Below are positions 1-64,000 of a DNA stretch of 64,000 nt, one piece after another. The stretch is from Guyparkeria halophila. GTDB taxonomy: Bacteria; Pseudomonadota; Gammaproteobacteria; Halothiobacillales; Halothiobacillaceae. A program made the translations under genes and the position numbers. The notes beneath the pieces are model-generated. The model ran no database searches, had not been told where the DNA came from, and worked only from the letters and a program-made list of their open reading frames with translations. The stretch spans positions 1,247,501-1,311,500 of the forward strand of contig NZ_CP140153.1 in assembly GCF_034479635.1 (NCBI RefSeq), in the 5' to 3' direction. Every line of letters begins with the position of its first letter. The first letter of the stretch is position 1.

Positions 1-1014
1 GCCGGTTTCGGCGGCTCGAAGTTCGGTCGGAACGGGGGCGCGGAAGCTATCGGCGTGGATCAGCTCGATCGCCTCGCCGAGCCCGGCCGCCTCGATGTTC
101 GCGTGCGCGGCGGCGAGCTGCAGTGGATCGCGATCCTGACCGAGGATGGGCAGCGTGCCCCGCGCTGGCGGGGTGTCGAGCCAGCCACGCCCAGCGTCAT
201 CGAGGATGGCGTCACGGGCCGTCGGCACATGCCCCTGCCACCCGGGCGAGCCCAGACGCCGCCGGCGCATGGCGGCAGGCATGCCCCAGAGCGATAGGGC
301 CGCCTCGACCAGAAAGGTTCCCGAGCCACACATCGGGTCGAACAGACCGCCGCCGAGGCTGGCGACCTGCGGCCAGCGTGCCCGCCACAGCAGGCCGGCG
401 GCCAGGTTTTCGCGCAGGGGGGCCTCGCCGCCATCGACACGGTAGCCGCGCCGATGCAGCGAGCCGTTGGAGAGCTCTATGGCGAGACTGGCGGTACCGT
501 TTCCGGAGACGTGACAGTGCAGGCGCAGGCCGGGGGTCTCGCTGTCGATATCGGGGCGTTGCCCGGTTGCTGCACGCAACTGGTCGACGACCGCATCTTT
601 GACGCGGGTGGCGATGAAGCCGGTGTGTCGCAGGGCCTCGTTGCCGCCGGTAGCCGTGATCGACAGGCTGTCCGTGGCGGCGAGATGCGCCGACCAGTCG
701 ACCGAGTCGGCCAGATCGTAGAGTTCGTCGGCCTGTGCGGCCGGACCGCGCGCGACAGGCAGGTAGACGCGCCCGGCGATCAGGCTGTCGGCGAGCACGC
801 GGTAGACCGCCTCGACCGACAGGTCGGCGCTCGCCCCGAACGGCCGATCGCTGATCGGCTCGCCGGTCAGGTGGCGCAGTTCTTCGGCCAGGGCCGTCTC
901 CAGGCCGGGCGGGGCGATGACTTCCACCGACCAGACTGGGCCCCGGTCCGCATCCGTGGAGGGATCGGAACCGAAGACAGCAGGGGATGAGGGAGGCGTG
1001 ACGGAATCTGTCAT
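1..1014 (-). CDS. rlmL: 23S rRNA (guanine-N2)-methyltransferase RlmL, N-terminal part (partial)
   Basis: This is a reverse-strand gene whose start is at 1014 and which runs off the left edge, so only about 338 residues are visible. The product methylates guanine N2 in 23S rRNA using S-adenosylmethionine. The first 150 or so residues resemble the ferredoxin-like/THUMP RNA-binding region. They are followed by a UPF0020-type methyltransferase domain with the hallmark DPMCGSGTF motif preceded by APLRENLAAGLLWRARW. The family protein is about 700 residues in E. coli, where a second methyltransferase domain (RlmK) follows. Whether that fusion exists here cannot be seen. The call rests on recognisable motif order and similarity to E. 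coli RlmL; I am confident of the family, less so of the exact guanine modified. Confidence 0.85.
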   Translation of the reverse strand, partial: MTDSVTPPSSPAVFGSDPSTDADRGPVWSVEVIAPPGLETALAEELRHLTGEPISDRPFGASADLSVEAVYRVLADSLIAGRVYLPVARGPAAQADELYDLADSVDWSAHLAATDSLSITATGGNEALRHTGFIATRVKDAVVDQLRAATGQRPDIDSETPGLRLHCHVSGNGTASLAIELSNGSLHRRGYRVDGGEAPLRENLAAGLLWRARWPQVASLGGGLFDPMCGSGTFLVEAALSLWGMPAAMRRRRLGSPGWQGHVPTARDAILDDAGRGWLDTPPARGTLPILGQDRDPLQLAAAHANIEAAGLGEAIELIHADSFRAPVPTELRAAETG

Positions 1015-1075
1015 GGCAAAACAAGCGAGTTTACCGGAATGGCCCAGGCATTCCGATCGTTTTCGTTGTCCGCCC

Positions 1076-1840
1076 TCATGGGGCGGCGGCACCGCGCACC
1101 AGGTGGAGGCGTGACTCGAGCCGGCCCTCGAAGTACGCCTCGAGCGTCACCCCCTGGTCGTCCGACTCGATCGCCAAGCCAGGTTGTGCCGGTGGCGAGC
1201 TTTCCTCGAAGGCGAGCATCCCCTCGGGCCAGCTCACCGCCAGGCGGACGTGCATGGGGTAATAGCCATCGAGAAACCGCCGCATGAACGGACCGTTGTC
1301 GACCACGTAACCGGCCTTGTCCGGATGGGGCAGGATGGCGAGCACTTGCGCGGCCACGCACAGGCTCGCGCCCCGCTCGATGTCCCTCATTTGCACACTG
1401 GGACCATCCACCTCGGCCCGACCGACGCCGTCCCGACGGGTGATGCGGATGTCGCGTGTGCGCTCGTCGTTGTAGACGATCTGCACGGCCGCGGCCGGGT
1501 CGAGATTGTGGTGGCACTGGTGCATCCGGGCCCAGCCGTCGTCAAGGCTTTCCCATTTCAACTCGAGGTGTTTTTCCATCCGGGCGGAGTTGGCGGCGGG
1601 CTCTTGTGGCAGGAAGGCAAGCTCACCCTCGTTAACCTCGCGGGCTTGTGTCTCCAACCTGGCGCGCTCCTCGGCGGCTTTCCACGCGGCCTCCCATTCG
1701 GCCTCCCGTTCGGCCTCCCGTTCGGCCTCTTCGGCGGTTGCGCTGGTGGAACCGGCGGCCATGATGGGGGTGGCAACAAGGGCGAGGCTGGCAAGGGCTA
1801 CCGCGGAAGCCAAGCCGACGAGAAATCTGGGCCGTCGCAT
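1076..1840 (-). CDS. exported protein of unknown function with Glu/Ala-rich N-terminal repeat
   Basis: I do not recognise a named family. From the start at 1840 the protein is about 254 residues. It begins with an arginine-rich n-region, then a hydrophobic stretch ending in a plausible signal-peptidase site around ATPIMAAG, so it is probably periplasmic. After the signal comes a highly charged Glu/Ala/Arg repeat encoded by 12-bp tandem repeats. The remaining 180 residues form a mixed, probably globular region with two cysteines (HQCHHNLD and ASLCVAAQ) that might pair. The open frame extends upstream to 1933, but that extension lacks a signal-like start; ATG at 1876 is a second possibility. 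It is transcribed in the same direction as rlmL, 61 bases before it. Confidence 0.6.
   Translation of the reverse strand: MRRPRFLVGLASAVALASLALVATPIMAAGSTSATAEEAEREAEREAEWEAAWKAAEERARLETQAREVNEGELAFLPQEPAANSARMEKHLELKWESLDDGWARMHQCHHNLDPAAAVQIVYNDERTRDIRITRRDGVGRAEVDGPSVQMRDIERGASLCVAAQVLAILPHPDKAGYVVDNGPFMRRFLDGYYPMHVRLAVSWPEGMLAFEESSPPAQPGLAIESDDQGVTLEAYFEGRLESRLHLVRGAAAP
1687..1734. repeat. 12-bp tandem repeat, four units, inside the exported protein gene
   Basis: Four consecutive 12-base units related to CGGCCTCCCGTT are visible. The middle two are identical, the first differs by one base and the last is diverged. On the coding (reverse) strand they encode the Glu-Ala-Glu-Arg-type repeat just after the signal peptide. 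Because the unit is a multiple of three, copy-number change by slippage would keep the reading frame. Confidence 0.85.
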
Positions 1841-1956
1841 GGCAAGCGCGGAACGGCGTTCGGATTGAGGGGTCATACAGCATCTGGGGGACATGGATGC
1901 ACTCCGTGGGCGTCGTTTGCCGGGTTTCGGCAAGGAAAATAGACCACCAACGAGCC

Positions 1957-1989
1957 TAGCCCGGATGTTTCTTCAAGCTATCCGGGCTA
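1957..1989. repeat. REP-like palindrome (TAGCCCGGAT stem)
   Basis: A perfect 10-base inverted repeat, TAGCCCGGAT and ATCCGGGCTA, flanks a 13-base loop. The stem sequence resembles the dispersed extragenic palindromes common in GC-rich Gammaproteobacteria. It lies in the intergenic region between two divergently transcribed exported-protein genes. No T-run follows on either strand, so it is not a typical terminator. No second copy was noticed in the window. Confidence 0.6.
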
Positions 1990-2082
1990 TTGGTCGACTT
2001 GGCAAAATCGGGAAGGCGGTAACTACCATCCGGGTAGGGGCCGTTACCCCATGTCGTCCCCGCTGACGGGGAGGAGGAAATG

Positions 2083-2565
2083 ATGAGCAAGACAATGATT
2101 TCGACCGCCAGTGCCGTCGCGCTTGCGGTGGGTCTGGCGTTGCCGACGATCTCGCTGGCGCAAGCGAATCCCGCCGACGCGCCGGTTTACGGCAGCCAGT
2201 TGATGACCGAACAGGAGCGTCTCGAATACCGTGAGCAAATGCGCGAGGCCCAGACCCTCGAAGAGCGCGAGCAATTGCGTTCCGAGCATGTGGAACGCAT
2301 ACAGCAACGGGCTCGCGACCAGGGCGTGACGTTGTCCGACGATCGCCCCGGTGCCGGTTCGGGCATGGGGCCGCGGGATGACGCCGAGCGGGGCGGTCGG
2401 AATATGTCGGATGACCGGATGCGGCCCCGCGATGGCCAGGGTGAAGGCATGGAGGAGCGCTACCGAGAGGAGCGTCAGGAGCAGCGGCGGGAGCACATGA
2501 TGGACAACGAGGAGTACCGACGAGGCTCGGGTTCGGGCATGGGCGGTGGCGGCGGACGGAACTGA
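2083..2565 (+). CDS. small periplasmic protein of unknown function, Glu/Arg/Met-rich
   Basis: From the ATG at 2083 this is a 160-residue protein. The upstream GAGGAGG sits about six bases from this ATG and too close to the alternative ATG at 2080, which decides the start. An N-terminal signal peptide ends near ISLAQA, so it is likely exported. The mature part begins with a PVYGSQLMTEQERLEYREQM stretch that I have seen in many small proteobacterial exported proteins without an assigned function. It then becomes charged and low-complexity, with a Gly-rich tail (SGMGGGGGRN). It stands alone, with a terminator downstream. No function is proposed. Confidence 0.7.
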   Translation: MSKTMISTASAVALAVGLALPTISLAQANPADAPVYGSQLMTEQERLEYREQMREAQTLEEREQLRSEHVERIQQRARDQGVTLSDDRPGAGSGMGPRDDAERGGRNMSDDRMRPRDGQGEGMEERYREERQEQRREHMMDNEEYRRGSGSGMGGGGGRN

Positions 2566-2634
2566 GCCGCCCGCGGTCTCTGCATTGCGCAGGGGCTGTC
2601 CGTACCGAGCCGATGCTCGTCGCTCGACACGAAA

Positions 2635-2663
2635 CCCCGGCAGCATGACCTGCCGGGGTTTTT
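2635..2663 (+). terminator. rho-independent terminator after the small periplasmic protein gene
   Basis: An 8-bp perfect stem (CCCCGGCA / TGCCGGGG) with an 8-base loop is followed directly by TTTTT. It lies about 70 bases after the stop codon at 2565. Confidence 0.8.
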
Positions 2664-2819
2664 CGTTTGCCCGTGACTGAGGGGGCGGCCGAGTCCGGCG
2701 ATCGCCGGGCAACCCGAAAACCGACTCGCCGTCAGCCGTCATGATGGATTATTGTTGCCGGTGCGCGTGGGGGTCGATACCCCGGCGTGTCGAGCCGGCA
2801 AACCAACCACGGAGAGCGC

Positions 2820-4487
2820 ATGCCCGCCGCACCGATCGTCAACGCCGCACCGGCAACGAGCGAACATCCCGACCGCGCCCCGGTTGGACGAACCCGCCGG
2901 GCCAACGAATCCGCCCTGCTGGAGATACGGGATCTCACGGTCAGCGTCGGGCAGGCGTCGATCGTGCAGGGCGTCTCCCTGCATCTCGACCGCGGCGAAC
3001 GCCTCGCACTGGTGGGGGAGTCGGGGTCGGGGAAAACGGTCACCGCGCTCTCGATCCTGCGGCTTTTCGATGCCGCCGATGCCACCACGCAGGGCGAGAT
3101 CCGCTTCGAGGACGAGGATGTCCTGACCATGAGCATGCCGCAGGTGCGCCGCCTGCGAGGCGGTCGGGTCGGGATGATCTTTCAAGAGCCGATGACGGCA
3201 TTGAACCCGCTTAAGACCATCGGTGCGCAGATCGCCGAAGTGCTGGTACGCCACCTGGGCCTGGGCGGGGAGGCGTTGCGTCGGCGGGTGCGCGAGTTGC
3301 TCGATCAGGTTCGGCTGCCACAGCCCGAGCGGGTGATGCGGGCGATGCCGCACCAGCTCTCCGGCGGGCAGCGCCAACGGGCGATGATTGCCATGGCCAT
3401 CGCCTGCAACCCCAGCCTGGTGATCGCCGACGAGCCGACCACCGCACTGGATGCCGGTCTGCGCAAGACCATCATGGACCTGCTGGTCGAGCTGCAGCAG
3501 CGACTGGGCATGAGCCTGTTGCTGATTACCCACGACCTGCCGGTGGTGCGTCGTTATGCCGACCGGGTGATGGTGATGCGCGACGGACGCATCGTCGAGG
3601 CCGGACCGACCGATGCGATCTTCACCCGGCCGAAGGACAATTACACCCAGACCTTGCTGGAGGCCCGCCAGGTCGCCCCCATGATCGGGCCGACCGAGGA
3701 GCAGGCCGTCGAGCGACTGCGCTGCGAGGGGGTGGGCGTGATCGTGGGCAAACGTCGCTGGTTCGGGACCGATACGCGCAGCGAGATCCTGAAGGGTATC
3801 GACCTCTCGTTGAAGGCCGGTCAGACATTGGGCGTGGTGGGCGAGTCCGGTTCGGGCAAGACCACGCTCGCCTTGTCCCTGCTGCAATTGATGGATGGGG
3901 CCGATGGGGCCGTGTGGCTGGCCGGCCGCCGGGTTGACGGCTTGAGCGAACGGCAGTTCCGCCCGTTCCGGCGTGATCTGCAGGTGGTGTTCCAGGATCC
4001 TTACGGTGCCCTGTCGCCGCGCATGAACATTGCCCAGATCGTCGGCGAGGGGCTGGATGTCCACGAGGCGGGGCTTACGCGCGGCGAACGGCACCGACGC
4101 ATCGAACGGGTGCTCGAGGAAGTGGGCCTCGACCCGGCGGTGATGTCGCGTTACCCGCACGAGTTTTCCGGTGGACAACGCCAACGGATCGCCATCGCCC
4201 GCGCCTTGATCCTCAAGCCCAAGGTGTTGATCCTCGACGAGCCCACCAGCGCGCTTGATGCGGCCGTGCAGTTGCAGGTATTGCGTCTGTTGCGGGATCT
4301 GCAGGCCGAGCACGATCTCACCTACCTGCTGATCACCCACGATCTGGCCGTGGTGCGTGCGCTGGCCCACCGGGTGATCGTGATGCTTGACGGTGAGGTG
4401 ATCGAGTCGGGCCCGACCGGCGAATTGCTCGATGCCCCCGGCCATGAATACACCCGCCAGCTGATCGACAGTGCGCTGATGGCCTAA
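2820..4487 (+). CDS. oligopeptide-type ABC transporter, fused double ATP-binding subunit (YejF-like)
   Basis: This 555-residue protein contains two complete ABC ATPase domains in tandem, as in E. coli YejF (microcin C/oligopeptide uptake) and other Opp/Dpp double ATPases. Each half has Walker A (GESGSGKT), an LSGGQRQR or FSGGQRQR signature, and Walker B with DEPT (IADEPTTALD and ILDEPTSALD). It should power import of peptides or related solutes at the inner membrane. The start at 2820 has GGAGA nine bases upstream; an ATG-like start at 2787 lacks a binding site. No permease or solute-binding gene is adjacent, so its partners must be encoded elsewhere. A strong terminator follows. The substrate cannot be told from sequence. 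Confidence 0.85.
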   Translation: MPAAPIVNAAPATSEHPDRAPVGRTRRANESALLEIRDLTVSVGQASIVQGVSLHLDRGERLALVGESGSGKTVTALSILRLFDAADATTQGEIRFEDEDVLTMSMPQVRRLRGGRVGMIFQEPMTALNPLKTIGAQIAEVLVRHLGLGGEALRRRVRELLDQVRLPQPERVMRAMPHQLSGGQRQRAMIAMAIACNPSLVIADEPTTALDAGLRKTIMDLLVELQQRLGMSLLLITHDLPVVRRYADRVMVMRDGRIVEAGPTDAIFTRPKDNYTQTLLEARQVAPMIGPTEEQAVERLRCEGVGVIVGKRRWFGTDTRSEILKGIDLSLKAGQTLGVVGESGSGKTTLALSLLQLMDGADGAVWLAGRRVDGLSERQFRPFRRDLQVVFQDPYGALSPRMNIAQIVGEGLDVHEAGLTRGERHRRIERVLEEVGLDPAVMSRYPHEFSGGQRQRIAIARALILKPKVLILDEPTSALDAAVQLQVLRLLRDLQAEHDLTYLLITHDLAVVRALAHRVIVMLDGEVIESGPTGELLDAPGHEYTRQLIDSALMA

Positions 4488-4506
4488 GACGGATATCGCC
4501 GGGCAA

Positions 4507-4540
4507 GAAAAAAGCCAGACCGGATGGGTCTGGCTTTTTC
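4507..4540. terminator. bidirectional terminator between the ABC gene and fabB
   Basis: A perfect 10-bp stem (AAGCCAGACC / GGTCTGGCTT, with a five-base loop) is flanked by an A-run on the left and a T-run on the right. It can therefore end both the forward ABC transcript and the reverse fabA-fabB transcript. Confidence 0.9.
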
Positions 4541-4584
4541 TGTATCAGCGCCCTGGCAGCACCCTGGCAACACCCTGGGTCGGT

Positions 4585-5802
4585 TCAGCCGTTGAACCGT
4601 TCCATGACCAGCGAGGCGTTGGTGCCGCCGAAACCGAAGCTGTTGGAGAGGACCGTGTCGATCCGCTTTCCTTCCAGCTTCTTCGTGGCGATGTTGGCGT
4701 TTTCGGCCTCCGGCTCGAGGGTCTCGACGTTGGCCGAGGCCGCGACGAAGTCGTTCTGCATCATCAGCAGCGAGTAGATCGCCTCGTGCACGCCAGCGGC
4801 ACCCAGCGCGTGGCCGGAGAGCGACTTGGTCGAGGTGACGACCGGCTGATGATCGCCGAAGACCTCGGTCATCGCCTGCAGTTCGCGTAGATCGCCGACC
4901 TTGGTGGAGGTGCCGTGGGCGTTGACGTAGTCGATCGGCTTGTCGACCGTCGCCAGGGCCTGCTGCATGCAGCGCACCGCGCCTTCGCCCGACGGCTGGA
5001 CCATGTCGTAGCCGTCGGAGGTCGCGCCGTAGCCGGTGACCTCGGCGAGGATGTTCGCCCCGCGGGCCTGGGCGTGTTCGAGTGACTCGAGCACCACCAT
5101 GCCGCCACCGCCGGCGATGACAAAGCCGTCGCGATCGGTGTCGTACGGACGCGAGGCCTTGTCGGGGGTGTCGTTGAAGTTGGAGGACAGCGCGCCCATG
5201 GCATCGAACATCGCCGACAGCGACCAGTGCAGCTCCTCGCCGCCACCGGCGAAGATGACGTCCTGCTTGCCGAACTGGATCTGCTCGACGCCGGCACCAA
5301 TGCAGTGCGCGGAGGTCGAACAGGCCGAGCTGATCGAGTAGTTGATGCCCTTGATCTTGAACGGCGTGGCCAGGCAGGCCGAGGTGGTCGACCCCATGGT
5401 GCGGGTGACCATGTAGGGGCCCACGCGCTTGATGCCTTTTTCACGGGCGATGTCGGCCGTGGCGACAATGTTTTCGCAGGAGGAGCCACCGGAGCCGGTG
5501 ATCAGGCCGGCGCGCGGGTCGGAGACCTGTTCCTCGGTCAGACCGGCTTGCTCGATCGCCTCTTTCATCGCCAGGTAGTTGTAGGCAGCCGCCGAGCCCA
5601 TGAAGCGCAGCAGCTTGCGATCGATATGCTCGGCCGGATCGATCTTGAGCGTTCCGGCGACGTGCGAGCGAAAACCGTGCTCGACCTGCTCGGGGTTCCG
5701 TTCGATGCCCGAACGACCTTCCTGAAGCGAGGCGAGCACCTCTTTGCAGTTGTTGCCCAGGCTGGACACGATGCCCATGCCGGTGATGACGACTCGGCGC
5801 AT
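4585..5802 (-). CDS. fabB: beta-ketoacyl-ACP synthase I
   Basis: FabB condenses malonyl-ACP with acyl-ACP, including the cis-unsaturated intermediates, in fatty acid elongation in the cytoplasm. The 405-residue protein has the normal thiolase-fold length and the Cys-His-His triad: Cys161 in SSACSTSAH, His296 in NAHGTST and His331 in SGHALGAAG. The NSFGFGGTN glycine-rich motif is near the C-terminus. It lies seven bases downstream of fabA in the same direction, the typical pair for anaerobic unsaturated fatty acid synthesis. The bidirectional terminator at 4507-4540 ends the operon. Confidence 0.97.
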
Positions 5803-5809
5803 TGAGTAG

Positions 5810-6328
5810 TTACTCCGAAAGTGCTTCTGTGCTTGTAAACAGTCCTACCCGAAGATCTTTGGCTTCGTAGATGACGACGCCGTCGCAGAGCATCTGCGCA
5901 TCGGCGATGCCCATCGTGAGCTTGCGCATGATGACGCGCTTCATCTGCACACGGTATTCAACCTTCTTGTTTCTCGGCAAGACCTGTCCCGAGAATTTTA
6001 CATCACCGACGCCCAATGCGCGCCCGTGGCCCTTGCCGCCACTCCAGCCGAGGAAGAAGCCCACCAGCTGCCACATGGCGTCCAGGCCCAGGCAGCCCGG
6101 CATGACCGGGTCCCCTTCGAAATGGCAGGCGAAGAACCAGAGGTCCGGATGGATCGACAGTTCCGCGTGCATTTCGCCCTTGCCGTATTCGCCACCCTCG
6201 TCGGTGATCAGGTTGATCCGATCGAACATCAGCATCGGCGGCAGCGGCAGTTGCGCGTTGCCGGGCCCGAACATCTCGCCCTTGGCGCAGCGAATCAGAT
6301 CGTCGTATTCGAAGGTCGATTGGGACAT
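5810..6328 (-). CDS. fabA: 3-hydroxydecanoyl-ACP dehydratase/isomerase
   Basis: FabA dehydrates 3-hydroxydecanoyl-ACP and isomerises the trans-2 product to cis-3, the branch point to unsaturated fatty acids. The 172-residue hotdog protein aligns along its length with E. coli FabA. The catalytic His69 ([14 protein letters not shown]) and Asp83 ([10 protein letters not shown]) are present. The open frame continues upstream to 6481, but the ATG at 6328, preceded by AGGA, matches the family start. It is the first gene of fabA-fabB. It is divergent from a cytochrome gene, with about 140 bases of shared upstream region; TTGTCT and GATCAT spaced 17 bases apart on the reverse strand are a weak promoter candidate there. 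Confidence 0.97.
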
Positions 6329-6469
6329 GGTATTCCTGACGCAAAAACGCGGATGGTACCGCAATCCGCTCTCGTACGCAGCCCGCGGCAAATCAGACGG
6401 CACTTGGGTAATGGGTTTGGCATATGATCGCCTGTGTTCCAGCTTAAGACAACGAGCGGAGGTGACCAG

Positions 6470-6949
6470 ATGAAAGGACATGTCGACAAAGCGGTCGCAG
6501 GCTTGATGGCCCTGTTGCTGATCCTATGGCTGGCCCCGGCGCTGGCATTGGGAACGGCGCAGGCCAGCGAGGACGAACACGATCACAGCGGCGTGCACGA
6601 ATTCCACGAAACCATGGAGGAGTTGGGCGAGCACACCGAGCAGATCGTGAAGGCGATCAACCACGAAGACTGGCAGTGGGTGGCCAAGGAAGCGCGAGCC
6701 ATCGCCGAACACCCGCGCCCGCCCGCCGAGGAGCGAAAGCGTATCATGGCGTTTGCCGGCGATCGTCGTGCCGAGTTCCAAAAAGCCGATCAGGCGGCCC
6801 ACGCCGCAGCGGCGACGCTCGCCGACGTGGCGGATACCGGCGACGGCCGTGAGGTCATCCGGGCGTTTGCCGACCTGCAGGCCACCTGCCTCGATTGTCA
6901 CGCGAGTTTTCGTGACGATTTCCGCCAGCACTTCTACGTCGACAAGTAG
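6470..6949 (+). CDS. periplasmic monohaem cytochrome, c'/c-556 type
   Basis: The protein is 159 residues from the ATG at 6470, which follows a good GGAGGTGA ribosome-binding site. A signal peptide (hydrophobic residues about 10-30, cleavage near AQAS) is followed by a helical, His/Glu-rich body. A single haem-binding motif, CLDCH, sits close to the C-terminus (about residues 141-145). A C-terminal CxxCH in a predicted four-helix bundle is the architecture of class II cytochromes (c', c-554, c-556), which act in periplasmic electron transfer or gas binding. The partner is not obvious from neighbours: it is divergent from fabA and followed by a terminator. Confidence 0.8.
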
Positions 6950-7000
6950 GATTTAGACGGTTGCACCCGGCGCCGTCGAGGCCTGACCCGCGCCGGCAAT

Positions 7001-7046
7001 AGGCCGCCTCGTCCCCTGCCGCCATGGCGAGGGAGGGCGGCCTTTT
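7001..7046 (+). terminator. probable terminator after the cytochrome gene
   Basis: An 8-bp stem (AGGCCGCC / GGCGGCCT) with a long GC-rich loop is followed by TTTTC. It lies about 50 bases past the cytochrome stop codon and just before the convergent DUF423 gene. Confidence 0.55.
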
Positions 7047-7054
7047 CTCGTTGC

Positions 7055-7468
7055 CTAATCGGAATCGGGCCGCTTGACGACCAGCAGGCCGCCCAGCCAA
7101 CCGATCCAGCCGAGCATCAGGAATAGCCCACCGATGGGCGTGATCGCCCCGGGCCAGGGTTGATTGAACAGGGTCAGGGCGTAGAGGCTGCCGCTGAACA
7201 GGATGATGCCGACCAGCCAGGCCAACGCCAAGGTCAGTCGCCACCGACCGGGCGCCGGCCAGTAGGCCAATAGCATGATTGCCAGGGTGTGCACGAAGTG
7301 CAGCAGGATGGCGGTGTCCACCTGCCGTTGGGCGTCCAGGTCGGTCGGTGCCATCGGCCCGTGCGCGGCAAGCGCGGCCAGAACGACGGCAACCAGGCCA
7401 TTGGCAAGGCCGATGGCCAGCACTGGTCGGTCCGCAACCGGGGCTTGATGACCGATAGTCTGCGGCAT
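7055..7468 (-). CDS. DUF423 family inner-membrane protein
   Basis: This 137-residue protein has about four hydrophobic segments and the conserved DUF423 features (YgdD in E. coli): the AAHG near the first helix, a LHFVHTLAIM helix, and ILFSGSLYAL followed by ITPIGGLFLMLGW. The family is widespread in bacteria, with no settled function. It is followed upstream on the same strand by the PA3496-like small gene, 28 bases away, so the two may be co-transcribed. Confidence 0.85.
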   Translation of the reverse strand: MPQTIGHQAPVADRPVLAIGLANGLVAVVLAALAAHGPMAPTDLDAQRQVDTAILLHFVHTLAIMLLAYWPAPGRWRLTLALAWLVGIILFSGSLYALTLFNQPWPGAITPIGGLFLMLGWIGWLGGLLVVKRPDSD

Positions 7469-7496
7469 GCGTTGGCTCCGTTGGCTCGGAAAGGGA

Positions 7497-7676
7497 TCAG
7501 AACTCGTCGATCATTTGCGCCCGCAACCGGCGTTCCTCGAGTAGGTCGTCGAGCCGGCGCCGCGCATCCTTCGTGCCCTTGATGCTGTCGAGCAGGGAAT
7601 CGTTGTTCTGCTCGTCGTCCTCGACGTCGGTCTCGTCCCAGTCGTCGATATCCTGGTAGTCGTTTTTTTTGCTCAT
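7497..7676 (-). CDS. PA3496-family small acidic protein
   Basis: A 59-residue open frame starts with MSKKND at 7676. An acidic half (DDWDETDVEDDEQNND) is followed by a basic helical C-terminus, ARRRLDDLLEERRLRAQMIDEF. The pattern of an acidic linker followed by RRRLDDxLEERRLR matches the small gammaproteobacterial proteins named after Pseudomonas PA3496, annotated as putative envelope integrity proteins. The function is not established. The upstream AGG-rich stretch and the position directly upstream of the DUF423 gene support it as a real gene. Confidence 0.75.
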   Translation of the reverse strand: MSKKNDYQDIDDWDETDVEDDEQNNDSLLDSIKGTKDARRRLDDLLEERRLRAQMIDEF

Positions 7677-8006
7677 GATGTACCTGCCTGATCAACACGT
7701 TCAAGGCGACCTGCGGACGAGGTCGCGTTGGCATCGATCGACGGTCATGGCCAAGTCCTACAGGCCATCATGGGTTCCGGGTGCATTGCCCGGTCCGGCG
7801 CCCCGTCCGCGGGGATGACCAGCCGATTTCGGGCGCGTTATACCGCGTTTTCCCGGTCGGTCAAAGCAAATTGTTCATCGCGCCACGGCGCGCACCCGGG
7901 TGGCCTTTGCGGCGAAGCAACAGACGGCCACCGGGAGGCACGAAAATGGGCTGACGGGGGCGCGAGGAGCGCAGGGAAACGGATGCCGGGGGCGACGCGG
8001 GCGGGG
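7677..8006. other. gene-free stretch between the PA3496-like gene and fis
   Basis: I see no supported gene in these 330 bases. They presumably hold the promoter of the PA3496-like/DUF423 unit and the 3' end of the fis transcript. An imperfect hairpin at 7895-7935 (CCCGG-TGGCC paired with GGCCACCGGG) lies about 70 bases after the fis stop but has no T-run on the reverse strand. Frames that look open here are antisense extensions over fis. Confidence 0.5.
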
Positions 8007-8315
8007 TCAGATCAGGTCGTGGTCACGCAGTTTCTTTCGCAGGGTGCTGCGGTTGATGCCCAGGCAGGCGGCCGCCCGGCTCTGGTTGTGATCGCAGCGT
8101 TCCAGCACGCGGGCGAGCAGCGGGCGTTCCACCTGGCCCATGACCAGTTGATAGAGGTTGCTGGGCTGATCTTCCTCGAAGGCATCCCAGAGGATGTCGA
8201 GCGCGTCGATGATCGTCTCGTGCACGTCGTGGTGACACTCGGCGGCCCGACGGGCGCTGCCGTTCAGGGACGACACGTTGGGCTGGGAGGTGGCGGTGCT
8301 GGATGAGTAGGTCAT
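8007..8315 (-). CDS. fis: DNA-binding protein Fis
   Basis: Fis is a nucleoid-associated protein that bends DNA and regulates rRNA, tRNA and growth-phase genes. This version has 102 residues, close to the 98 of E. coli. It has the helix-turn-helix C-terminus with RAAACLGINRSTLRKKLRDHDL and the VERPLLARVLERCDHNQ helix. The start at 8315 (MTYSSS) fits the family; the frame is open to 8357. It is the second gene of dusB-fis, the order known from enterics and pseudomonads. Unusually, 113 bases with a strong hairpin separate the two genes. Confidence 0.95.
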   Translation of the reverse strand: MTYSSSTATSQPNVSSLNGSARRAAECHHDVHETIIDALDILWDAFEEDQPSNLYQLVMGQVERPLLARVLERCDHNQSRAAACLGINRSTLRKKLRDHDLI

Positions 8316-8358
8316 TATTTTTTTCAACAACGCGGCATGAGGGGCGGACAGGACCACG

Positions 8359-8402
8359 AGACGCCGGGACGAACGGATCGCTCCGTGGTCGTCCCGGCGT
8401 CT
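8359..8402. other. long perfect hairpin in the dusB-fis intergenic region
   Basis: A 14-bp perfect inverted repeat (AGACGCCGGGACGA / TCGTCCCGGCGTCT) encloses an inner 5-bp stem (ACGGA / TCCGT) with a four-base loop, with only two unpaired G residues between the stems. Neither strand has a proper T-run after it. In the fis mRNA it would form a stable structure 44 bases before the fis start codon. Confidence 0.75.
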
Positions 8403-8428
8403 TCTTGATCGAGCGTTCCGCTGGCCGC

Positions 8429-9496
8429 TCAGGGGCTTACGTCGGCGGATGGACTCGATACGCTGCGAAGCTCGGCCTCCCGCCGGTCAAGCCACCGGCG
8501 CTGGGACTCGATGGTCTCCAGTCGGTTGAACTCCTTGCGCGTCCCTTCGGCAATCGGTAGCTGCGAAGAATACCACCCCCAGTGCTTCCTCGCGATGCGT
8601 ACGCCCATCACATTTCCGTAATGGCGATAAATATTCTCGAATTGCTCGCGTAGCAAGCCCATCACCTCGGTCGCCACCGGGTCGGGCGGGACGCGGCGGC
8701 CCTCCAGTGCGGCACGCAGCTGACGGAACAGCCAGGGCCGGCCAAAGGCGGCCCGACCGATCATCAGGCCGGCGGCACCGGTCTGCTCCAGCACCTCGAC
8801 GGCCCGGTCCACCGAGTCGATATCGCCGTTGGCCAGTACCGGGATGCGGCGTTCGGCCACGACCCGGGCGATCGTGTCGTGCTCCGCCTCGCCGAGGTAC
8901 TTCTGCGCCCGGGTGCGGCCGTGAACGGAGAGCATCGCGATGCCCGCCTGTTCGGCAATGCGGGCGATCTCGGGGGCATTGCGCCAGGTGTCGTCCGGTC
9001 CGGTGCGCATCTTGAGCGTGACCGGGCAGGGCACGGCCCTGACGGTGGCGTCGAGTAGTCGCGCGACGGTATCGGGCTCGGCCATCAGCGCCGAGCCGGC
9101 CGCCTTTCGGCAGACCTTCTTTGCCGGGCAGCCGAGGTTGAGATCGATCAGCTGCGCCCCGTCGCGGTAGGCCTGCTGGGCGGCCTTCGCCAGATCCTCG
9201 GGCTCGTTGCCCAGCAGTTGCACCGCGCGCGGTTCGGGGTCGTCCGGGCGAATGCGGCGTTGCTCACTCTTGCGGGTATGCCGCAGCTCGGGCTTGCTGC
9301 TGAGCATCTCGTTGATGACCAGCCCGGCGCCCTGGTCGAAGCACAGCTGGCGAAATGGGCGGTCGGAGATGCCGGCCATGGGGGCGAGCGCCAGGGGAAA
9401 TTCGATGCGCAGGCGCTCGTCGCGGCCGACCAGTTCGATCGGCGCGAGCCGCGCTGCCGGCGCGGTTGTCGATCGCTGGTCAGGGCGTGCGGACAT
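8429..9496 (-). CDS. dusB: tRNA-dihydrouridine synthase B
   Basis: DusB reduces specific uridines in tRNA to dihydrouridine with FMN and NADPH. The 355-residue protein has the TIM-barrel Dus signatures: LAPMAGISDRPFR near residue 38, NLGCPAKKVCRKAAGSAL (the Cys of GCP is the family's catalytic cysteine), SVHGRTRAQKYLG and GRAAFGRPWLF. The N-terminus is about 20 residues longer than E. coli DusB, with ATG at 9496 as the most likely start. It overlaps the end of dctM by 17 bases and precedes fis. Confidence 0.93.
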   Translation of the reverse strand: MSARPDQRSTTAPAARLAPIELVGRDERLRIEFPLALAPMAGISDRPFRQLCFDQGAGLVINEMLSSKPELRHTRKSEQRRIRPDDPEPRAVQLLGNEPEDLAKAAQQAYRDGAQLIDLNLGCPAKKVCRKAAGSALMAEPDTVARLLDATVRAVPCPVTLKMRTGPDDTWRNAPEIARIAEQAGIAMLSVHGRTRAQKYLGEAEHDTIARVVAERRIPVLANGDIDSVDRAVEVLEQTGAAGLMIGRAAFGRPWLFRQLRAALEGRRVPPDPVATEVMGLLREQFENIYRHYGNVMGVRIARKHWGWYSSQLPIAEGTRKEFNRLETIESQRRWLDRREAELRSVSSPSADVSP

Positions 9497-10862
9497 CAAG
9501 GCGTTCGGGCAGCCAGGTCACGATGTCCGGGAAGATCACCAGCAGGGCCAGCACGGCGATCTGGATCGCGATGAACGGCAGCACCCCGCGATAGATCTGG
9601 CCGGTGCGAATGCTGGCCGGTGCCGCGCCGCGCAGGTAGAACAGCGAGAAGCCGAACGGCGGGGTAAGGAAACTTGTCTGCAGGTTCACCGCCAGCAGGA
9701 TGCCCAGCCAGATCGGATCGATGCCCATCATGAGCAGCACGGGGGCAACGATCGGCACCACCACGAAGGTGATCTCGATGAAGTCGAGCATGAAGCCAAG
9801 CAGGAACACGATCACCATGACGATCAGCAGGGCGGTCATCGCACCGCCCGGCAGGCCCGAGAGCAGGTCGTGGACCATTTCATCGCCGCCGAAGCCGCGG
9901 AAGACCAGCGAGAAGATCGAGGCGCCGATGAAAATCATGAACACCATCGCGGTGACCCGCAGGGTGCCCGTCAGGCTCTCGTGGAGTACGGGGAAGGTCA
10001 GGCGGCGCTTGGCGAAAGCCAGCAGCAGCGCGCCGACCGCGCCCACGGCAGCCGCCTCGGTGGGTGTGGCGATGCCGCTCATGATCGAGCCGAGCACCAG
10101 GACGATCAGCGCGATCGGTGGGGCCAGCGCGAACAGCAGCCGGCTGATCGGCGGGCGCTCGGCCAGTTCCGCCTCGGACAGCCCCGGCACGCGCTCGGGC
10201 TGGCGCCAGGCCACGAACAGGATGTAGGCCGCGTAGGCGCTCACCAGGATCAGGCCGGGGATCAGGGCGCCGCTGAACAGGTCGCTTACCGCCACGGTCT
10301 CGGGCGAGAAGATGCCTTGCTCGAGCTGCGCCTGGGTGTAGGCGTTGGCAAGCTGGTCGCCCAGCAGCACGAGGATGATCGACGGCGGGATGATCTGACC
10401 CAACGTGCCGGCGGCGGCCACCGAGCCCGAGGCCAGGCGGGGGTCGTAACCGCGGCGCAGCATGACCGGCAGGGCGATCAGGCCCAGGGTGACGACGGTT
10501 GCCCCGACGATGCCGGTGCTGGCCGCGAGGATCGCGCCGACGAGCATCATCGACAGCCCCAGTCCCCCGGGTCGGCGGCCGAACAGGGCGCTCATGTTCT
10601 CCAGGAGGTCATCGGCGACGCGCGCCTTTTCCAGCAGCACGCCCATCAGCACGAACAGCGGCACGGCCACCAGCGTCTGGTTTAGCATGATGCCGAACAG
10701 CCGGTTGGGCATGGCGCTCATCAGGCCGTGATCGAACATCCCCAACAGGGTGCCGAGTCCCGCGAACAGCAGCGAGACCCCGGCGAGCACGAAGGCGACC
10801 GGAAAGCCGCTCATCAGCGCGGCGAAGATGGTGAGCACCATCAGGAGCAGCAGCCATTCCAT
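9480..10862 (-). CDS. dctM: TRAP transporter large permease subunit (DctM family)
   Basis: The 460-residue protein is almost entirely hydrophobic, with about a dozen membrane segments, and matches the DctM/IT-superfamily permease. Typical stretches include GFPVAFVLAGVSLLF near the N-terminus, NRLFGIMLNQTLVAVPLFVLMG, AAAGTLGQIIPPSIILVLLGD and QTSFLTPPFGFSLFYLRGAAP. TRAP permeases import carboxylates or related solutes with a sodium gradient. It lies three bases after dctQ. No periplasmic binding protein (DctP) gene is adjacent, so the substrate cannot be predicted and the receptor must lie elsewhere. Confidence 0.93.
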   Translation of the reverse strand: MEWLLLLMVLTIFAALMSGFPVAFVLAGVSLLFAGLGTLLGMFDHGLMSAMPNRLFGIMLNQTLVAVPLFVLMGVLLEKARVADDLLENMSALFGRRPGGLGLSMMLVGAILAASTGIVGATVVTLGLIALPVMLRRGYDPRLASGSVAAAGTLGQIIPPSIILVLLGDQLANAYTQAQLEQGIFSPETVAVSDLFSGALIPGLILVSAYAAYILFVAWRQPERVPGLSEAELAERPPISRLLFALAPPIALIVLVLGSIMSGIATPTEAAAVGAVGALLLAFAKRRLTFPVLHESLTGTLRVTAMVFMIFIGASIFSLVFRGFGGDEMVHDLLSGLPGGAMTALLIVMVIVFLLGFMLDFIEITFVVVPIVAPVLLMMGIDPIWLGILLAVNLQTSFLTPPFGFSLFYLRGAAPASIRTGQIYRGVLPFIAIQIAVLALLVIFPDIVTWLPERLDVRTP

Positions 10863-10865
10863 GCC

Positions 10866-11432
10866 TTACATGCCCTCCTTGATCGAGCCGTGCTCCGGTT
10901 CGGTCGGTCGCTGGTGGCGCAACAGGGCGACATGCCGCAGCAGCTCGACCAGCCCCTGCCAGAACAGCAGGGCGGGCATGACGATCAGCAGGGTCTTGAG
11001 CAGGTACAGCAGGGGGATGCCGCCGGGCTCGGGCGAGCCCTCGCGCATCGCCCAACTGTTGCCGACGTACTCGAAGCTGCTGATGCCGATGAACAGGCAG
11101 ACCGGCCAGAGCAGGACGATGACGCCGATGATCTCGATCCAGGCGCGGGTTCTGGGCGACGCGCCGCGCGAAAGCACGTCGACGCGCACGTGACCGTCGT
11201 GGCGATAGGTGTAGCCCATGGCGAGCATGAACATCAGCGCAAACCAGTAGGTGATCGACTCGGACAGCCACTGGTTGCTGTCCGAGAGGCCGTAGCGCAG
11301 CGCCACCACCCCGAAGACGGTCAGTGTCAGGACCAGGCCGAGCCAGGCAACCAGCCGCCCGGTCCACTCATTGACCCGGTCGAGGCGGTCGACCAGTCGG
11401 CTCAGCCGGCAGGATGGGTCCGGTCGAGTCAT
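10866..11432 (-). CDS. dctQ: TRAP transporter small permease subunit (DctQ family)
   Basis: This 188-residue membrane protein has four hydrophobic segments and the DctQ signature region: LGLVLTLTVFGVVALRYG, QWLSESITYWFALMFMLAMGYTYRHDGHVRVDVL. It pairs with the large permease encoded three bases downstream. The start at 11432 overlaps the last base of the thrB stop codon (TGATG), so translation is probably coupled to thrB. The frame open to 11726 lies antisense to no other gene but runs inside thrB, so the longer start is rejected. Confidence 0.92.
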   Translation of the reverse strand: MTRPDPSCRLSRLVDRLDRVNEWTGRLVAWLGLVLTLTVFGVVALRYGLSDSNQWLSESITYWFALMFMLAMGYTYRHDGHVRVDVLSRGASPRTRAWIEIIGVIVLLWPVCLFIGISSFEYVGNSWAMREGSPEPGGIPLLYLLKTLLIVMPALLFWQGLVELLRHVALLRHQRPTEPEHGSIKEGM

Positions 11433-12406
11433 CAGCGCACCTGTGCGGGCTGGTTGGATTCGATCCAGTCGCCGGTTGCCGTGCCGGCGGCGCGGTGTGC
11501 CTCGAGGATGCGGCGAAACGGCATCGGGTCCTTGATGTAGGTCATCTCGCCGGCACGCGGGAAGTACTGGTCCTGCATGCGCGAGACCCAGAAACGCAGC
11601 GCCGCGGCACGCAACAGGCCCGGCCAGGCCGTTTGTTCCGCCGGGCTGAAGGGACGCTCGGCGAGATACCCGGCCAGTAGCGCATCGCGCTCCGCGGCCC
11701 GCGATCGACCCTGCTCGTCCACGCACCAGTCGTTGAGCGTCACCGCCAGGTCGTAGGCGAAGACGTCGGTGCAGGCGTAGTAGAGATCGATGATGCCGGT
11801 CAGGTCACCGTCGTCGAACAGGGCGTTGTCACGAAACAGATCGGCGTGGATCGCCCCGCGCGGCAGCCCGGCACGCGACTGACCCTCTTGATAGGCAATC
11901 TCGTCATCGAGCAGGGCGAGTTCGTCGTCGTTGGCCTTGCTGTGCAGTTGTCGGGCCACTCCCTGGGCCCAGGCGAGGTCACGATCGGGGGCTCGATATT
12001 CCGGGAAGTCGGCGGAGACGCGATGAAAGCGGGCCAGTGTCCGTCCAATCTCCGCGCAGGCGGCCGGGTCCGGGTGGTCGAGCGAGGCGCCCGTCAGTCG
12101 CTGGACCAGCGCCGCCGGCTTGCCGTTGAGCTCGGTCAGATAGGCCCCGTCGCGCGTCGGCACCGGGTGGGCCGTGGGGATGTCGTGCTCGGCGAGGTAG
12201 GCCATCAGGTCGAGAAAGAACGGCAGTTCGTCGGCGCCATGGTTCTCGAACAGGGTGAGCACGTAGCGCCCACCGGTCGTGGTGACGAAGTAGTTGGTGT
12301 TCTCGATCCCGGCGGCAATACCCCGGTGCTCGACCAGCTCCCCGCAGTCGAACCGGGTCAGGAAGGTGGTGAGTTGTTGGGAATCGACCTTGGTAAAAAC
12401 CGACAT
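11432..12406 (-). CDS. thrB: homoserine kinase, ThrB type 2 (APH fold)
   Basis: The 324-residue protein belongs to the aminoglycoside-phosphotransferase-fold homoserine kinases used by pseudomonads and many proteobacteria in threonine synthesis. It phosphorylates homoserine with ATP. Visible features are the nucleotide-binding start GIAAGIENTNYFVTT, the catalytic-loop motif IHADLFRDN and the metal-binding DLYYACTD region. It lies about 930 bases from polA, a neighbourhood also seen in Pseudomonas. Two TRAP permease genes follow without a gap. Confidence 0.92.
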   Translation of the reverse strand: MSVFTKVDSQQLTTFLTRFDCGELVEHRGIAAGIENTNYFVTTTGGRYVLTLFENHGADELPFFLDLMAYLAEHDIPTAHPVPTRDGAYLTELNGKPAALVQRLTGASLDHPDPAACAEIGRTLARFHRVSADFPEYRAPDRDLAWAQGVARQLHSKANDDELALLDDEIAYQEGQSRAGLPRGAIHADLFRDNALFDDGDLTGIIDLYYACTDVFAYDLAVTLNDWCVDEQGRSRAAERDALLAGYLAERPFSPAEQTAWPGLLRAAALRFWVSRMQDQYFPRAGEMTYIKDPMPFRRILEAHRAAGTATGDWIESNQPAQVR

Positions 12407-12455
12407 GACGGTCTCGTTCGTTGCTTGGGTTTGCCCGGATTTCCGTTGTCTCGCC

Positions 12456-13175
12456 TCAGAGGTCGAGCAGTTTCTTCTGCTCTTCCTCGGTCGCCGTGAC
12501 CCCGCGGTTGCGGTAGAAATCGAAGATCGCGTCCACCGCCTCGTCGGCCGTGTCGCAGAGGGTGAACAGGTCCATGTCCTCGGGCGAGATGGTCTTCTCG
12601 CCCAGCAGCTGGTCGCCGAACCAGTCGATCAGTCCCTGCCAGAATGTTCGGCCCAGCAGGACGATCGGGATGCGTCGCGACTTGCCGGTCTGCACCAGGG
12701 TGAGGATCTCGGCGAGCTCATCGAGGGTGCCGAATCCGCCCGGCATCACCACGTAGGCCGATGCGTGCTTGACGAACATCACCTTGCGGGCGAAGAAGTG
12801 CTGGAAATGCAGCGAGACGTCCTGGTAGGCGTTGTCGTTCTGCTCGTGGGGCAGGGCGATGTTCAGACCCACACTGGGGGCGCCACCGGCCTGCGCGCCC
12901 TTGTTGGCCGCCTCCATGATGCCGGGGCCACCGCCGGAGATGACCGAGAACCCCGCGTCGGAAAGCTTTTCCGCGACCTCGACGGTCAGGCCGTACCAGG
13001 GGTTGTCTTCCTTGTAGCGGGCCGAGCCGAAGATGCTCACGGCGGGCTCGATGCTGGCGAGTGTCTCGTAGCCATGGACGAACTCGGCCATGATCTGGAA
13101 GACCTTCCACGACTCCTGCGAGAGGCGTTGCTGCTGATCCAGACGGGTCGGATGATTGGGTAGCTTTCTGCTCAT
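12456..13175 (-). CDS. LOG-family protein (TIGR00730-type)
   Basis: This is a 239-residue Rossmann-fold protein of the LOG (lysine-decarboxylase-like) family. The signature PGGFGTLDELAEIL and the SGGGPGIMEAANKGA nucleotide motif are both present. Characterised members hydrolyse cytokinin riboside monophosphates or purine nucleotides to release the base; the true bacterial substrate here is unknown. It is about 50 bases upstream of thrB on the same strand and divergent from polA. Confidence 0.88.
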   Translation of the reverse strand: MSRKLPNHPTRLDQQQRLSQESWKVFQIMAEFVHGYETLASIEPAVSIFGSARYKEDNPWYGLTVEVAEKLSDAGFSVISGGGPGIMEAANKGAQAGGAPSVGLNIALPHEQNDNAYQDVSLHFQHFFARKVMFVKHASAYVVMPGGFGTLDELAEILTLVQTGKSRRIPIVLLGRTFWQGLIDWFGDQLLGEKTISPEDMDLFTLCDTADEAVDAIFDFYRNRGVTATEEEQKKLLDL

Positions 13176-13195
13176 GCAAAACCGTGCGAAGCCGA

Positions 13196-13226
13196 GGTGT
13201 TCCCGGGGTGTTCCCGGGGTGTCCCC
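13196..13226. repeat. 11-bp tandem repeat upstream of polA
   Basis: Two identical 11-base units (GGTGTTCCCGG) and a partial third (GGTGTCCCC) lie in the divergent region between the LOG gene and polA. No role is evident. Confidence 0.7.
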
Positions 13227-13335
13227 AAAGAGTTTTCAGCGGATGGTCAGTGGCGCTCGTCCCGTCGGTCACGGGGCTGCCTGTGGCATAGTACCGGCCT
13301 GATATCCACGGAATTCAAAAGGGGCAAATCCTACC

Positions 13336-16050
13336 ATGTCCGACCGCAACGGACCCGTGATTCTCGTCGACGGCAGTTCCTTCCTGTTTCGCGCCTTCCA
13401 CGCCCTGCCGCCGCTTACCGCGCCCGACGGCACGCCTACCGGCGCGATCCACGGCGTGGTCAACATGCTCCTCAAGATGCGACGCGAGGCCGATCCCAGC
13501 CACATGGCGGTGGTGTTCGATGCCCCGGGCAAGACCTTTCGCGACGACATCTATCCCGAGTACAAGGCCCACCGGCCACCGCTGCCGGACGATCTTCGGG
13601 TGCAGATCGAGCCGGTCCACGCGCTGGTGCGTGCACTGGGCTTCCCGCTCCTGTGTATCGAGGGGGTGGAGGCGGACGACGTCATCGGCACCCTGATGCA
13701 CGAGGCGCGCGAGAACGACGAGGAGGTGATCGTCGCCACGGCCGACAAGGACTTTGCCCAGTTGGTGGCCCCCAGTGTGACGCTGGTCAACACGATGAGT
13801 AACAAGACCACGGATGTCGCGGCCGTCGAGGAGAAGTACGGCATCACCCCGGCGCAGTTCATCGACTTTCTCGCGCTGGTTGGTGACAAGGTCGACAATA
13901 TCCCCGGCGTTCCGGGTTGCGGTCCCAAGACGGCCACCAAGTGGATCAACCAGTACGGCTCGCTCGACGGGATCATCGCCCATGCCGACGAGCTCAAGGG
14001 CAAGGTGGGGCAATCGCTGCGCGATTCACTCGAGTTCCTGCCCACCAGCCGGGAACTGGTGACGATCCGCACCGATTGCGAGCTGCCGGTGACCCTCAAC
14101 GAGGTGGCGATCGAGCCGGCCGACGTCCAGACCGGCCTGGCACTGGCCGATCGCTATGGCCTCAACTCGCTGCGCCGCTGGTTCGGCGAGCAGGGTCTCG
14201 ATGAGGGCGAGTCGGTCACCGAAGCGCCCGAACGTCCCGAGATCGCCTACCACACGGTGACCGACCTCGAGACGCTGGACGCCTGGATCACGCGGATCGA
14301 GGCGGCGTCGCGCGTGGCCTTCGATACCGAGACCAATTCGCTCGAGCCGATGCAGATGGCGGTGGTCGGGCTGTCGTTCGCGATCGATCCCCATGAGGCG
14401 ATCTACGTCCCCCTGTCGCATGTCGATGCCCACGGCGAACGCATCGAGCCGCAGTTGGACCGCGACACGGTGCTCGAGCGGCTCAAGCCCTGGCTGGAAG
14501 ACGAGCGTCCCACCAAGATCCTGCAGAACGCCAAGTTCGACATGCACGCGCTCGCCAACCACGGCGTCACCCTGCGCGGACTGGTGGACGACAGCATGCT
14601 CGAGTCCTACGTGCTCGACCCGACCGCCTCGCGTCACGACATGGATACGCTGGCCTCGCGCGAGTTGTCGCATCAGACCACGACCTTCGAGCAGGTCGCG
14701 GGCAAGGGGGCCAAGCAGCTGACCTTCGATCAGGTCGCGATCGATGTGGCTGCCCCGTACGCCGCCGAAGATGCCGACATCACCCTGCAACTGGCCGACC
14801 GCCTGCGCGCGCAGCTGGCCGAAGTGCCGAGCCTGATGGCGGTTTACGAGGAGATCGAACGCCCCCTGGTACCGGTGTTGTTCACCATGGAGCGTGCCGG
14901 CGTGGCAATCGACAGCGACCAACTGGCGCGCCAGGGCGAGGCGATCGCCGAACGGATCGCCACGATCGAGGCGCAGGCCCAGGAGATCGCCGGTGAGGCC
15001 TTCAACCTCGGTTCGACCAAGCAGCTCAAGGCCATCCTCTACGAGCGCATGGGGCTGCCGGTGAAGGTCAAGACACCCAAGGGGGAACCGTCGACCAACG
15101 AGGAGGCACTCTCGGCATTGGTCGACGAGCATCCGCTCGCCCAACTGATCCTGGACTACCGTGGCCTGACCAAGCTCAAGAGCACCTACATCGACCGGCT
15201 GCCCGAGCGCATCGACCCGGATACGGGGCGGGTACACAGCATGTTCCACCAGGCAGTGACCGCCACCGGCCGGCTGTCGTCATCCAACCCCAACCTGCAG
15301 AACATCCCGGTGCGTACCGAGGAGGGGCGGCGCATCCGCAAGTCGTTCGTCGCCACGCCGGGTCACAAGCTGATTTCGGCGGACTACTCGCAGATTGAAT
15401 TGCGGATCATGGCGCACCTGTCGGGTGACGAGGGGTTGCTGTCGGCGTTCGAGCACGGCGAGGACATCCACCGGGCCACCGCCCGCGAGGTATTTGCCGA
15501 CGGTGGCGAGGTGTCCGATGAGCAGCGTCGCGCGGCCAAGGCGATCAACTTCGGCCTGATCTACGGCATGTCGGCATTCGGGCTGGCGCGCCAGATCGGC
15601 GTGGGACGGACCGAGGCGCAGGATTACATCGACCGCTATTTCGCCCGCTACCCCGGTGTGGCGCGCTACATGGACGACACCCGCCGGCAGGCTCACGAAC
15701 GCGGTTTTGTCGAAACCGTCTTCGGCCGGCGCCTGTATCTGCCCGAACTCAAGAGTCGCAATGGCCAGCGCCGCCAGTACGCCGAGCGCACCGCGATCAA
15801 CGCGCCGATGCAGGGCACCGCTGCCGACATCATCAAGCGGGCCATGCTGGCGCTGCATGAGAACGTGGTGTTGACCGGTCGTGCCCGGATGATCATTCAG
15901 GTGCACGATGAGCTGATCTTCGAGGTGCCCGCCGCTCAGGCCGAGTCGTTGGCCGACGAGATCGAGCACGCCATGATTGCCGCCGCCGACCTGCGGGTGC
16001 CGCTGGAAGTCGGCATCGGTATCGGGGCAAGTTGGGACGAGGCGCACTGA
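13336..16050 (+). CDS. polA: DNA polymerase I
   Basis: PolA fills gaps, removes RNA primers and repairs DNA. At 904 residues it is a full-length three-domain enzyme. The N-terminal 5' nuclease has VDGSSFLFRAFHAL and EADDVIGTL. The 3'-5' exonuclease appears intact, with the DTETNSLE, NAKFDMHAL and YAAEDADITLQL motifs carrying acidic metal ligands. The polymerase domain has SADYSQIELRIMAHLSGD, RRAAKAINFGLIYGMSAFGL and IIQVHDELIFEV. The start at 13336 matches the family N-terminus. A very strong terminator follows. Confidence 0.98.
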   Translation: MSDRNGPVILVDGSSFLFRAFHALPPLTAPDGTPTGAIHGVVNMLLKMRREADPSHMAVVFDAPGKTFRDDIYPEYKAHRPPLPDDLRVQIEPVHALVRALGFPLLCIEGVEADDVIGTLMHEARENDEEVIVATADKDFAQLVAPSVTLVNTMSNKTTDVAAVEEKYGITPAQFIDFLALVGDKVDNIPGVPGCGPKTATKWINQYGSLDGIIAHADELKGKVGQSLRDSLEFLPTSRELVTIRTDCELPVTLNEVAIEPADVQTGLALADRYGLNSLRRWFGEQGLDEGESVTEAPERPEIAYHTVTDLETLDAWITRIEAASRVAFDTETNSLEPMQMAVVGLSFAIDPHEAIYVPLSHVDAHGERIEPQLDRDTVLERLKPWLEDERPTKILQNAKFDMHALANHGVTLRGLVDDSMLESYVLDPTASRHDMDTLASRELSHQTTTFEQVAGKGAKQLTFDQVAIDVAAPYAAEDADITLQLADRLRAQLAEVPSLMAVYEEIERPLVPVLFTMERAGVAIDSDQLARQGEAIAERIATIEAQAQEIAGEAFNLGSTKQLKAILYERMGLPVKVKTPKGEPSTNEEALSALVDEHPLAQLILDYRGLTKLKSTYIDRLPERIDPDTGRVHSMFHQAVTATGRLSSSNPNLQNIPVRTEEGRRIRKSFVATPGHKLISADYSQIELRIMAHLSGDEGLLSAFEHGEDIHRATAREVFADGGEVSDEQRRAAKAINFGLIYGMSAFGLARQIGVGRTEAQDYIDRYFARYPGVARYMDDTRRQAHERGFVETVFGRRLYLPELKSRNGQRRQYAERTAINAPMQGTAADIIKRAMLALHENVVLTGRARMIIQVHDELIFEVPAAQAESLADEIEHAMIAAADLRVPLEVGIGIGASWDEAH

Positions 16051-16115
16051 TATCGGTGCCTGACGCGACCTTCGCCGGCCACGACGCCCGGCGGACCAAG
16101 CCCCGGGGACAAACG

Positions 16116-16156
16116 AAAACGCCCGTCGATGCACGACGCTTCGACGGGCGTTTTTT
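16116..16156. terminator. bidirectional terminator between polA and the EAL gene
   Basis: A 14-bp perfect stem (AAAACGCCCGTCGA / TCGACGGGCGTTTT) with an 11-base loop carries A-residues on the left arm and a T-run on the right. It can end the forward polA transcript and the reverse transcript of the EAL-domain gene. Confidence 0.92.
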
Positions 16157-16175
16157 GCGGTGGGTTGGTCCGGGG

Positions 16176-18752
16176 TCAGTCGGTCTGACGGCTTGGCTGG
16201 ATCTCGGGCACCGGATAGCTGGGTAGCTTGCCGTGCATGAACTCGCCGTCCCAGTAGTCCTCGTCGAAGGGTCGGGAGAAGACGAATCCCTGGATCTGCA
16301 GGCGACTGCCGAACTTGCGCAATTCGACCAGTTGCTGCGGTGTTTCCACGCCTTCGATCACCACCTCGAACTCGAGTTTTTCCGCCATCGCGAGGATCGA
16401 TTCGAGCAGCTTGCGCGCGTCCTCGCTGCGCTCGATCTCGTCGACGAACTGCTTGTCGATCTTGAGCTTCGAGATCGGCAGGTTGTTGAGGTAGGCCAGT
16501 GACGAGTGGCCGGTACCGAAATCGTCGATGGCGATGGCAAACCCATGCATGGCCAATTGGTGCAGGCGTTCGGCCAGCAGGCTCGGGTCGGAGCCGAAAT
16601 CGCTCTCGGTGATCTCGAGCACGATCGAGGAGGTGGGCAGGCCGGCGGCCTTGGCCAGCTGGATCAGGCGTTCGTCGACCTTGTCGAGCAGCAGCAGTTG
16701 CGGCGGGACGTTGATCGAGATGGTCAGTTCCTGGCCGGCCTGGCGCTGCCAGTCCGCGATGCGTCGACAGGCGTTGTTGAGCGCCCACTCGGTGAATTCC
16801 CCGATCAGGTTGTGCTCCTCGGCCAGCGGAATGAACTCGGCCGGCGAGATCCAGTCGCCGCGGTAACGCCAGCGCATCAGGGCCTCGAATCCCACCAGCG
16901 CGCCACTGGCCAGGGACACCTGCGGCTGGTAGTGCACCCGGAGCTCGCGGTTGCCCAGTGCCTTGCCCAGTGCCTGGGTGAGCTCGAAGCGCCGCTGTGC
17001 GGCGTGGGTATGGCCCCCGGCGTGACCGATGATGCGGTTGCCGCCCTCTGCCTTGGCCTGCGAGAGTCCGTTGTCGGTGATGCGCAGCAACTCCTCGGCG
17101 GTCTGCCCCTCGGCGGGGAATTGCGCCGAGGTGACGCTGGCGCGGATATCCAGTCGGTAACCGGCCAGATCCACGCGTTGGGTGATGTGGGCATGGGCCT
17201 GGCGCATCGCCTCGTCGACCTTCGATTCCAGCTCGGCGGCATTGTTCGCGAAGATCAGGAAGGCGAATTCGTCCCCATCGATACGGGCGAGCAGGGCCCG
17301 CGGGTCGGTGATCTCGGCCAGGCGATCGCCCATGACCCGCAGAATGCGATCACCGAATCGTCGTCCCAAGGCCTCGTTGAAGGCGGTGAATCCGTCCAGA
17401 CCCAGGGCGACCAGGGCGAACGGTTGGTCCGGGTGGGTCTGGATCTGGGTATCGACCTGCTGCACGAAGTAGCCGCGGTTGAGGCGGTCGGTGACCCGGT
17501 CCTGGCGGGCAAGCGCCAGGACCTCGTTCTCGCGGGCACGGATCTCGGTGTGATCGTTGATCACCACGATCACGTGGCCGCGTTTTTCCCGCGGTTCGCC
17601 GACCAGCCGGATGGAAACCAGGGCAATCAGCGTCCTGTCGTCTTCCGGCCGGGTGAACTCGATCTCGCTGCGCCACTCGCCCTGTTCCAGGACGTGCTTC
17701 CAGATCGGCGCCACCACGTGGCTGGGCTGGTCGAGCAGGGTCTCCAGCAAGGGGCGTTCGGCCAGTTTGGTGGTGCTCATCTCGAGCAGTGATTCGGCCG
17801 CCGGGTTGGCGCGGCTGACGAAGCCCTGAATATCAGTCACGAGCACCGCTTCCTGTACCTCGTCGAAGACCGAGGCGGTCAGGGCCAGTGAGTCCTCGGC
17901 GCGCCGGCGACTCAGGGATTCCTTGTCGTGCTTCTTGAGCATCGCCTGGAGTTGCTCGCGGGAGTTCGACAGGCTGACCAGCGAGCTGCGGAACTGTTGC
18001 ACGGCGCGCGCGATCCGCCCCAGCTGGTCGCGGCGTTTCTGTTGGGCCCCGGCACTCGCCTGCTGGCCGGCGACGATGCGCTCGGTGATCTCGGCCAGCT
18101 GGCGGATCTGTCGGTTCGTCAGCCAGAGCACCAGCATCAGCAGCAGGGCTTGCAGCGCGACGAACACGATCAGGACGAACTGGTAATTTTCGGTGACCGC
18201 CGCATTGGCGCCGCGGATGGCCCGCATGGTCGATTCGAGTTCGTCGTTTGCCGCGTCTATCAGCCCGCCGAATCCGTCGGTCATGATCGCGGCTCGCTGT
18301 TCGGCCAGCCGAGTCTGAATGCGTGCCACCTGGTCACTCTGAGCCGAGGCGACACTCTGGTTGGCCTCGACCAGGCTGCGCGCCTGGGTTTCGATCGAAT
18401 CGGCGAGCCGGTTGATGGCGCCGGGGTGGTTTTCTCGTAGCGGGGCCAGGGCCACGCTGCCGCGAATGGCCGAGGCGATCTGGGTGAGCTCGGTGCGGAG
18501 ATCGGAGACATCGCGGCGAGCGCCTGGCGCGAATCCGGCGACCTCGCGTTCGACCTTGGCGGCGACGCCGGCGTACTCGTTTCGGATCTGCTCGATCGAC
18601 TTTTGCGTCTCGACGAAGCCGCGGCTGGCCTCGGCGAAGGTCTCGACGTTCGACTGGGCCAGACTGCCCAGGTAGAAGACCAGGCCGGCACTCAGGGCCA
18701 ACTGGGCGAGGATGAAGAGCAGAAATTGTAGCGGCAGGGGGAGCAGTCGCAT
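16176..18752 (-). CDS. membrane PAS-GGDEF-EAL protein, probable c-di-GMP phosphodiesterase
   Basis: The 858-residue protein has a transmembrane helix (about 8-30), a periplasmic helical sensor region (30-190), a second helix (192-212), a HAMP-like/coiled coil segment, a PAS domain (about 292-400), a GGDEF domain (about 412-575) and an EAL domain (about 590-850). The EAL domain keeps the catalytic set: EAL 623-625, Asn681, EITE from 713, Asp743-Asp744, Lys764 and EGVET from 800. The GGDEF domain looks degenerate: DGDEF at 492-496, GLDGF at 451-455 in place of DLDxF, and no GH after it. I infer that it degrades c-di-GMP in response to a periplasmic signal, with the GGDEF domain perhaps regulatory. 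Confidence 0.88.
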   Translation of the reverse strand: MRLLPLPLQFLLFILAQLALSAGLVFYLGSLAQSNVETFAEASRGFVETQKSIEQIRNEYAGVAAKVEREVAGFAPGARRDVSDLRTELTQIASAIRGSVALAPLRENHPGAINRLADSIETQARSLVEANQSVASAQSDQVARIQTRLAEQRAAIMTDGFGGLIDAANDELESTMRAIRGANAAVTENYQFVLIVFVALQALLLMLVLWLTNRQIRQLAEITERIVAGQQASAGAQQKRRDQLGRIARAVQQFRSSLVSLSNSREQLQAMLKKHDKESLSRRRAEDSLALTASVFDEVQEAVLVTDIQGFVSRANPAAESLLEMSTTKLAERPLLETLLDQPSHVVAPIWKHVLEQGEWRSEIEFTRPEDDRTLIALVSIRLVGEPREKRGHVIVVINDHTEIRARENEVLALARQDRVTDRLNRGYFVQQVDTQIQTHPDQPFALVALGLDGFTAFNEALGRRFGDRILRVMGDRLAEITDPRALLARIDGDEFAFLIFANNAAELESKVDEAMRQAHAHITQRVDLAGYRLDIRASVTSAQFPAEGQTAEELLRITDNGLSQAKAEGGNRIIGHAGGHTHAAQRRFELTQALGKALGNRELRVHYQPQVSLASGALVGFEALMRWRYRGDWISPAEFIPLAEEHNLIGEFTEWALNNACRRIADWQRQAGQELTISINVPPQLLLLDKVDERLIQLAKAAGLPTSSIVLEITESDFGSDPSLLAERLHQLAMHGFAIAIDDFGTGHSSLAYLNNLPISKLKIDKQFVDEIERSEDARKLLESILAMAEKLEFEVVIEGVETPQQLVELRKFGSRLQIQGFVFSRPFDEDYWDGEFMHGKLPSYPVPEIQPSRQTD

Positions 18753-18827
18753 TCGGGTCGTCCTGGTTCCGTGTTCGGTCGCATTCCGTTGGTCCGGCCC
18801 GTGGGCGGGTCGGCAGCCGCGCTAAGA

Positions 18828-19289
18828 CTACGCGGTGCGCTCAGAGTTTCGCGCAAGGGCATCCCCGAGTCCAGCGGCGATCGGCTGGATGCGGGCGAGC
18901 AGTTCGATCGGTTTCATCGGTTCGCGTTCGCCGGCCCCCCAGACTACCCCTGGCCAGGCCGGATCGTCACCGAACCGAACCACGCAATGCAGATGGAGCT
19001 GGTCAACGAGGTTGCCGATCGCCCCCGTGTTGAGCCGATCCGGGTGGTAGAGGTATTCGAGGGTCTCGCTCAGGGCCTGAAGGCCGGCAAGCGCCTCGTT
19101 GCGCCAGTCGGGCGGGAGTCGATGCAGTTGCTCGGCACCGGGATGCATCGGCACGATCAGGGTCCAGACAAAACGTCGGTCGTTGATCAGCCGAAACTGC
19201 AGCCGGCCATGATCGAATATCGGGAAGCTGTCGGCCTTGAGACGCGGGTGCAGGCACCAATCCGCGGGGGTGGTGTGGTCATCGCTCAT
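18828..19289 (-). CDS. HIT-family nucleotide hydrolase/transferase
   Basis: This 153-residue protein resembles the bacterial HIT subfamily with QLHLHCVVRFGDDPAWPGVVWG near the middle, containing the histidine-x-histidine of the HIT motif; the third position is Cys-Val rather than His. HIT enzymes cleave nucleotide phosphate bonds (for example diadenosine polyphosphates or AMP adducts). The start overlaps the stop of the MotB-like gene by four bases (ATGA), so it is the third gene of the motA-motB-HIT unit. Confidence 0.8.
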   Translation of the reverse strand: MSDDHTTPADWCLHPRLKADSFPIFDHGRLQFRLINDRRFVWTLIVPMHPGAEQLHRLPPDWRNEALAGLQALSETLEYLYHPDRLNTGAIGNLVDQLHLHCVVRFGDDPAWPGVVWGAGEREPMKPIELLARIQPIAAGLGDALARNSERTA

Positions 19290-20275
19290 CGTGCATTCTC
19301 CTCGGCGGCGGGCAGCTCCAGCACCAGATCCACGCGGCGGTTCTCGGCGCGTCCGGCGGCGGTGCCGTTGCCGGCGATGGGCTGGGTATCGGCCAGTCCG
19401 ACCGCATGCAGCCGGCGGGGGCGGATGCCGGCATCGATCAACTCGCGCACCACGGCCGCGGCCCGGGCTGCCGACAGCTCCCAGTTGGAGGGGTAACGCC
19501 AGGTCTGGATGGGCCGATTGTCGGTATGGCCCTCGACGGTGATGCGATAGTCGCTGTCGTCCAGACGATCGGCCAATCGGGTCAGCAACTCGCGCCCCGC
19601 TTGCGACAGGCCGGCCTCGGCGGTGGGGAAGAGGATATTATCCTTGACGCGCAACTGCACCCGGTCGGCGATGGTCGAGACCTCGACGTCGTCGCCCATG
19701 TCCGCGAATTGCCCGGCCAGGGCTCGAGCCTGGTCCGCGGCCTTGTCGTTCGCCGTTTCATTGGCCTGGCCGCCTGAATCCCTGCCAGCGGCATCCATGG
19801 TCGAACCGGCCGTCCGATCGGGGGCTTGTTGGTGGGATTCGGCATCGCCCGGTTCGGCGAACAGTCGCTCGTGGCGCTCGCCGATCAGGGCATCGCCGCT
19901 GGCGGTGCGGGCGTCCGGGTTTGGCTTGTCGCCCCCGATGACCGTCTCGGGCGGGTCGGTGTCGCCGGTGGCGTCGCTGGCGGCCGGCTGGTCGGTGTTG
20001 GCCGGCTGGTTGGTCTGCGCGCCGCTGCCCGGCTCGATCGGATTCTGTGCCTTGTGCTGGTAGGCGTAGGCGGCAAGCAGGACGAACAGGGTCAGCAACA
20101 AGGTCATCAGGTCGACCATGGTCAGCAACCAGTAGTTCTGATCGTCCTCGACCTGACGGGCGTCGGGTTCCCAGCCCTCGCTCCACGGCCGTCCGCCGTC
20201 ACGGGCGGCCGCGGCGACCCGAGCCTCCTGGAGTTCGAGTTCCTGCTTGCTGGGGTCGGCGCTCACGCCGTTCAC
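19286..20275 (-). CDS. motB: MotB/OmpA-domain stator-like protein
   Basis: The 329-residue protein has one transmembrane helix near residues 49-70 with Asp55 (WLLTMVDLMTLLLTLF), equivalent to the proton-accepting Asp of MotB. A long, low-complexity polar linker (about 75-170) follows, then a C-terminal OmpA-like peptidoglycan-binding domain with VEGHTDNRPI and YPSNWELSAARAAAVV. The start is GTG at 20275, overlapping the motA stop (GTGA). It would form an ion channel with the MotA-like partner. No flagellar gene is nearby, so it may be a second stator or serve another ion-driven machine. Confidence 0.85.
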   Translation of the reverse strand: MNGVSADPSKQELELQEARVAAAARDGGRPWSEGWEPDARQVEDDQNYWLLTMVDLMTLLLTLFVLLAAYAYQHKAQNPIEPGSGAQTNQPANTDQPAASDATGDTDPPETVIGGDKPNPDARTASGDALIGERHERLFAEPGDAESHQQAPDRTAGSTMDAAGRDSGGQANETANDKAADQARALAGQFADMGDDVEVSTIADRVQLRVKDNILFPTAEAGLSQAGRELLTRLADRLDDSDYRITVEGHTDNRPIQTWRYPSNWELSAARAAAVVRELIDAGIRPRRLHAVGLADTQPIAGNGTAAGRAENRRVDLVLELPAAEENAR

Positions 20276-21126
20276 TCGCTGGCCTGTCTCGGGCGCCGGC
20301 GCGGACTCGCGCTGCGGCCACCGGATCGCCCCTTGCTGCGACTGCGTTGGCGGTCGCCGTCACGCAGTTCATCCTCGCTCTGGGCGAGGAACGAACCGAG
20401 GGTCTCGCGGATGAAGGCCGGCGAGCGCTCTTCCTGCATCAGCAGCACGCCCTCGACCATCATGTTCATCAACATCACACGCTGCTCGGTACGGCGCTCG
20501 AGCTTGAGTGCGATCGGCTTGAACAACATGTTCGACAGCAGGATGCCGTAGAGCGTGGTGATGAGCGCGAGCGCCATGTTGGTGCCGATGGCGCCGAACT
20601 GGTCGGCATCCATGGCCGAGAGCATGTTGATCAGTCCGAGTAGGGTGCCGAGCATGCCGAAGGCCGGTGCGAAGGTGGCCATGGTGCGGAAGATCTGTGC
20701 CTCGGCCCGTTCGCGGGCACGCATGCGGGCGATGCGCCATTGCAGCAGGGTGATCAGGTCCTCGGAAGACGCGCCGTCCAACACCATCTGCATGCCCGAG
20801 CGGAGGAACGGATTCTTGATGCGATTGAGTTTCTCGTCCGCCCGGCTGATCTGGCCCTGGAACTTGAGCTTGGAGACCTCGACCAGCTCGTTGATGTCGC
20901 GTTCGGCGTAGAGTCGCTCGTTCTTGAGCACGATGCCGAACACGCGAAAGACCCGCAGCACCTCGTGCAGCGGGTAGCTCACCAGGGTGGCCGCCACCGT
21001 CCCGCCGACGACCAGCAACAGGCCCGGCAGGTTGAGGAAATTGGCGGGATCCTCGGCGGAGAGGCCAATGGCGGCGACCACGATCGCGAGGCCGGAGAAC
21101 ATGCCGAGTAGCGTGCTGGGATTCAA
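20272..21126 (-). CDS. motA: MotA-like stator subunit
   Basis: The 284-residue protein has four membrane segments in the MotA/PomA arrangement: helices at about 7-25 and 33-52, a cytoplasmic loop, then TMATFAPAFGMLGTLLGLINML and NMALALITTLYGILLSNMLFKP. The cytoplasmic tail is strongly basic (SRSKGRSGGRSASPRRRPR), which is unusual. The predicted start is TTG at 21126, with GAGGA nine bases upstream; it gives the family-like N-terminus NPSTLLGMFSG. It is the first gene of the motA-motB-HIT unit. Confidence 0.87.
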   Translation of the reverse strand: MNPSTLLGMFSGLAIVVAAIGLSAEDPANFLNLPGLLLVVGGTVAATLVSYPLHEVLRVFRVFGIVLKNERLYAERDINELVEVSKLKFQGQISRADEKLNRIKNPFLRSGMQMVLDGASSEDLITLLQWRIARMRARERAEAQIFRTMATFAPAFGMLGTLLGLINMLSAMDADQFGAIGTNMALALITTLYGILLSNMLFKPIALKLERRTEQRVMLMNMMVEGVLLMQEERSPAFIRETLGSFLAQSEDELRDGDRQRSRSKGRSGGRSASPRRRPRQASE

Positions 21127-21428
21127 AGGTCTCGGTCCTCGAGGATTGGCGATACGGCAAGCAAGGGTGCCCGAAGCAAACGGGCCGGAACAAGACGGGC
21201 CTCGAGCAAGGCTACGAGCGACGCCATCAACAACGGCGACAAGGCAAACGATAGCATTCCCGTCGAGGTCATCGAGCCGGATCCCGTGCGCTGGACGGGG
21301 AACCGTGGCGATCGCGTAATGCGGTCGAGTGCCGGATTCGTCCTTGCCTGGTGCTTATCTTTAAGATCGACCAACGGGACAGATTCTTGAGGCCCGGTTT
21401 CATCTCAATGGCACACAGGAGACGCCGC
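21127..21428. other. divergent intergenic region, motA / TatD-like gene
   Basis: These 302 bases separate two divergent genes and should contain both promoters. I see no gene, no strong hairpin and no convincing -35/-10 pair. The reverse frame open from 21374 is judged a shadow. Confidence 0.4.
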
Positions 21429-22256
21429 GTGGAGTTGATTGATACCCATTGCCATCTGGAAGCGGCGGCGTTTGCCGACGATCTCGACGAGGTGCTCGGG
21501 CATGCGCTGGCTAGTGGGGTAACCGGAATCGTGGCGGTGGGGGTGTCTCCTGCCGACTTTGGCGACCAGTGTCGGGCCATGGCGCAGGCCCGCGGCGCGG
21601 GCTTGTCTGCCTGGGGGGCGTTCGGAACGCATCCCTGGTGGAGCGATCGGGTGGGTGTCGATGAGGCCCTTGCCGGCCTGGACCGTCAGTGGCAGTCGGA
21701 CGAGCCACCCATCGCCGTGGGCGAGATCGGCCTGGACTTTGCGCAACCGACTCTCGATGCCGACGGGCAGAATGCGCTCTTTACCGCCCAACTCGACTGG
21801 GCTGCCGAGCGGGACCTGCCGGTCATCCTGCACGAGCGCAAGTCCGCCGATCGATTGCTGTACTGGCTGCGACGCCATCGCCATGCCGGCGGCGTGGTGC
21901 ACGGGTTCACCGGATCGCAGCAGCAGGCCGAGCAATTCATCGAACAGGGGTTCTACCTCGGCGTGGGCGGGGCGATCACGCACCCCGGCGCCCATCGCAT
22001 GCACCGGATGATGCGAGAGCTGTCGCTGGATTCGCTGGTGCTGGAAACCGATGCCCCCAATCAACCGGGCCACGCGCATCGCGGTGAGCGCAATCTGCCC
22101 GGCTATCTGCCGGAGAACCTCGCCAGCCTGGCCGAATTGCGCGGCATGGAGGCGGATGAATTGCTCGAGCATCTCAATCGCAACACTCGGCGACTGTTCA
22201 AGGACCGACTTGGCTACAATGCCGCCGACTCAAACAATCGGACCGAGCCAACGTGA
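21429..22256 (+). CDS. TatD-family metal-dependent hydrolase (YjjV-like)
   Basis: From GTG at 21429 the protein is 275 residues. AGGAG lies eight bases upstream of this GTG, which decides the start over the open frame from 21351. The TatD metal ligands are present: DTHCHLE at the N-terminus, GEIGLDF, ILHERKS, VHGFTGS and LETDAP near the end. Family members are Mg-dependent nucleases with 3'-5' exonuclease or DNA-repair activity, and in some cases D-aminoacyl hydrolase activity. The stop overlaps the tcdA start by four bases. Confidence 0.9.
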   Translation: MELIDTHCHLEAAAFADDLDEVLGHALASGVTGIVAVGVSPADFGDQCRAMAQARGAGLSAWGAFGTHPWWSDRVGVDEALAGLDRQWQSDEPPIAVGEIGLDFAQPTLDADGQNALFTAQLDWAAERDLPVILHERKSADRLLYWLRRHRHAGGVVHGFTGSQQQAEQFIEQGFYLGVGGAITHPGAHRMHRMMRELSLDSLVLETDAPNQPGHAHRGERNLPGYLPENLASLAELRGMEADELLEHLNRNTRRLFKDRLGYNAADSNNRTEPT

Positions 22257-22990
22257 CTGCCATCAACCCCGTCGACGAACGTACCGAACTGCTCATCGGA
22301 GAGGAGGGTCTTCAACGCCTGCGGGCCGCAACCGTACTGGTCGCCGGGTTGGGCGGCGTGGGTGGGGCGGCCGCCGAGTCGCTGGCCCGCGCCGGGGTGG
22401 GGCGGCTGATCCTGCTGGATCATGATCAGTTCGTCGCCTCGAACCTTAATCGCCAGTTGCTCGCCACCGGTGCTGTGATCGGGCGGGGCAAGGCCGAGGT
22501 GGCGGTCGAGCGGCTGGCCTCGATCCGTGACGACATTGAACTCGTGCCGAGCTCGGACTTTCTCGACGTCTCGGGCGTGGAAGGTTTTCTGGAGCGGCAT
22601 CGGCCGGATTTCATCGCCGACTGCATCGACTCGATCGCGGTCAAGGCGCGTCTGTTGGCCGTGGCCCGGGAGCAGGGGTGTGGCACATTCACGGCATTGG
22701 GGGCGGGCAATCGCCTCGATCCGCGCCAGATGCAGGTCGGGCAACTCGATCAGGTGCATGGCTGCGGGTTGGGATCGGTACTGCGGCGCAAGCTGAGAAG
22801 GGCGGGCGCCCCGGTCGATTTCCCGGTGGTCTACTCGACCGAAACCCCACGCAAGCCGGCCCCGCATCAGCCCACCGACGACGGCAGCCAGCCGCGCGCG
22901 GTCAACGGCACCATCAGCTACCTGCCCAACCTGTTCGGCCACATGGTGGCCGGTGAGATCATCCGACGGTTGCTGGAAGGGGAAGGCTGA
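22253..22990 (+). CDS. tcdA: tRNA threonylcarbamoyladenosine dehydratase
   Basis: TcdA (CsdL) converts the t6A base of tRNA to its cyclic form, using ATP. The 245-residue E1-like protein has the nucleotide-binding loop VLVAGLGGVGGAAAESLARAGVG, LLDHDQFVASNLNRQL, and DCIDSIAVKARLL, all typical of the MoeB/ThiF fold. The start is GTG at 22253, overlapping the TatD-like stop (GTGA). The gene faces pyrC' convergently, with only 15 bases between them. Confidence 0.92.
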   Translation: MTAINPVDERTELLIGEEGLQRLRAATVLVAGLGGVGGAAAESLARAGVGRLILLDHDQFVASNLNRQLLATGAVIGRGKAEVAVERLASIRDDIELVPSSDFLDVSGVEGFLERHRPDFIADCIDSIAVKARLLAVAREQGCGTFTALGAGNRLDPRQMQVGQLDQVHGCGLGSVLRRKLRRAGAPVDFPVVYSTETPRKPAPHQPTDDGSQPRAVNGTISYLPNLFGHMVAGEIIRRLLEGEG

Positions 22991-23005
22991 GCGCCTCCCG
23001 ACCCC

Positions 23006-24376
23006 TCACGGCTCGCGCAGGAACACGCGCCGACCGTTGACCCAGGTGGTTTCGACTTGGTGGGCGAAATCCCAGCCCGCAAACGGCGTGTTCTCGCCGG
23101 CGCTGGCCATGCCGGTCGAGTCGAGACTCCACATGGCATCCGGATCGATCAGGGTGAGATCGGCGCGCTGACCCACGGCGATCGAGCCGGCATCGGAAAG
23201 CCCGAACAGGGCCGCCGGGCGGGTAGCGAGCGAGTCGATCGCGCGATCGAAGTCGATCACCCCTTCCTCGACCAGTTTCATCACCAACGGCAGCAGGGTT
23301 TCGAGCCCCGAGACGCCGGGCTCGGTCTCCGGGAAGGGAGCGAGCTTGGCATCCGGTTCGTGCGGCTGATGATCCGAGACGACGGTGTCGATCAGCCCCT
23401 CGGCCAGCCCGCGGCGCAGCGCATCGCGGTCGCGAATGGTCCGCAGCGGCGGAATCACATGGCTGTTGGGATCGAGCGCATCCGTATCCATCTCGGTGAG
23501 CCAGAGATGGTGGGCGGAGACGCCGGCGGTGATCGGCAGGCCATCGGCCTTGGCCCGCTCGATCAGCTTGAGTGCCGCGGCCGAGGAGAGCTGCGGCACG
23601 TGTACCCGCGCGCCGGTCTCGCTGATCATGGCGATCAATTGGGCCAGCGGCGCGGTCTCGGCCGAGACCGGCAGGCCGGGCAAGCCCAACCGGGTCGCCA
23701 CCGCGCCGTCGTGGGCGCAGCCGCGCGCGGAGAGCGACGGATCCAGCGGCTGGAGCAGCACCTGCAGGTCGAAGGTGGCGGCGTATTCCAGCGCGCGGCG
23801 CATCAGGCGCAGATCCTGGAAGGGGTAGTGCGCATTCGAGATCGCGACACAGCCGCCGGCGTCGAGTGCCGCCATCTCGGCAAGCAGCTCGCCATCCAGT
23901 TGCTGGGTCATCGCGCCGATGGCCACCACGCGGGCGCGTCCGGCCAACTGGGCGCGACGCTTGATATAGCGCGCGACCGCGACGGTATCGAGTACCGGGA
24001 TGGTGTCGGGCGGCATGACCACGGTGGTGATCCCGCCGGCAACGGCAGCGGCGCTCTCGGTGGCGATGGTGGCCTTGTGCTCATGGCCCGGCTCGCGCAG
24101 GCGCGCCCAGCCGTCGATGACGCCGGGGATCAGCCAGTGGCCCTCCGCGCATACATGCTCGGCGGTATCGGCCGGCCAGTCGCCGGGTGCCTCGCCGATC
24201 CCGACGATGCGCCCGCCACCGAGATAGATATCGCTGGTGGTATCGAGCCCATTTGACGGATCACGCAACCGCGCGCCGCGGATGACCCAGCGATCGCAGT
24301 CGATGCCCTCGCGACAGCCCTCCGGGTGGCGCACCGGGTCGTAGTCCAAGCCGAGATTTTCCGGTGCGTCCTTCAT
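23006..24376 (-). CDS. pyrC': catalytically inactive dihydroorotase-like subunit PyrC'
   Basis: The 456-residue protein has the dihydroorotase fold and order of motifs but has lost the metal ligands. The DxHxH motif is DGWAR (Asp88, Trp90, Arg92). The MPNT motif reads MPPD. The histidine motif HICHVS has become VHVPQLSS. This is the pattern of PyrC' of Pseudomonas, a non-catalytic partner needed for assembly or activity of aspartate carbamoyltransferase. The start at 24376 overlaps the pyrB stop by four bases (ATGA) and is preceded by GGAGAG. A real dihydroorotase must be encoded elsewhere. Confidence 0.9.
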
Positions 24377-25386
24377 GTGGTCTCTCCCCGGTTGGCGCTC
24401 ATGCACAGGCTCATTACCGCCATACGTACGCCGATGCCGTTGGATACCTGCTCGAGAATCACCGACTGCGGCCCGTCGGCGACCGACGATTCGATTTCCA
24501 CGCCACGGTTGGCGGGGCCCGGATGCATGACCATCGCGTCGGGCTTGGCCCAGGCGAGCTTCTCCTCGGTCAGCCCGTAGAGGCGGTAGAACTCTTCCTC
24601 GCTGGGTAGCAGGCCTGCCTCCATGCGTTCGCGCTGCAGGCGCAGCATGATGATCACGTCGACGTCCTTGAGGCCCTCGCGCATGTCGTGAAATACGCGT
24701 ACGCCGAGTTTCTCGACATCGGTAGGAATCAGGGTGCGCGGGGCGATCACGCGCAGCTCGCCGACGTTGAGCGAGTTGAGCACGTGCATCTGCGAGCGGG
24801 CGACGCGCGAATGGCGGATGTCGCCGACGATCGCCACGCGCAGCGGCGTGAAATCGCCCTTGTGCCGGCGGATCGTGAAGGCGTCCAGCAGGGCCTGGGT
24901 GGGGTGCGAGTGCCAGCCGTCACCGGCGTTGAGTACCGAGACATGCGGGGCGACATGCCGGGCGATGAAGTGCGCCGCGCCCGACTGCTCGTGGCGAACG
25001 ACGAACATGTCGGCCTGCATCGCCTCGATATTGCGCAGCGTGTCGAGCAGGCTTTCGCCCTTCTTGGTCGCCGAGGTGGCGAGATTGAGGTTGAGCACGT
25101 CGGCCGACAGGCGCTTGGCGGCGAGCTCGAAGGTGGTGCGGGTCCGGGTCGAGGACTCGAAGAACAGGTTGACCACGGTCCGCCCGCGCAAGAGCGGCAC
25201 CTTCTTGATCTCGCGATCGGTGACCGAGACGAAGCCCTCGGCGGTGTCGAGTATGCGGGTGATCCACTGCGGACCGAGCCCCTCGATGGTGAGCAGGTGG
25301 CGCAGGTGGCCCTGTTCGTCGAACTGGATCGCCCATGGATCCGGGGCAAATTTGGGGATCTTGGGGCGGACGAATTTCACGGCCAT
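24373..25386 (-). CDS. pyrB: aspartate carbamoyltransferase catalytic subunit
   Basis: PyrB joins carbamoyl phosphate and aspartate in the second step of pyrimidine synthesis. The 337-residue protein has the carbamoyl-phosphate motif [29 protein letters not shown], and [12 protein letters not shown]. The N-terminal extension of about 30 residues is typical of the class that complexes with PyrC'. It is preceded by pyrR (five bases) and overlaps pyrC'. Confidence 0.97.
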
Positions 25387-25391
25387 GGCGC

Positions 25392-25913
25392 TCAGCTCTC
25401 CTTGCTCGACACGAGGCGGGCAGTCATCGGGTCCGGCCCGTCGACGTGAATCTGCTCGTCGGGTCCGAGGTTGAGTTCCTGGCCGGCCCAGTCCGCGCAG
25501 ATCGGCAGTTCGCGGCCGTCGCGCTGGTAGAGCACCGCCAGGGCGATCCGGCGTGGGCGGCCGTAGTCGAACAGCTCGTTCATCGCCGCCCGCACCGTGC
25601 GGCCGGTGAACAACACGTCGTCGACCAGGATGATATCGCGACCGTCGACATCCACCGACAGGTCCGAGGGGCTGACCTGGGGATGCAGGCCGAGTGTATT
25701 GAAATCATCACGATAGAAGGTGATGTTCAACCGACCCAACGGTTCGCTACAGCCCAGTGCGCGGTGCAGGGCATCGGCCACCCAGACCCCACCGGTGTGA
25801 ATGCCGACGATCAACGGATCGACCAGCGCGCCATCCTGCCGATCCGAGCGGATCTGGGCCTCGAGCCGGTCGATGGCCTCGTTCACGGGCAGCAGGCGGT
25901 CGGTCTGTGTCAT
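25392..25913 (-). CDS. pyrR: PyrR: pyrimidine regulator / uracil phosphoribosyltransferase
   Basis: The 173-residue protein is a type I phosphoribosyltransferase with the PRPP-binding motif [17 protein letters not shown]. In Bacillus, PyrR attenuates pyr mRNA and has uracil phosphoribosyltransferase activity. In Pseudomonas it sits, as here, upstream of pyrB and pyrC'. The start at 25913 is the family start; the frame is open to 26111 inside ruvX. No obvious PyrR-binding attenuator was found in the 40-base gap after ruvX. Confidence 0.92.
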
Positions 25914-25953
25914 CGCTGGGATCCGGGTGAGATTGGTGTGGTGGCGAATTGTA

Positions 25954-26484
25954 TCAATGCCGCGTCGTGGCGGGAGAGCCGACCAGGTTTTGCGTGACCT
26001 CGGCCTTGGTGACGGTCTCGATCGAACGGGGCGCCGATTGGTCGAAGAAGGTGTCGAGGATGACGGCCGCGGCCATGGCGTCGATCTGGCCCTGATCGCG
26101 TTCGATGGCACGTCTACCCCGACGGTTGAGCAGACGCTCGGTGGCCTGCTCGGAGCTCAGACGTTCATCGACGACAAACACCGGCAGGCGGTAGCGCTCA
26201 CGCAGGCGATTGCCGAAGCGGCGGATGGCGGCGGCCTGCGGATAGCAGCGACCGGCATCGTCGATCGGCCAGCCCAGAACCAGCACATCGGGGCGCCATT
26301 CCTCGATCAGGGCCTCGATGGCCGCCCAGTCGATCTGGTCGGCGTTGCGATTGTGCAGGGTTGTCAGTGGACGGCCGGTGTCGAGGCGTCGGTCACCGAC
26401 GGCGATGCCGATACGCCACTCGCCGTAATCGAAACCCAGCGCCAGTGAGCCCGGCACCGGCGAGTCGGGCTGCGTGGCGGTCAT
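25954..26484 (-). CDS. ruvX: RuvX/YqgF putative pre-16S rRNA nuclease
   Basis: The 176-residue RNase H-fold protein has the YqgF motifs: ALGFDYGEWRIGIAVGD at the N-terminus, VLGWPID in the middle, VDERLSSEQA and the final acidic IDAMAAAVIL. Family members process the 5' end of 16S rRNA and were once proposed as Holliday junction resolvases. It has a longer C-terminal tail than E. coli YqgF. Its ATG shares one base with the algH stop codon. Confidence 0.92.
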   Translation of the reverse strand: MTATQPDSPVPGSLALGFDYGEWRIGIAVGDRRLDTGRPLTTLHNRNADQIDWAAIEALIEEWRPDVLVLGWPIDDAGRCYPQAAAIRRFGNRLRERYRLPVFVVDERLSSEQATERLLNRRGRRAIERDQGQIDAMAAAVILDTFFDQSAPRSIETVTKAEVTQNLVGSPATTRH

Positions 26485-27047
26485 CAGGCGTGGCCCGCCT
26501 CGCCGGAGAGCAGGTTGATGTCGATGCCGAGCTGGCTTGCTGCGGTCGTCCAGCGTTCCTCGATCGGCTGATCGAACAGGATCTCCTCGGTGGCCTCGAC
26601 GTTGAGCCAGCTGTTCTCGGCGATCTCGCGATCCATCTGCTCCCGGCTCCAGCCGGAGTAGCCAAGCGCGACAATGGCTTGCTTGGGGCCTGCTCCGTCG
26701 GCCAGTGCCTGCAGGATATCCTTAGAGGTGGTCAGGCCGATGCGATCGGTCACCTCGAGGGTCGATTCCCAGCCGCCGTGGGGGGCGTGCAGGACGAAGC
26801 CTCGCTCAAGGGCGATCGGGCCCCCCATGTACACCGGCCGGCTGCGGACGTCGGGGTCGGTGCAGGTGATGCTCATGTGGTCGAGGATGTCGCCGAGGTC
26901 GAGCTCCAGTGGGCGGTTGATGGTGATGCCCATCACGCCCTCGTCGTTGTCTTCGCAGATGTACGTCACGCTGTGGCTGAAGTTGGGGTCCTCCAGGTTG
27001 GGCATGGCGATCAGGAGCTGGTTGGTCAGCGAGCTGTTTTCTTGCAT
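26484..27047 (-). CDS. AlgH/YqgE family protein
   Basis: This 187-residue protein is a full-length UPF0301 (AlgH/YqgE) member. Characteristic stretches are LTNQLLIAMPNLEDPNFSHSVTYIC, GVMGITINRPL, VYMGGPIALERGFVLH and VALGYSGWSREQMDREI. The molecular function is unresolved; in Pseudomonas the gene was linked to alginate regulation. It is the first gene of the algH-ruvX-pyrR-pyrB-pyrC' unit, an order shared with pseudomonads. Confidence 0.93.
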   Translation of the reverse strand: MQENSSLTNQLLIAMPNLEDPNFSHSVTYICEDNDEGVMGITINRPLELDLGDILDHMSITCTDPDVRSRPVYMGGPIALERGFVLHAPHGGWESTLEVTDRIGLTTSKDILQALADGAGPKQAIVALGYSGWSREQMDREIAENSWLNVEATEEILFDQPIEERWTTAASQLGIDINLLSGEAGHA

Positions 27048-27124
27048 GGTCTCCCCAGTATTGGTGGCGGGCGCGTTGCCTTCAAGTCCGAACGCGGCGA
27101 GCGTCGGAGCATGGGCCTTTCGCC

Positions 27125-28093
27125 TCAGCGGCTCGTTCCGCGCCGGCGATTGGGTGCGCCGCCGCCCTTGCGTCGCGAGGTGGCCGGCTTGATGGTCGTC
27201 TCGCGCTTGAGCGAATGGCCGACCGGGCCGGCGCTCTTGCCGCCCCCGCCGCGGCGGGGTTGGGCGCGTTTGTTGTCACGCACCGACTGGCCGGCCTTGA
27301 ACGGCTTGTGGGCGCGGCGTGCGTCGTGGCGTCCCAGCGTCTTCTGCCGGGTCTCGGCCTTGAGGCCCACCAGTTCGGCCAGCGCACCCTGGACGTCGGG
27401 TTCGAGTTCCTGGACCTTGCCGGGCCGCAGACGCGGCGGCAGGGTGACCCCGGCGTAGCTGATGCGGATCAGCCTGGATACCGCACCGTTGACGGCCTCG
27501 ATCATGCGACGCACCTCGCGGTTGCGCCCCTCGTGCAAGGTGACGTGGTACCAGTGGTTTTGCCCCTGGCCGCCGGCGTCGGCCAGGCGCTTGAAGCTGG
27601 CCGGCCCGTCCTCGAGCTGGACCCCTTCGAGCAGTTGTTTCTGCTGTTCGTCACTCAGGCCGCCGAACACGCGGACAGCGTAGGTGCGCTCGATGCCGTA
27701 GCTCGGGTGCATCAACCGGTTGGCCAGTTCGCCGTCGTTGGTCACCAGCAGCAGCCCGCTGGTATTGAAGTCCAGCCGACCGACCGTGATCCAGCGGCCC
27801 TCACGGATCGGCGGCAGGTTTTCGGCGACCGTGGGCCGACCCTGGGGGTCGTGATTGGCCGTGATCTGTCCTTCGGGCTTGTGGTAGATCAATACCCGGC
27901 GGACCGGCCGCACGTCGGGTACCTGCAGGCGTCGGTCACCCATCTCGATGATGTCGCCCGGGCCCGCCTGGTCGCCGAGGGTCGCGGTCTGACCGTTGAC
28001 GCGGACCGCGCCCTCGGCGATCCAGTTCTCGATCTTGCGACGCGAGCCCAGCCCCATGGCCGCAAGGACCTTCTGCAAGCGCTGTTTTTCCAT
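27125..28093 (-). CDS. rluB: 23S rRNA pseudouridine synthase (RluB family)
   Basis: The protein is 322 residues. An S4-type RNA-binding domain (about 1-60: KVLAAMGLGSRRKIENWIAEGAVRVNG) precedes the pseudouridine synthase domain with the catalytic GRLDFNTSGLLLVTNDGEL. The subfamily motif GRNREVRRM follows. A very basic, Gly/Arg-rich tail extends from about residue 245. RluB isomerises U2605 of 23S rRNA in E. coli. The ATG at 28093 has GAGGAG six bases upstream, so the overlapping ATG at 28099 is less likely. Confidence 0.9.
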   Translation of the reverse strand: MEKQRLQKVLAAMGLGSRRKIENWIAEGAVRVNGQTATLGDQAGPGDIIEMGDRRLQVPDVRPVRRVLIYHKPEGQITANHDPQGRPTVAENLPPIREGRWITVGRLDFNTSGLLLVTNDGELANRLMHPSYGIERTYAVRVFGGLSDEQQKQLLEGVQLEDGPASFKRLADAGGQGQNHWYHVTLHEGRNREVRRMIEAVNGAVSRLIRISYAGVTLPPRLRPGKVQELEPDVQGALAELVGLKAETRQKTLGRHDARRAHKPFKAGQSVRDNKRAQPRRGGGGKSAGPVGHSLKRETTIKPATSRRKGGGAPNRRRGTSR

Positions 28094-28434
28094 GGCCATC
28101 TCCTCGTGTCGCGGGTATCCGCGTGGGTTGCGTTGGCCCGCGTGGTCAACACGCGCGGCAAACGCCATAAAAAGGCCGGGCATTCTATCAGGTTCGCCTG
28201 ATCCGACCGACGCAAATGCCTGGTGATGACGTGGATCAGCGAGACCGCACCGGCACGAATAGACGAGCGGGGCGCTTTGCGCCTACGCTTGGGCAGCACG
28301 GTTGTCAGCGTTTGCATGGCATGGCTCGTCGGGGTGACGCTACCGGTCGGGGCCAGCGCCGCTGACGCCGTCGATAGTTTTTATCCGATCAATCTGCCGA
28401 GACCGCCCGGTTCATGCCCGAAAAAGGATCTTCC
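28094..28434. other. divergent intergenic region, rluB / mla operon
   Basis: These 341 bases lie between divergent genes. They hold a small hairpin at about 28188-28203 (ATCAGG TTCG CCTGAT) and a doubtful small open frame listed separately. No convincing promoter pair was recognised. Confidence 0.4.
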
Positions 28435-28438
28435 GTGA
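28223..28438 (+). CDS. possible small exported peptide, doubtful
   Basis: A 71-codon frame ends in a four-base GTGA overlap with the preferred start of the mlaE-like gene. It contains a signal-peptide-like stretch (VVSVCMAWLVGVTLPVGASAADA) and a short, Pro-rich tail (INLPRPPGSCPKKDLP). In its favour are the coupling-type overlap and the signal-like sequence. Against it are no ribosome-binding site before its start codons and no recognised homologue. It may simply be leader sequence. Confidence 0.2.
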   Translation: MMTWISETAPARIDERGALRLRLGSTVVSVCMAWLVGVTLPVGASAADAVDSFYPINLPRPPGSCPKKDLP

Positions 28439-29574
28439 ATGCCTCGCCGCGTATCGCCCTCGAGCGGGGCGAAGGAGATGGGTGGTGCCTGCAGTTGGCC
28501 GGTGAATGGACCCTGGCGCAATCCGAGGCCCTGTCCACAATCGATCGGTCGCTACCGGCCGGGTTCGGCGACCCGGCCGGGGCCGGCCAGACGATTCAGG
28601 TCGCCGGGGAGGTCGAGGCACTCGACAGTGCCGGGGCGCTGAGACTCGCCCGAATTGTCGAGCGGTTGGAGCAGGGCGGCGCGACGGTGGACCTCGCGGC
28701 GTTGCCGCAGGGGCAACGCAACGTGATCGTGTTGCTCAAGGGCCGTCTGCCGCCACCGAACACACCCCGGCCGCCCCGCGAGAAGCTGTTGGCGAAAATC
28801 GGCCGCGCCACCGTCGCCAAGTTCACCGAGGGCAATGCCTTCCTCGCGTTTATCGGCGAACTGGTGGTGCGCGGCGGGAAGTTGATCGCGTTCCCCTGGC
28901 GGATCCGTTGGCGCGAGGTGGTAGCCGAGATCGAGGCAGCCGGGTTGCGTGCACTCGGTATTGTCGGCCTGCTCTCGTTCCTGGTCGGGATGGTGATGGC
29001 CTACCAGGCCGGCGCGACCCTGGCCGATTTCGGTGCCAACATCCTGATCGTCAACCTGGTCGCCATCATCACCCTGCGCGAGATGGGGCCGCTGTTGACC
29101 GCCATCATCGTCGCCGGGCGGACGGGGTCCTCGTATACCGCGCAACTGGGCACGATGCGGATTACCGAGGAGATCGACGCGTTGCGGTCGATCGGCATTT
29201 CACCGTTCGACATGCTCATCCTGCCCAAGATCATCGCCTTGATGGTGGTGCTGCCCCTGTTGACGGTGTTCGCCAACCTGCTGGGGTTGCTGGGCGGGGC
29301 GGTGGTCGCGGCCTACCGTTTCGAGGTGAGCTTTGCCGTCTATTTCGATCGATTGCCGGAGGTGGTCGATCTGACCACGCTGATGCTCGGGCTGATCAAG
29401 ACGCCGGTATTCGCCATCGCGATCGCATTGATCGGGTGCATGCAGGGGATGCGAGTGGCGGGAAGTGCGCTGGCGGTCGGGCGGGCGACCACCGTCAGCG
29501 TGGTGCAGGCGACCTTCCTGGTGATCGTGCTGGATGCCGGGTTCTCCGTGCTTTTCAACCTGATGGGGTACTGA
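28435..29574 (+). CDS. mlaE: STAS-MlaE fusion, permease of an Mla/MCE-type lipid ABC transporter
   Basis: The 379-residue protein has an N-terminal domain of about 100 residues that resembles STAS (MlaB-like, around EVEALDSAGALRLARIVERL). The MlaE permease domain follows, with EIEAAGLRALGIVGLLSFLVGMV, ITLREMGPLLTAIIVAGRTGSSYTAQLGTM and a hydrophobic C-terminus. The complex moves phospholipid or related lipid between the two membranes. The chosen start is GTG at 28435 with AAGGA six bases upstream; ATG at 28414 has no site. The ATPase, MCE and lipoprotein genes follow closely. Confidence 0.9.
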   Translation: MNASPRIALERGEGDGWCLQLAGEWTLAQSEALSTIDRSLPAGFGDPAGAGQTIQVAGEVEALDSAGALRLARIVERLEQGGATVDLAALPQGQRNVIVLLKGRLPPPNTPRPPREKLLAKIGRATVAKFTEGNAFLAFIGELVVRGGKLIAFPWRIRWREVVAEIEAAGLRALGIVGLLSFLVGMVMAYQAGATLADFGANILIVNLVAIITLREMGPLLTAIIVAGRTGSSYTAQLGTMRITEEIDALRSIGISPFDMLILPKIIALMVVLPLLTVFANLLGLLGGAVVAAYRFEVSFAVYFDRLPEVVDLTTLMLGLIKTPVFAIAIALIGCMQGMRVAGSALAVGRATTVSVVQATFLVIVLDAGFSVLFNLMGY

Positions 29575-29580
29575 GCAGCG

Positions 29581-30414
29581 ATGGTATCCGCGGTACACAA
29601 CTCGGCACAGAACGAATCGGCGGCGCCGGTCGCTCGTCTGAGCGGCATTCGCAATTGTTTTGGCGAGGAATGCGTTCACGATGACCTGAGCCTCGAGCTC
29701 CCCCGGGGGCGCATTACCGCGCTGGTCGGTGGGTCGGGAAGCGGCAAGACGGTCCTGCTGCGCACCCTGTCAATGTTGCGCCGCCCGGACGCCGGGCAAC
29801 TGGAACTGTTCGGCAAGGATGCCCTCGCAGTGGGCGAGCGCGGCCAACGTGATCTGCGGCGGCGGATTGGCCTGCTGTTCCAGGGCGGGGCCCTGTTCAC
29901 CGCCCTGACGGTGCTGGAAAACGTCATGTTGCCGATGCGCGAACACACATCGGTTCGGGGCCACTGGCTGGAGGAACTGGCGATGAGCAAGGTGTTGCTG
30001 GCCGGCCTGCCCGCCGACAGCGCCGGCAAGTACCCGGCCGAACTGTCGGGCGGCATGGTCAAGCGCGCGGCCCTGGCTCGCGCCCTGGCGCTCGATCCGA
30101 GCCTGCTGATCCTCGACGAGCCAACCTCGGGGCTCGATCCGATCGCCGCGGCGGGGTTTGATGCCCTTATCCGCGAGCTGACCGATTCACTCGGGCTGAC
30201 CGTGATCCAGGCCACGCACGATCTCGATTCGATCTGGCGCGGTTCGGATCTAGTGGCCTTTCTGGCTCGAAAGCGCGTGCTGGCCTTCGCCCCGGCGGCC
30301 GAACTGGCACAGCGCGAGGAGCAGGAGCTGGTTGCGTATTTTCGCGGCGAGCGGTCGGCAGAGTATGCGAAACTCGAATCAAGTCAGGCGGGAACAAGCC
30401 GGGGGAACAGCTAG
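29581..30414 (+). CDS. mlaF: ATP-binding subunit of the Mla/MCE-type transporter
   Basis: The 277-residue ABC ATPase has Walker A GGSGSGKT, a Q-loop in LLFQGGALF, the signature LSGGMVKRAALARAL and Walker B LLILDEPTSGLDP. The GGALF and SGGMxKR versions are characteristic of the MlaF/Ttg2A branch. It sits six bases after the STAS-MlaE gene and supplies energy to it. The N-terminal 15 residues are polar and probably disordered. Confidence 0.92.
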   Translation: MVSAVHNSAQNESAAPVARLSGIRNCFGEECVHDDLSLELPRGRITALVGGSGSGKTVLLRTLSMLRRPDAGQLELFGKDALAVGERGQRDLRRRIGLLFQGGALFTALTVLENVMLPMREHTSVRGHWLEELAMSKVLLAGLPADSAGKYPAELSGGMVKRAALARALALDPSLLILDEPTSGLDPIAAAGFDALIRELTDSLGLTVIQATHDLDSIWRGSDLVAFLARKRVLAFAPAAELAQREEQELVAYFRGERSAEYAKLESSQAGTSRGNS

Positions 30415-30423
30415 GGCGCAGTC

Positions 30424-31395
30424 ATGGAGTCAAAGGTCAATTACAGCATCGTGGGGTTGTTCGTTGTGCTGCTGCTCGGCGCGTCGGCGTTGACGGCCTG
30501 GTGGCTTTACAACGGCGGCTCCTCGCGTCAGTACAGCCCCTATCTCGTCTACGCCTCCGACAGCGTTTCCGGCCTGAATAGCGACAGCCGGGTCTACTAC
30601 CACGGGGTGGACGTTGGCTACGTCGATGAAATCCGCATCGATCGCGACAATCCGGACAACATCCGCATCCGCCTGCTGATCGACCAGACCGTTCCCATCC
30701 GGGCCGATACCAGCGCCCAGTTGCAACCGCAGGGCGTCACGGGCCTGAGCGTGCTCAACCTCAAGGGCGGTTCGGCCGATGACGACCTGCCGGCCGCCCC
30801 GGACGCCTGCTGTCCGGTTATTCCGTACGAGCCGTCGCTGTTTTCCAAGCTCGAAGGCGGACTCAATGACACCATGGTGCGGCTGGTCGCCGTCAGTGAA
30901 CGCATCGATCGCTTGCTGAGCGAGGAAAACCTGCAGGCGGTCGAGCGCACCGCCACGAATTTGGACCAGCTCACCGGCACGCTCGCCGAGGAGCGCGAGA
31001 CGCTTCGTTCCCTGTTGAAAAATGCCTCGCGAACCGCGGAGAACACCGCCGAGCTCACCGAGAACGGCGAGCGCCTTCTCGCCCGTGCCGACGGCACCAT
31101 GGATTCCCTTGACCAGGCGATCGGCAAGTTCTCGGCGACCATGGATACCGTCGACGAAACGGCCGACCGGGTGGCCACGGCGGCCGAGGTGACGGTCGGC
31201 TTCAGCCAGGCCGGTGAACGGGCCGCCGATGAGATCTCGCGCCAGACCTTGCCCGACATCAGTCTGCTGATTCGTGATCTGCGGGACTTGTCGCGCCGAC
31301 TGAGCGACTTTACCTCGACGCTCGATGACGATCCGTCGCGGGCGATCTTCGGTGGTGACCAGCGCGCACCGGGGCCCGGCGAGACGAGCCGCTGA
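30424..31395 (+). CDS. MCE-domain lipid-binding protein (MlaD-like)
   Basis: The 323-residue protein has an N-terminal transmembrane anchor (about 7-28), then one MCE domain (about 38-120). That domain contains VSGLNSDSRVYYHGVDVGYV and LQPQGVTGLSVLNLKGG. A long, helical C-terminal region (about 140-310) is rich in heptad-like Leu/Ala and probably forms the hydrophobic tunnel or coiled coil. It is anchored in the inner membrane facing the periplasm. It is longer than E. coli MlaD (about 183 residues) because of the helical part. Confidence 0.9.
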   Translation: MESKVNYSIVGLFVVLLLGASALTAWWLYNGGSSRQYSPYLVYASDSVSGLNSDSRVYYHGVDVGYVDEIRIDRDNPDNIRIRLLIDQTVPIRADTSAQLQPQGVTGLSVLNLKGGSADDDLPAAPDACCPVIPYEPSLFSKLEGGLNDTMVRLVAVSERIDRLLSEENLQAVERTATNLDQLTGTLAEERETLRSLLKNASRTAENTAELTENGERLLARADGTMDSLDQAIGKFSATMDTVDETADRVATAAEVTVGFSQAGERAADEISRQTLPDISLLIRDLRDLSRRLSDFTSTLDDDPSRAIFGGDQRAPGPGETSR

Positions 31396-31430
31396 ATGCG
31401 CCTCTCGACCCGAACCAGGATGACAGGAAC

Positions 31431-32108
31431 ATGATTCAACGTGTTGAAACGAAACGGAAGTTGGCGGCACCTCGGTTGCTGGTGACGCTCGCTGTCGCGT
31501 TGCTGCTGGGCGGTTGCGCCATCTTGCCGGAACGGGGCGGGGAGCCGCAGCAGTGGCGGCTGGTCGCGCCCGATCCGACGGTGGAGGGCAACGACATCAG
31601 GGAGCCGGTGATTGTCCGGTTGATCGAGACACGCGCCGCCAGTGCAATCGACCGACGGGACATGGCCTACAGCCGCGGGCGTCAGTCACTGGCCTACTAC
31701 CGCGACAACCGCTGGGCCAGCCCACCCGGCGTGATGCTCAACGAAATCATCGATGAAACCCTTTCCACTCGGTCCTGGGTGCGGACCGTCATTCGCGGCA
31801 GTGCGCGTGTGCCGGCCGACCTGAGCCTGTATTGCGAGATCCAGCGCCTGGAGCATCAACTCGGGCCGGGTGAGCTAACGCCGCCGGGGCAGGTGCAGAT
31901 GAAGGTGGCGTGTAGCTGGTACCGCGCGTCCGAACGACAACTGGTCGAGGCGATGGTCTTCGATGAAACCCTCGAGCTTGCGACCAATAACGCCGCGCGC
32001 TACGCTGAGGGCGCCCAGGCGCTGGTCGACCGGTTTATGACACGGCTCGTCGCCCAGGGGGCCACGCTCGCCGCCACTACCTCCTCGTTGCCCCCGGAGA
32101 CGGACTGA
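31431..32108 (+). CDS. ABC-type transport auxiliary lipoprotein (PqiC/YmbA-like)
   Basis: The 225-residue protein carries a lipoprotein signal ending in the lipobox LLGGC (Cys about 28). The mature part resembles the PF03886-type auxiliary lipoproteins that accompany MCE transporters (PqiC in E. coli): IVRLIETRAASAIDRRDMAYSRG, LAYYRDNRWASPPGVML, and a C-terminal helix. It probably acts at the outer membrane as the end point of the lipid bridge. It is the last gene of the operon, 36 bases after the MCE gene. Confidence 0.85.
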   Translation: MIQRVETKRKLAAPRLLVTLAVALLLGGCAILPERGGEPQQWRLVAPDPTVEGNDIREPVIVRLIETRAASAIDRRDMAYSRGRQSLAYYRDNRWASPPGVMLNEIIDETLSTRSWVRTVIRGSARVPADLSLYCEIQRLEHQLGPGELTPPGQVQMKVACSWYRASERQLVEAMVFDETLELATNNAARYAEGAQALVDRFMTRLVAQGATLAATTSSLPPETD

Positions 32109-32114
32109 CGGCCG

Positions 32115-32825
32115 TTATCGAGTTTGTTGGGCCTCCTGATACCAGGCATCGGGAATCGGCAGATGACCGGTCTTGACCCAGATGGTGCAGCCGGTTTCGG
32201 AGTAGGGCTGGTGCAGGCTCCAGTGGGGATTGCGTAACCAGGTCCCGGCGGGGTAGCGGCCGTGCTCGTCGGCGAAGGTCCCTTCCAGCACGTAGATTTC
32301 CTCGCCGCCGAAGTGATGGTGCGGCGTGAAATGCGTGCCCGGCGCCCATCGCACCAGGGCGGTGTGCTCGCCCTCGAAGCCGGCCAGGGGCATGACCTCC
32401 AGTCCGTCGACCAGGCCCGCCTGCCAGGGCGTGGCCTTGGTATCCACCACGACCTGTTCGTGTTCACGCGGGTCGAGGTGGTGGAGCTTCACCAGGATCA
32501 CGCAGCCATCCGGCGCGCTCGGGCTGTGCCGCGAGCCGGGTGGGTTGCGCACGTAGTGACCGGCGGGGAAGCAGCCGCTCTCGTCGCAGAACGCTCCTTC
32601 CAGTACCAGGAACTCTTCGCCGCCGTGGTGCACGTGCTCCGGAAACGACGCGCCCGCGGCGAATCGCACCAGGCTGGTGGCCCGGGTGCCGTCGCCGCCC
32701 TCGCGCTCGATCAGCTTGCGCTCTACGGTCGGCTCCGGGGATTGCACCCAGGGCAGGGTGTTGGTGTCCACGCGGGCGCGCTCGAACAGGTCGGCGTGCA
32801 GGGGAGTCAGCGGGTGTTCGGCCAT
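32115..32825 (-). CDS. double-cupin protein, ChrR-like cupin domains
   Basis: From ATG at 32825 the protein is 236 residues and consists of two similar cupin domains. Each carries the metal-binding pattern: FPEHVHHGGEEFLVLEG (about residues 61-77) and FTPHHHFGGEEIYVLEG. Each repeats the PAG-x-W/Y-x-RNP segment further on. This is the cupin type found at the C-terminus of ChrR anti-sigma factors and in small standalone proteins, binding Zn or Fe. The N-terminal zinc anti-sigma domain of ChrR is absent, so an anti-sigma role is not supported. It converges with the Mla operon. Confidence 0.8.
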   Translation of the reverse strand: MAEHPLTPLHADLFERARVDTNTLPWVQSPEPTVERKLIEREGGDGTRATSLVRFAAGASFPEHVHHGGEEFLVLEGAFCDESGCFPAGHYVRNPPGSRHSPSAPDGCVILVKLHHLDPREHEQVVVDTKATPWQAGLVDGLEVMPLAGFEGEHTALVRWAPGTHFTPHHHFGGEEIYVLEGTFADEHGRYPAGTWLRNPHWSLHQPYSETGCTIWVKTGHLPIPDAWYQEAQQTR

Positions 32826-32872
32826 CGGTCCGGTAGTCCTGAGGTGTTCACGGGAGCCCAAGCGTAGACAAA

Positions 32873-32911
32873 AAAAACCGCGACCGGTCGGATTGGCGGG
32901 TCGCGGTTTTT
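32873..32911. terminator. terminator after the RND efflux operon
   Basis: A 13-bp perfect stem (AAAAACCGCGACC / GGTCGCGGTTTTT) is flanked by an A-run on the left. On the reverse strand this forms a hairpin with a U-run, about 40 bases after the stop of the RND pump gene. The cupin promoter must therefore lie in the roughly 45 bases between it and the cupin start. Confidence 0.88.
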
Positions 32912-32949
32912 GTCTTTCGGCAGCAGACGGCTGCGTCAGATTGCTCGTG

Positions 32950-35900
32950 TCAGACGGCCTGCGCCTTTTTCTTCTCCGCCTTGATCTGCTGATCCAGCTG
33001 CCAGAAGTAGTACATGATCGGGATCACCAGCAGGGTCAGCATGGTCGAGGCGAAGGTGCCGAAGATCAGCGAGACGGCGAGTCCGCCGAAGACCGGGTCG
33101 GTGATCATGATCGCCGAGCCGAACATGATCGCCAGCGCGGTGAGCAGAATCGGGCGGAAACGCACCGCGCCGGCCTCGAGCACCGATTCCTTCAGCCCGT
33201 AACCCTGGGCGCGGTAGTCGAGGATGAAGTCGATCAGCAGCAGCGAGTTGCGCACCACGATCCCCGCCAGGGCAATGAAGCCGATCATCGAGGTGGCATT
33301 GAACGGCATGTCGAACAGCCAGTGGCCCGGGAAGATGCCCACCAAGGTGAGCGGAATCGCACCCATCACGATCACCGGCAGCATGAACGACTGGTAGTAG
33401 GCGACCAGCAGCAGGTAGATGAACACCAGCGCGACGATGAAGGCCGCACCCAGGTCGCGGAAGACGTCGAGCGTCAGGCGCATGTCGCCGCCCCAGAGCA
33501 CCTGGTAGCCCTCCAGATCGTCCGGCTGGCCGTCGACGAAGCCCAGGTTGCCCGTGCTGATCTCGACGTTGTCGTTGAGCTCCATCTCGTTGAGCCACTT
33601 GTTCAGTGTCAGGGTGGCGTAGACGGGGCTCGAGCCCAGCAGATCGCCCTGGACGAAGACCACCGGATGCTGGTCGCGATCCATGATCGGCTTGGTGACC
33701 GTGCCCTCACGGATGTCGACCAGGTTGCCGATCTTCACCGCCTTGCCCTCGGGATTGGTCACGGTCAGGTCACGGATCTGGCGGATCCAGGCGCGATTGG
33801 CCTGATCGAGTCGCAACACGATGTTGACCGGCTCGGAGGTATCGGTGTCGTGCACCGTGCCGAGTGTCTGACCGTTGACATACTCGTGTACCACCTTGGC
33901 GATCTGTGCCGGGGCGATGCCCGACTGCAGTGCCTTGGTCTGGTTGACCTCGATGCGGTATTCCGGCGCATCAGCGGTGATCGAGTCGTCGACGTTGATC
34001 ATCCCGTAGACGTCGTCGAAGCGCTCGCGCACCTGGCGGGCGATGTCGCGCAGGGTCTCGTAGTCCGGCCCGTGGATGCGGGCGAGCACTTGGGCGCGGA
34101 CCGGCGGACCGGGCGGGGTCAGGAACAGCTTGATGCCCGAGTCGGTGAATTGCTGGCGCACCGGTTCGAGCTGTTCCCACATCGCCATGGCGACTTCGCT
34201 GGTCACGGGCCGATGGTGTCGATCGACCAGGTTGACGCGGATCTGCGCCAGGTTGGGCGCCTGGCGCATCATGTCGCCCCGGACCATGCCGGCGAAGGTC
34301 AACGGACCCGTGCGGCCGACGTAGGTCTGATAGTCGGTTACGTACTGGTTCTTCGATACAACGTTGCCCACCGCGTCGGCGACCAGCGACGTGCGTTCGG
34401 CGGCCGTGCCTTCGGGCGTGTTGACCTCGAGCAGGAAGGTGTCGACGTTGCCCTCGGGCAGCATCTTGAGGCTCACGCCGGCCGGCGAGAGCGGGCCGTT
34501 CATGCCCGAGTCGCGCACGAACTGCCAGGCCGGCATCAGCATCGAGGCGATCATCAGGCCGAGCACGAACAGCAGGAAGGCGAGCGAGAAGCCGCGCGAG
34601 CCGAGCAAGGGCTTGGCGATACGCTTGTAGTTGCGCATCAGCCAGTCCTCGTGGTGCGGATCGCCCTCGAGCGTGTCGCGTTTGGCGAGCGCCTTGCGGG
34701 CCTTCGATCCGAGCCAGCGATATGCGGTCCACGGGACGATGATGTAGGCCAGGATCAGCGAGGCGATCATCGCCACCGAGACGTTGATCGGGATCGGTAG
34801 CATGAACGGTCCCATCATCCCCGACACGAACGCCATCGGCACGAAGGCCAGGATGACGGCCAGGGTCGCGATGTTGGTCGGGTTGCCGATCTCGTTGGTC
34901 GCCCGCACCAGCAGGTCCGCGAATGACGGCTCCTTGCCCTCATGCAGATGGCGATGGATGTTCTCGATCACCACGATCGCGGCATCCACCAGCAGGCCCA
35001 GGGAGAGGATCAGGCCGAACAGCGAGATGCGGTTGATGGTCTGGCCGAAGATCCACCCTACGCCCAGGACCACGAACAGGGTCAGCGGCACGGTCAGGGT
35101 GACGATCAGTGCCTCGCGCCAGCCGAGGAAGAAGAACAGGATGATCAGGACCACCAGCACGGCCACACCGAGGTGTTCGATCAGGGTGTTGACCGCGTCG
35201 TCCGCCCGGTCACCGTAGTCGCGCGTGATGGTCAGATCCACCTGCTCGGGCAGCAACTCACGCTCGATGATCGCCAGCTTTTCCTTGACCGCGGCGGCCA
35301 CCGTGACGGCGTTGGCCCCGGCGCGCTTGCCCACCGTGACGGTCACCGCCGCCGTGGGGTCCCCGGCGCGCTTGCCCATGTCGTTGGCCGGACCGAAGGC
35401 GTGGGTGGTGTACTGGTCGTTTTCCTCCGGCGTGTAGGAGATGGTGGCGACCTGGGCGAGATAGATCGGTCGCTGCTCGTGCTGACCGATGACGAGGTTT
35501 TCCAGGTCCTCCGGGCCGGTAAAGGCGGCGTCCGTGCGCAGGCGAATTTCCTGGTTGTCGTTGGTCAGGGCGCCGCCCGGCAGGACGACGTTCGCGCCCT
35601 TGAGCATCTCGCTCAAGCGGCTCATCGGCACGCCGGTGGCCGCCAGGCGTTGCGGGTCGATGTCGATCGCCAGCACGCGGCGGTGACCGCCGATCACATC
35701 GCTGGCACCCACCTCGGGCACGTTCTGGACCTGTTCGAGCACCCGCTGGCCGACCTCGCGCAGCTGGGTGCTGTCCAGCTCCTCCGAACTCAAGGTCAGG
35801 CTCATGATCGGCACGTCGGTGATGCCGATGCTCTTGACCAGCGGCATGCTGGTATTGGGTGGCAGGCGGTCGAGATTGCGCGAGATCTCGTTGTACAGCC

Positions 35901-36261
35901 GCAGCAGGCTGGCCTCCTCGTCGCTGCCCACCTCGAACTGCACGGTGACCATCCCCAGATCGTCCATCGCCATGCCGTAGGTGTGCTCGACACCCTTGAG
36001 GCGCGCCATCAGGGCCTCGAGTGGCTTGACCACCTGGTCCTCGATCTGGGCGGCGTCGTTGCCGGGCCGTTGCACGAAGATCTGCGCGCCCGGGACCACG
36101 ATCTCCGGGTTGTACAGGCGCGGGGTGATCAGGACCGCCATCAGGCCGAACAGCGTGATGGCGATCATGATCAGGGCGGTGATCTTCGAATAGAGAAAGC
36201 TGTTGGCAAGCCGGCCGGCGAGATTCAGCTTGGGCTTGTTGGCGTTGGTCGTCTGGTTCAT
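32950..36261 (-). CDS. RND-family efflux pump, inner-membrane permease
   Basis: The 1103-residue protein has the two-fold repeated RND architecture with 12 membrane helices and two large periplasmic loops. The length is slightly above AcrB (1049). Typical signatures are the PGxDA-type start (RPGNDAAQIEDQV), the helix-4 region SLGLLVDAAIVVIENI and the C-terminal helices ALAGIVVRNSLLLIDF and FRPILLTALAIMFGS. AcrB has two adjacent acidic residues (VDD) in helix 4; here there is only one (VDA). It acts with the upstream adaptor and TolC-like protein to export unknown substrates. It overlaps the adaptor gene by four bases. Confidence 0.92.
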   Translation of the reverse strand: MNQTTNANKPKLNLAGRLANSFLYSKITALIMIAITLFGLMAVLITPRLYNPEIVVPGAQIFVQRPGNDAAQIEDQVVKPLEALMARLKGVEHTYGMAMDDLGMVTVQFEVGSDEEASLLRLYNEISRNLDRLPPNTSMPLVKSIGITDVPIMSLTLSSEELDSTQLREVGQRVLEQVQNVPEVGASDVIGGHRRVLAIDIDPQRLAATGVPMSRLSEMLKGANVVLPGGALTNDNQEIRLRTDAAFTGPEDLENLVIGQHEQRPIYLAQVATISYTPEENDQYTTHAFGPANDMGKRAGDPTAAVTVTVGKRAGANAVTVAAAVKEKLAIIERELLPEQVDLTITRDYGDRADDAVNTLIEHLGVAVLVVLIILFFFLGWREALIVTLTVPLTLFVVLGVGWIFGQTINRISLFGLILSLGLLVDAAIVVIENIHRHLHEGKEPSFADLLVRATNEIGNPTNIATLAVILAFVPMAFVSGMMGPFMLPIPINVSVAMIASLILAYIIVPWTAYRWLGSKARKALAKRDTLEGDPHHEDWLMRNYKRIAKPLLGSRGFSLAFLLFVLGLMIASMLMPAWQFVRDSGMNGPLSPAGVSLKMLPEGNVDTFLLEVNTPEGTAAERTSLVADAVGNVVSKNQYVTDYQTYVGRTGPLTFAGMVRGDMMRQAPNLAQIRVNLVDRHHRPVTSEVAMAMWEQLEPVRQQFTDSGIKLFLTPPGPPVRAQVLARIHGPDYETLRDIARQVRERFDDVYGMINVDDSITADAPEYRIEVNQTKALQSGIAPAQIAKVVHEYVNGQTLGTVHDTDTSEPVNIVLRLDQANRAWIRQIRDLTVTNPEGKAVKIGNLVDIREGTVTKPIMDRDQHPVVFVQGDLLGSSPVYATLTLNKWLNEMELNDNVEISTGNLGFVDGQPDDLEGYQVLWGGDMRLTLDVFRDLGAAFIVALVFIYLLLVAYYQSFMLPVIVMGAIPLTLVGIFPGHWLFDMPFNATSMIGFIALAGIVVRNSLLLIDFILDYRAQGYGLKESVLEAGAVRFRPILLTALAIMFGSAIMITDPVFGGLAVSLIFGTFASTMLTLLVIPIMYYFWQLDQQIKAEKKKAQAV

Positions 36262-37406
36262 GACGATGCATCACCCTCGCTTGCATTGCTCGATACGACC
36301 TTGGCCCCGTTGGCCAGTCGACCCTGGGCCGTGGTGATCACGCGGTCGCCGTCGCTCAGCCCGGCCAGTACGACCACCTCGCCGCCACGCTCCTGGCCGA
36401 CGCGGACCAGGCGGAACCGGGCCCGGTCCTCGTCGTCGAGCACGAACACGCCCTGCATGCCGCCGCGATCGTGAATGGCCCCCTTCGGTACCAGGATCGC
36501 TGCCTTCTGGTCGAGTACCACACTGACGGTGACGAAGTTGCCCGGCGTCAGGGACAGGTCGGACGGCACGCTCAGCTTGACCGTGTGGGTGCGGGTGATC
36601 GGGTCGGCGGCCGACACCAGCCGCAGTACCTCGGCGGAGAACGTCGCCGGGTTGCCGTTGCTGTCGCGGTAACCCACGTCGAGCGTGTCGCCTTCGGAAA
36701 GCCGCGCATAGGCCTGGTCATCCACCTCGACCTGCACCTCGCGGTCGCCGCCGCCCATCAGCATCAGCAATGGCTGGCCGGGGGTGGCCAACTGGCCGGG
36801 ATCGACCATCCGCTGGACGATAATCCCGGCGAACGGGGCACGGATCTGGGCGTAATTGACCTGCGATTGCGCCTGCTCGACTGCGGCCTGCGCAGCCTGG
36901 AAATCCCCCTGAGCCACTTCGTAGGCCGTGCGCATCTGCTCGAACTGTTGCTTCGGCACGGCGTTCTGCTCGTAAAGCCGCTGGAATCGTTCGTAGTTGC
37001 TGCGTGCGTTTGCCAGCCCGGAGCGGGCCTTGGCCAGCGCCGCTTCGGCCTGACGGATCTGTGTATCGACGTCGCTCTGGTCAATGGTGAGCAGCGGCTG
37101 GTCCTTCTCGACGGTCTCGCCCTCGCGGACGTTGATCTCGCGCACGTAGCCCATCATTCGTGAGGCGATGGGCGACTGGTCGCTGGCGATGACGGTGCCA
37201 GGGAAGAGTGCCGTGTCGTCGACCTGCCCGGCATCCACGGTGATCCAGTCGGCCTGGATCGTGTTCTCGGCCCCAGCCTGCGGTTGCTCGGTGGGTTCAC
37301 CGCCACAACCAGCCAGCAAAAGGCCGGCGAGGAGGGGGGCGACCAGCCGGCGGGCAAGTCGGTGGTCCGTGACCGGAGAGACGGGGTGTGTCGCTTGCTG
37401 CATCAT
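36258..37406 (-). CDS. RND efflux periplasmic adaptor lipoprotein
   Basis: The 382-residue protein is a membrane-fusion protein. It carries a lipobox LLLAGC at about residues 27-32, a lipoyl-like half (YVREINVREGETVEKDQPLLTID), an alpha-helical hairpin (about 105-170, AEAALAKARSGLANARSNYERF), a second lipoyl half (YAQIRAPFAGIIVQRMVDPGQL) and a beta-barrel. The start at 37406 (two consecutive ATGs) avoids an implausible Arg-rich extension. It links the TolC-like channel to the RND pump encoded next. Confidence 0.92.
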   Translation of the reverse strand: MMQQATHPVSPVTDHRLARRLVAPLLAGLLLAGCGGEPTEQPQAGAENTIQADWITVDAGQVDDTALFPGTVIASDQSPIASRMMGYVREINVREGETVEKDQPLLTIDQSDVDTQIRQAEAALAKARSGLANARSNYERFQRLYEQNAVPKQQFEQMRTAYEVAQGDFQAAQAAVEQAQSQVNYAQIRAPFAGIIVQRMVDPGQLATPGQPLLMLMGGGDREVQVEVDDQAYARLSEGDTLDVGYRDSNGNPATFSAEVLRLVSAADPITRTHTVKLSVPSDLSLTPGNFVTVSVVLDQKAAILVPKGAIHDRGGMQGVFVLDDEDRARFRLVRVGQERGGEVVVLAGLSDGDRVITTAQGRLANGAKVVSSNASEGDASS

Positions 37407-37462
37407 CGATGGATCTCGTTCGTTGGATCGCAATGGGAACCGTGGCCGGGGTTGCCGGCCGA

Positions 37463-39049
37463 TCAGGATTCGGAGGTGTCCAGTGCCGTCCGCGCGCCGT
37501 CGGCGCGCACGGATTCGACCCGCTCGGGGCCGAGTTCGCCCAGCGCCAGCCACAGGGCGGCACGCTGCATGGTGCGTTGGAAACGGGCGCGGATCAGCTC
37601 GGCCCGCGCGTTGTCCAACTCGGTCTGTGCGGCCAGCAATTCGGTCATGGTCGCCAGGCCCTGCTGGTAACGCAGTTTCTCCAGGCGTACGGCCTCTTCG
37701 CTCTGGTTGATGGCCAGGCGCCGCACCTCGACGCGCTTTTCGGCCATGTTGGCTTCGCGCCAGACCTTGCCGACCTGGCCGACGAGCTTGTCGAGGGCCT
37801 GTTGGCGCTCGGCGAGGCTGGCGTCGACCTTTGCCTGGGCCCGATCGACTTTGCCCGAGCGGGCGCCGAAGTCGAACACCCGCCAGGTGAGCACGCCCCC
37901 GACGGTGTAGCTGTCGTTGCGCAGGCCGAGCGTGTCGTCGTTGAAGTCCTGCTGCGCCATCAGGTTGAACTGTGGCTTGTAGTCCGCCCGTGCCACGTCG
38001 ACCTCGGCACGAGCCGCGGCGATCCGGCCTCGCAGCGCCTGGATGCGCGGGTTGTTGGACAGTGCCAGTTGGCGCGCCTCGTCCAGCGTGGTCTCGGGCA
38101 GGGACACGTCGATCGCCTCGTTGAGATCGATTTCCTGTCGGGTGTCGATGCCGGTCAGGACCTTGAGGCCATCGGCGGCGTTGGCGGCCTGGTTGCGCGC
38201 GTTCTCGACATCGAGCTCGCGTTCGCCGAGATTGACCTTAGCCTTGAGCAGGTCGGCCTTGGTGACCACGCCCTCGTCGTAGAGCTTCTGGGAGAGATCG
38301 CGGAAGGAAGTGGCCGCCTCGCGGGCCTGGCTGGCGACCTCGACGAAGGCCTCGGCGGTGTTGATGCCGGCGTAGGCCTCGACGGTATGCAGGACCAGCT
38401 GCTGGCGCGCGGCCTCGTCCCCGGATTGCGCCGCCTGCAGCAGCGCCTGGGCCTGGGTGCGCATCTCGCGGATCTTGCCGCCGTTGTAGATCGGGATGGA
38501 CAGCTTCAGCGAGGTCTGGAAATTGTGGTGCCAGCCCGGGTCGTTGAGGTTGTCCGGCTCGGTTTCCAGTGCGGCGGGTAGATTGGCCGGATCGTTCCCA
38601 TAAGTCTGGAAGAACTCCCCGGCGCCAAAGTCGTTGAAGTTCGCCTGCTCCTGCTGCAGCTTCATCCCGAAGACGTTCAGCGGGTTGTTCGACCCCATCA
38701 CGCCGAACGACAGGTCGAGCGTGGGCAGGAGGTTGCCGTTGGCCTGTTCGATGGCCGCACGGGCCTCGGCGATGCGCGCCTGGGAAAGATCCACGGCGGC
38801 GTTCTGGCTGAGCGTGCGTTCAACGGCCGCGTCAAAGGGCAGCGTCAGTGCGCGCTGGCTGTCGGTCGCCGGGGTGTCGGCGGTGAAGGTAATCGAGTCG
38901 CTTTCACTAGCCATCGCGTGGCCGCTGACAGACAGGGCCAGGATGATGGCGGCCGAGAGCAATCGCTGCGGCCGGGCCGGGGTGGTCAGGCGAGCCGGTG
39001 AAAGGCCGTACTCGCTGGTTGTACCCGTGGAGTGGTTGCTGCGCGCCAT
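37463..39049 (-). CDS. TolC-family outer-membrane efflux channel
   Basis: From ATG at 39049 (AAGGA eight bases upstream) the protein has 528 residues. A signal peptide is seen after a polar n-region (RLLSAAIILALSVSGHAMAS). Two internally related halves of TolC type follow, with long helices rich in Ala/Glu/Arg: NAAVDLSQARIAEARAAIEQANGNLLPTLDLSF in the first half and NNPRIQALRGRIAAARAEVDVARADYKPQFNL in the second. It is the first gene of the efflux operon TolC-adaptor-pump. Confidence 0.92.
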   Translation of the reverse strand: MARSNHSTGTTSEYGLSPARLTTPARPQRLLSAAIILALSVSGHAMASESDSITFTADTPATDSQRALTLPFDAAVERTLSQNAAVDLSQARIAEARAAIEQANGNLLPTLDLSFGVMGSNNPLNVFGMKLQQEQANFNDFGAGEFFQTYGNDPANLPAALETEPDNLNDPGWHHNFQTSLKLSIPIYNGGKIREMRTQAQALLQAAQSGDEAARQQLVLHTVEAYAGINTAEAFVEVASQAREAATSFRDLSQKLYDEGVVTKADLLKAKVNLGERELDVENARNQAANAADGLKVLTGIDTRQEIDLNEAIDVSLPETTLDEARQLALSNNPRIQALRGRIAAARAEVDVARADYKPQFNLMAQQDFNDDTLGLRNDSYTVGGVLTWRVFDFGARSGKVDRAQAKVDASLAERQQALDKLVGQVGKVWREANMAEKRVEVRRLAINQSEEAVRLEKLRYQQGLATMTELLAAQTELDNARAELIRARFQRTMQRAALWLALGELGPERVESVRADGARTALDTSES

Positions 39050-39387
39050 GCTGCGTGTCCTTGAATGCGGTTGCGGAGAGTCCGGAGACATCGTTCGCGT
39101 TCCCGTTTGGGTCGTTGACATGAGCCGCCGGGCGGCCCGGTTGCGGCCGATCCCTCACGGGCAGCGCGGACTATATCAGTGGCTGCTAATATATGAAACC
39201 CGCGTGGTAGTCCGTATCGGTTGGATGCTAGCACGCGGATTCGGACCTGCCTTGTGTATCAGTACCTTGCGAGATACTTATAGACAGGGCGTCAACGCCT
39301 GCGTGGCGGCCGAGGACGTAATCGGTATCATCGCGCTTCCCGTCCCGACGGTCGGGTTTGACGAAGAGCAATTTGAGGGAATGCGGC
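39050..39387. promoter_or_regulatory. divergent control region of the efflux operon and truA
   Basis: These 338 bases contain no supported gene. They are noticeably richer in A and T (39160-39290) than the flanking DNA, as expected for promoters. A 7-base inverted repeat, CGGACTA (39167-39173) and TAGTCCG (39208-39214), brackets an AT-rich core. A second inverted repeat, GTATC / GATAC, lies near 39256-39277. On the forward strand TTGTGT is followed 17 bases later by TACTTA. These are candidate operator and promoter elements only. Confidence 0.4.
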
Positions 39388-40176
39388 ATGCGGTTGGCCA
39401 TGGGGGTCGAATACGACGGCGGGCGCTATCACGGCTGGCAACGCCAGTCGCACAGCGATTCCGTTCAGGAGCGCGTCGAGCGGGCGATCAGCCGCGTGGC
39501 CGATGGGCCAGTCGAGGTGGTCTGCGCCGGACGCACCGATCGGGGTGTGCATGCCACCGGTCAGGTGATCCATTTCGACGTGCAAGTCGAACGACCCGTC
39601 TACGGCTGGCAGATGGGCACCATGCAGCATCTGCCGCGCGACATCACCGCCTTGTGGGTGCAGGAGGTCGACGAGACCTTTCATGCCCGCTTCTCCGCGA
39701 CGGCGCGCGAGTACCGCTACTGCCTGATCAACCGGTCCACCCGGCCGGCGATTTCCGCCGGAAGATTGAGCTGGTGGTATCGCCCGCTGGACGAGTCGCG
39801 CATGCAGGCGGCCGCCAACCGCCTGTTGGGCGAGCACGACTTCTCCAGTTTCCGTGGCAAGGACTGCCAGGCGCGTTCCCCGGTGCGCAACGTCGAACGC
39901 ATCGACGTCAACCGTCAGGGGGAATACCTGTTTATCGACGTGCGCGCGAACGCGTTCCTGCACCACATGGTCAGGAACATCGTCGGCAGCCTGTTTGCCG
40001 TCGGGACGGGCGAGCGTTCGGTCGAGTGGATCAGTGAAGCCTTGGCCGCCTGCGATCGCGAGGCCGCTGGCATCACCGCTCCGGCCGATGGCTTGTATCT
40101 GACCGGGGTCGAGTATCCAACCGCATTCGGTCTCCCGACACGGCCGCGCCGTCCGCTGTTCGAGCAGGTGGGCTGA
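39388..40176 (+). CDS. truA: tRNA pseudouridine(38-40) synthase
   Basis: TruA isomerises uridines 38-40 in the tRNA anticodon arm. The 262-residue protein has the catalytic Asp motif CAGRTDRGVHATGQVIHF, RFSATAREYRYCLIN and FLHHMVRNIVGSLFAVG, all family hallmarks. ATG at 39388 lies seven bases after GAGGGA. The open frame extends to TTG at 39358 but without family support. It precedes trpF, as in pseudomonads (truA-trpF). Confidence 0.96.
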   Translation: MRLAMGVEYDGGRYHGWQRQSHSDSVQERVERAISRVADGPVEVVCAGRTDRGVHATGQVIHFDVQVERPVYGWQMGTMQHLPRDITALWVQEVDETFHARFSATAREYRYCLINRSTRPAISAGRLSWWYRPLDESRMQAAANRLLGEHDFSSFRGKDCQARSPVRNVERIDVNRQGEYLFIDVRANAFLHHMVRNIVGSLFAVGTGERSVEWISEALAACDREAAGITAPADGLYLTGVEYPTAFGLPTRPRRPLFEQVG

Positions 40177-40239
40177 CGCCAGACGGATTCGTTTGCCGAT
40201 AGGATGGGTTGGTGTGTCCCGACGAGGAGTCGAGAGCCC

Positions 40240-40268
40240 TCGAGAGCCCCGGGGAATCCTGCTAGAAT
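40240..40268 (+). promoter_or_regulatory. sigma-70-type promoter candidate for trpFBA
   Basis: TCGAGA (40240-40245) and TAGAAT (40263-40268) are separated by exactly 17 bases, matching four and five of six consensus positions. They lie 56 bases before the trpF start codon, in the gap after truA. No Trp-rich leader peptide was seen between. Confidence 0.5.
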
Positions 40269-40323
40269 CCGCGGCCCCATTTATCATTCTTAAGTCATCT
40301 TTCTCACGAGGGCCTGGAAACCG

Positions 40324-40954
40324 GTGGACAGCAGCCGAACACGGGTGAAGATCTGCGGAATCACGCGTCTGGCCGATGTCGAGGCGGCCGTTGCGGCCGG
40401 GGCCGATGCACTGGGCTTCGTGTTCGTGCCGGCCAGCCGGCGGTCGATTCGAGTGGAGACGGCGCGTGATCTGGTCGCCCGTGTGCCGGCCTTCGTACAG
40501 GCAGTGGCCCTGTTCGCCGACCCGAGCGTGGACTGGGTCGAGACGGTCATCGACCAGGTCGGTCCGGATCTGCTCCAGTTTCATGGCAGCGAGACGGGCC
40601 GTTTCTGCCGGCAATTCGGTCGCCCCTATATCAAGGCGGTAAGTGCCGATCTGGACGACGAGGCGCGTCGACGGATCATGCAGGAGCATCACACGGCGCG
40701 CGGCTTTCTGATCGACAGTCATGCCGTCAGCGGCCTGGGCGGCACGGGGCATACCTTCGACTGGAGCCGCTGGCCGCGGGACAACGGGCGGGACCGTCGA
40801 CCCTGGATACTGGCCGGCGGCCTGTCCCCCGAGAACGTGACCGAGGCAGTTGCCACACTGTCGCCTTACGCCGTGGACGTCTCCAGTGGGGTCGAAGAGG
40901 CGCCGGGCATCAAGTCGGCCGATAAAATTCATGCATTCATGCGAGGGGTAGGGC

Positions 40955-40974
<20 letters not shown>
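40324..40974 (+). CDS. trpF: phosphoribosylanthranilate isomerase
   Basis: TrpF carries out the Amadori rearrangement of phosphoribosylanthranilate in tryptophan synthesis. The 216-residue TIM barrel has [27 protein letters not shown] at the N-terminus with the catalytic Cys, the LLQFHGSE strand, and [11 protein letters not shown] with [14 protein letters not shown] for phosphate binding. The start is GTG at 40324. It overlaps trpB by 20 bases. Confidence 0.96.
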
Positions 40975-42192
<1,218 letters not shown>

Positions 42193-42196
<4 letters not shown>

Positions 42197-43041
42197 GCGA
42201 AACGACCCAGCAACCGACGACCCGCCTGGGCTCCCTGTTCGAGCGCCTCAAGGGCGAAAACCGCGCGGCACTGATCCCCTACATCACCGCCGGCGACCCG
42301 GACGCGCAGGCGACCGTCGAGCTGATGCACGCGATGGTCGAGGGCGGGGCGGATGCCATCGAGGTCGGCGTGCCGTTCTCCGATCCCATGGCCGACGGCC
42401 CGGTCATCCAGGCGGCCCACGAACGGGCCCTGAAGTCCGGCCTGGGCCTGCGTGGCGTGATCGACCTGGTAGCCGAGTTCCGCAAACGTGATACCGACAC
42501 GCCCGTGGTGTTGATGGGCTACCAGAACCCGATCGAGGCGCTCGGCGTGACCGCCTTCGTTGACAAGGCGGCGGGCGCGGGCGTTGACGGCGTGCTCACG
42601 GTCGACCTGCCGCCGGAGGAGGCCGACGAGCTCTCCGTGGCGCTGGGCGAGCGGGGCATGTCACCGATCTTCCTGCTCGCGCCGACCACCAGCGCGGCGC
42701 GTACCCGCGAGGTGGCCAGCAAGGGCTCGGGCTTCGTCTACTACGTTTCGCTCAAGGGCGTGACCGGGGCGGCCAACCTCGATACCGAGGCGCTGGCGAC
42801 ACAGGTCGAGGGCGTGCGCGAGGCCTGCGCGCTGCCGGTGGGCGTGGGCTTCGGGATCCGGGATGCCGAGACCGCCGGCCAGGTGGGGCGCGTGGCGGAT
42901 GCCGTGATCGTCGGCAGCGCCATCGTCCGGCTGATCCACGAGCAGGCCTCGGCGGCCGGCGGCATGAACGCCCAGGGGCTGGAGACCGTACGCGGCTTTC
43001 TCGCCGAGTTGCGCTCGGCCGTGGAAACCGCCCGCCAGTAA
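42193..43041 (+). CDS. trpA: tryptophan synthase alpha chain
   Basis: TrpA cleaves indole-3-glycerol phosphate and passes indole to TrpB. The 282-residue TIM barrel has the catalytic glutamate and aspartate in the [14 protein letters not shown] region (Glu57, Asp68), with [13 protein letters not shown] and GSAIV for phosphate binding. The start is GTG at 42193. A GC-rich hairpin separates it from accD. Confidence 0.97.
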
Positions 43042-43055
43042 CGACATATACCTAA

Positions 43056-43088
43056 GGCCGCCCCCCGCGAGGATCGCGCGGGGCGGCC
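43056..43088 (+). other. GC-rich hairpin between trpA and accD
   Basis: A 9-bp perfect stem (GGCCGCCCC / GGGGCGGCC) continues into a CGCG/CGCG inner stem. No T-run follows, so it may stabilise or process the mRNA, or be a weak terminator, between the trp genes and accD. Confidence 0.6.
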
Positions 43089-43120
43089 CGAGATCGACAT
43101 CATCCTGGGAGAGTTCGAGC

Positions 43121-44005
43121 ATGAGCTGGCTGGACAAACTGATTCCATCACGCATCCGAACCGAGAGCACCGGCAAGCGCGGCGTGCCGGAAGGCCTGTG
43201 GGTCAAGTGCGACGGCTGTGATGCCGTGCTCTACCGCGAAGAGCTGCGGCGCAATCTCGAGGTCTGCCCCAAGTGCGGCCATCACATGCGCATTGCCGTG
43301 CGTGCCCGGCTGGATGCCTTTCTGGACGCCACTGGACGCGAGGAATTGTTCACCGATATCTCGCCGGTGGACATGCTGAAATTCCGGGACCAGAAGAAGT
43401 ACCGCGATCGCATCAGCGCCAGTCAGAAGAAGACCGGCGAGCGCGACGCACTGGTGGTCATGCGGGGCAGCACCGATGGCGTGCCGGTGATTGCCGCAGG
43501 CTTCAACTTTGCGTTCATGGGCGGATCGATGGGCTCGGTGGTGGGCGAGAAATTCGTCCGGGCCGTCGAGGCGGCCATCCAGAACCGCTGCGCCCTGGTG
43601 GTATTCACCGCCTCGGGCGGTGCGCGCATGCAGGAGGCGCTGTTCTCGCTGATGCAGATGGCCAAGACCTCGGCGGCGCTGACCCGCCTGTCGAAAAAGC
43701 AGTTGCCGTTCATCGTGGTGCTGACCGACCCGACCATGGGCGGCGTCTCGGCCTCGCTGGCGATGCTGGGCGACGTTCAGCTCGCCGAACCGAATGCCCT
43801 GATCGGCTTTGCCGGCCCGCGCGTGATCGAGCAGACCGTGCGCGAAACGCTGCCCGAGGGCTTCCAGCGCAGTGAATTCCTGCTCGAGCACGGCGCGATC
43901 GACATGATCGTGCCCCGCGACGAACTGCCGCAGACGGTGGCCTTGCTGGTTGCCAACCTGCAGAAGAAGGATCTGCCCCGCGAGACGACCCGCGCGGCCT
44001 CGTGA
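43121..44005 (+). CDS. accD: acetyl-CoA carboxylase carboxyltransferase subunit beta
   Basis: AccD is the beta half of the carboxyltransferase that makes malonyl-CoA. The 294-residue protein begins with a four-cysteine zinc ribbon (Cys30, Cys33, Cys49, Cys52: CDGC and CPKC). The crotonase-like core follows, with [25 protein letters not shown] and [18 protein letters not shown]. It begins the accD-folC-dedD-cvpA series, an order shared with E. coli. Confidence 0.97.
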
Positions 44006-44048
44006 CGGCGAGTACTGTTATGCACCCCGTGCCCGGCCGCTTCAGCGG

Positions 44049-45359
44049 GTGCCTGTGGCGGTGAAGCGCTCGGTCGACGATTGGCTCGAGGCCCTGTTGC
44101 AGCGCGACCCGAACCGGATCGAGCCGGGGGTCGAGCGTTGCCGTCGTATCACCCACGACCTGTTGGGCGATCGGCCCGATGCCTGCGTGCTCACCGTCGG
44201 CGGTACCAACGGCAAGGGGTCGAGCGTGATGATGGCCACCGCGATCTGTCGTGCGGCGGGCTATCGCGTTGGCAGCTACACCTCGCCGCATCTGGTGGAT
44301 GTGCGCGAACGCTTTCTGATCGACGGCGAGATGGTCGAGTCGGCCGCGCTGGTTCGTGCCTTCGAGCGCATGGCCGGCCATCCGGACAGCGAGGTGTTGA
44401 CCTATTTCGAATGGCTCACCGTGGCCGCGTTTCTGGTGTTTGCCGAGGCGGCCGTCGATATCTGGGTGCTCGAGGTCGGGCTGGGCGGTCGCCTGGATGC
44501 GGTCAATGCCCTGGATGCCGATCTTGCCCTGATCACCGCAATCGGGCTGGATCACCAGGACTGGTTGGGCGAGGGGCGCGAGGCGATCGCCCGCGAGAAG
44601 GCGGGTATCCTGCGCCCCAATCAACCGGCGGTGTATGTCGATCCGCAGCCCGTCGAGGCAATCCGGGAGTCGGCCGCTCGCATTGGTGCGGATCTGTTGT
44701 GTCACGGCCAGGATTTCGCCGTTTCGGCCAGTTGTCCGCGATCGGCGACCGAGACTCGGCCGGTGTTTGGCCTGGTGCGTGACGGGCAGACCGTCTGCCT
44801 GCCGCAGCCCGCGCTGATGGGGCGTCACCAGTGGGATAACGCCGCGGGTGTCGTTGCGTTGTTGCAACACCCGCGCAGCCCGCTTGCCATCCCGGATGAG
44901 GCCGTCCGGGACGGGTTGGCCGCGGTGCGATTGGCCGGCCGCCTGGAGCGATTTTCTGATCAGGGACGGACGGTGATCTTCGACGTAGCCCATAATGTCG
45001 AGGCGGCCCGCACGCTCGCCGCCGCGCTGGCCGACAAGCCGGCTGGCCGGCGATTGGCGGTGTTTTCGGCATTGGATGACAAGCCGATCGAAGCGATCGT
45101 GGCGACGTTGGCCGGCTGCTTCGATGCCTGGTGGGTTGCCCCGCTCAAGGAACCACGGGCGGCGGACGTGGGTCGCATTGAGGCGGCCCTGGTTCAAGCC
45201 GGCGTGAAAACGGTGCACCGTGAAGCCGATCCGGCCGGTGCGTATAATGCCGCGCTTGCCGAGGCCCGGGAGGGGGACGAGATCCTGGTGTTTGGTTCGT
45301 TCCACGTAGTCGGTCCATTGCGGGCGCGACTCGATACGCGAGAGAATGCGGGGCATTGA
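44049..45359 (+). CDS. folC: bifunctional folylpolyglutamate/dihydrofolate synthase
   Basis: FolC adds glutamate to dihydropteroate and folates using ATP. The protein is about 436 residues. It has the Mur-ligase ATP loop VGGTNGKGSSVMMA, SYTSPHLVDVRERF, GLGGRLDAVNAL, GLDHQDWLG and the DVAHNVEAARTL C-terminal domain motif. The frame has no ATG near the N-terminus. GTG codons at 44049, 44055 and 44061 are candidates, the last giving the most family-like start (KRSVDDWLEAL). The upstream open frame to 43950 runs into accD. Confidence 0.93.
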   Translation: MPVAVKRSVDDWLEALLQRDPNRIEPGVERCRRITHDLLGDRPDACVLTVGGTNGKGSSVMMATAICRAAGYRVGSYTSPHLVDVRERFLIDGEMVESAALVRAFERMAGHPDSEVLTYFEWLTVAAFLVFAEAAVDIWVLEVGLGGRLDAVNALDADLALITAIGLDHQDWLGEGREAIAREKAGILRPNQPAVYVDPQPVEAIRESAARIGADLLCHGQDFAVSASCPRSATETRPVFGLVRDGQTVCLPQPALMGRHQWDNAAGVVALLQHPRSPLAIPDEAVRDGLAAVRLAGRLERFSDQGRTVIFDVAHNVEAARTLAAALADKPAGRRLAVFSALDDKPIEAIVATLAGCFDAWWVAPLKEPRAADVGRIEAALVQAGVKTVHREADPAGAYNAALAEAREGDEILVFGSFHVVGPLRARLDTRENAGH

Positions 45360-45387
45360 CGCCAAGCCCCGTTGCAAAGAGGACGCC

Positions 45388-46182
45388 GTGGCAGAGCAAA
45401 CCGAATCAAGCTGGACCGAATCGCGCTTCCGCCAACGATTGGTGGGGGCCTCGGTGGTGGTGGCGCTGGCCGTCTTGCTGTTGCCCTTGTGGCTGGATGG
45501 CAGCGGCATCGACAGCCTGAGGGTGCAATCGGCGCCCGAAAAACCCAAGGTGGAAGGCGCAGAGCGCATCGAGGTGCCTCAGCCGCCGGGCGAAACGGGT
45601 GAACCGCTGCAGAACCCGCCCAGCTCGTTGTTTCCGAATCAGACACCGATCGAGGCGCGCGAGCAATCCGAGTCGGGGGCCGCAGCCATCGAGTCCGATG
45701 CCTCTCCATCGGAGGAAAGCGAAATCGAGGCGGCCGCCGCTCTTGAGGAAATGGCGGAAGACGATGACCCCTCGGCTGCCGCCCGCGAGCCCGAGGCCGC
45801 CGCTGGCAGCGATCGCCAGGTCGAGAGCGAGCCGAAGCCGGCTGAGTCGAAGACGCCAGCGGCGGATGACCCCTCGGGTGATGTCGAGTCCGCCGCGCAG
45901 GAGGCGGAGCCGGCGTCACCGGCGGGCAGTCTCCCGGAAAGTTCGGCCAGCGGGGAATACGTGGTGCAGCTCGGCAGCTTCTCCGACGAACGCAATGCGC
46001 GTGCGCTGGCCAAGTCGGTCGAATCGTCGGGGTTTGACGTATCGGTCACGCCGTTGTTCTCCCAGCAGGGGACGGTCTGGCGGGTGCGTGTCGGCCCGTA
46101 TGCCACTCGCGATCTGGCTGGCGAGGCCACCGAGCGACTACGTCAGCGTATCGGTCGGGACGGATTGGTGATGACCAAGTGA
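45388..46182 (+). CDS. dedD: SPOR-domain cell division protein (DedD-like)
   Basis: From GTG at 45388 (GAGGA just upstream) the protein is 264 residues. It has one transmembrane helix (about 19-36), a long acidic, Ala/Glu/Pro-rich disordered linker (about 45-185), and a C-terminal SPOR domain (GEYVVQLGSFSDERNARALAKSV to the end), which binds denuded peptidoglycan at the septum. Its place between folC and cvpA matches dedD in E. coli. Confidence 0.9.
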   Translation: MAEQTESSWTESRFRQRLVGASVVVALAVLLLPLWLDGSGIDSLRVQSAPEKPKVEGAERIEVPQPPGETGEPLQNPPSSLFPNQTPIEAREQSESGAAAIESDASPSEESEIEAAAALEEMAEDDDPSAAAREPEAAAGSDRQVESEPKPAESKTPAADDPSGDVESAAQEAEPASPAGSLPESSASGEYVVQLGSFSDERNARALAKSVESSGFDVSVTPLFSQQGTVWRVRVGPYATRDLAGEATERLRQRIGRDGLVMTK

Positions 46183-46225
46183 GCCAGGCTGGAAACGGGG
46201 TGACGGACACGGCAGGGAGGCAGCC

Positions 46226-46714
46226 ATGACGATGGTCGACTGGATATTGCTGGCGATCGTCCTTATCTCCACGGCGATTGCGCTGGTCCGCGGTTTCGTC
46301 AAGGAGGTGATTTCGCTGGTCACCTGGCTGGCCGCCTTCGGCATTGCATTGGCGTTCTCTCAGACGGCGGCGGTGTTGGTGCCCGAGGCGGTGGACATTC
46401 CCTCGGCACGGGTGGCGATCGCCTTCGTGGCCCTGTTCGTGGTGGTATTGATCCTGGGCGGGATCATCAACTGGGCGATTTCCAAACTGGTGGAAACCAC
46501 CGGTCTGTCGGGCACGGACCGATCGGTGGGCATGGTATTTGGCCTGTTGCGCGGCGTGCTGATCGTCGCAGGACTGCTGCTCCTGGGCGGATTCACCGCC
46601 TTGCCGCAGGAAGCCTGGTGGCAGGCCTCGACGCTGATACCGCACTTCCAGGTGGTGGCCGAGTGGCTGCTGGCGGTCATGCCGGCCGATGTCGCCGCCA
46701 ACGTGCAGTGGTGA
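46226..46714 (+). CDS. cvpA: CvpA family inner-membrane protein
   Basis: The 162-residue protein has four hydrophobic helices and the CvpA features: MVDWILLAIVLISTAIALVRGFVKEVISL, LGGIINWAISKLV and GLSGTDRSVGMVFGLLRG. It is needed for colicin V production in E. coli and more generally for envelope stress resistance; its molecular role is unknown. It lies between dedD and purF as in E. coli, but hairpins separate it from purF. Confidence 0.93.
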   Translation: MTMVDWILLAIVLISTAIALVRGFVKEVISLVTWLAAFGIALAFSQTAAVLVPEAVDIPSARVAIAFVALFVVVLILGGIINWAISKLVETTGLSGTDRSVGMVFGLLRGVLIVAGLLLLGGFTALPQEAWWQASTLIPHFQVVAEWLLAVMPADVAANVQW

Positions 46715-46780
46715 CAGTGACGCTTTCAACAACGTGGCGGCGTGCAGGATGCGTGTTGCCTTCGGGGACTCCCCGAACTG

Positions 46781-46810
46781 CGCCGGAACGGTCGTCCGAC
46801 CGCTCCGGCG
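46781..46810 (+). other. stable hairpin in the purF leader
   Basis: A 7-bp stem (CGCCGGA / TCCGGCG), one A-C mismatch and a 5-bp stem (CGGTC / GACCG) close a four-base loop. It stands just upstream of the terminator-like hairpin in the 179-base gap between cvpA and purF. Confidence 0.7.
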
Positions 46811-46821
46811 TCGCCGTTTCG

Positions 46822-46862
46822 GCCTCGGGCGGGAGGGCCCGGGCCGAGGCTTTTCGACTTTT
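46822..46862 (+). terminator. terminator or attenuator upstream of purF
   Basis: A 7-bp perfect stem (GCCTCGG / CCGAGGC) with a GC-rich loop is followed by TTTTCGACTTTTT. It ends 32 bases before the purF start. It may end the accD-cvpA transcript or act as an attenuator for purF. Confidence 0.6.
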
Positions 46863-46893
46863 TGCACGGTTACATACCGAGGTGGTTTGACGC

Positions 46894-48429
46894 ATGTGCG
46901 GCATTATTGGGATGGTGGCGAAATCGCCGGTCAATCAGGCGCTGTATGACGGGTTGACCGTCCTGCAGCACCGCGGTCAGGATGCGGCGGGCATCCTCAC
47001 CTGTGACGAGGAACGGCTTTTTCTCCGCAAGGAAAACGGTCTGGTCAAGGACGTCTTCCACACTCGTCACATGCGCCAGCTGATGGGCAACATGGGGATC
47101 GGCCATGTCCGTTACCCGACGGCCGGCTGCGACTCGTCTGCCGAGGCCCAGCCTTTCTATGTCAACGCGCCCTTCGGCATTGCCATGGGGCACAACGGCA
47201 ACCTCACCAATGTCGACGAGTTGCGCGCGGCGGTGGTTGCCGAGGATCGGCGCCATCTCAACACGAACTCCGACTCCGAGGTGCTGCTCAACGTCTTCGC
47301 CCACGAGCTGGGAGCGATTGCCGAGACGCGTCCCTCGGCCGACGACGTATTCGCGGCGATCACCAACGTGCATCGCCGCGCCCGTGGCGCCTACGGCGTG
47401 ATCGGCCTGATCGTCGGCGAGGGCGTGTTCGCCTTCCGTGATCCGCGCGGCATCCGGCCGGTCTGCTACGGCAAGCGCGAGACGGAGCATGGCACCGAGT
47501 ACATGATCGCCTCCGAATCGGTTGCCATCGAGGCCGGCGAGTTCGAGCTGGTGCGCGATCTGGCCCCCGGTGAGGCCATCTACATCTCGCGCGAGGGCGA
47601 GGTCACCCTGCGCCAGTGCGCCGACGATCCGCAGTACGCCAGCTGCATCTTCGAGTACGTCTATCTGGCACGCCCCGACTCGATCATCGACGATGTGTCG
47701 GTGTACCGGGCACGCATGCGCATGGGCGAGATGCTGGCCGAGAAGATCCAGCGCGACTGGGCTCACCACGATATCGACGTGGTCATACCCATTCCCGACA
47801 CCAGCCGGACGGCGGCACTCGAGATCGCGGTCAACCTCAATCTCAAGTACCGCGAAGGCTTCGTCAAGAACCGTTACATCGCGCGGACGTTCATCATGCC
47901 GGGGCAGGCCAAGCGCAAGCGCTCGGTGCGCCAGAAGCTCAACGCGATCGATCTGGAATTCCGCGGCAAGAACGTGCTGCTGGTCGATGACTCGATCGTG
48001 CGTGGTACCACCTCCAGCGAGATCATCCGCATGGCGCGCGAGGCGGGTGCCAAGAAGGTCTTCATGGCGTCGGCGGCCCCGGCGGTGCGCTACCCGAACG
48101 TTTACGGCATCGACATGCCGGCGGCGGACGAGTTTGTCGCCCACAACCGGGATGTCGAGGCAATTCGCGACATCATCGGCGCCGATGACCTGATCTACCA
48201 GGATCTCGATGACCTCAAGGAGGCCGTGCGCCTGGGCAACCCGACCCTGGAACAGTTCGACTGTTCCTGCTTCACCGGCGATTACGTTACCAACGACATC
48301 GATACCGCCTACCTCGACAACCTGGCAAGCAACCGCGCCGATAGCGAGCGCGACAAGGCCAACGGTGCGGCCGGGGCGTCACGTCGTTCCCGCGATATCG
48401 TCTCCGTCGGTCTCTACAATGACCAGTAA
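46894..48429 (+). CDS. purF: amidophosphoribosyltransferase
   Basis: PurF commits PRPP and glutamine to purine synthesis. The 511-residue protein has the N-terminal glutamine amidotransferase nucleophile Cys2 (MCGIIGMV) directly after the initiator Met, with no propeptide. Class II motifs HRGQDAAGI and GHNGNLTN follow. The phosphoribosyltransferase domain has the PRPP motif [13 protein letters not shown]. The last three codons overlap the start of the L,D-transpeptidase gene. Confidence 0.97.
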
Positions 48430-49105
48430 CCGACCGGCGGGTCGGTGGCTTGTCGCGTGTTGGTTTGCCCTGTTCGCCACCATGGGGGTGGGGCCGGTAG
48501 CCGTAGCCGCCTCGGGCGGTGAGGGGTCATCGATGAGCGCCGCCGAGACGACAGTGCCCGATCGCGTGGTGCGCTCGGCCAGCGCCATGGGCAAACGCCT
48601 TGCCGACAGCGGCCAAGCGGGTGAACAGGCCCTGGTCGTGGACGTCCCCAGCCAGCAGCTCTACCTGTTTGAGTCCGGCGAACTGGTCGGCCACTTCCCG
48701 GTCTCGACCGCCGAACGGGGTGCCGGCAATCGGGAAGGCAGCCTGCAGACCCCGCTGGGGCTGCATCGGGTGGACGAGAAGATCGGTGCCGGTGCCCCCC
48801 GCGGCATGATCTTCCGTGGCCGTCGCCCGACCGGTGAGCTGGCCGAGATCCTCGAGGGGCCGGACGAGCGTGCCGCGCGTGACGACGTGACTACCCGCAT
48901 CCTGTGGCTGCAAGGCCTGGAGCCGGGCGTCAACCAGGGTGGCGACGTCGATTCCAAGCAGCGCTACATCTATATCCACGGCACCCCGGAGGAGGGACGC
49001 ATCGGTCGTCCCGCCTCGCATGGCTGCGTGCGCATGACCAATGCCGACGTGGTTACCCTGTTCGACCGCGTTCGCGAAGGCACGCTGGTCGACATCATCG
49101 AATAA
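48419..49105 (+). CDS. exported L,D-transpeptidase (YkuD domain)
   Basis: From ATG at 48419 the protein has 228 residues. A signal peptide (about 1-31, cleavage near VAVAASG) precedes a YkuD domain with the catalytic signature [21 protein letters not shown] (His201, Cys203). Such enzymes cross-link peptidoglycan peptides in the 3-3 manner or attach proteins to it; the domain seems complete. The start overlaps the purF stop region by 11 bases, so expression is coupled to purF. Confidence 0.88.
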
Positions 49106-49140
49106 CAACCGACGAAAGCCGTTTTTCGGAGACCCCATCC

Positions 49141-51006
49141 ATGCCCGATTATCGTTCCAAGACCACCACCCACGGCCGCAACATGGCCGGTGCCCGCGCC
49201 TTGTGGCGCGCCACGGGCGTTAAGGACGACGATTTCGGCAAACCGATCATTGCGATCGCCAACTCGTTCACCCAGTTCGTGCCCGGTCACGTCCATCTCA
49301 AGGACATGGGTCAGCTGGTGGCGCGCGAGGTGGAGGCGGCCGGTGGTATCGCCAAGGAATTCAACACCATCGCCGTGGACGACGGCATCGCCATGGGTCA
49401 CGGCGGCATGCTCTACTCGCTGCCCAGCCGCGATATCATCGCCGATTCGGTCGAGTACATGGTCAATGCCCACTGCGCCGACGCGCTGGTGTGCATCTCC
49501 AACTGCGACAAGATCACCCCGGGGATGCTCAACGCCGCCATGCGCCTGAACATCCCGGTGGTGTTCGTCTCGGGTGGGCCGATGGAGGCGGGCAAGACCC
49601 GTCTGTCGCCGGATTCCGACGAGGTGATCAAGCTCGATCTGGTCGATGCCATGGTGAAGGCGGCCGACGACTCGGTGTCGGACGAGACGCTCGCGCAGAT
49701 CGAGCGCTCGGCCTGTCCGACCTGCGGTTCCTGCTCGGGCATGTTCACCGCCAATTCGATGAACTGCCTCACCGAGGCACTGGGCCTGTCGCTGCCGGGC
49801 AACGGCTCGCTGCTCGCCACCCACGCCGATCGGCGCGAGCTCTTCCTTGAGGCCGGCCGTCAGATCGTCCGCCTCGCCAAGGCCTACTACGAGAACGACG
49901 ATGCCTCGGTCCTGCCGCGCTCGATCGCCACGCGCGAGGCCTTCGAGAACGCCATGGCGCTCGATATCGCCATGGGCGGCTCGACCAATACCGTGCTGCA
50001 CCTGCTGGCCGCGGCGCGCGAGGGCGAGGTCGCCTTCGACATGACCGACATCGACCACATGAGTCGCAAGATCCCACACCTGTGCAAGGTCGCGCCCAGC
50101 ACCGCCCAGTACCACATGGAGGACGTCCACCGCGCCGGCGGCGTGATCGCGATCCTGGGCGAGCTCGACCGCGCCGGTCTGCTGCACAACGACATCCCCA
50201 ATGTGCACAGCAAGACCGTCAAGGAAGGGCTCGACCGCTGGGATATCGCCCGCGACACGGCCTGCGAGGAGGCCAAGAGCCGGTATCTTGCCGGTCCCGC
50301 GGGCATTCCCACCCAGACGGCGTTCTCGCAGGACACCCGCTGGCCGAGCCTGGACATCGATCGGGCCAAGGGCTGCATCCGTGACTACGAGCACGCCTAC
50401 TCCAAGGACGGTGGCCTGGCCGTGCTGTTCGGCAATATCGCCCGCGACGGCTGCATCGTGAAGACCGCCGGTGTCGACGAGTCGATCCTCAAGTTCACCG
50501 GCCGGGCGCGCTGCTTCGAGTCGCAGGATGCCGCCGTCGAGGCGATCCTCGCCGACCAGATCGTCAAGGGTGACGTGGTGGTGATCCAGTACGAGGGCCC
50601 CAAGGGCGGGCCGGGCATGCAGGAAATGCTCTACCCGACCAGCTACCTCAAGTCCAAGGGGCTGGGCAAGGACTGCGCGCTCTTGACCGACGGGCGCTTC
50701 TCGGGCGGCACCTCGGGCCTCTCGATTGGCCACGCCTCGCCCGAGGCGGCCGCCGGCGGCGAGATCGCGCTGGTGGAAGAGGGCGACACCATCGTGATCG
50801 ACATCCCCGAACGCACCATCCACCTCGACATCAGCGATGCCGATCTGGCCCATCGGCGCGAGAAGATGATCGAGCGGGGCGAGGCGGCCTACAAGCCGGT
50901 CAATCGCGAACGCTACGTGAGCCAGGCGCTCAAGGCCTACGCGGCCCTGACCACCTCGGCCTCGCTGGGCGCGGTACGCGATCTCTCGCAGATCGGCGTG
51001 AAGTAA
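49141..51006 (+). CDS. ilvD: dihydroxy-acid dehydratase
   Basis: IlvD dehydrates dihydroxy-acid precursors of valine, leucine and isoleucine using an iron-sulfur cluster. The 621-residue protein matches E. coli IlvD end to end. The cluster cysteine lies in [12 protein letters not shown] (Cys122), and [19 protein letters not shown] and [20 protein letters not shown] are also present. The ATG at 49141 starts [21 protein letters not shown], as in the family. The longer frame from 48904 lies out of frame in the transpeptidase gene. Confidence 0.97.
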
Positions 51007-51009
51007 GCG

Positions 51010-51675
51010 GTGACGGTCGGGACCTACATCCCGCCGCATTTCCGCCAGGACGACCCGGCGGGGCTGGCCGAGGTGGTGGAAAACCACCCGTTTGCCGCCC
51101 TGGTCCTCGCCGACGAACAAGGGCAGATGCCGTGCGTGCATCTGCCCTTTTTGCGTTTCGGCCAGCGCGCGCAGCCCGAGACCTGGCGGTTCGAGTCGCA
51201 CTTGGCGCGCGCCAACCCGGTCGCCGAGGCACTAGCCGACGGGTGCGAGCTGCCCGCCATCCTGATCTTCACCGGCCCGGATGCCTATGTCTCGCCGCGT
51301 TGGTATGTCGATGCCCGCGAGACCAGTGTGCCCACCTGGAACTACCAATCCGTGCACGTGCGCGGTCGGGTGCGCCTGGCCGGCGAAGGCGTGCCCGGTT
51401 GGCTCGACCGGCATCTGCACGACCTGATCGACACCCATCAGGCACGTATCGGTGGGGACCCGTTCGACTGGGATCACCTGCCGGAAAAGCAGATTGCCGG
51501 CATGAAGGCGGCGATCGTGGGGATCGAGTTGCTGCCCGACCGGATCGAGGGCATCGAGAAACTGGCGCAGAACAAGACGGCGACCGACCGTGATGGCGTG
51601 ATCGACGGGCTACACCGTCGCAATGATGCCGAATGCGAGGCCATGGCCGACCTGATGCGCTCGCGGGAGCCGTGA
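51010..51675 (+). CDS. PaiB-family FMN-binding protein
   Basis: The 221-residue protein matches the PaiB family: YIPPHFRQDD at the N-terminus, NHPFAALVLADEQG, AILIFTGPDAYVSPRWYVDARETSVPTWNYQSVHVRG, and the C-terminal EKQIAGMKAAIVGIEL and KLAQNK. Its fold is the FMN-binding split barrel. Bacillus PaiB is called a negative regulator of sporulation and proteases, but most members have no proven role. The start is GTG, three bases after ilvD, so it is co-transcribed with it. Confidence 0.88.
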   Translation: MTVGTYIPPHFRQDDPAGLAEVVENHPFAALVLADEQGQMPCVHLPFLRFGQRAQPETWRFESHLARANPVAEALADGCELPAILIFTGPDAYVSPRWYVDARETSVPTWNYQSVHVRGRVRLAGEGVPGWLDRHLHDLIDTHQARIGGDPFDWDHLPEKQIAGMKAAIVGIELLPDRIEGIEKLAQNKTATDRDGVIDGLHRRNDAECEAMADLMRSREP

Positions 51676-51859
51676 GCCCCGGTTGGGTGTTCCGACGGTG
51701 AGCTACGACGCAGGGCCCAGCGACGCGATTCCCTGCGACGCGATTCTCGGCGCGACTGGTCTATAACCTCCTGATGGTCATGCCGTTCCTTCCTGGTTAT
51801 GGGGAGGGCCTGAGGCCCCTTGTCACGATGCCTTTCCAAGGGAAAGCGGGGAGTTACCG

Positions 51860-52627
51860 ATGAAACGACGTCAAGCGATCGGCCTGATCCTGGTGGGCGG
51901 CCTGTTCGCCAGCCGGTCGGCCCACGCCGATTTTGCGAGTGACCTGCTCAAGCGACTGCAAGGCGGCTCGGAGGGCGCGAGTGGCGACAACCCCTCTGGG
52001 TCGAGTTCGGCCGTGGCGGATCTGAGTCAGGGAGAAATGGACCAGGGCATTCGGCAGGCACTCGACAAGGGTGTCGACGTCGCCGTCAGCCAACTGGGCC
52101 AGCACGGCGGGTTCCTGAACGATCCCGCGGTGCGTATTCCCTTGCCCGGCCCCTTGCAGCAGGTCGAGGGCGCGTTGCGTACCCTGGGGCAGGGCGGACT
52201 GGCCGACGAGTTCGTCCAGACCATGAACCACGCCGCGGAACAGGCGGTGCCGGAGGCGACCGAGGTATTCCACGGTGCGATCAAGCGCATGAGCCTTGCC
52301 GACGTGCGGGGCATCCTGGAAGGGCCGAACGATGCGGCGACCGAGTACCTGCGCCGCAGCAGCTCGGAGGAACTGACCACGCGCTTTCGCCCGATCGTCG
52401 CGTCGGCGACCAACCAGGCCGGTGTGACCGGGGCCTACAAGAAGATGATCGACAGCGCCGGTCCGATGGCCCGGATGGCCGTGGGGGACACGGACCTCGA
52501 CGGCTACATCACGGACAAGGCGCTCGACGGCCTGTTCCTCAAGATCGCAGAACAGGAGAAGCTGATCCGCACCGATCCCGCGGCCCGCACGACCGACTTG
52601 CTCAAGCAGGTGTTCGGCAAACGCTGA
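51860..52627 (+). CDS. DUF4197 exported protein
   Basis: The 255-residue protein carries a signal peptide (about 1-23, RRQAIGLILVGGLFASRSAHA) and a mature helical region of the DUF4197 type: QGEMDQGIRQALDKGVDVAV, NDPAVRIPLPGPL and GAIKRMSLADVRGILEGPNDAATEYLRR. The family is found in proteobacterial periplasms; no function is established. GGGGAG precedes the start. It stands alone, converging on the aryl-polyene cluster. Confidence 0.88.
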   Translation: MKRRQAIGLILVGGLFASRSAHADFASDLLKRLQGGSEGASGDNPSGSSSAVADLSQGEMDQGIRQALDKGVDVAVSQLGQHGGFLNDPAVRIPLPGPLQQVEGALRTLGQGGLADEFVQTMNHAAEQAVPEATEVFHGAIKRMSLADVRGILEGPNDAATEYLRRSSSEELTTRFRPIVASATNQAGVTGAYKKMIDSAGPMARMAVGDTDLDGYITDKALDGLFLKIAEQEKLIRTDPAARTTDLLKQVFGKR

Positions 52628-52680
52628 GGGGTTGGCCCGGCCGGGCGGGCTCGCCCATCGAGGCCCTTCCGAAATTTATG

Positions 52681-53463
52681 TCAGCGGCGGGCTTGCCCGT
52701 TATGCCGACGCCGCATGAGCAACCGGGGCAGCCGGCGCAGGAAGCCGGCGAGCAATCGCAGGTGCATCCAGATCAGCAGGCGGTTGTCCCGCCCGTAGCG
52801 AAAGTGCGAGACCCCGTCCTCCTCGGCATCGAAGTAGCGCACCGGGGCATCGACGTTCACCAGCGGCAAACCTCGCCAGGCCAGGCGCACGGCGGCCTCG
52901 GGGTCGAAGTCGAAGCGCCGCATCCAACGCGCGTCCTCCATCACCGCGACGAGATCGTCGATCGGATAGATCCGCATGCCGAACAGCGAATCGCCGATTC
53001 CCGCCCAGAGCGTTTCGAGATTCGCCCAGAAATTCGAGATCTTGCGTCCCTGAACGCGCAATGCCGGGGCATCGGCGGAGAACACGGGGCGGCCGAGGAC
53101 CAGTGCCTCGGGGTGCTCGCGCGCCGCCTCGACGAAGGCGCCGATGCACGCCGCGGGATGCTGTCCATCGGCATCCAGGGTCAGGGCATGGGTAAAGCCC
53201 GCCTGTCGTGCCGCCCGCACTCCCGTCAGCACGGCGGCACCCTTGCCATGGTTCGTCTCGTGACGTAGCAGCGTCACCGACTCGTGCTCGGCCACCAGAT
53301 GGGCTAAGCGTTCGACGGTCGCCGGGTCGCTGCCGTCGTCGACCACCCAGACGGGCAGTCCACCGCCTGCCGTCAAGGCAGAGCGCACCGTTTCGTCGAT
53401 ACGTGGCCCCGGGTCGAAGCAGGGGATCAGGATCAGGGGGTGAATTGGTGTCGGGGCGTTCAT
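52681..53463 (-). CDS. family 2 glycosyltransferase of the aryl-polyene cluster
   Basis: This 260-residue GT-A enzyme has VVDDGSDPATVERL and the metal-binding LDADGQHP motif. C-terminal basic residues suggest membrane association. In xanthomonadin and aryl-polyene clusters a GT2 often accompanies the acyltransferase and is thought to glycosylate the lipid anchor. It is the last gene of the reverse unit and overlaps the acyltransferase stop by four bases (ATGA). A frame open at 52700-53485 on the same strand is a shadow. Confidence 0.85.
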   Translation of the reverse strand: MNAPTPIHPLILIPCFDPGPRIDETVRSALTAGGGLPVWVVDDGSDPATVERLAHLVAEHESVTLLRHETNHGKGAAVLTGVRAARQAGFTHALTLDADGQHPAACIGAFVEAAREHPEALVLGRPVFSADAPALRVQGRKISNFWANLETLWAGIGDSLFGMRIYPIDDLVAVMEDARWMRRFDFDPEAAVRLAWRGLPLVNVDAPVRYFDAEEDGVSHFRYGRDNRLLIWMHLRLLAGFLRRLPRLLMRRRHNGQARR

Positions 53464-54233
53464 CGCGCGTCGAGCTCGGTGGCAAAGCGATTGCGCCAGG
53501 CGGTGGCGGCCCGGTGTGGGTTCGACTCGAGGAGGTCCGGATGCACCGCTAGGCGCTCGACCCGCAGTCGAACCGGTAGCTTGGGTAGCTGCCAGGCGGG
53601 CGTCTGCTTGGTCAGCAGGGGACGGTCGTAGCGAAAGACGAAGGCATGCAGGGGCGCGCCTGCCTGGCGGGCAAGCATGAACGGTGCCGGCTGGAAGGGA
53701 CCGAGTCCGGCCGCATCATCGCCCGGGCTGCGCGACCCCTCCGGGAACATCAGGACGTGGCAGCCGCTGCGGATGGCGGCACGTGCGCCGAGCATCATGT
53801 CGAGTGCGTGATCATTGGGCAGGTAACCCGCCAGCCGGGCGGGCAGGGCAAACAATGGGTTGCGCAGAAGCCCGGCGCGCATGACGCAGATGATGTTCGG
53901 GGCGTGTGCCAGCACGATCAGGGCGTCGAGCAGCGAGGGGTGGTTGGCCACGATTACGCCGGCCGGGGCACGCTTGAGGGTATCGAGTGGTCGGCTATCG
54001 ACCCGCAACGCCCCGATGGTGACCAGCCAGAGCCGGTAGGCGCGCATCGCGTGATGAATGATGCGACGCGCGGCGAGCCGGCGGGTGGGGCCGGGTAGCA
54101 ATGCCACCATCAGGGCCAGTGGCAGCCAGCCGATCAACAGCACGGCAAGACCGCCGTGGCCCAGTGGCACGGCGATCACCCGGTGCAGGGCGCGGGCCAG
54201 CGAACCGAGCCCGGTGCTCACAGCGCCGGCCAC
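53460..54233 (-). CDS. lysophospholipid acyltransferase-like protein of the cluster
   Basis: The 257-residue protein has the PlsC-type motifs NHPSLLD (His98, Asp103), a membrane segment around residues 29-47 and FPEGSRSPGDD. It should transfer an acyl group to a lysolipid or, in this context, load the polyene on a lipid. Its start overlaps the chorismatase stop by 16 bases. It resembles acyltransferases of xanthomonadin clusters. Substrate not shown. Confidence 0.85.
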   Translation of the reverse strand: MAGAVSTGLGSLARALHRVIAVPLGHGGLAVLLIGWLPLALMVALLPGPTRRLAARRIIHHAMRAYRLWLVTIGALRVDSRPLDTLKRAPAGVIVANHPSLLDALIVLAHAPNIICVMRAGLLRNPLFALPARLAGYLPNDHALDMMLGARAAIRSGCHVLMFPEGSRSPGDDAAGLGPFQPAPFMLARQAGAPLHAFVFRYDRPLLTKQTPAWQLPKLPVRLRVERLAVHPDLLESNPHRAATAWRNRFATELDAR

Positions 54234-55243
54234 ACGGTGTCGATCGCCGCCGTCCCGTCCCGGGGAAGGCGCAAGGTGGCCTCGATCTCGACCAGCAGGT
54301 CCTCACGACAGATGTCGGCCTGCAGGTAGACCTGTTCGACCCGGTCATCCAGCCAGCGGTCGATGCACTCGCGCACCGGTACCAGGTGGGCCGGATGACG
54401 CAGGTAGATCCGCAGGAGGCCGGTCTCGTCCCAGGCGAACCGGCGTGCCGGCGCGTCCCTTCGGGCGTTTGCCTGCTCGAGGACCGTCTCCAGGTTGGCG
54501 ATCGTCTCCTCGGTCTGCTTGACCACGTCGTCGTGGTGTCGGGTCTCGTGGCCAACGATCGAGGCGGTGCCCGAGACGAACAGCCAGTCGTGCCGCGCCC
54601 CGCTCGCCAGCGCCGCCCGCGCGAACAGGGGGCTTTTCGGACCGTAGCGCACAGGGTAGTTCCAGGCGCTGACCTGGCGGGGATTTTCGATCCGTTGGGT
54701 GGGCGTGGCCGCGGCCAGATAGAACAGACGCCCCTTGGTGCCGTCGGGGCTCCCCAGGGCACAGGCGGCCGGGGCCGAGGCCGACGGGGCCTGCCCGGCG
54801 TGATCGAAGGCCGCCGCGCGCCCCTGGTTGAACAGCCGATAGCGTTCCAGCCCGCTGCCGGCGTCGATGGCATTGATCTCGGGGAGGTAGTGCCAGACCC
54901 GCCAGAGGTGCGGAGTGCGCGCTCGGTCCAGCCGCTCGAAAAGCCGCCCGTAGGCGCTCTCCGCGCCGAGGGCCAGTCCCTCGGATTCGTCGATCGGTAG
55001 GTTGCCGAAGACCCAGCCATCCGCGTGGGCAAAGCATTCGCCCCCTTGCTGCTGAAGCGTGACCTCGCTCGGGGCGAGAAACACTTCCACCGGGTCGCTG
55101 TCGGCGTCGTCGAGCCGGGTGAGCGGCAGGGTGCCGATGCAACCGTTGCCTTCGCCGTGGTTGCTGTCGGGCAGGCAAAGCGCGGCCAGCAGCCGGTCGC
55201 GCGCCTCGTCGGGCAACCGAGATGGACGTGCCCGTGCCGTCAT
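54218..55243 (-). CDS. chorismatase (XanB2/FkbO/Hyg5 family)
   Basis: The 341-residue protein resembles the chorismatases that split chorismate into pyruvate plus a hydroxybenzoate or dihydroxycyclohexadiene acid; XanB2 makes the 3- and 4-hydroxybenzoate used for xanthomonadin and ubiquinone. Recognisable parts are LWRVWHYLPEINAID, LERYRLFNQGRAAAF, GTKGRLFYLAAATPTQRIENPRQVSAWNYP and LFVSGTASIVGHET. This gene points to the aryl starter of the pathway. It overlaps the halogenase-like gene by four bases. Confidence 0.85.
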   Translation of the reverse strand: MTARARPSRLPDEARDRLLAALCLPDSNHGEGNGCIGTLPLTRLDDADSDPVEVFLAPSEVTLQQQGGECFAHADGWVFGNLPIDESEGLALGAESAYGRLFERLDRARTPHLWRVWHYLPEINAIDAGSGLERYRLFNQGRAAAFDHAGQAPSASAPAACALGSPDGTKGRLFYLAAATPTQRIENPRQVSAWNYPVRYGPKSPLFARAALASGARHDWLFVSGTASIVGHETRHHDDVVKQTEETIANLETVLEQANARRDAPARRFAWDETGLLRIYLRHPAHLVPVRECIDRWLDDRVEQVYLQADICREDLLVEIEATLRLPRDGTAAIDTVWPAL

Positions 55244-56649
55244 CCGCGTGTGTCGGTTTCGCCGGACAGGGGTTGGACCTTGCGACGGTGGGCGCGCCAG
55301 TCGGCGAGTGACCGGCGCAACCGCGCGATCGAGGTGACGTAGTAGATCGCCTTGAGGATCCGGATCGAACGCCAGATCGGCGTGCCGCGATGGATGTCGG
55401 CGGCCAGCAGCGAGATCAGGGCCTCCTTGACGCGGAAGAAGTTGCGCGGGGCCATGAACAGGTCGCGCATCACCGGCTTGGTGATCCGGTAGATGAACCA
55501 GGAGAACTCCTTGGGGCCGCGACGCACCTGGCGGTCGTAGGCCTTCAGGGCCTGTTTCGCCCGGGCCGGCTCGCGCAGCACGGTGTCGATTGCATCGGCG
55601 CCGAACACGCCGCTCTGCATGGCGAGCATCACGCCGCTGGAGAATACCGGGTCGATGAACATGAAGGCATCGCCCACCAGGATGAAACGATCCCCGTGCG
55701 TGCGGTCGGCCGAGTAGGAGAAGTTGCCCGTGGCCTGCACGTCGCGCACCAACGAGGCATCGGCCAGGCGGCGCTTGAGTTCCGGGACGGTGTCGATGTT
55801 GTCGAACAGGAACTGCTCCAGGGAACGGCCCGCGCGGGTTTTCATGTGATACGGCCAGGTCACCATGCCCACGCTGGTTACCCCGTTCTTCAACGGGATG
55901 AACCAGAACCAGCCGTGGTCGAACCAGAACAGGGTGATGTTGCCCTCGGTCTTGCCCGGGTTGCGCTCGGCGTCGCGGAAATGGCCGAAGACCGCCGCGC
56001 TGTTGTGCTTGCGGGAGCGACGCTTCCAGCCGTGACAGTTGGCGAGGAAGGTGTCGCGGCCGGTGGCATCGGCGACGAAGGCCGTTTGCCAGATGCGCTG
56101 ATCCCCGTGCTCGTCGCGGGTGGTGACCGTGGCGTGGTACTCGCGCCCCCGCTCGTCGGTTCGGGGGGCATCATGAAAATCGATGTCGACGACCTTGGTG
56201 CCCTCGGAGGTGCGCGCGCCGTGGCGCTCGGCGTTGCGGAACAGGATGCGATCGAATTCCGCGCGCTCGACCTCGTAGGCCTTGGGCATCGACTTGTCCC
56301 AGGCATCGCCGAAGTTGTAGGGCTGGACGTGGTCGTGGGCCGGCGAGACGAACTCGGCCCCCCACTTGTCGATCCCGATCTGGGCGATCTCGTCGGCCAC
56401 GCCCAGGGTCTCGAACAGCTCGAGGTTGGCCGGCAGCAGTGACTCGCCGATGTGAAACCGCGGATGGTGTTCCTTTTCGACCATCACCACGTCGTGTCCC
56501 TTGCGCGCCAGCAGCGTCGACAGGGTCGAGCCGCCGGGCCCGCCCCCGACGACGAACACGTCGCAATAGCCGCCCTCTGCGACAGGCGGGGCGTGTTCGG
56601 TGCCCCTAAGGGGAAGATCGGGGGAGGCGGTAGCGTCCTGGGCGTGCAT
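55240..56649 (-). CDS. flavin-dependent halogenase-like oxidoreductase of the cluster
   Basis: From ATG at 56649 the protein has 469 residues. It has the FAD-binding GGGPGG loop (about 35-40), the FHIGESLLP segment (about 65-73) typical of phenol/pyrrole halogenases, a Lys in GIDKWGAEF (Lys95, likely equivalent to the halogenase lysine), and GWFWFIPL (246-253), the WxWxIP pattern of flavin halogenases, plus a GDAFMFIDPVFSSGVMLAM FAD segment. Some related monooxygenases share part of this pattern. In this position it could brominate or chlorinate the aryl head or the polyene, as xanthomonadins are brominated. The upstream ATG at 56733 is possible but not conserved. Confidence 0.75.
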   Translation of the reverse strand: MHAQDATASPDLPLRGTEHAPPVAEGGYCDVFVVGGGPGGSTLSTLLARKGHDVVMVEKEHHPRFHIGESLLPANLELFETLGVADEIAQIGIDKWGAEFVSPAHDHVQPYNFGDAWDKSMPKAYEVERAEFDRILFRNAERHGARTSEGTKVVDIDFHDAPRTDERGREYHATVTTRDEHGDQRIWQTAFVADATGRDTFLANCHGWKRRSRKHNSAAVFGHFRDAERNPGKTEGNITLFWFDHGWFWFIPLKNGVTSVGMVTWPYHMKTRAGRSLEQFLFDNIDTVPELKRRLADASLVRDVQATGNFSYSADRTHGDRFILVGDAFMFIDPVFSSGVMLAMQSGVFGADAIDTVLREPARAKQALKAYDRQVRRGPKEFSWFIYRITKPVMRDLFMAPRNFFRVKEALISLLAADIHRGTPIWRSIRILKAIYYVTSIARLRRSLADWRAHRRKVQPLSGETDTRG

Positions 56650-57031
56650 GCGGTCGGCCTTCGTGGCGATGGTCGGTGATTCGGGGGCATGCCGGCCGGT
56701 CAACTCCTGACGGCCCTGGCAGCGGGTCGACATGATCGGAGTCCGGGCAGTTCGCGTCAACTTTGTTGGTGTGGCGAACCATTCGCGTGCGGGGGATGAT
56801 GTCCACTGATCGGCGCGGCGGTTGGTGTCGCTTGAACGCCGAGGTCTGGCCGTGCGATAGTCGCGCGCTTCGAGGAAACTCGGCACGAACCGGTAGTGCC
56901 GCTGCGAAACCGCCCGAAAGGGGATCGCGGGTGCGAACAAAACCGCAAGCCAGAGGCGTTATCGAATGGTGGAGGGTTTCCTTTAGCAACGGTGGATCAA
57001 CGGATCGCCGCAGAGACAAGGTGGAGTCAGG
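56650..57031. promoter_or_regulatory. divergent control region of the pigment cluster
   Basis: These 382 bases separate the reverse halogenase-chorismatase unit from the forward PAP2-ketosynthase unit. I see no gene. Both promoters should lie here. AT-rich patches at about 56930-56985 are the most likely promoter zone, without a clear -35/-10 pair. Confidence 0.45.
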
Positions 57032-57787
57032 GTGGCATCGGACGACAGAGGAGGTGACCGCGCCGCGGTAAGCCGGGATGCATGGGGGCGGGAGCTGATC
57101 CGGCGGCTCACCTGCTGCTGGCTCCTGAAGGGGCTGGGAACCACCGTGTTGATGACCCTGTTCTTCATCGCCTATTTTCACCTGCTCAACTCGCCCATGG
57201 ACGAGCCCGTGGTCATGCCCGAAACCTGGGTCGACCGTCGGGTGCTGTTCGAGCCGATGTTTTTCTATCTGTATGCCTCGCTGTGGCTGTACGTCTCGCT
57301 GGTCCCGGCCCTGATGCCGGATCGGGCGACATTGGTGCGTTACGGGGTGGCGATTACTGGATTGTGTCTGGCCGGCCTGGCGGTGTTTCTGGTCTTTCCC
57401 ACCAGCATTGAGCGTGATCCGGGCCTGTGGGCGGGCGAGCCGGCCTTCGCCTGGTTGGCCGCCGTCGACAGCAGCGGCAACGCGTTTCCCTCCCTGCATG
57501 TCGCCAGTGCGCTGTTCAGCGCCTTCTGGATGGACCGTCTCATCCGGGCGATCGGCATGCCCGCCGTCTGGCGGGGGCTCTCGGCGCTCTGGGCGCTGGG
57601 TATCGCCTATTCCACCCTGGCCATCGGCCAGCATGTGTTCTGGGACGTGGTGGGCGGTGCGATCTTGGCCGCCGCCTTTGCCTGGCTCTCCGCGAACTGG
57701 TTGTCGGTACGACACCCGGCCGGGGTGCGAGCCACGCACGGCATGAGCCTCTCCCCCATTGACCGATCACCAGAGGTGGATCCATGA
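57032..57787 (+). CDS. PAP2-family membrane phosphatase of the cluster
   Basis: The 251-residue protein has about six membrane segments and the PAP2 motifs NAFPSLHVASALFSAFW and STLAIGQHVFWDVVGG, which carry the phosphate-binding and catalytic His residues. It may dephosphorylate an isoprenoid or phosphatidic-acid-like carrier used in lipid anchoring. GTG at 57032 follows GGAGTCAGG. It overlaps the ketosynthase start by four bases (ATGA). Confidence 0.82.
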   Translation: MASDDRGGDRAAVSRDAWGRELIRRLTCCWLLKGLGTTVLMTLFFIAYFHLLNSPMDEPVVMPETWVDRRVLFEPMFFYLYASLWLYVSLVPALMPDRATLVRYGVAITGLCLAGLAVFLVFPTSIERDPGLWAGEPAFAWLAAVDSSGNAFPSLHVASALFSAFWMDRLIRAIGMPAVWRGLSALWALGIAYSTLAIGQHVFWDVVGGAILAAAFAWLSANWLSVRHPAGVRATHGMSLSPIDRSPEVDP

Positions 57788-59016
57788 GCGCGCCGTCAGC
57801 CAGTCCGTCGTTGTCCCCGAGATTGCCCCGGCTCGGTATCACGGCCCTGACCGCCACCACGCCGGCCGGTCCGGGGCGGGGGGCCTTGCTGGCCGCGCTG
57901 CGTGACCGCCGCGGCGCGCTGGCGCCCTGCGACTTCCTCGACGTCGATCTGCCCACCTGGATCGGCCGCGTAACGGATCTCGAATCCGTCTCCCTCCCGG
58001 ATGATCTTGCCGACTACGACTGCCGCAACAACCGGCTCGCCGAACTGGGTCTGCAGCAGGACGGTTTTGCCGAGGCGGTTGCGGCGGCGGTCCAGCGCCA
58101 CGGCGCCGGGCGGATCGCCGTGGTCCTGGGCACCAGCACCTCGGGGATACTGCATACCGAATTGGCCTTCCGCGAACGCGACCCGGAAACCGGAGCGCTG
58201 CCCAGCCCTCTGCACTACGCGACCACGCACGAGTTGTCCTCCGCCCCCCGCTACGTGCGGCAACGCCTGGATCTCAAGGGGCCGGTCTATGCGGTGTCCA
58301 CCGCCTGTTCGTCCAGCGGCAAGGTGTTTGCCAGTGCGCAACGCCTGATTGCCACCGGAATGTGCGATGCGGTCGTGGTCGGTGGCGTCGACAGTCTCTG
58401 TCTGACCACCTTGTACGGGTTTGCCTCGCTCGAGTTGACCTCAACCGGGCCCTGTCGGCCGGGCGATGCGGCCCGGAACGGCATCTCCATCGGTGAGGCG
58501 GCCGGATTCGCCCTGGTCGAGGCGGACCGCGGCGAGGCGCCTCTCTGCCTGTTTGGTGTGGGCGAGAGCGTCGATGCGCACCACATGTCCTCGCCGCATC
58601 CCGAGGGGCGGGGGGCGCAACTGGCGATGCGCCGGGCCCTGGATGCCGCCTCGCTTGCGCCGGCATCGGTGGATTACGTCAACCTGCATGGCACGGCCAG
58701 CCGGGTCAACGATGCCGCCGAGGACCGCGCACTGGAGGCCGTCTTCGGGCGGGGGCAGGTGTGCTCGTCGACCAAGGGATGGACGGGGCATACGCTGGGC
58801 GCGGCTGGTATCACGGGCCTGGTTACCGGGGCTCTCGCCATCGAACACGGTTTCCTGCCCGGTACGCTCAACACCGAGCAGGTCGACCCCGACTTCACGG
58901 CCGACTACCTGCTGGGCAATCGTGATCGGCGCCCGACCCGGGTGATGACCAACTCGTTCGGGTTCGGCGGGAACAATTGCAGCCTGTTGTTCGGTCGGCC
59001 GGAGGAAAACGCATGA
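57784..59016 (+). CDS. beta-ketoacyl-ACP synthase of the aryl-polyene pathway
   Basis: The 410-residue ketosynthase has the catalytic triad Cys175 (STACSSSGK), His302 (NLHGTASR) and His336 (TGHTLGAAG), and a NSFGFGGNN C-terminal motif. The sequence is clearly different from the window's FabB. It probably elongates the aryl starter with malonyl units. It overlaps the chain-length-factor gene by four bases, so the two likely act as a heterodimer as in other aryl-polyene systems. Confidence 0.87.
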   Translation: MSAPSASPSLSPRLPRLGITALTATTPAGPGRGALLAALRDRRGALAPCDFLDVDLPTWIGRVTDLESVSLPDDLADYDCRNNRLAELGLQQDGFAEAVAAAVQRHGAGRIAVVLGTSTSGILHTELAFRERDPETGALPSPLHYATTHELSSAPRYVRQRLDLKGPVYAVSTACSSSGKVFASAQRLIATGMCDAVVVGGVDSLCLTTLYGFASLELTSTGPCRPGDAARNGISIGEAAGFALVEADRGEAPLCLFGVGESVDAHHMSSPHPEGRGAQLAMRRALDAASLAPASVDYVNLHGTASRVNDAAEDRALEAVFGRGQVCSSTKGWTGHTLGAAGITGLVTGALAIEHGFLPGTLNTEQVDPDFTADYLLGNRDRRPTRVMTNSFGFGGNNCSLLFGRPEENA

Positions 59017-59819
59017 AGCTATCGATCAGGGGGGTCGGTTTCGTCGGCGCCGCGCTGTCAGACTGGCGCGAGGCGGCGGATGCGTTGCGAACCGGGCGCG
59101 AGCCGGGTCACATGTCGGTCGCCGAACTGGGGCGGGCGCTCAAGGCCGATCGACTGCCGCGCACCGAGCGCCGCCGTGCCGGCAAGAGCACGCGACTGGC
59201 GATGACGGCCTGCTGGGAAGCGGTCGAGGCCGCCGGCCTCGATCCGGCCACCTTGCCGATGGTGTTTGCCTCGTCCACCGGCGATACCGAGGTGCTTACC
59301 CACAGTTGTGCCTCGCTCGCCGAGACGGACCGCATGATCTCGCCGATCCGCTTTCACAATAGCGTGCACAACGCGGCCTCGGGTTACTGGTCGATTTCGG
59401 TGGGGGCGCAGGAACCCGCCACCGCGATTGCCGCTCATCACGAGACCGCCGCGGCCGGACTGCTCGAGGCGGGGATGCAGGCCACCCTCGGGGATCGACC
59501 GGTGTTGCTGGTTGTCTATGACCTGCCGTTCCCCGAACCGATGCATCAGGCCGAACCAATTGCCGAGCCGCTCGCGATCGCCCTGGTGATCCAGTCGGCA
59601 CAGGCAGGCGATACCGACCGACTGGCCATTACGCTTAGCGCCGAAACCGACCGTGGCGATGCCGGCATGGCCGGCCCGGCCTGGGAACGGCTGCGCCGGG
59701 AGGTGCCCGCCGGGCGGCTCCTGCCATTGCTGGAGGCCATGGTCCGGAGAGAGCCTGGTCGGTTCCCGCTTGCACTGGACGAGACCAGCTACCTTGACCT
59801 GAGCTATCAACCGAAGTGA
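59013..59819 (+). CDS. ketosynthase-like chain-length factor
   Basis: The 268-residue protein resembles the N-terminal part of beta-ketoacyl synthases (PF13723 type): GVGFVGAALSDWREAADALR and TLPMVFASSTGDTEVLTHSC. At the position of the active-site Cys it has FHNSVHNAASGYW instead, and there is no C-terminal half with the two His residues. Such proteins occur next to the aryl-polyene ketosynthase and act as a non-catalytic partner. Confidence 0.8.
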   Translation: MKLSIRGVGFVGAALSDWREAADALRTGREPGHMSVAELGRALKADRLPRTERRRAGKSTRLAMTACWEAVEAAGLDPATLPMVFASSTGDTEVLTHSCASLAETDRMISPIRFHNSVHNAASGYWSISVGAQEPATAIAAHHETAAAGLLEAGMQATLGDRPVLLVVYDLPFPEPMHQAEPIAEPLAIALVIQSAQAGDTDRLAITLSAETDRGDAGMAGPAWERLRREVPAGRLLPLLEAMVRREPGRFPLALDETSYLDLSYQPK

Positions 59820-59832
59820 TGAATTCAAGTCC

Positions 59833-60576
59833 ATGAATAACAAGGAAACGGTGCAAAGCAAACTGGCGCTGGTCACCGGGGCCAGCGGCGCGATCGGGGC
59901 AGCCATCGCTCGCCGACTGGCCGCCGATGGATTCGACCTGTTGCTGCATGCCAACCGTAACGTCGAGCGTGTAGAGGAGCTGGCCGTGGAGTTGCGGACC
60001 GCGGGAGGCGAGGCCGAGGCGCTGACTTTCGATGTGACCGACCCCGAGGCCGTCGACGCGGTCCTGGCGCCGATCCTCGCCGAACGAGCGATACAGGTGC
60101 TGGTGAATAACGCGGGCATGCACGATGATGGCCCGCTGGCGGGGATGTCCGCGGCGCGCTGGCGTGCGGTGGTGGATGTCTCGCTCAATGGCTTTCACCA
60201 CGTGACCCAACCGGTGTTGCTGCCCATGATCCGCACCCGCTGGGGGCGGGTGATCAATATCGCTTCGGTCAGCGGGTTGATCGGTAACCGCGGCCAGAGC
60301 AATTATTCGGCGGCCAAGGCGGGGCTGATCGGTGCGACCCGGGCACTGTCCCGGGAGGTCGCCTCGCGAGGGGTGCTGGTCAACGCCGTTGCGCCGGGCC
60401 TGATCGAGTCGCCGATGAGCGCGGGTTCCGCCGCGGCGGATGGCATCAAGGATCACATCCCCATGCGCCGGGCCGGTCGACCGGAGGAGGTCGCCGAGGT
60501 GGTCGGTTTCCTGGCCGGCGAGGGTGCGGCCTATGTGACCGGGCAGGTGATCGCCGTCGATGGCGGCATGACGTGA
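59833..60576 (+). CDS. 3-oxoacyl-ACP reductase of the cluster (FabG-like)
   Basis: The 247-residue short-chain dehydrogenase has TGASGAIGAAIA (14-25) for the cofactor, NNAG (92-95), the catalytic Ser145 (NIASVSG) and Tyr158/Lys162 (YSAAKAG), and a C-terminal GQVIAVDGGMT. It reduces the 3-keto group after each condensation. Its place directly after the ketosynthase and chain-length factor makes it part of the polyene pathway rather than primary fatty acid synthesis. Confidence 0.9.
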   Translation: MNNKETVQSKLALVTGASGAIGAAIARRLAADGFDLLLHANRNVERVEELAVELRTAGGEAEALTFDVTDPEAVDAVLAPILAERAIQVLVNNAGMHDDGPLAGMSAARWRAVVDVSLNGFHHVTQPVLLPMIRTRWGRVINIASVSGLIGNRGQSNYSAAKAGLIGATRALSREVASRGVLVNAVAPGLIESPMSAGSAAADGIKDHIPMRRAGRPEEVAEVVGFLAGEGAAYVTGQVIAVDGGMT

Positions 60577-60631
60577 GCCGAGGGCGATCGACCGAGGGCG
60601 ACTGAAATGATCCAGCGGCCATGAAGCAGTC

Positions 60632-61354
60632 ATGAAGCCAATCCATGCCAGGGCCGGCGGCTACCCCGTCATGCTCAGTTTCGACGACGGCCCGCGGCCC
60701 GGGTCGACCGAACGGATTCTCGACGTGCTGGCCGGGCGTGGCCTGCAGCCGGACCGCCCGTTGCGGGCGGCGTTCTTCACGCTTGCGCATAACCCACCGG
60801 GTTGGCTGGCCCGCCGCCTGCTGTTCGCCCCCTACGAGATCTGGACGGAGAAGGGGAGCCTCGTTCGTCACCCGGATCTGGCCCGCCGGATCATCGAGGA
60901 GGGGCACTGGCTGGGCAATCACGGTGCCACGCATTTCTGGCCGCGCTGGCCCTGGTATCGAAACCCGCGGCGGGTGGAGGCGCAACTGCTGGAATGGGAG
61001 CGGGTGGCGGATGCCGTGGTGCCCGCCTGGCGAGGGCGATCGGCACGCCTGGCGCGTGCGCCTTATCTGAGCCGGACTTCCGCCTGGCGCGCCGCCACGG
61101 CACGGACCGGTTTTACCGAGCTTGGGGGCATGACGACGGGGGATGCCGATCCGCGCGCCGCCTGCGACGATGTCCGCCGCACGCTGTTGACTCGGCTGGA
61201 GCGCGAACGTCGCCTCGCCGAGCAAACCAGCCGACCCGTGCTCCTGATCTTCCATGATATCCGTGAGCTGACCGCCGAGTGCCTCGATGGGTGGCTGGAC
61301 GCGATCAGCGCGGCGGGGTATGCCCTGACCGACTTCGACCCCGACCGACTCTGA
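60632..61354 (+). CDS. polysaccharide deacetylase (NodB-type) of the cluster
   Basis: The 240-residue protein has a NodB-homology fold: LSFDDGPRPGSTERIL with the two Asp residues at the N-terminus and EEGHWLGNHGATHFWPRW with the His pair. Such enzymes remove N- or O-acetyl groups from sugars. It has no signal peptide, so it may act on a cytoplasmic glycolipid precursor together with the glycosyltransferase. It is the last gene of the forward unit and converges with the dehydratase. Confidence 0.82.
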   Translation: MKPIHARAGGYPVMLSFDDGPRPGSTERILDVLAGRGLQPDRPLRAAFFTLAHNPPGWLARRLLFAPYEIWTEKGSLVRHPDLARRIIEEGHWLGNHGATHFWPRWPWYRNPRRVEAQLLEWERVADAVVPAWRGRSARLARAPYLSRTSAWRAATARTGFTELGGMTTGDADPRAACDDVRRTLLTRLERERRLAEQTSRPVLLIFHDIRELTAECLDGWLDAISAAGYALTDFDPDRL

Positions 61355-61366
61355 TCCGTCAGTCCG

Positions 61367-61813
61367 TCAGCCGGCGTTCGTCAGCCAGACGGACAGACCC
61401 CCGTCGAGTATCACCGCGCCTTCGTGTTCCAGGATGAATCCGTACCGCGCCATTTCCCCGGCTTGCGCCTCGCAGGTCACGGTAATGCGCAGGGGGCCGG
61501 GCAACCCGTCGAGCCGATCCACGCGCGGGCTCAGGCTATTGGCCCGCGTGATCATGCCTTGCCCGGCCGCCTCGCCGTTGGACTGCAGCGCCAGGTGTAG
61601 GGCCATCGCCTGTCCGGCCATCTCCACACCGGCAAAGACGCCCAGTCGGCCACCGACGCGCAAGGGATTGTCGGGGCGGTGATGGGCCCGGGTCTCGCCG
61701 ACCAGGCGGCTGTCATCGACGCGCAGGATTCGCTCGAGCTGGCAGACGTCACCGTGATGCGGTAGGAGGGCGCAAAGGGCGGGGCCGTCGAGGGCGGTCA
61801 GGTCGATCGGCAT
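61367..61813 (-). CDS. hotdog 3-hydroxyacyl-ACP dehydratase of the cluster
   Basis: This 148-residue hotdog protein starts with a FabZ/ApeP-like LCALLPHHGDVCQLERIL and has LGVFAGVEMAGQAMALHLAL in the central helix. The first part resembles dehydratases of aryl-polyene clusters, which do not regenerate saturated chains because no enoyl reductase is present. The catalytic His is likely His19 or His20 (LLPHHGDV). It follows the MMPL gene by 11 bases. Confidence 0.75.
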   Translation of the reverse strand: MPIDLTALDGPALCALLPHHGDVCQLERILRVDDSRLVGETRAHHRPDNPLRVGGRLGVFAGVEMAGQAMALHLALQSNGEAAGQGMITRANSLSPRVDRLDGLPGPLRITVTCEAQAGEMARYGFILEHEGAVILDGGLSVWLTNAG

Positions 61814-61824
61814 GGATACATACC

Positions 61825-64000
61825 TCAGGGCTGTTTTGTCGTCGGTGTCGAGCGATCGGACGGGGCGGCGAAGATCGCGGCCAGCAGCCAGGCCGCGAGC
61901 GCCCCCGGGGCCACCGTTGCCCCGATGGCCTGCAGCACGGGCACCGATGAGAATGCCAGCACACCGAAGGCCGTGACGGTGGTGGTCGTCGCCAGGGTCA
62001 GGGAGGCGAGGGTGCGCGCATCCAGTCCGTTGCTTTGGCCTGGCGGGGGCTGGAAAAACAGGGCGTAGTTCGAGCCGATGGCCGCGACCAGCAGCAGACC
62101 GACCAGGTGCAGCAGGGTCAGCTGTCCGCCAAACAGCGCGTGCCCGGCCACCACCAGCAGGACCGCGAGCGTGATCGGCAGCAGCGTGCGCAACGTGCGC
62201 CGAGGGCTTGCCTGCACGAGCAGGAGCAACAGGACGATCGCCGCGGCGCCCGCCACGGAGACCACCAGTGTGGTGTTGAGATAGCGGGCGTAGAGCCGGT
62301 TCGATTCTGCCAGCAGGTCGATCAGCACGGCGGATTCGACCGGGTCGATCGCCTCGCCCAGGGCCGCCAAGTCGCTGGGGCTGGCGGGATCGGTGTACAG
62401 GGTGATGACGGCCGCCGCGTGACCCGCTTTCCCGTCGGATGGCAATTGCCCGGCGACCGCGAGCCAGAGGGGCGTGCCCTCGAGGTCCGCGAGTCCGATC
62501 GCCGCCGCGTCTTTCTGGCGCGCCACGTCATCGACGAAGCCCGGCAGGCGGTCGGGTGATACCGGCAGGTCGGTGAGCGCCTGCGCAAGACGTTGCTCGA
62601 GTTCCTCCCCACTCGGCAGGGCCGCCTGTCGCGCGTGCTGCGTTGCCAGCGAGGGCAGGGTTTCGGTCGGCGAGCGATAGCCGGCGAGCAGACCGTTCTC
62701 GACGCGCTGATCCAGTATCGCGGTGACGCGCTCGGCGGCGCGTAGTGCCGCCTCGCGATCGTCGCCCTTCACGACAACCAAGTGGCGTGGGCTCGGGGAG
62801 CCGAGTTGCTCGCGCAGGCGGGTATCGGTGGCTTCCAGGCCGGGGTCGATCGGGGCAAGCCCGGAAAGCGTGTCTCGCCAGAGGCCGTCCTGCTGGAAGA
62901 CGAGCACGGCCACGGCCAGTGCGCCCAGCAACACGGCAACCGACCGCAGTCGCCGCAACCCGGCGACCGGACGCTCGAGCCGTCGACCCAGCCCGGCGAT
63001 GTCGGCGCGGGGCAGCCGTGGCCCCAGGATCGGCAGCACATAGCGGGTGACCAGCGCCGCGGTGAGCAGGCCGGTCATGGCGTAAAGGCCGATCTGCATC
63101 AAGCCCGGAAAGCCGGAGAAGAGCAGGGCGGCGAAACCGATCAGCGAGGTGATCAGGCCGAGGCGCACGGTGGGCCAGTAGTCCCGAAGCCAGGCGTGCT
63201 GCCCGGCCCGTTGCCCGGCCCTGTCCACGCGAGACTGCCGGGACTGGACAAAGTAGTAGATGCTGTAATCGATCGCCTCGCCCATCAGGGCGGTACCAAA
63301 ACCGATCGTGATGCCGTGGACCTCGTCGAAGCCCAGTCCGACCATGGCAATCCCGACGGCTACCCCACTGCCGACTGGCAGCAACCCGGCCAACAGCACG
63401 GGCAACGAGCGATAGGCGAGCAGCAGCACCAGGGTCACCAGGATCACGCTGATGGTCGTGAACAGGGTGACCTCGGCCTTGATGTGGTCCCGCGCCTCGA
63501 TGGCAAACATCGGTGAGCCGGCGATCACGAGCCGCAGGGAGGGATCGATGTCGCCGCGGATCGTGTCGAAGGCGGCCTGGATGCGTTGGGCGGCACGGGC
63601 CAGCCCGTCGGTGTCCGAGCCCGACGCACGGGCCTGCGCGACCAACAGCATGGTCGATTGATCGGAGGACGACCAGACGCCACAGCAGCGAGCCGGGCCG
63701 GCCCGGCCGGCTTGGGAATCGTGTCGGTCGAGCAGCGCCAGCATCTCCCCGGTGGGATCGCGCGGGAAGAGCTCGCGGGTGATGTCACCCAGGGGCGAGT
63801 TGAGCTCGCGTATCGACTCGCCGATCGCCCGGGTCAGCCCCTCGACCGAAAACCGCTCGGCATCGACCGCCGGGCTCAACAGATAGCGGTGCTCGAACAG
63901 GAACTGCCGGGCCTGCTCGTGGTGGGCCCGATCGCCGTTTTGCACGGCGGCGAAGGCGGGGTCATCGACCAGGTCGGCATGCAGCTGCCGGCTGGCCTTG
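61825..64000 (-). CDS. MMPL-family exporter of the pigment cluster (partial at 5' end)
   Basis: The reverse gene continues past the right edge; about 725 residues are visible and the frame is open to 64000. The protein has two hydrophobic blocks with RND-like helices: GITIGFGTALMGEAIDYSIYYF in the first and LLVAAIGSNYALFFQPPPG in the second. Two large periplasmic loops are present. In aryl-polyene and xanthomonadin clusters an MMPL protein is thought to move the polyene lipid to the outer membrane. The N-terminus is missing. Confidence 0.88.
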   Translation of the reverse strand, partial: KASRQLHADLVDDPAFAAVQNGDRAHHEQARQFLFEHRYLLSPAVDAERFSVEGLTRAIGESIRELNSPLGDITRELFPRDPTGEMLALLDRHDSQAGRAGPARCCGVWSSSDQSTMLLVAQARASGSDTDGLARAAQRIQAAFDTIRGDIDPSLRLVIAGSPMFAIEARDHIKAEVTLFTTISVILVTLVLLLAYRSLPVLLAGLLPVGSGVAVGIAMVGLGFDEVHGITIGFGTALMGEAIDYSIYYFVQSRQSRVDRAGQRAGQHAWLRDYWPTVRLGLITSLIGFAALLFSGFPGLMQIGLYAMTGLLTAALVTRYVLPILGPRLPRADIAGLGRRLERPVAGLRRLRSVAVLLGALAVAVLVFQQDGLWRDTLSGLAPIDPGLEATDTRLREQLGSPSPRHLVVVKGDDREAALRAAERVTAILDQRVENGLLAGYRSPTETLPSLATQHARQAALPSGEELEQRLAQALTDLPVSPDRLPGFVDDVARQKDAAAIGLADLEGTPLWLAVAGQLPSDGKAGHAAAVITLYTDPASPSDLAALGEAIDPVESAVLIDLLAESNRLYARYLNTTLVVSVAGAAAIVLLLLLVQASPRRTLRTLLPITLAVLLVVAGHALFGGQLTLLHLVGLLLVAAIGSNYALFFQPPPGQSNGLDARTLASLTLATTTTVTAFGVLAFSSVPVLQAIGATVAPGALAAWLLAAIFAAPSDRSTPTTKQP

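Follow-up and report, generated by a model that had tools for sequence, protein, structure and literature searches.

In Guyparkeria halophila, a salt-loving sulfur bacterium, a halogenase-like gene sits within a yellow-pigment cluster. Does this gene encode a flavin-dependent halogenase (FDH), which would add chlorine or bromine to its substrate, and should the pigment be expected to carry a halogen? We examined the locus within a window of 64,000 nucleotides (contig NZ_CP140153.1, positions 1,247,501 to 1,311,500), and all positions given below are those of the window unless stated otherwise. The relevant features are as follows.

52681..53463, minus strand: cluster family-2 glycosyltransferase
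53460..54233, minus strand: cluster acyltransferase (PF01553)
54218..55243, minus strand: FkbO/Hyg5-family chorismatase gene (P0002, 341 aa, with Hyg5-type Cys312 and Gly225)
55240..55243, minus strand: 4-bp overlap ATGA, halogenase-like stop and chorismatase start
55240..56649, minus strand: flavin-dependent halogenase-like gene (P0001, 469 aa)
55633..55659, minus strand: FIDPVFSSG (FxxPxxSxG motif, residues 331-339)
55891..55914, minus strand: GWFWFIPL (GWxWxIP motif, residues 246-253)
56365..56367, minus strand: Lys95 codon
56431..56457, minus strand: FHIGESLLP (residues 65-73)
57032..57787, plus strand: PAP2-superfamily protein, divergent from the halogenase-like gene
57784..59016, plus strand: ketosynthase (NF006618, 524 bits against a cut-off of 407)
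58977..59819, plus strand: ketosynthase-like partner (Ketoacyl-synt_2, probably of chain-length-factor type)
59833..60576, plus strand: 3-ketoacyl-ACP reductase (FabG type)
60632..61354, plus strand: polysaccharide deacetylase-like protein
61825..63999, minus strand: MMPL-type exporter, cut by the window end
Past the window end (locus L207): LolA-like protein, lipid-A-type acyltransferase, FabA-like dehydratase, AMP ligase, two ACPs and a second ketosynthase

The ketosynthase at 57784..59016 is taken as the aryl-polyene ketosynthase throughout; the translation of its partner contains an in-frame ATG at 59013. An earlier note on this DNA had stated that the halogenase-like and chorismatase genes overlap by four bases, and they do share an ATGA at 55240-55243 on the minus strand; because the genes overlap, the two proteins are presumably made together. 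The FHIGESLLP, the Lys95 within GIDKWGAEF (residues 92-100) and the GWFWFIPL that the note had described are each found in the translated 469-aa protein.

The 469-aa protein belongs to the FDHs, a known kind of enzyme, and this assignment, which the note had proposed, is well supported by the tree, the fold ranking and the invariant Lys with its accompanying motifs. A Lys at the position of Lys95 is essential in FDHs, and GWxWxIP and FxxPxxSxG are marks of these enzymes. We defined the clade of the protein as those rows for which P0001 was the best query with a tblastn identity of at least 42%, and the alignment was made without nine short translations (the longest of 188 aa, including L024 and the TAG-holding L104 and L157) and without near-identical rows; at 99.5% identity, 114 clade rows gave 112 distinct ones and 20 other rows gave 18. 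Lys95 is present in 112/112 distinct relatives and aligns with the Lys of CndH, SgcC3, CmlS, FasV, ChlB4 and Mpy16; G246, W247, W249, I251 and P252 of GWxWxIP, and F331, D333, P334, F336, S337 and G339 of FxDPxFSxG, are each likewise kept in all 112. Such conservation of the motifs and Lys95 exceeds chance, as does the recurrence of a chorismatase next to the gene (counts below). The LodB-like rows L145 and L185 have no Lys at this position, and all clade members (112/112) are one residue shorter immediately ahead of it than the 18/18 other rows. The seven best PDB sequence matches of the protein are halogenases, and dN/dS against five relatives (0.13-0.18, ratios that are rough because several dS values lie near or above 1) points to purifying selection on the gene. 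The Pfam name is weak evidence, because Trp_halogenase (84.4 bits) is nearly tied with FAD_binding_3 (83.5 bits), also matches another flavoprotein of the same genome just above its cut-off, and finds matches in 5 of 14 control genomes. The CmlS model NF033113 gives 189.5 bits against a curated 900, and no NCBIfam halogenase model reaches its cut-off among the 25 matches listed for the protein.

The phylogenetic comparison suggested earlier comes out on the halogenase side: in a midpoint-rooted tree of 53 of the 134 rows, with the LodB-like L145 and L185 as outside rows and a reference set holding neither a geranylgeranyl reductase nor QhpG, the clade (36 rows, support 100/99) nests among the characterised FDHs CmlS, CndH, SgcC3, FasV, ChlB4 and Mpy16. 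The nearest group consists of the 3nix/Pseudoalteromonas flavoproteins, with weak support (93/73). The non-halogenase references are thin (the two LodB-like rows), because a search of 185 genomes with the QhpG and LodB models gave no match at either cut-off; 16 of the 28 places found by the QhpG model fell on FDH genes already recovered in the clade search. The AlphaFold2 model of the protein has a mean pLDDT of 83.4, falling below 50 at residues 329-335 in the FxxPxxSxG loop. FDHs account for nine of the top ten fold matches listed for it, the uncharacterised 3nix being the tenth (Z 33.6-42.0 for these ten); the highest-scoring monooxygenase in the list has Z 32.4, only 1.2 below the lowest FDH, CmlS, and a geranylgeranyl-reductase-like entry has Z 31.2. 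The FDHs PltM and CtcP hold Foldseek ranks 21-40, yet are absent among the 50 fold matches listed by Z; the entry title identifies 5buk as Mpy16, and Bmp2 is 5bva/5bul. The Lys by itself does not separate a halogenase from other flavoproteins of aryl-polyene clusters, because the 3nix/Pseudoalteromonas group keeps the Lys too.

The identity of the neighbouring gene as a chorismatase, also claimed in the earlier note, holds: the 341-aa protein carries the FkbO/Hyg5 N-terminal domain above cut-off (1.2e-29), and its PDB sequence matches are Hyg5-type entries and FkbO. It matches TIGR04444 below cut-off (1e-64, 218.8 bits against 325). Cys312 is found in 62/62 and Gly225 in 63/63 chorismatase rows with a letter at the position, where FkbO has Ala at both; we take these positions to set the product of the enzyme, and the residues suggest a Hyg5/XanB2-type chorismatase that would yield 3-hydroxybenzoate. 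The genome contig scan kept 80 of 359 relatives as named loci, of which 63 have a chorismatase downstream on the same strand (62 within about 140 bases and one at 1.4 kb), 14 have none and three are cut by contig ends (L010, L046, L082). Fifteen loci first classed as lacking the gene were rechecked with a profile trimmed to the chorismatase, and no chorismatase was found by it in 14 of them; L010 holds the first part of one at the contig end.

The locus as a whole contains a xanthomonadin-type set: chorismatase, ketosynthase and partner, ketoreductase, dehydratase, ACP, ligase, acyltransferase, glycosyltransferase, LolA and MMPL proteins. No head-group methyltransferase was found among the cluster proteins scanned, one of which, of 232 aa, has no Pfam match. 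Across 369 genomes, clade presence was called at E 1e-100 (35 genomes), with search matches counted down to E 1e-40; eight further matches (32-35% identity, E 1e-41 to 1e-57) lie outside the clade. All 35 FDH-clade genomes have the aryl-polyene-type ketosynthase when matches are taken at E 1e-60 (Fisher p 4e-26), as do 31/35 at the stricter E 1e-100. The FDH is an optional tailoring gene, because the clade is missing from 19 of the 46 genomes that hold both ketosynthase and chorismatase, and this is the pattern expected for halogenation. Two of the 19 (G196 and G256) each have one outside-clade match. Fourteen of the 19 provided 15 loci, and eight of these hold the ligase, ketosynthase and chorismatase side by side but give no match to the FDH at E 1e-3. 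Many of the clade carriers fall in genera like Hydrogenophaga, Dechloromonas and Azonexus, which are mostly freshwater genera. In viral contigs three stretches matched a pattern, and none of them was an FDH relative.

Within Guyparkeria itself, seven of the 11 sampled genomes carry the FDH gene, and loss of the FDH alone was not seen among the 11. In G372 (99% complete) FDH, chorismatase and ketosynthase are all missing together; G371, G373 and G375 are 64-85% complete, and the chorismatase of G373 lies at a contig end. The saline habitat on which the earlier note had made a brominated product conditional is supported by the placement of the host in this halophilic genus. Guyparkeria thus offers a clean place for a test, since it contains cultivated halophiles and since seven of 11 genomes have the gene.

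We consider it likely that all of this reflects one system, a xanthomonadin/arcuflavin-type cluster with a 3-hydroxybenzoate starter and a two-component FDH that halogenates the phenolic ring. Judging by its Hyg5-type residues and the characterised relatives ArcB and XanB2, the chorismatase would convert chorismate to 3-hydroxybenzoate; by their families, the AMP ligase and ACPs past the window would load this starter for extension to a polyene, carried out by the type II ketosynthases together with the ketoreductase and dehydratase. A host flavin reductase would supply FADH2 (the genome has a single Flavin_Reduct gene, at G000:C1:2156307-2156741 and far from the cluster), and FADH2, O2 and halide on the 469-aa protein would give HOX, from which Lys95 would take up the halogen and transfer it to the phenolic ring, this ring probably being bound to an ACP at that step. 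ACP-bound substrates also occur with CndH, SgcC3, PltA and Bmp2, and the 469-aa protein probably has halogenase activity on a carrier-bound substrate. The halogen would be chlorine or bromine, and no result here favours bromine. The enzyme class is well supported; a halogenated pigment from this cluster is a prediction, against which stands the Azoarcus BH72 pigment, reported as non-brominated. It is possible, and we suggest it tentatively, that the clade is the halogenase of chlorinated or brominated aryl polyenes in halophilic sulfur oxidisers, with the loss of one residue ahead of the catalytic Lys marking FDHs that are specific to aryl polyenes and directed at ACP-bound head groups. The sulfur oxidiser Thialkalivibrio is reported to make chloronatronochrome, a pigment whose name implies chlorination (from a title in the references of PMC3368412), and a 2011 paper describes the natronochrome genes as unidentified.

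Other functions for the protein have to be weighed against this reading. That it is a geranylgeranyl-reductase-like protein or a plain monooxygenase with no link to halogenation, the outcome against which the earlier note had set its proposal, is highly improbable: monooxygenases rank close behind in the fold list and there are scores for TIGR02032 (geranylgeranyl reductase, 122.2 bits), QhpG (151.4 bits) and LodB (95.8 bits), but these lie below the curated cut-offs of 158.8, 240 and 400, and the HMM scores and fold ranking give no sign of such a placement, while motifs, tree and the best PDB matches also disfavour it. A former halogenase turned hydroxylase or other oxidase, acting on the aryl head or the polyene with motifs kept and the product unhalogenated, is a more serious rival that we still regard as improbable. 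The loss of the pre-Lys residue throughout the clade and the many carriers in freshwater genera would suit it, but the Lys and both GWxWxIP tryptophans are kept in 112/112 members, and it is the LodB-like relatives that lack the Lys. It would likewise suit Azoarcus, which has an annotated halogenase and yet a pigment non-brominated in chloride medium; against this, the head group there is described as of 3-hydroxybenzoate origin with one methyl, and no extra hydroxyl is named (PMC3949708, excerpts).

A bromide-specific or condition-dependent halogenase, giving halogenated pigment only with bromide or in a particular state of growth, would be a variant of our preferred explanation and does not contradict it; we find it rather unlikely, though better placed than an oxidase. 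Bromide-dependent activity would make the Azoarcus and Xanthomonas results agree, since Xanthomonas pigments carry 0-2 Br (PMC3691225, excerpts) and NaCl is the sole halide salt listed for the Azoarcus medium (PMC3949708, excerpts), but the name of chloronatronochrome suggests that such pigments can be chlorinated. Halogenation of the phenolic ring by an FDH remains our preferred reading. That genes annotated as halogenases occur in xanthomonadin-type clusters is already known, and the pigment of one cluster with such a gene was interpreted as unhalogenated; in the literature on these clusters, as far as available to us, we found no experiment linking such a gene to the pigment halogen. The presence or absence of the clade among otherwise similar clusters is a ready comparative design, and it makes testable the occurrence of halogenated aryl polyenes in halophilic sulfur oxidisers, as reported for Thialkalivibrio.

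Among known proteins, CndH (3e1t) and SgcC3, of myxobacterial and actinobacterial pathways, have the Lys and both motifs, in the forms GWFWYIPL and FVDPVFSSG, but carry one residue more before the Lys. CndH is 34% identical across the 368 residues aligned (Z 37.2), and a C-1027 protein of Streptomyces globisporus, which we take to be SgcC3, gives a 36% match to P0001 under the record title tryptophan 7-halogenase. The group of 3nix (a Cytophaga hutchinsonii flavoprotein) and P0003 (a flavoprotein of a Pseudoalteromonas aryl-polyene-like cluster, adjoining ketosynthase and reductase genes) keeps the Lys like the clade, but has 28-29% identity and lacks the leading Gly of GWxWxIP in five of six rows.

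Among known clusters, that of Xanthomonas likewise has a chorismatase (XanB2), a type II PKS and a halogenase gene, the last likened to the clade by description only, and Lysobacter is described as having neither the halogenase gene nor the bromine pattern (PMC3691225, excerpts). A dibrominated xanthomonadin is known from Steroidobacter 35Y, which is said to have the full set of pathway genes, although the main text names no halogenase (PMC5979037). Azoarcus sp. BH72 is the one published case we found outside Xanthomonas-like bacteria in which an annotated halogenase lies beside a chorismatase and the pigment has been studied. Its arcA, compared here by published description and not by sequence, adjoins the chorismatase arcB, and the cluster has acyltransferase, glycosyltransferase, ketosynthase and reductase genes as here; it differs in having arcC (MltA-interacting protein) between chorismatase and acyltransferase, and in a product, arcuflavin, that is joined to a dialkylresorcinol; in LB cultures (0.5% NaCl) it was read as a heptaene without bromine, and further derivatives were not detected (PMC3949708, excerpts).

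The two overlapping genes that the earlier note had read as a halogenase and a chorismatase are encoded as follows.

55240-56649, minus strand: P0001, a flavoprotein of 469 amino acids resembling flavin-dependent halogenases (FDHs)
54218-55243, minus strand: P0002, a chorismatase of 341 amino acids

The genes do overlap by four bases (ATGA, common to the P0001 stop and the P0002 start), and Lys95, FHIGESLLP and GWFWFIPL of P0001 lie where that note had placed them. A protein search of the source genome (one contig, 2.45 Mb) returns P0001 alone, with no second P0001-like protein. The P0001 gene has dN/dS values of 0.13-0.18 against five relatives and is thus under constraint; the chorismatase gene is less constrained (0.24-0.37 against five relatives). 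In five close relatives the adjacent FDH is 85-87% identical and the chorismatase merely 54-66%, a marked difference in rate for two genes that overlap.

So far as can be judged from sequence, P0001 is a halogenase. Its best seven PDB sequence matches are the halogenases CndH, FasV (8zop), ChlB4, Mpy16 (5buk), CmlS, RadH and PltA, in that order, followed by 3nix, an uncharacterised Cytophaga hutchinsonii flavoprotein, and then Bmp2. A maximum-likelihood tree (53 rows), midpoint-rooted and with several long branches, nests the P0001 clade (relatives with P0001 as best query at tblastn identity of at least 42%; 36 rows, support 100/99) within CmlS, CndH, SgcC3, FasV, ChlB4 and Mpy16 and leaves the LodB-like L145 and L185 outside; the clade is weakly joined to the 3nix group (93/73). 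Lys95, G246, W247, W249, I251 and P252 do not vary across the distinct clade members (112/112), at identities down to 43%, and neither do the FxDPxFSxG positions. L145 and L185 have no such lysine, nor does the weak row L183. The clade is also marked by one residue missing ahead of the lysine (112/112) that is present in 18 of 18 others. Profile evidence is less telling: Pfam Trp_halogenase scores 84.4 bits on P0001 versus 83.5 for FAD_binding_3, and P0001 reaches no NCBIfam halogenase cut-off among the matches listed (25 of 41). Trp_halogenase also matches another flavoprotein of the same genome, UbiH-like by eye (22.3 bits, cut-off 21), and has matches in 5 of 14 control genomes.

The earlier note had named placement among geranylgeranyl reductases or simple monooxygenases as a refutation; profile scores and fold ranking give no sign of it. 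Nine FDH entries and 3nix (Z 33.6-42.0) top the fold ranking for an AlphaFold2 model of P0001 (mean pLDDT 83.4), above the best monooxygenase among the matches listed (32.4) and a geranylgeranyl-reductase-like entry (31.2), a gap to the monooxygenases that is narrow at its lower end. The FDHs PltM and CtcP are absent among the best 50 fold matches, and a common fold by itself shows no function.

A second group of FDH-like flavoproteins (L139:3977-5227, L140:3971-5221, L162, L163 and L164) takes in the solved 3nix; it keeps the lysine and lacks the glycine of GWxWxIP in five of six rows. In Pseudoalteromonas it lies inside a ketosynthase cluster that also encodes an aromatic amino acid ammonia-lyase, and in two genomes (G140, G162) it adjoins a ketosynthase match.

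By profile and sequence matches P0002 belongs to the FkbO/Hyg5 family, with a TIGR04444 score of 218.8, under the cut-off of 325. Its Cys312 and Gly225 are those of 5ag3 (Hyg5), whereas FkbO has Ala at both; these residues set the 3-hydroxybenzoate outcome of chorismatases. Among relatives with a letter at the position, Cys is found in 62/62 and Gly in 63/63; 5a3k carries Ser in place of the corresponding Cys of 5ag3. The XanB2 chorismatase of Xanthomonas reportedly also supplies ubiquinone. P0002 may likewise feed ubiquinone as a source of 4-hydroxybenzoate, because a whole-genome search that was positive in an E. coli control found no UbiC chorismate lyase. The Azoarcus chorismatase ArcB is described as yielding 3- and 4-hydroxybenzoate in vitro (PMC3949708).

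Genes around the pair encode an acyltransferase, a glycosyltransferase and a PAP2 protein. Others there encode a ketosynthase that scores 524 bits against NF006618 (cut-off 407) and the chain-length-type partner of this ketosynthase, as well as a ketoreductase, a polysaccharide deacetylase and an MMPL exporter. The genes beyond the window end code for a LolA-like protein, an acyltransferase, a FabA-like dehydratase, an AMP ligase, two ACPs and a second ketosynthase. The set is of xanthomonadin/arcuflavin type. A 232-amino-acid protein without a Pfam match (L207:6180-6878, minus strand) is encoded between the genes for the AMP ligase and an ACP. A putative FMN-binding protein (51010-51675, plus strand; FMN_bind_2, 7.8e-42) is encoded some 1 kb away from the glycosyltransferase gene, with no evidence of a tie to the cluster.

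The clade is present in 35 of 369 genomes of the class (E < 1e-100), a chorismatase in 66 (1e-10) and the ketosynthase in 84 (1e-60). The ketosynthase occurs in 35/35 clade genomes (31/35 at 1e-100; Fisher p 4e-26, related genomes not being independent) and the chorismatase in 27/35. Conversely, the clade is missing from 19 of the 46 genomes having both ketosynthase and chorismatase, some of them incomplete; two carry a 34-35% relative in its stead. Fifteen loci from 14 of these 19 were inspected: in eight, ketosynthase, ligase and chorismatase occur jointly and a search at E 1e-3 gives no FDH match, two have a distant relative (23%, 28%) amid cluster genes, and in five the cluster is partial. 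In these samples the FDH gene is therefore a tailoring gene, bound to the pigment cluster yet dispensable. Within the host genus, all three genes occur in 7 of 11 genomes, and one 99%-complete genome has none. In the 80 named loci (of 359 relatives), a chorismatase comes after the FDH in 63, the locus is cut by contig ends in 3, and the chorismatase is missing from the stretch covered in 14 (L015, L018, L034, L050, L057, L058, L060, L061, L064, L067, L069, L073, L078 and L083), nearly all with Comamonadaceae genus names, which puts the source of their aryl starter in question.

Guyparkeria is a halophilic sulfur oxidiser, and the named P0001 relatives at 85-87% identity (L004-L008) are Guyparkeria, Halothiobacillus and Halothiobacillaceae records, which points to a Guyparkeria host. 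The related strain SCN-R1 was cultured at 1 M NaCl (PMC6504805); pigment terms are absent from the main text of two Guyparkeria papers (PMC9032823, PMC6504805). Of the proposal that the pair points to a halogenated head group, the observation and, judged by sequence, the enzyme class stand; the head group itself is only predicted. The prediction is a fair one, with the balance in its favour, and either chlorine or bromine may be the halogen.

P0001 belongs to an already known kind. In the published accounts available, Xanthomonas clusters with a halogenase gene go with pigments bearing 0-2 Br, and a Lysobacter cluster without one with a pigment lacking a bromine pattern (PMC3691225). Steroidobacter 35Y, said to have the whole pathway's genes, makes a pigment whose formula reads C27H28Br2O3 in the text and C27H28Br2O2 in a table (PMC5979037). 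Thialkalivibrio versutus is a known source of natronochrome and chloronatronochrome (a title cited in PMC3368412), the natronochrome gene(s) being still to be identified according to that 2011 genome paper. Arcuflavin from Azoarcus grown in LB (0.5% NaCl) was read, without NMR, as non-brominated despite the halogenase gene, with no further derivatives detected (PMC3949708). The Azoarcus sp. BH72 cluster has consecutive locus numbers for arcA (halogenase), arcB (chorismatase), arcC, arcD (acyltransferase) and arcE (glycosyltransferase) (PMC3949708).
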